NCBI GenBank assembly: GCA_031274075.1 | Contig: JAISQQ010000274.1 | Location: forward strand, 1-12,678 | DNA from: Accumulibacter sp. | GTDB taxonomy: Bacteria; Pseudomonadota; Gammaproteobacteria; Burkholderiales; Rhodocyclaceae | Length of the DNA stretch: 12,678 bases | Direction of reading: 5' to 3' | The notes under the pieces: model-generated | Seen by the model: only the letters and a program-made list of their open reading frames with translations | The model's database searches: none | What the model was told of the DNA's origin: nothing | Shown here: positions 1 to 12,678 of the stretch, one piece after another | How the letters are laid out: every line of letters begins with the position of its first letter | Numbering within the stretch: the stretch's first letter is position 1 | Made by a program: the position numbers and the translations under genes

Positions 1-548
1 CTGCCCGAGTGGAGCATCACCCAGACCTGGTTGGATTCGTCGAGGCAGACTTCGATGAAGTGGTTGCCTCCTCCCAGCGTTCCCATCTGGTTCATCCACT
101 TCGAGAACTTGCCGAAAGCCTTGAGCAACTGAGGATGCTTCTCCGTCATGGCGTCGAGACGCGCTTCAAAGGGCATGGCGGCATGAACCAGTACGTCGCG
201 GTCATGGTGTTGGGCGCGACCGACGGGCACATCGCGGGTAATCTGGTCGAATACTTTTTTCAGCGATTTTTCGTCCAGATCATTACCGGTGAGCGATAGC
301 CGACAGGCCACCATCCCGCAGCCAATGTCGACGCCGACGGCGGCCGGGATGATGGCTTTGTGCGTGGCAATCACCGAGCCAATCGTCGCGCCGATGCCGA
401 GATGCACATCCGGCATCGCGGCGACATGGTGGTGAATGAAAGGCAAACTGGCAATGTTCGACAACTGCTCCTTTGACCTTTCATCCACGTCATCCGTCCA
501 GATTTTCACTGGAACGCGTTGTGTTGCAATCACTTCCTTGATCGGCAT
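1..548 (-). CDS. rtcB: RNA-splicing ligase RtcB, N-terminal part (gene runs off the left edge)
   Basis: RtcB joins RNA 2',3'-cyclic phosphate or 3'-phosphate ends to 5'-OH ends using GTP and Mn2+; in bacteria it repairs tRNA and rRNA cut by ribotoxins. The 182 visible residues follow the RtcB family from the first residue: PDVHLG (46-51), GVDIGCGM (72-79, with D74 and C77 as expected metal ligands), GGGNHFIEV (159-167, with N162 and H163 at the guanylate/metal site) and the start of HSG at 180. About 220 further residues should lie left of the window. The ATG at 548 has a good AGGAG about 7 nt upstream. The gene is co-directional with the HNH gene (55-nt gap) and the tRNA cluster, which suggests a shared role in tRNA maintenance (inference). 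A weak terminator lies in the gap. No rtcA or rtcR is in view. The family call is very safe. Confidence 0.96.
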   Translation of the reverse strand, partial: MPIKEVIATQRVPVKIWTDDVDERSKEQLSNIASLPFIHHHVAAMPDVHLGIGATIGSVIATHKAIIPAAVGVDIGCGMVACRLSLTGNDLDEKSLKKVFDQITRDVPVGRAQHHDRDVLVHAAMPFEARLDAMTEKHPQLLKAFGKFSKWMNQMGTLGGGNHFIEVCLDESNQVWVMLHSG

Positions 549-583
549 TCTTACTCTCCTTCTTCTATTGATCATCCATCTTC

Positions 584-605
584 AAAAAAGCTCGCTGTGT
601 GAGCT
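584..605 (-). terminator. Short intrinsic terminator between HNH gene and rtcB
   Basis: On the minus strand AGCTC and GAGCT (605-601 with 593-589) form a 5-bp stem with a 7-nt loop, followed directly by six T (589-584). The hairpin overlaps the TAG stop of the HNH gene. The stem is short, so termination is probably partial. It would lower, not abolish, read-through from the tRNA/HNH unit into rtcB. Confidence 0.45.
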
Positions 606-1179
606 ATCCGAGAACCCGGCTATGCTTCGGCAGCCGTGCCGCCAGGAAATCCATCTGGTCGGCGAGAATTTCCCGCGACGACAAAATGAAGTGTTCCCAA
701 AGGCAGGGCACGTAAGGTACGAACAACAGTTGCATGTCCCGCGTCTGCTCGGGTCGACGGCCACCTTTGCGCTGGTTGCACGATTTGCACGCTGTGACTA
801 CATTGGTCCAGATATCCGGGCCACCTTGCACACGCGGTACGACATGGTCACAACTCAAATCCTTTGCTCCAAATTGATCACCGCAGTAGGCACAGGTATA
901 GCGGTCGCGACGAAACAACAAGGTATTCGTCAGCGGCAATTCCTTGCGCAACCAGACATCCGGTTTTCGACCGGCCAGAGCGATGATCGGCCGTAACTCG
1001 ATGGTCGATCGCTCCCCATGACGATTCCATCCGCCGTGAAAGACGAGGGTTTCATCACCCCATTGCCAAGCCACGCCGCCCCTTGCCACCGCTGTTATCG
1101 CTTGTTCCGCAGTGAGCCATTGCGCCGGGTTGCCGGCCACATCGAGTCCGAGTATCTGCATCATGGCAATCACCTTCAT
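604..1179 (-). CDS. HNH endonuclease
   Basis: A 191-residue protein with a classic HNH nuclease core: CAYC (C96, C99), CDHVVP (D111-H112, the metal/general-base pair), the asparagine in WTNVV (N126) and CKSC (C131, C134) with the following NQRKGG. The four cysteines form the usual structural zinc site. The N-terminal half (LGLDVAG...W, LRPIIALAG) resembles the common ~190-aa proteobacterial stand-alone HNH family. The substrate is unknown; most HNH enzymes cut DNA. The gene starts 46 nt after the CCA end of tRNA-Arg and ends 55 nt before rtcB, so it sits in the middle of the tRNA/RtcB unit. The start at 1179 has AAGGAGG but only a 3-4 nt spacer; ATG at 1164 or 1161 (MMQILG or MQILG, the usual family start) is an alternative. 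An open frame continues upstream through tRNA-Arg and is not coding there. Confidence 0.88.
   Translation of the reverse strand: MKVIAMMQILGLDVAGNPAQWLTAEQAITAVARGGVAWQWGDETLVFHGGWNRHGERSTIELRPIIALAGRKPDVWLRKELPLTNTLLFRRDRYTCAYCGDQFGAKDLSCDHVVPRVQGGPDIWTNVVTACKSCNQRKGGRRPEQTRDMQLLFVPYVPCLWEHFILSSREILADQMDFLAARLPKHSRVLG
630..644 (-). promoter_or_regulatory. Possible sigma54 promoter inside the 3' end of the HNH gene, reading toward rtcB
   Basis: The minus strand reads TGGC-N7-CTGC, which keeps the invariant GG-N10-GC spacing of sigma54 promoters but matches the rest of the consensus only partly. In E. coli the rtcBA operon is known to be sigma54/RtcR dependent, so a site just upstream of rtcB is of interest. 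It lies in coding sequence and upstream of the short terminator, so it may well be chance. Confidence 0.2.
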
Positions 1180-1225
1180 GTGCCTCCTTTTGGCGTGGAT
1201 TCGTTGGTTCGGATGCGGTTGTTTG

Positions 1226-1302
1226 TGGCATGCCCGACAGGAATTGAACCTGCAACCTCCGGCTTCGCAGACCGGCGCTCTGATCCATTGAGCTACGGGC
1301 AT
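1226..1302 (-). tRNA. tRNA-Arg(GCG)
   Basis: A complete 77-nt cloverleaf with encoded CCA. The acceptor stem is 7 bp (ATGCCCG with CGGGCAT), the D-stem is GCTC/GAGC, and the anticodon arm CCGGT-CTGCGAA-GCCGG gives anticodon GCG. The T-arm is GCAGG-TTCAATT-CCTGT and the discriminator is G. C35 and the D-loop A expected of arginine tRNAs are present. GCG is an unusual arginine anticodon for bacteria, which normally read CGC with the inosine form of ACG. It is the last tRNA before the HNH gene. Confidence 0.9.
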
Positions 1303-1306
1303 AAAG

Positions 1307-1383
1307 TGGTGCCGACACTCCGATTCGAACGGAGGTTTTCTCGCTTACAAGGCGAGCGCTCTGGCCAACTGAGCTATATCGGC
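1307..1383 (-). tRNA. tRNA-Thr(TGT)
   Basis: A 77-nt cloverleaf with encoded CCA. Acceptor GCCGATA pairs with TGTCGGC (one U-G pair). The D-stem is GCTC/GAGC. Anticodon arm CTCGC-CTTGTAA-GCGAG gives TGT, reading ACA. The T-arm is CTCCG-TTCGAAT-CGGAG and the discriminator is A. Only 4 nt separate it from tRNA-Arg, so the two must be processed from one transcript. Confidence 0.93.
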
Positions 1384-1389
1384 CTGAAT

Positions 1390-1475
1390 TGGACGACAGG
1401 GCGGATTCGAACCGCCGTGGGCTATTTGCCTTCAGTTTTGCAGACTGACGCCTTCAACCGCTCGGCCACTGTACA
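1390..1475 (-). tRNA. tRNA-Cys-like (GCA) with a class II, serine-type body
   Basis: The anticodon arm TCAGT-CTGCAAA-ACTGA gives anticodon GCA (Cys). The D-region GGCCGAGCGGTTGAAGGC and the long variable arm (GGC-AAATA-GCC stem-loop) are of the kind seen in serine tRNAs. The T-arm GGCGG-TTCGAAT-CCGCC is perfect. The 3' end CTGTCG-T-CCA shows U73, the cysteine discriminator, and an encoded CCA. The acceptor is weak: four clean pairs (ACAG/CTGT), then only a bulged U followed by G-C and U-G. The molecule therefore mixes a serine body with cysteine identity elements. It could be a functional recoding or allo-type tRNA, a tRNA mimic, or a decaying gene. Confidence 0.68.
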
Positions 1476-1482
1476 AAAAATA

Positions 1483-1558
1483 TGGCGCCTTCCCGCCGAA
1501 TCGAACGGCATCCTCCTGTTCTTCAGACAGGCGCGCAGACCACTTACGCCAGAAAGGC
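1483..1558 (-). tRNA. tRNA-Phe(GAA)
   Basis: A 76-nt cloverleaf with encoded CCA. Acceptor GCCTTTC pairs with GGAAGGC (one U-G). The D-stem is GCGT/GCGC. Anticodon arm CCTGT-CTGAAGA-ACAGG gives GAA. The T-arm is TGCCG-TTCGATT-CGGCG. The discriminator is G, whereas bacterial tRNA-Phe normally carries A73, a notable departure. It is the first of the four closely packed tRNAs. Confidence 0.88.
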
Positions 1559-1575
1559 CATTACTGTTGCTCCCC

Positions 1576-1616
1576 GCGAGTGAAACGGATTCATGATTCC
1601 GATCACAATCACTCGC
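1576..1616 (-). ncRNA. Structured hairpin just upstream of tRNA-Phe
   Basis: An uninterrupted 8-bp stem, GCGAGTGA with TCACTCGC, encloses 25 nt that can fold as CGGA/TCCG around an 8-nt loop containing CAT, or alternatively as TGAT-CGGA-ATCA. It lies 18 nt upstream of the tRNA-Phe 5' end on the same strand. It is too small for a tRNA and has no T-arm. It could be a leader or processing hairpin, a tRNA-like small RNA or a remnant. No known family is recognised. Confidence 0.35.
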
Positions 1617-1826
1617 CGGACGTCGGGCGCCTCTGTTCTCCATTGCCGAGGGAATGGACAGGCCAGCGGCGCGCCTGGGCCTATCGTCGGCAGAAAAGAG
1701 ATGTGTGAGGACATCATCCATTCCTGCTTCCGACAGTTCAACCGCATCCCGATTTTTCAAGAGCAAGCGCACTTTTTACGGTGCGAACCTTCCCATCGAG
1801 GAAGGATTTCCTGAACCGAAAAACAC
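1617..1826. other. Intergenic stretch without a supportable gene
   Basis: Open frames here overlap one another and lack ribosome binding sites. A 6-bp hairpin (CCTTCC/GGAAGG, 1788-1805) is visible. No clear promoter for the four-tRNA cluster was found by eye on the minus strand. Confidence 0.4.
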
Positions 1827-1859
1827 AAAGCCCGGATTCCTTGCGGAGATCCGGGCTTT
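1822..1859 (-). terminator. Intrinsic terminator downstream of tRNA(CAT)
   Basis: AAAGCCCGGAT (1827-1837) pairs perfectly with ATCCGGGCTTT (1849-1859), an 11-bp stem with an 11-nt loop. On the minus strand it is followed by GTGTTTTT, a usable T-tract. It would end the transcript that begins at the promoter at 2263-2291, separating tRNA(CAT) from the four-tRNA/HNH cluster unless there is read-through. On the plus strand the tail is poor in T. Confidence 0.7.
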
Positions 1860-2139
1860 GGCGTTTGTTGCTGCCAGGGGCGGATGGCTCAGGCCATTGG
1901 TCGCCCCTCCCGGATGTGCTTTGTGTCCAGATTCTGCAAATGAGCGAAGACTGGATGTCCAAAATCTGTACGGCGAAAGGAGAGTCGTGAAGCTATTCCA
2001 CTCAATGCCTCGCGGCGCCCCTCAAAGCGCGGTAAACGCTGGTCGCCAGCCATTGCTGGACGGCACGGCATACCGGATATGAGCGGATTGCGCGTTGTTG
2101 CGTTTGAGGTAATGGAACGAGTTTTCATGATGTTTTTGC
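1860..2139. other. 280-bp region between terminator and tRNA(CAT), no convincing gene
   Basis: Two weak candidates exist. One is an 80-codon minus-strand frame starting ATG at 2128. The other is a 31-codon plus-strand frame starting GTG at 1987 (VKLFHSMPRG...) behind GGAGAG. They overlap each other and neither resembles a family I can name with certainty. The region may hold remnants of decayed genes. Confidence 0.3.
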
Positions 2140-2212
2140 TTGCGGGAGATGGACTTGAACCACCGACCTCCAGGGTATGAACCTGGCACGCTGCCAACTG
2201 CGCTATCCCGCG
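2140..2212 (-). tRNA. tRNA-Met(CAT), initiator-like acceptor, no encoded CCA
   Basis: A 73-nt cloverleaf: acceptor CGCGGGA with TCCCGCA, D-stem GCGC/GCGT, anticodon arm CCAGG-TTCATAC-CCTGG (anticodon CAT), T-arm GGTGG-TTCAAGT-CCATC, discriminator A. The first acceptor pair is a C1-A72 mismatch, the hallmark of bacterial initiator tRNA. However, the D-stem has C11-G24 (elongator type), and the anticodon stem has AGG/CCT where initiators normally have three G-C pairs. The bases after A73 are GCA, so CCA must be added, unlike the other four tRNAs here. It could be an initiator variant, an elongator Met tRNA or, if the C is lysidinylated, tRNA-Ile2. Confidence 0.85.
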
Positions 2213-2262
2213 TCTGATCCTTTACGTTTTGCCAATTGCGGCTGTTTATCGAATGGGGACGG

Positions 2263-2291
2263 ATTATGGAGGCTCATTTTGAAAGAGTCAA
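2263..2291 (-). promoter_or_regulatory. Sigma70-type promoter for the tRNA(CAT) transcript
   Basis: On the minus strand a -35 box TTGACT (2291-2286) and a -10 box CATAAT (2268-2263) are separated by exactly 17 nt. The expected start at about 2256 is some 44 nt upstream of tRNA(CAT). The match is strong, as expected for a tRNA promoter, and it is divergent from the HTH gene promoter. Confidence 0.75.
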
Positions 2292-2308
2292 TCACTTTAT
2301 GAAAATAT

Positions 2309-2337
2309 TTTTGCCTTAGTGGTAATTTTGCTACACT
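2309..2337 (+). promoter_or_regulatory. Extended -10 promoter for the HTH gene
   Basis: TGCTACACT (2329-2337) is an extended -10 element (TGN plus TACACT) in an AT-rich stretch. The -35 is weak (TTTTGC at 2309-2314, 17-nt spacer). The expected start near 2344 is about 60 nt before the ATG at 2403. Confidence 0.5.
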
Positions 2338-2341
2338 GTCG

Positions 2342-2363
2342 GGATCGGCAATCCTGCTGATCC
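2342..2363. repeat. Inverted repeat GGATC...GATCC at the HTH gene transcription start
   Basis: GGATC (2342-2346) and GATCC (2359-2363) are spaced by 12 nt. The site lies just downstream of the -10 box, where an autoregulatory HTH protein could bind. A 5-bp arm is short, so operator function is only a suggestion. Confidence 0.25.
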
Positions 2364-2402
2364 GTCTATCGCGGACCCTGTCGTTTTGTGAGGATCGACA
2401 CC

Positions 2403-2687
2403 ATGTCCCGTACTACCCCGGCCACACTGGCCTTTCGCATTCGCGTCGTGATGGCCGAGCGCGGCATCCGTTCTGTGGCTTCGCTGCAACGCAAGCTGAA
2501 ATCGATCGGCGTTGAAATCTCCGTTCCTCAACTGATACGGATCGTCGACGGACAATCCAGCCACGTATCTACAATCGTTCTTGGCGGCCTGATCGCTGTG
2601 CTCCAATGCGGGATCGGGGATTTGATAGCGGTCATTGAAAACGAAACCGCCGATTTGATTGGATCGCCCGTACCGGCCTACCGATAA
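2403..2687 (+). CDS. Small Cro/C1-type helix-turn-helix DNA-binding protein
   Basis: A 94-residue protein. Residues about 12-80 form a compact helical domain with the pattern of small XRE/Cro-type regulators: IRVVMAERGI, SLQRKLKSIGVEIS, VPQLIRIVDG and the closing LIAVLQCGIGDLI. It resembles the YozG/HTH_26-like group. The domain is nearly the whole protein, with no ligand-binding or catalytic part. The ATG at 2403 is chosen because AGGA (2391-2394) lies 8 nt upstream; a GTG at 2388 in the same frame would add five residues and lose the RBS. The gene has its own extended -10 promoter and is divergent from the tRNA array, so control of the array or of itself is possible (inference). Target unknown. 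Confidence 0.75.
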   Translation: MSRTTPATLAFRIRVVMAERGIRSVASLQRKLKSIGVEISVPQLIRIVDGQSSHVSTIVLGGLIAVLQCGIGDLIAVIENETADLIGSPVPAYR

Positions 2688-2748
2688 GGACAAGATTTGC
2701 GGGCGCTTCGCGCCCGGTAGCTGAACCGTCCTCTGTCTTCTGTCCTCC
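2688..2748 (+). repeat. GGACAG-type intergenic repeat, copy A (right part)
   Basis: Contains the hairpin GGGCGC-TTC-GCGCCC (2701-2715), then CGGTAGCTGAACCGTCCTCTG and more CTGTCCTC units. The same order is seen in copy B at 4443-4530. The left CAGAGGACAG arm present in copy B is missing here. The hairpin may double as a transcription stop for the HTH gene, though no T-tract follows. Confidence 0.6.
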
Positions 2749-2895
2749 GATCCCGTGTGACATATTTCCTCGTCGTCGCGGCTTGCGGCTGGATAGACTC
2801 GTTCACCGTGCGATATAGCCGGTCTGCCGGCGGAGAGGAAACCGGCCGGATCGGATATCGGACGAAACTGAGCGGACGAAGCGGAGCGGGTGGGG

Positions 2896-3663
2896 ATGAA
2901 AGTCAAGGTACTGGGATGCAGCGGCGGCATCGGCGGGCGGGGTCTGCGCACCACCTCGCTGCTTGTCGACGGCGATATCCTGATCGACGCCGGGACGGGC
3001 CTCGCGGACCTTTCGCTCGACGAACTGGCCGCCATCGACCACGTGTTCGTCACCCATTCCCACCTCGACCATATCGCCGTGCTGCCGTTGATGATCGACG
3101 CGGTGGCCCGGCTGCGCGACTCGCCGGTGACGGTCTACGCCAACGCGGCGACGCTGGAGGCGATGCGCGCGCACATATTCAACGGGGCGATCTGGCCGGA
3201 TTTTTCCGAGATCGTCGTCCGCCAATGCCGGATCATGAAATACGAGACGATCGACGTGGGACAGCGCGTCCGCCTGGGTGGGCGCAGCGTCGCCGCCGTT
3301 CCCGCCGAGCATTCGGTTTCCTCGGTCGGCTACCAGCTCGACTCCGGCGAGGCCAGCCTGGTCTTCACCGGCGACACGATGGTCAATGATTCGTTCTGGC
3401 TGGCGATCAACCGGGTCGCCAACCTGCGCTACCTGATCATCGAGGCCGCCTTTTCCGATCGCGACGAGGCGCTGGCGCTCAGTTCAAAGCATCTGTGTCC
3501 GCGCCTGCTGTTCGCGGAACTGGCCAAATTGACCGTTCCCGCGCAAGTCTTCGTCACCCACCTGAAACCGGGGCAGACCGAGATCATCGCCGACGAACTC
3601 GAAAAGCGGGGAGGGCGTTTCCCTCCCGGCATCCTGTGCAAGGATCAGGTCTTCGAGTTTTGA
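2896..3663 (+). CDS. Metallo-beta-lactamase-fold 3',5'-cyclic-nucleotide phosphodiesterase (class II type)
   Basis: A 255-residue cytosolic metallohydrolase with no signal peptide. The N-terminal LGCSGG and the metal site THSHLDH (H54, H56, D58, H59) are clear. Later ligands include AEHS (H139), FTGDT (D160), SKHLCP (H199) and THLKPG (H222). The pattern and length fit the PDEase_II/CpdP-like group that hydrolyses cAMP or cGMP, a frequent betaproteobacterial protein; the specific substrate is inferred. ATG at 2896 is chosen because GGAG at 2883-2886 lies 9 nt upstream; a GTG at 2890 would add two residues. It lies 83 nt upstream of rpe on the same strand. The preceding 150 bp show no clear promoter. 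Confidence 0.85.
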   Translation: MKVKVLGCSGGIGGRGLRTTSLLVDGDILIDAGTGLADLSLDELAAIDHVFVTHSHLDHIAVLPLMIDAVARLRDSPVTVYANAATLEAMRAHIFNGAIWPDFSEIVVRQCRIMKYETIDVGQRVRLGGRSVAAVPAEHSVSSVGYQLDSGEASLVFTGDTMVNDSFWLAINRVANLRYLIIEAAFSDRDEALALSSKHLCPRLLFAELAKLTVPAQVFVTHLKPGQTEIIADELEKRGGRFPPGILCKDQVFEF

Positions 3664-3692
3664 GGGCGTCCAGGAGCGAAGCGCTCGCGTCC

Positions 3693-3723
3693 TTGTGGCG
3701 AAGGCTTCCCGTCGCGGTAGAAT
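3693..3723 (+). promoter_or_regulatory. Possible promoter upstream of rpe
   Basis: TAGAAT (3718-3723) is a good -10 box; the best -35, TTGTGG (3693-3698), is 19 nt away, longer than ideal. A start near 3730 would give a short leader of about 17 nt. Confidence 0.3.
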
Positions 3724-3746
3724 GAAGCCTTTTCGCGGACGCAAGC

Positions 3747-4436
3747 ATGTATCTCATCGCTCCCAGCATCCTTTCGGCCGACTTCGCGCGGCTGGGCGAG
3801 GAAGTGCTCAATGTCGTCGATTCCGGCGCGGACTGGATTCATTTCGACGTGATGGACAACCACTACGTGCCCAACATGACCGTCGGCCCGATCGTGTGCC
3901 AGGCGATCCGGCCGATAACCCAGGCGGTGATCGACGTCCACCTGATGGTCAAGCCGGTCGACCGGCTGATCGGCGATTTCGCCAAGGCCGGCGCGAACCT
4001 CGTCAGCTTCCACCCGGAAGCCTCGGAGCACATCGACCGCAGCCTGTCGCTGATCCGCGAGAACGGCTGCCAGGCCGGGCTGGTGTTCAATCCCGCGACG
4101 CCGCTGCATTACATGGACTACGTGATGGACAAGCTCGATCTGGTGCTGCTGATGGGCGTCAATCCGGGCTTCGGCGGCCAGCGGTTCATTCCTTCGACGG
4201 CGGGCAAATTGTATGAGGCGCGCGAGCGCGTCGAGAAGCACGAACGGGAAACGGGCCACCGCGTCCGCGTCGAGATCGACGGCGGGGTGAAGGTGGACAA
4301 CATCGCGGCCATCGCCCTGGCCGGCGCCGATACCTTCGTCGCCGGATCGGCGATCTTCGAAGCCGGCAAGGACGGCGATCCGCACCGCTACGACTCCGTG
4401 ATCGCGGCCATGCGCGCCGAATTGGCGCGGGTATAG
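3747..4436 (+). CDS. rpe: Ribulose-phosphate 3-epimerase
   Basis: Interconverts D-ribulose 5-phosphate and D-xylulose 5-phosphate in the pentose phosphate pathway (and in the Calvin cycle where present). The 229 residues cover the whole TIM barrel. APSILSADF (5-13) holds the substrate serine. [12 protein letters not shown] (32-43, H32 and D34), DVHLMV (63-68, H65) and EIDGGV (176-181, D178) supply the four divalent metal ligands. NPATP (115-119) and [10 protein letters not shown] (136-145) bind phosphate and form the flexible loop. The length is normal and no catalytic residue is missing. The ATG at 3747 is the natural family start ([13 protein letters not shown]), although the ribosome site upstream is weak. 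The phosphodiesterase gene lies before it and a palindromic repeat right after its stop; gph and trpE, common followers, are absent. Confidence 0.97.
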
Positions 4437-4442
4437 TGTTCA

Positions 4443-4530
4443 GGGGACAGAGGACAGGAGACAGTAATATTTGTGGGCGCGAAGCGCCCGGTAACTGGAC
4501 AGTCCTCTGTCCTCTGTTTTCTGTCCTCTG
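4443..4530. repeat. GGACAG-type palindromic intergenic repeat, copy B (complete)
   Basis: An imperfect palindrome: GGGGACAGAGGACAGGAGACAG at the left, GGGCGC-GAA-GCGCCC hairpin in the centre (4475-4489), and CTGTCCTCTG units at the right. It begins 6 nt after the rpe stop codon. Relative to copy A the hairpin loop is GAA instead of TTC, as if the central hairpin were inverted. It may act as an mRNA end or stability element for rpe. Confidence 0.65.
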
Positions 4531-4567
4531 GCAATGAAATCGATGTTATATGTCAAAGGGGAAATTC

Positions 4568-5608
4568 ATGGAAGCGAAAGCTTGTGTATTGCATTCGGCG
4601 AAGGATTTGCGCGTCGAGGATGTGCCGGTCGCCGAGATGGGCGACGATCAGGTGCTGGTGCGGATTGGCGCCGGCGGCATCTGCGGTTCGGACCTGCACT
4701 ATTACCTCGACGGCGGTTTCGGCGTGGTGCGCGTCAAGGAGCCGATGATCCTCGGCCATGAAGTCGCCGGCACCGTCGAAGCGGTCGGCGCCAGGGTCAC
4801 CAGGGTCAAGCCCGGCGACCGCATCGCCCTCAATCCCAGCCGGCCGTGCGGCCAGTGCGAATTCTGCCAGAGCGGCGAGCAGCAGCATTGCCTCGACATG
4901 TGGTTCTACGGCAGCGCCCAGCGCACGCCGCACAGCCAGGGCGCCTTCCGCGAGCGCATCGTGGCCGGCGAATTCCAGTGCGAACCGGTTGGCGACGGCG
5001 TTTCCATTGGCGAGGCGGCGTGCTGCGAACCGCTGTCCGTCGCCCTGCACGCCGTCCAGCAGCCGGGTTCGCTGACCGGCAAGCGGGTGCTGGTGACCGG
5101 TTCCGGCCCGATCGGCGCGCTGGTCATCGCCGCCGCGCGCTACGCCGGCGCGCTGGAAGTCGTGGCCACCGACCTGCACGACGCGGCGCTGAAAAAGGCG
5201 GTCGAGATGGGCGCCACGCGCACCGTCAACGTGGCGCAGGCGCCCGGCCTAGCGGCCGGAGAATTCACCGCCCGGAAGGGGTATTTCGACGTCGCCATCG
5301 AATGCACCGGCGCCGGCGGAGTGATCAAGAGCGTGCTGCCCGTGTTGCGTCCGCGCGGCGCGCTGGTGCAGGTCGGCACGACCGGCGAGGTGCCGGTTCC
5401 GATCGACGCCGTCGTCGGCAAGGAAATCCGCTTCTTCGGCTCTTCCCGCTTCCACCGCGAATACGCGCTCGCGGCCCGCCTGATCAAGGAAGGACGGATC
5501 GACGTCAAGCCGATCATCACCGCCACCCTGCCGCTCGAACGCGCCGTCGAAGCCTTCCAGATGGCAGCCGACCGCAAGGCGCAGATGAAAGTCCAGCTGA
5601 CGTTCTGA
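4568..5608 (+). CDS. Zinc-dependent alcohol dehydrogenase, L-idonate 5-dehydrogenase-like
   Basis: A 346-residue medium-chain dehydrogenase/reductase. GGICGSDLHYY (37-46) carries catalytic-zinc ligand C39, GHEVAG (63-68) supplies H64 and E65, and C94, C97, C100 and C108 form the structural zinc lobe. EP at 154-155 and the Rossmann GSGPIG (178-183) for NAD(P) follow. The wording GGICGSDLHYY and the length match E. coli IdnD (343 aa), which oxidises L-idonate to 5-ketogluconate; sorbitol or other polyol dehydrogenases of the same family are alternatives. The ATG at 4568 is preferred because AAAGGGGA ends 6-7 nt upstream; an ATG at 4550 would add six residues. The damaged SDR downstream may once have been its metabolic partner (inference). 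Confidence 0.88.
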   Translation: MEAKACVLHSAKDLRVEDVPVAEMGDDQVLVRIGAGGICGSDLHYYLDGGFGVVRVKEPMILGHEVAGTVEAVGARVTRVKPGDRIALNPSRPCGQCEFCQSGEQQHCLDMWFYGSAQRTPHSQGAFRERIVAGEFQCEPVGDGVSIGEAACCEPLSVALHAVQQPGSLTGKRVLVTGSGPIGALVIAAARYAGALEVVATDLHDAALKKAVEMGATRTVNVAQAPGLAAGEFTARKGYFDVAIECTGAGGVIKSVLPVLRPRGALVQVGTTGEVPVPIDAVVGKEIRFFGSSRFHREYALAARLIKEGRIDVKPIITATLPLERAVEAFQMAADRKAQMKVQLTF

Positions 5609-5630
5609 TTGGAGCCTGCTTGCGATTTTC

Positions 5631-5667
5631 CCTGGGAGCGCGGGGCAATCGTCCCGCGTTCCCCAGG
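5631..5667 (+). terminator. GC-rich hairpin after the dehydrogenase gene
   Basis: CCTGGGAGCGCGGG (5631-5644) pairs imperfectly with CCCGCGTTCCCCAGG (5653-5667), 22 nt after the stop codon. There is no T-tract, so it may be an mRNA-stabilising or factor-dependent stop. The GGGAGCGCGGG motif recurs at 5977-5987, 6016-6026, 6187-6211 and 6242-6266, so it also belongs to a local repeat family. Confidence 0.4.
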
Positions 5668-5707
5668 GTATCCATGAATCGACCGGCGCACGCGAAAATG
5701 ACGGCGC

Positions 5708-5757
5708 TTACCGGGCGCTTCGCGTCCGCAAGAATCCTGACATCTGACACCTGATCC
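5708..5757 (-). repeat. GGACAG-type repeat, diverged copy C in reverse orientation
   Basis: TTACCGGGCGCTTCGCGTCC followed by TGACATCTGACACCTGATCC matches the reverse complement of copy B (4443-4530) with substitutions. The central hairpin is weakened by one change. Confidence 0.4.
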
Positions 5758-5764
5758 CTGCCCC

Positions 5765-5910
5765 GTAGGGCGGGAAAGCGCAGCGCCTCCCGCCGGTCGT
5801 TCCCTCCGGCGGCATCGCCGCCGCTTATCGTACTCGGCGGCCTTTTCATCGTGCGGCGCGTTGCGCCGTGGAAAAGGACCGGCGGGAGGCGCTTCGCTTT
5901 CCCGCCCTAC
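5765..5910. repeat. 146-bp palindromic element with 34-bp inverted ends
   Basis: The left arm begins GTAGGGCGGGAAAGCGCAGC (5765-5798). The right arm (5877-5910) is its reverse complement with one mismatch in 34 positions. The interior has smaller GC-rich palindromes (GGCGGCATCGCCGCC near 5809-5823). It has no coding capacity and looks like a mobile non-autonomous repeat. A second, truncated copy lies at 6070-6182. Confidence 0.75.
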
Positions 5911-6069
5911 CGAACCGTCGCTGTTTTCACGCACACCGGTCGACTTTACGTTCATGGAGAGCGTGCGATGGCCCTGGGGAGCGCGGGTATCTTAGAACCT
6001 GTTCACGATCTTCTCTGGGAGCGCGGCAAGGCCATTGCTCTATGTAGCGTCGTTGGCATTGGCCAGACC

Positions 6070-6182
6070 GTAGGGCGGGAAAGCGTAGCGCCTCCCGCCG
6101 GTCGTTCTCTCCGGCGGCGCAGCCGCCGCTCATCGTATTCGACGGCCATTGAATCATATGGCGCGTTGCATGACATGGAAAG
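6070..6182 (+). repeat. Second, truncated copy of the 146-bp palindromic element
   Basis: Starts GTAGGGCGGGAAAGCGTAGC and follows the copy at 5765 for about 110 bp with scattered substitutions, then loses the right arm. It sits inside the MITE. Confidence 0.65.
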
Positions 6183-6186
6183 AACC

Positions 6187-6266
6187 TGGGAGCGCGGGGC
6201 TTCTGTCCCGCAACAGCGGTGGTATCGCTCTCCCGGTCATTGCGGGGCAGAAGCCCCGCGCTCCCA
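6187..6266. repeat. 25-bp inverted repeat pair inside the MITE
   Basis: TGGGAGCGCGGGGCTTCTGT... (6187-6211) pairs with 6242-6266, 24 of 25 positions, with a 30-nt spacer. Single-stranded it would form a very stable hairpin. Confidence 0.7.
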
Positions 6267-6286
6267 GAGAAGCTCGCAAACAGCTT

Positions 6287-6983
6287 CTAAACGACCATCG
6301 GCGTCACGGCGCCGTCCATCGCCAGGATGGCGCCGGAGATGTAGCTGGCCCGAGCCGAGCAGAGGAAGACCACGGCGTCGGCGATCTCCTCGGGGGTGGC
6401 GATGCGGCCCAGCGGCAGATCCGAGGACGCCTTGGCGAGCGCTTCCTCGATCGTGCCGCCGTTCATCCGCGCCTCGGCCTGCATACCTGTCTGCAGGCGT
6501 TCCGTCAAGGTCAGGCCGGGATTGACGGCGTTGACCCGCACGCCGCGCGGTCCATAAGCCGCCGCCAGTCCGGCGCTGACCAGCATCAGCGCGGCGTTGG
6601 CCGCGCCGCCCGGCAGGTGGATTTTCTTGGCGAACTTTCCGCCCATGCCGACGACGTTGAGGACGACGCCCGCGCCACGCGCCGCCATGCGCTTGATGAC
6701 TGGATCGATCAGATGGATATAGGTGAAATACTTCGCCTCCATCGCCTCGTGCCAGTGCGGCGGCGGCAACGTCGCGCAGGTTCGCCGCGAACGAGGCCAG
6801 GCGTTCGCGCGCGTCGGGAAAGCACGCCAGCAAGGAGCGCGCGGCGGCTTCGAGATTGTCCGGCGCGCGCGAGACGAGGCTGACGCGGGCGCCTTCTCGC
6901 AGAAAACCCTTCGCGCACGCCAGGCCAATGCCCTTGCTGCCGCCACCGATCAGTACATGCTTGCCTTGCAGTTCGAGTTCCAT
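6287..6983 (-). pseudogene. Short-chain dehydrogenase/reductase (SDR), disrupted by deletion and frameshift
   Basis: The first frame from ATG 6983 gives a normal SDR start: LQGKHVLIGGGSKGIG with the NAD(P) glycine motif at residues 13-20, up to about residue 76 (LRDVAAAA). A second frame gives the rest: HEAMEAKYFTYI, VVLNVVGMGGK, RVNAVNPG, IADAVVFLCS and ISGAILAMDG, ending at TAG 6287. The join lies in the GCC-repeat stretch at about 6755-6770. About 30 residues, including the usual NNAG region, are missing, so a deletion not divisible by three broke the gene. Where a classical SDR has YxxxK, this one reads PGGAANAAL, so even the intact ancestor was probably a non-canonical SDR. AGTGAGG lies just upstream of the start. 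A sequencing error cannot explain the missing residues. Confidence 0.8.
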
Positions 6984-7029
6984 GACTGTTTACCTCACTG
7001 TTGAAAAAAAGCATTGGCCGCCTTCAACA

Positions 7030-7117
7030 CGGAGAAAACGGGGTATCGCGGAGAAAATCAAATCCGGGATTCGGGGTTCCCCCAGGGTTTCTCCGTATTC
7101 TTGCGTGTCTCCGCGAT
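7030..7117. repeat. Nested inverted repeats (CGGAGAAA / ATCGCGGAGA)
   Basis: CGGAGAAA (7030-7037) is inverted at 7088-7095, and ATCGCGGAGA (7045-7054) is inverted perfectly at 7108-7117. The arms interleave, so they cannot all form one simple hairpin. It lies between the SDR start and the transposase remnant. Confidence 0.5.
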
Positions 7118-7199
7118 CTTGGTGTCGAAAGGCTTTTGGCGGTATCCGCGGATGATAGCGCGTTTCCCCACGCTGGCCGGCGATCCGTAGAAATACGGG

Positions 7200-7564
7200 C
7201 TTGTCGCGATGCCGCCGGGATCAAGCCCGCCGAAGTGACAGACAGAAAGGGCGTACTGGAGGTATTGGAGCGCAACCAGCCGAACTTGAAGCGGGTGAAA
7301 AGCCTGCTGTGTGACAGCGGCTACACCGGGGAACCGTTCGCCCAGGGCGTGCGTGACATTCTGGGAGGGCATGTCACGGTACAGATCGCCAAATGAAACG
7401 AATGGCACACCTTCAAAGTCATGCCCAAACGCTGAGTCGTCGAGCGTAGCTTTGCCTGGCTGGAGAAGAACCGGAGACTGTGGAAGCACTGCGAACGAAA
7501 ACTCAACACCCGCTTACAGTTCGTCCTTCCAGCCTTCTTGGCGCTCGTACTCAAAAGATCGTGA
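7200..7564 (+). pseudogene. IS5-family transposase remnant (C-terminal part)
   Basis: The frame reads AEVTDRKG, KSLLCDSGYTGEPFA, NEWHTFKVMPKR, VVERSFAWLEKNRRLWKHCE and RKLNTRLQ, typical of the C-terminal half of IS5-family DDE transposases. The second catalytic Asp (CDSGYTG) and the Glu (VVERSF) are present, but the part with the first Asp is gone. Two in-frame TGA codons interrupt it: at 7394-7396, where relatives usually have Arg, and at 7433-7435, where they have Trp. The last TGA (7562-7564) lies inside the terminal repeat at 7555-7573, a usual arrangement in this family. It is dead as an enzyme. Confidence 0.85.
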
Positions 7565-7573
7565 ACAGGTTCT
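7555..7573 (-). repeat. Right terminal inverted repeat of the IS5-family remnant
   Basis: AAGATCGTGAACAGGTTCT is the exact reverse complement of the MITE left end at 5994-6012. No matching left end of the original IS is seen next to the transposase remnant. Confidence 0.7.
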
Positions 7574-7605
7574 TGGGGGAGCTGACTCCTGATTCGGACT
7601 TCGCC

Positions 7606-7631
7606 CCCGGCGGCTTCGACAAAGCGCCGGG
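7606..7631 (-). terminator. GC-rich hairpin downstream of the kinase operon
   Basis: CCCGGCG (7606-7612) and CGCCGGG (7625-7631) form a perfect 7-bp stem with a 12-nt loop, about 120 nt past the kinase stop codon. No T-tract follows on the minus strand, so a terminator role is tentative. The rest of 7574-7751 shows no gene. Confidence 0.3.
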
Positions 7632-7751
7632 AGGTTTCCGCTCACGGGCCGGGTTGGCCGTCGTTGAATCGGCGGCGCTATTGCGCCGGAAGCTCACGAT
7701 CTACAGTCCGGGCTACGCTGGCCGTTGGCGGAACTCTCACCGTTGAAAGAA

Positions 7752-10706
7752 TCAATTTCCCCGTCCGAGCAAGACTCGAATAATGTCCTCCGCTTCTCCG
7801 AAATCCGCGGTGAGGATGTAGTCCGCTATTTCAGAGACGGCCTCGCGCATTTTCCCGGCGAGTCGCATCGCCTGCAAGCGGGTCAGCGCGGCATCCATGC
7901 TGTCCATATCCTTCGCGTTCAGAGCTTCCAGCAAACGCGCCAGGGCCTCCTCCGTTTCCAGACCGGCTTCCTGTTCACCATCGTCAGACCGCGCCAGCGC
8001 CGGAATCTCGCCGATTTGCGCCACCAGCGCGACAAGCTCTTGCCGGAACGGCGGGAGCTCGTTGCAAATCACGCGCGCGTCGCCCTCGCGGGCCGCTTTC
8101 TCCAGCAGGGCGGCGACTTGCGACAGGCCGTCCGCGCCGATATTGGCCAGGGCGCTTTTCAAGGCATGAACCAAAGTGGTGAAGGAGCGCAGGGAAGCGT
8201 CGTCCGGCTCTTTTTCGAGCAACGGGAAACCGGCCCGCGCATCCCGGCAGAACACTTCCAGCAAATCGAGGTAGCGGCTTGGCGATCCGCCGATCCGGGC
8301 AATCCCGGCGGCGACATCCACGCCCGCGATTTCGGGAACGGAAGACTCTGGCATCACGGTCTCCAAAGCGTTCTCCTCTTCTTTCAGCGCGGTCCGGCGT
8401 TTGTCGGCGGGTATCCATTTTTTCAATACCGCGTCCAGCTTGGATACTTCGATGGGCTTGGAAAGAAAATCATTGAAGCCGTTCTCCAAAAACATCTCCC
8501 TCATACCCGATACCGCGTTGGCCGTCAGAGCGACGATGGGCATCGTCCGGCACCTTTCCTCATCCATCGCCCGGATGACGTGAGTCGCCTCCACACCGTC
8601 CATCTCCGGCATCATGTGATCCATCAGCACCAGGTCAAAGGGACGCTCGCGCACCAGATCCACCGCCTCGCGGCCATTCAGACAGGTAAACACGCGCATT
8701 TTGTAGGGAACGAGCAAACCTTCGGCCACCAGCAGATTGCTGGGAAAATCGTCAACGATCAGCACGTCGGCTTCCAGCGCGATGAAGGTGACGCGTTGCG
8801 CCTCCGCGCGCCTGGCCGGCATGTCCGCCATATCTCCCATCGGCTTCCAGTCGTCTACGATCTGCGTCATGGTGGCGGTAAAGACGGAACCCCTGCCGTA
8901 TTCGCTGCTTACCGTGATGTCGCCGCTCATGGCCTGGCACAGACTGCGGGCTATGGCCAGTCCAAGGCCCGTGCCCTCGATCCTGCTGTTACGCTTTTCG
9001 TCGATGCGCGCGAACTCTCCGAACAGCTTCGGCATGTCCTCCTGCCTGATGCCAATGCCGCTGTCCTCGACGACGAAGGTCAGCCCGATCGCGTTTTCTC
9101 CCACAGGCTTGCAGGAAATGGAGAACTTGATGAAACCCTCGTTCGTGTACTTCACGGCATTGCTGAGCAGATTGAGCAGGATCTGCTTGATGCGGCCCGC
9201 GTCGCCGATCATGGCGCGGGGGATATCGGGAGACGCATCCACGATCAGTTCGAGCGGCGTTTCCGCTATCCGGACGCGGATGATGGTCAGCGCGTCGTTC
9301 AGCAGAGAGGCGGTATCGTAGGGCGCGGGATTGATCGGCAGGTTGCCGGATTCGATTTTGGAAAAATCCAGAATGTCGTTGATGATGGCCAGCAAACTCG
9401 CCCCGGCGCTCTTGATGCCCGTGATGTACTCCAGCGCCTTGGGCTTGCCGTATTCTCTCTGCGCCAGCTCGCTCAAACCGATGATGGCGTTCATCGGCGT
9501 GCGGATCTCATGGCTCATGCGGGCCAGAAAGCCCGATTTTGCTTCCGTTGCCCGTTCCGCCTCGATCCGCTGGATTTGTTCGGACAAATCGTGGAAGCAG
9601 ACCGCCAAAAAAGGTTCGCTGCCCTGGTCGATATAATCGATCAGTATCGTGCACGGCAAGCGCGTACCGTCTTTCCTGGCAATCGACGTATGGTCAAAGC
9701 GGATGTGCAGGTTTTCCCGCAACGCCGCGAGAATCGTGCCCCAGGTATCGAAAACGCCGTCGTCATATGCCACGTTGCGTAAAAACGCCAAATGGTCTCC
9801 TCCGACCATTTCCGCCGGTCCGTCATACCCGAGGGCAGCGCACGCCGCCCGATTGACGTAAGTGATTTTCCCTGTGATGTCAAACCAGACGACCGGCGCG
9901 GACAAATTATCCACCGTCATCTGCATGGCCAGCAATTTTTGCCGGCCGCGGACTTCTCCGGTAATGTCTCTGAGCGTGTAAATTTCCAGCGCGCCGCGCT
10001 GAATGAACTCGGCGTGCACCATCTTGCCGGACATGTCGATAATCCGGCCATCCTTGTGATGAATGATGGCCTGGTGGTATTGCTTTGTCTGCCGGACCTT
10101 GGCGACCAAATCGACGTGTACTTTCCAGTCGACGAGATAGCGGGCAAAAAAATCCTCGACTTCCTCGAGCGGCTGACCGTAACGCAGGTCTTTGTCCCAG
10201 CCCGGAAAGAGTGAAGAATACCTGGCGTTGGCCAAGGGTTTTTCCAATCCTTCCACGATCGCGAAAATGGCGTCGCCGGACGCATCGAGAACCGCCGTGA
10301 TGATCTGGAGACGCAATTGCAACTGTTCATCCTGCCGGCATCGTTCGGTGATGTCGCGGTAAGTCCATACCTCGATTTCACTGCCGTCCTCGGCTTTGAT
10401 GACTTTGCCGATTACCTGCAACACACGTCCATCGAGCAGATGTATTCTTCCTTCGCGGCGTTCCCGCGTCCGGCGGACTTCGGCAACGAGTTCGAGGAGC
10501 ACGTCGACATCGCTAAGATATTGCAGATAAAAATTACGCACGACCTCGAGCGGTTCGTTGTAGCGCAAATTTTCCCAGCCCGGAAACAACGCAGAATAGA
10601 TGGCGGTGGCGTGCGGTTTTTCAATTGATTCCGACAGGGCGAGCACGCCGTCCAGCGAGGCGTCAAAAATAGCGTCCAGTAACTGCTTGTGTTTATCCAT
10701 AGCCAT
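7752..10706 (-). CDS. Soluble hybrid sensor histidine kinase (PAS-PAS-PAS-HisKA-HATPase-REC-HPt)
   Basis: 984 residues without a membrane segment or signal peptide, so a cytosolic sensor. Residues 12-120 and 141-250 are two tandem, clearly related PAS-like units (shared LFPGW, LRY.PLE.V, YL.D, LVA.VR.T, RDIT). A third PAS spans about 261-375. HisKA has MSHEIRTPMNAIIG with H399. The ATPase has the N-box NLLSNAVKY (512-520), DSGIGI (548-553) and GTGLGLAI (578-585). REC has VDD (651-653), phospho-acceptor D696, T728 and K750. An HPt domain has VHALKSALANIG with H847, and a helical tail runs to 984. All phosphorelay residues are intact. ATG 10706 has only a weak ribosome site; ATG 10700 or TTG 10733 are alternatives. 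It follows the HD-GYP regulator by about 54 nt, its likely phosphotransfer partner (inference). Confidence 0.95.
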   Translation of the reverse strand: MAMDKHKQLLDAIFDASLDGVLALSESIEKPHATAIYSALFPGWENLRYNEPLEVVRNFYLQYLSDVDVLLELVAEVRRTRERREGRIHLLDGRVLQVIGKVIKAEDGSEIEVWTYRDITERCRQDEQLQLRLQIITAVLDASGDAIFAIVEGLEKPLANARYSSLFPGWDKDLRYGQPLEEVEDFFARYLVDWKVHVDLVAKVRQTKQYHQAIIHHKDGRIIDMSGKMVHAEFIQRGALEIYTLRDITGEVRGRQKLLAMQMTVDNLSAPVVWFDITGKITYVNRAACAALGYDGPAEMVGGDHLAFLRNVAYDDGVFDTWGTILAALRENLHIRFDHTSIARKDGTRLPCTILIDYIDQGSEPFLAVCFHDLSEQIQRIEAERATEAKSGFLARMSHEIRTPMNAIIGLSELAQREYGKPKALEYITGIKSAGASLLAIINDILDFSKIESGNLPINPAPYDTASLLNDALTIIRVRIAETPLELIVDASPDIPRAMIGDAGRIKQILLNLLSNAVKYTNEGFIKFSISCKPVGENAIGLTFVVEDSGIGIRQEDMPKLFGEFARIDEKRNSRIEGTGLGLAIARSLCQAMSGDITVSSEYGRGSVFTATMTQIVDDWKPMGDMADMPARRAEAQRVTFIALEADVLIVDDFPSNLLVAEGLLVPYKMRVFTCLNGREAVDLVRERPFDLVLMDHMMPEMDGVEATHVIRAMDEERCRTMPIVALTANAVSGMREMFLENGFNDFLSKPIEVSKLDAVLKKWIPADKRRTALKEEENALETVMPESSVPEIAGVDVAAGIARIGGSPSRYLDLLEVFCRDARAGFPLLEKEPDDASLRSFTTLVHALKSALANIGADGLSQVAALLEKAAREGDARVICNELPPFRQELVALVAQIGEIPALARSDDGEQEAGLETEEALARLLEALNAKDMDSMDAALTRLQAMRLAGKMREAVSEIADYILTADFGEAEDIIRVLLGRGN

Positions 10707-10760
10707 TCTTACTTTCGATGTACGACACGGCAAATTTTGCTGACGACCCGCTCCGCTAAC

Positions 10761-11840
10761 TTATGACGACATGGAGTTTGACGACCGCCGGAACGTCCCG
10801 GCCACCTGTTCAAACAGGTCGACCAGCGTTGGATCAAAGTGCGTCCGCTTGCCTTCCATGATGATCCGGGCGGCTTCCTCGTGGCTGAACGCCTTTTTAT
10901 AGGGGCGTTTGGAAGTCAGGGCGTCGTACACGTCGACTACCGCCATCATGCGTCCGAGCAGCGGAATATCCTCGCCGGAAAGGCCGCGGGGATACCCGGA
11001 GCCGTCCCATTTTTCGTGATGAAACGCGGCGAAAATCTTGGCGTATTGCAAGAAACGGCTGTCTTCCTCGCCGTCTTCCAACCTTTCGATGAAGCCCACG
11101 CCGAAGACCACATGCCGTTTTATCTCGTCGAATTCCTCCCTGGTCAGCTTTCCCGGTTTTTTGAGGATGCTGTCGCTGATGGCGATCTTGCCGACATCGT
11201 GCAGTTGGGAAGACTGAAGAAGCAGTTCGATATCCCATTCGGAAGTCTGTTCCTTCCAGGATTCCACATTGGTCACGGCGGACAGGAGAATCCTCAGGTA
11301 GCGCTGCGTGTTCGCGATGTGGCTCCCGGTGACGTCGTCACGGCCTTCGACCATCTCCGCCATGGCTGTCAGAATCTTGTTCTGGAGCTTGACGATGGTC
11401 CTGGTTTTCGCCTCCACCATATTCTGGAGGTTGTCGTTGTACTTCTGGAGCGCGCGTTTCTGATCTTCCATGAGCAGATGCAACTCGACGCGCTTGCGCA
11501 GCAGCGGCGGCGAAAACGGTTTCGTGACGTAATCAACCGCGCCGAGCCGCAGCCCCTCCAGTTCATCCTCGCTTTCGTCCAGGGCGGTCAGGAATATGAC
11601 GGGAATGTCCCGCGTTTTCTGCTTCTCCTTGAGCGCCTTGATCGCCTCGAAGCCGTTCATTCCGGGCATGTCGACATCCAGAAGGATCAGTTCCGGCTTG
11701 CTCCATTCCAGCGTTTCCAGCATTTTCGCAGCGGAGGAAACCGTCAGCACCATGTAGCCTTCCGACAGCGCCGTTTTTCCGGTCAGAAGATTGGTGCGGT
11801 TGTCGTCCACCAGCATGATCAGTTTGCGGGAGCTTTCCAT
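10761..11840 (-). CDS. Response regulator with HD-GYP domain, c-di-GMP phosphodiesterase
   Basis: 359 residues, RpfG-like. The receiver domain (about 7-120) has D12 and D13, phospho-acceptor D55 (LILLDVDMPGMNG), T85 and K107 (TKPFS). A coiled-coil-like linker (125-155) leads to a complete HD-GYP domain: GSHIANTQRY (H174), LHDVGKIAI (HD at 214-215), KRHVVFGVGF, FHHEKWDGSGYPRGL (273-287, with the full HHE..DG.GYP signature) and VVDVYDALTSKRPYK (301-315). All residues of active c-di-GMP phosphodiesterases seem present. ATG 11840 is preceded by GAGGTGA about 8 nt upstream. It is the first secure gene of the operon; the PAS hybrid kinase follows directly. Phosphorylation at D55 probably tunes c-di-GMP breakdown, and with it motility or biofilm behaviour (inference). 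Confidence 0.96.
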   Translation of the reverse strand: MESSRKLIMLVDDNRTNLLTGKTALSEGYMVLTVSSAAKMLETLEWSKPELILLDVDMPGMNGFEAIKALKEKQKTRDIPVIFLTALDESEDELEGLRLGAVDYVTKPFSPPLLRKRVELHLLMEDQKRALQKYNDNLQNMVEAKTRTIVKLQNKILTAMAEMVEGRDDVTGSHIANTQRYLRILLSAVTNVESWKEQTSEWDIELLLQSSQLHDVGKIAISDSILKKPGKLTREEFDEIKRHVVFGVGFIERLEDGEEDSRFLQYAKIFAAFHHEKWDGSGYPRGLSGEDIPLLGRMMAVVDVYDALTSKRPYKKAFSHEEAARIIMEGKRTHFDPTLVDLFEQVAGTFRRSSNSMSS

Positions 11841-11853
11841 GCGTCTTTCACCT

Positions 11854-12010
11854 CATTGGCTCATTCAGTCGGGAAAAGTCCGTAAGCGTCGCCGGAATCG
11901 GGCCTTGCCCGCCCGTCAAAAAACATGACGAGAGAAAAACCAGACTGACGATCAGCGGACCGGCGGCCAGCCGCCTCGCCGGCCTTTCCGCGCACTCGCA
12001 AAGGCTTCAT
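11854..12010 (-). pseudogene. Short lipoprotein-like reading frame, apparently frameshifted
   Basis: ATG 12010 has a strong GGAGGAG ribosome site and gives MKPLRVRGKAGEA, a basic n-region. In the next frame follows RLAAGPLIVSLVFLSSC, a textbook hydrophobic core with a lipobox (LSSC), then FLTGGQGPIPATLTDFSRLNEPMR and a TGA overlapping the ribosome site of the HD-GYP gene. The second frame has no ATG, GTG or TTG of its own before the lipobox. One frameshift near 11970-11980 would join the two into a lipoprotein of about 55 residues. It may be a small lipoprotein remnant, or chance. Confidence 0.35.
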
Positions 12011-12019
12011 GGGCGCACT

Positions 12020-12029
12020 CCTCCGGAGG
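12020..12029. promoter_or_regulatory. Palindrome CCTCCGGAGG covering the leader ribosome binding site
   Basis: A perfect 10-bp palindrome containing the GGAGG of the ribosome site for ATG 12010. It lies directly after the T-tract of the upstream terminator, so the site may also pair with the C/U-rich start of the leader (CCTTCCTCCC near 12093-12102). Confidence 0.35.
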
Positions 12030-12033
12030 AAAC

Positions 12034-12076
12034 GAGAAAAAGCCCGGCCCATTTCGCAAGACGAAACGGGCCGGGC
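12034..12076 (-). terminator. Intrinsic terminator in the leader of the HD-GYP/kinase operon
   Basis: GCCCGGCCC (12076-12068 on the minus strand) pairs with GGGCCGGGC (12050-12042), one A-C mismatch, then TTTCG/CGAAA and a 5-nt loop. On the minus strand five T (12041-12037) follow directly, then CTCG. It lies between a sigma54 promoter (12120-12134) and the first gene of the operon. It is thus either an attenuator or the 3' end of a small RNA of about 70 nt. Confidence 0.75.
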
Positions 12077-12119
12077 CATCGACAGCGAGTCAAGGGAGGA
12101 AGGGAAGAAAGGAAAAACC

Positions 12120-12134
12120 GCAAGAATCGTGCCA
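12120..12134 (-). promoter_or_regulatory. Sigma54 (RpoN) promoter
   Basis: The minus strand reads TGGCACG-ATTC-TTGC, matching the sigma54 consensus TGGCACG-N4-TTGC at every fixed position; only the following base is G rather than A/T. The expected start is about 12 nt downstream, near 12108. A bound enhancer protein is required for such promoters; no enhancer-binding protein gene is in the window. Confidence 0.75.
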
Positions 12135-12450
12135 AACTTCCCCATTTTGCCCCTGCCGCGTTCACTTTTTCCTCGATCCTTTCTTTCCGGCGGGACGAAT
12201 CATGCCGCCGCCGTTATAAGTGTATTTCCGACAGCTTCCCCTTTTGTCATTTTTTCGAAGCGGATGGTAACATCGTACAGTGGCGATGGCAAAGCGGGCT
12301 TGCGAGTACGGAGCGTCCGGTCACTGAATTGTCTTTCGTCCTCTGAAAAGCCAGCAAAGCCACATCGAGCTGTGCGAACGGTTGCGCTGGTTTGCACCTC
12401 CATCCGAATCATTACTTGCAAAGTACGAAGGAATCTACGAAGGAGCCGCC
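12135..12450. other. Intergenic region between divergent transcription units
   Basis: No supportable gene. The stretch holds the upstream area of the sigma54 promoter (where enhancer sites would be expected), the tentative plus-strand promoter, and at about 12315-12345 a faint match to the GGACAG-type repeat (GTCCGGTCACTGAATTGTC). Confidence 0.5.
12244..12273 (+). promoter_or_regulatory. Possible sigma70 promoter for the dehydrogenase gene
   Basis: TTGTCA (12244-12249) and TAACAT (12268-12273) are spaced by 18 nt. A start near 12280 would give a leader of about 170 nt. The match is moderate only. Confidence 0.3.
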
Positions 12451-12678
12451 ATGAAAATCCTGATTGCCGACAAGGTATCCGCCAAGATGGTTGCCGATCT
12501 CGAAGCGCTGGGTTGCGAGGTCGCGCTCGCGCCCGATCTGTCCGCCGAGGCGCTGCCCTCGGCGATCGCCGGCGTGGAAATCCTGGTCGTCCGTTCCAAG
12601 CGGGTCACCGGCGCCAGCATCGAAGCGGGACGCTCGCTGTCGCTGATCGTCCGCGCCGGCGCCGGCGTCAACACCATC
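12451..12678 (+). CDS. D-isomer-specific 2-hydroxyacid dehydrogenase, probably 3-phosphoglycerate dehydrogenase (5' part)
   Basis: 76 residues are visible and the gene runs off the right edge. MKILIADKVS, LEALGCEVALAPDL, LPSAIAGVEILVVRS, VTGASIEAG and LSLIVRAGAGVNTI follow the N-terminal substrate-domain pattern of SerA-type enzymes, which oxidise 3-phosphoglycerate to 3-phosphohydroxypyruvate in the first step of serine synthesis. VVRS (46-49) and RAGAGVNTI (68-76) are the most diagnostic parts. The NAD-binding domain and catalytic Arg/Glu/His are outside the window, so other members such as glycerate or erythronate-phosphate dehydrogenase cannot be excluded. AAGGAG (12440-12445) is 5 nt before the ATG. 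It is divergent from the HD-GYP/kinase operon. Confidence 0.85.
   Translation, partial: MKILIADKVSAKMVADLEALGCEVALAPDLSAEALPSAIAGVEILVVRSKRVTGASIEAGRSLSLIVRAGAGVNTI

Follow-up and report, generated by a model that had tools for sequence, protein, structure and literature searches.

Minus-strand positions 1–2,212 of the window, the whole 12,678-nucleotide stretch of an Accumulibacter sp. contig (JAISQQ010000274.1) analysed here, carry five tRNA genes, a gene for an HNH nuclease and rtcB, and this island belongs to a larger family of which it is a shrunken, reduced example, some of its tRNAs having decayed. Ahead of the array in this family lies a small ORF (sORF) that ends 13–37 nt before a strong terminator, followed by a site resembling the boxA of rRNA (rrn) operons. 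The parts, their order and their recurrence relative to controls are established by the present analysis. With moderate confidence, and from sequence, the island is proposed to be a stress-switched operon for the replacement and repair of tRNA, in which a repressor and a ribosome-mediated attenuator would hold expression until translation stalls.

Composition of the tRNA Island

The initial annotation had placed five tRNA genes, an HNH gene and rtcB on one strand, and this was borne out by ORF analysis, Pfam, Rfam and ARAGORN; ARAGORN called four of the tRNAs with its default settings, and Rfam placed all five above cutoff, at 45.8–69.5 bits. The spacing of 4–18 nt also described there holds within the array, where the gaps are 4 nt (Arg-Thr), 6 nt (Thr-Cys) and 7 nt (Cys-Phe), but not at the other joints, which measure 46 nt (Arg-HNH), 55 nt (HNH-rtcB) and 581 nt (Phe-Met). 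Features are on the minus strand unless stated otherwise.

Unusual features had been ascribed to these tRNAs, and such features are indeed present. The leader tRNA (2140–2212; ARAGORN, Rfam), with a CAU anticodon of the Met type, ends in GCA without an encoded CCA and by eye is initiator-like, with C1 facing A72; a tRNA-Met serves as the leader tRNA in 7 of 29 leaders. The tRNA-Cys (GCA; 1390–1475), detected by Rfam at 45.8 bits and by ARAGORN under relaxed settings only, has a class II body with a long variable arm and a damaged acceptor stem, one base being missing by eye relative to island L002, to which it is 93.6% identical. The tRNA-Phe (GAA; 1483–1558; ARAGORN, Rfam) is 98.7% identical to a tRNA of L002, and comparison with the tRNA-Phe of the host itself gave no match at 1e-3; the tRNA-Arg (GCG; 1226–1302; ARAGORN, Rfam) is 92.2% identical to L002 and at most 76% identical end to end to the host Arg tRNAs. 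The tRNA-Thr (UGU; 1307–1383; ARAGORN, Rfam) had no match within the small tRNA comparison set. Judged by their sequences, the island tRNAs are a set distinct from those of the host and akin to those of other islands.

The HNH gene (604–1179; 191 aa; PF14279 and PF01844) occupies a position, at the end of the tRNA array, that is conserved in relatives. Two features mark tRNA array units: an HNH gene within the array or next to it, which is found here, and many densely packed tRNA genes, which are found in relatives such as L083, L084 and L167 (31, 30 and 26 tRNAs, respectively) and not in the window, where Rfam finds five. A nuclease of the Septu (PtuAB) type, a system reported to cut tRNA-Tyr (excerpted in PMC13096335), was considered and rejected; the PtuB models matched weakly (30.5 bits) and over the HNH motif only, and no PtuA ATPase lies beside the gene, its same-strand neighbors being tRNAs and rtcB. 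A scan of viral contigs for the HNH protein returned four loci, all distant. The rtcB gene (3–548; PF01139, 2.8e-42, 145.9 bits against a cutoff of 27) is cut by the contig end, leaving the N-terminal part that covers profile positions 1–188 of 426; it is complete in relative L080.

Related Islands and the Linkage to rtcB

The association of tRNAs, HNH gene and rtcB recurs in other genomes, with the same gene order in several genera and families. Among the five nearest HNH relatives, rtcB lies directly behind the HNH gene in four and same-strand tRNAs lie upstream in four, and related islands have up to 31 tRNAs followed by the HNH gene. More distant genomes have rtcB in or beside their arrays (L168, L172, L212, and L169), and in L079 and L080 a Ro60/Rsr gene replaces the HNH gene ahead of rtcB. 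In a survey of 89 HNH relatives, rtcB was found within 1.5 kb downstream in two and at least four same-strand tRNAs within 1.5 kb upstream in six; linkage to rtcB is a minority trait. That fewer than two same-strand tRNAs lie within 1.5 kb upstream in 82 of the 89 would accord with mere coincidence, an ordinary tRNA cluster adjoining unrelated genes. This reading was nevertheless rejected as highly improbable because the island tRNAs resemble those of other islands, not those of the host, and because the gene order recurs.

A different origin is suggested by the content of the islands, which differs from one to the next, and by plasmid and phage loci with HNH relatives, 17 of 22 of which (picked by eye) hold tRNA arrays. 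Together with the small size of the array in the window and the damage to its tRNAs, these observations would suit a mobile tRNA array of which a decaying fragment is left, where the HNH protein works in homing or mobility and rtcB is carried along as a passenger; any expression would then be to the advantage of the element, for instance by countering tRNA nucleases of the host. The HNH genes common in mycobacterial arrays have been interpreted as homing enzymes (excerpts of PMC5966550). Such an origin is considered unlikely, however, as the placement of the HNH gene after the array and before rtcB is constant in several families, with Rsr substituting in two cases, and very small islands, L082 among them, still have the leader. 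A point against the stress-operon reading is L217, where the leader is present in a stretch with no tRNA.

The Leader and Promoter Region

The predicted leader sORF of the window (1889–2128) encodes 79 aa comprising 18 of the 20 amino acids (no W or Y) and ends just before an intrinsic terminator with a 12-bp stem (1826–1860; T-tract 1819–1825), as in a ribosome-mediated attenuator. An automated rule for an sORF-plus-terminator leader, defined, like the sORF starts, after the leaders had been inspected, was passed by 26 of 29 islands compared to 2 of 580 shuffles, 0 of 18 regions upstream of housekeeping tRNAs and 0 of 64 upstream of stand-alone HNH genes. Pairing is canonical in 68 of 71 cells for the terminator and in 52 of 66 for a hairpin around the sORF stop codon (1877–1907), the latter with double changes at three pairs among six leaders.

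When the truncated transcript is folded to its lowest energy, the end of the sORF (ATCCGGG, 1909–1915) and the 5′ arm of the terminator (CCCGGAT, 1849–1855) form the 5′ and 3′ arms, respectively, of a candidate antiterminator. The six leaders of the window's group share this fold, with 31 of 42 cells canonical in fixed columns and no double change. Over 28 leaders, the pairing between sORF end and terminator arm averaged 7.1 nt vs. 4.8 nt in shuffles (P 3e-5, such P values being too small because the leaders are related), and a duplex test gave p ≤ 0.05 in 11 of 25 leaders; for the window alone the values were P 0.33 for the fold against shuffles and p 0.60 for the duplex. Below the terminator, a boxA-like site (1752–1765) matches 12 of 14 positions of the rrn boxA consensus; sites with at least 10 of 14 matches occur in 14 of 18 usable leaders, with 0.79 expected. 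A further hairpin (1627–1672), which on visual comparison is also conserved in L002 and L079, belongs to no Rfam family, and a permissive Rfam search of the 581-nt spacer returned, tRNAs aside, sub-threshold matches only, among them Thr_leader over the attenuator (E 0.31).

Attenuators of the trp/his type combine a leader ORF, a terminator and a competing antiterminator. The leader described here has the same three elements, the antiterminator as a candidate, but differs in that the peptides have no run of a single amino acid and contain nearly all of them, and in that the genes under its proposed control are tRNAs and RNA repair genes.

The sORF could instead be a small-protein gene in its own right, closed by a terminator of its own, with the array promoter lying further down. 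Mild purifying selection on the sORFs (12 of 14 pairs; dN/dS of 0.50 between the window and L002), which favors the attenuator too, would fit this reading, as would a promoter-like stretch seen in cyanobacteria behind the HNH gene, between that gene and the array, in agreement with the published trn promoter (excerpts of PMC10272220). Against it, the sORFs match no Pfam family and vary in length, the window has no same-strand sigma-70-like site between terminator and array, and the antiterminator pairing and the boxA-like site below the terminator also speak against it; an independent gene is regarded as improbable.

Divergent to the leader is a gene for a Cro/C1-type HTH protein (2388–2687, plus strand; likely start ATG 2403; PF13443, 34.8 bits), which is proposed to be the repressor. 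Other islands likewise have homologues of it oriented divergently from their tRNA leaders, and an HTH gene is present at the loci of 17 of 29 leaders. Perfect 6-bp operator palindromes occur in 5 of 16 leaders, with 1.3 expected; the window has none, and inspection of its leader by eye revealed no TrcR-like site. A viral source of the HTH gene was rejected, there being no relative among 30 pattern matches in viral contigs. A sigma-70-like promoter (TTGACT-17-CATAAT, 2263–2291) has 10 of 12 matches and a similar place in relatives; the match is weak alone, because two such sites occur in positions 1–3,000 compared to 1.6 in shuffles. Neither the HTH gene nor the attenuator-like leader had been noticed in the initial annotation.

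Known Systems and a Proposed Mechanism

Both tRNA arrays with HNH genes and stress-induced rtcB are already published; what follows draws on excerpts of the papers cited. As in the trn operon (L-array) of Anabaena PCC 7120, where the gene is all8564, the HNH gene adjoins the array (PMC10272220, PMC9938897). Loss of TrcR de-represses the Anabaena tRNA operon, an HNH gene and rtcB, and all three are up under chloramphenicol (PMC10272220), and rtcB (all3526) belongs to the trn regulon, silent until translation stress (PMC10272220, PMC9938897). Unlike the island described here, Anabaena has rtcB elsewhere in the genome, an array with its own promoter and, in TrcR, a regulator of the RHH family instead of the Cro/C1-type HTH family (PF13443); the TrcR paper (PMC10272220) does not mention a leader, attenuation or a terminator. 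Related cyanobacterial plasmids have an sORF and terminator ahead of the HNH gene. Mycobacterial tRNA array units similarly combine arrays with HNH genes and tRNAs unlike those of the host, many with an XRE regulator (PMC5966550, PMC12803027), but M. avium has 26–27 tRNAs compared to five here, and RtcB is mentioned in the text of neither paper. With the RtcR-driven rsr-yrlBA-rtcBA RNA repair operon (PMC7790460), the island shares RtcB and, in L079 and L080, Rsr beside RtcB, an arrangement absent from the window; it differs in its HTH gene and sigma-70-like promoter and in the lack of YrlA RNA, Rfam matches at gathering score being to tRNA only in the window and six relatives. A link to allo-tRNAs was dropped after a literature search returned no paper with both RtcB and allo-tRNA. 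No report of this leader was found in the literature searched; a 2021 Anabaena array paper might contain part of it.

The earlier suggestion that the island may supply spare tRNAs together with a repair ligase during tRNA damage is partly supported: it is favored by the rtcB/tRNA linkage in relatives, by the Rsr gene ahead of rtcB in L079 and L080 and by the Anabaena regulon, and weakened by the rarity of the linkage to rtcB. To judge from the HTH gene and the attenuator-like leader, the signal is probably a stall in translation. In the proposed mechanism, the divergent HTH protein would repress the promoter. Once transcription starts, the small leader ORF would be made, and ribosomes that reach its stop codon would cover its end, so that the terminator folds and transcription halts. 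Were translation to stall within the sORF, or never to start, the free sORF end could pair with the 5′ arm of the terminator within a three-way junction predicted by folding, and the polymerase would continue, aided across the untranslated array by the boxA-like site, as in rRNA operons. Spare tRNAs would then be made along with the HNH protein and RtcB, or with Rsr and RtcB in the case of two relatives, and damaged tRNA would be replaced and resealed.

A further, rather doubtful proposal is that the leader peptide acts as a general tRNA sensor, serving the betaproteobacterial islands and, in the arrays of cyanobacterial plasmids, the HNH gene. With nearly all amino acids in the peptide, one ribosome pass would test the whole tRNA pool. 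All 20 amino acids are present in 13 of 27 leader peptides, six of these being near relatives, and over 11 groups the coverage gave Fisher P values of 0.002, 0.02, and 0.02; four leaders added later have 17–19 of the 20, and for the window alone P is 0.55. The signal survives testing but is not strong. If the proposal is correct, loss of any charged tRNA would lead to antitermination and thereby to spare tRNAs and repair enzymes.

The role of tRNA arrays has been called unknown by the authors of the M. avium study (excerpts of PMC12803027). A recurring leader able to read translation stalls would provide a concrete trigger for switching such arrays on, and the leader model would join the array, HNH, Rsr and RtcB in one response.

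Organization of the island and recurrence of its parts

The initial annotation placed five tRNA genes, an HNH nuclease gene and rtcB on a single strand, and this was borne out for the minus strand at window 1-2212. In order of transcription, a CAU tRNA gene is followed after 581 nt by tRNA-Phe, a long-armed tRNA-Cys, tRNA-Thr, tRNA-Arg, the HNH gene and rtcB, the last of which is incomplete because the contig begins at window base 1. Divergent to the CAU tRNA gene lies a Cro/C1-type helix-turn-helix (HTH) gene (PF13443), past which are found genes for a metallo-beta-lactamase-fold protein, a ribulose-phosphate epimerase and a zinc dehydrogenase. Within window 7752-11840, a long minus-strand frame resembling a hybrid sensor kinase and another resembling a response regulator were noted by eye.

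The host draft genome (completeness 88.7%) gave 32 tRNA matches, five of them in the window. The set of host tRNAs that was read contains Phe(GAA) and Met(CAU) genes and five for Arg; it lacks Cys and Thr(UGU), the genome being incomplete. The window Phe, Cys and Arg tRNAs share 92-99% identity with their counterparts in the island of L002 (L numbers denote stretches from other genomes or plasmids with relatives of island parts), and for the leader tRNA, identity is 90-95% with its equivalents in L084 and L002, compared to 73% with the host Met tRNA. No match at E 1e-3 was obtained between the window Phe tRNA and the host's own Phe gene, nor any for the window Thr tRNA within a small comparison set. 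The absence of CCA and the damaged acceptor stem of the Cys tRNA suggest decay, and may alternatively reflect assembly error. The contig of L002 is labelled Akkermansiaceae, and its island tRNAs, HTH and HNH are nearest to those of betaproteobacterial islands; either a binning error or transfer of the island may account for this mismatch.

The island recurs in other genomes. A search of GTDB genomes with the HNH protein identified 28 loci. Among the five nearest (73-83% identity), rtcB immediately follows HNH in four and same-strand tRNAs lie upstream in four; the remaining 23 (41-52% identity) have no array close to HNH and no rtcB. Among 395 genomes of the family, the HTH protein gave 12 matches including the window, seven with tRNAs in the fetched stretch, one cut by a contig end and four in tRNA-free stretches. 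These islands are either large, with 31 (L083) or 30 (L084) tRNAs and then HNH, or small and window-like (L003/L081, L079, L080 and L082). A six-sequence HTH profile gave 11 matches, including the window, among 399 genomes of the order: tRNAs occurred in eight stretches, a leader without a detected tRNA in one, and neither was seen in two.

HNH relatives were reported in 147 of 399 genomes. A neighbourhood survey covered 89 relatives among the matches listed (29 loci, excluding the window, and 60 more); at least four same-strand tRNAs lay within 1.5 kb upstream in 6/89, any tRNA within that distance in 16/89, and 2/89 had rtcB no more than 1.5 kb downstream. In longer stretches, rtcB follows HNH (L168), sits between the tRNAs and HNH (L172), lies within the array (L212) or is upstream of the HTH gene (L169), while L171 has HNH and rtcB without tRNAs. 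HNH relatives were also inspected at 22 loci on plasmids or phages, picked by eye; arrays were present at 17 and absent from five. In a Variovorax plasmid array (L192; NZ_LR594664.1 70899-71960), one gene carries the annotation RNA ligase family protein, which makes this the second instance of a ligase located in an array; another Variovorax array (L181) is near a release-factor-like gene, and a Pseudarthrobacter array (L197) contains a tmRNA gene. In eight genomes of one genus (L132, L142, L143, L144, L145, L152, L158 and L159), a lone tRNA-Sec gene precedes the HNH relative by 90-158 bp in the same orientation.

Leaders of the tRNA arrays

Comparison of 29 leaders revealed a Cro/C1-type HTH gene at 17 of the loci and a leader tRNA-Met in seven, both thus being common, not universal. 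A terminator was present in 27/29, and 26/29 conformed to an automated rule, formulated after the leaders had been seen, of a stem of at least 9 with a T-tract and an open reading frame (sORF) of 30-110 codons ending 5-45 nt ahead of it. The same rule was passed by 2 of 580 dinucleotide shuffles, none of 18 regions preceding the remaining host tRNAs (three of these stretches being shorter) and none of 64 upstream of tRNA-less HNH genes. With sORFs chosen by eye, 13-37 nt separate sORF end and terminator. Pairwise dN/dS of the sORFs was 0.23-0.74 in 12 of 14 pairs, the two exceptions, both close pairs, giving 0.96 and 1.35. In L084, L085 and L213, the sORF terminates in a Shine-Dalgarno-like stretch with ATG and a stop codon immediately after it, within a palindrome; this amounts to a near start-stop element.

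The leader peptides are short (33-107 aa), yet diverse in amino acids: all 20 occur in 13/27, whereas the alternative reading frames reach this in 1/27 (P 1.5e-4) and 3/27 (P 2.9e-3), the tests not being independent. Six of these 13 are related leaders from cyanobacteria, and close relationship also holds within two more pairs; over 11 groups, Fisher P was 0.002 with protein windows as the null and 0.02 with each of two further nulls. The window peptide has 18 amino acids (W and Y are missing), which is not significant by itself. This coverage suggests that the leader may sample the entire tRNA pool.

In the six leaders of the window's group, transcripts cut ahead of the terminator 3' arm adopt a common fold, wherein a stem between the sORF end and the terminator 5' arm encloses a stop-codon hairpin and a second hairpin. 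This stem is retained despite base differences in L003, L080 and L082; in fixed columns, it has 31/42 canonical cells and no double changes, the stop-codon hairpin has 52/66 with three double-changed pairs, and the terminator has 68/71. Over 28 leaders, pairing of the terminator 5' arm with the sORF end was 7.1 nt against 4.8 nt in shuffles (P 3e-5, the leaders not being independent), and P was 0.33 for the window by itself. A duplex test gave p <=0.05 in 11/25 leaders and 0.60 for the window.

Below the terminator, an rrn boxA-like site (at least 10/14 matches to the boxA consensus) was found in 14 of the 18 leaders with sufficient terminator-to-array sequence, 0.79 being expected; the window site has 12/14 matches to that consensus, and none was found upstream of 18 housekeeping tRNAs. 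BoxA aids polymerase through untranslated RNA, and the position of these sites between terminator and array is suggestive of transcription continuing into the array. In L002, L079 and L080, the same interval holds a recurrent small basic ORF (MKPxIKPRNPxV...KFRKAG); the L002 copy has no Pfam match.

The cyanobacterial relatives L183 and L185-L189 have a stretch resembling the published TrcR motif, an sORF of 70-73 aa with all 20 amino acids, and a terminator ahead of HNH; in L190, the stretch preceding the sORF end differs. At the three cyanobacterial loci examined, HNH is followed by a second promoter-like stretch and then the array, so that HNH would there be the attenuator's first target. 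In L189 (Kovacikia), an apparent extra sORF and hairpin were noted by eye in the interval from HNH to the first tRNA, between a TrcR-type promoter and the array.

Known systems and the proposed control of the island

Transcription attenuation as such is known. Stress induction has also been described: according to two reports on Anabaena, both loss of the repressor TrcR and exposure to chloramphenicol raise expression of the array, HNH and rtcB, the former by de-repression (PMC10272220, PMC9938897). Mycobacterial tRNA arrays that include HNH and XRE genes are likewise known (PMC5966550, PMC12803027). HNH was not found in L079 and L080, where a Ro60/Rsr-like protein occupies its position ahead of rtcB; this provides a link with a previously described RNA-repair operon, in which RtcB is paired with Rsr (PMC7790460). 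HNH is the least understood part, and may serve in RNA processing, DNA cutting for mobility, or defence. Literature searches returned no report of rtcB within HTH-linked tRNA arrays of betaproteobacteria, of Rsr in the place of HNH in such arrays, or of a leader-peptide attenuator with boxA ahead of tRNA arrays.

The anatomy of the island and its recurrence are observed; as for the mechanism, we infer as most likely that repression and attenuation act together. Repression by the HTH protein would keep it silent. Once transcription is on, a ribosome translating the sORF to its end would permit termination, whereas one stalled inside the sORF, or absent, would leave the antiterminator free. Polymerase would then traverse the array, providing spare tRNAs, HNH and RtcB.
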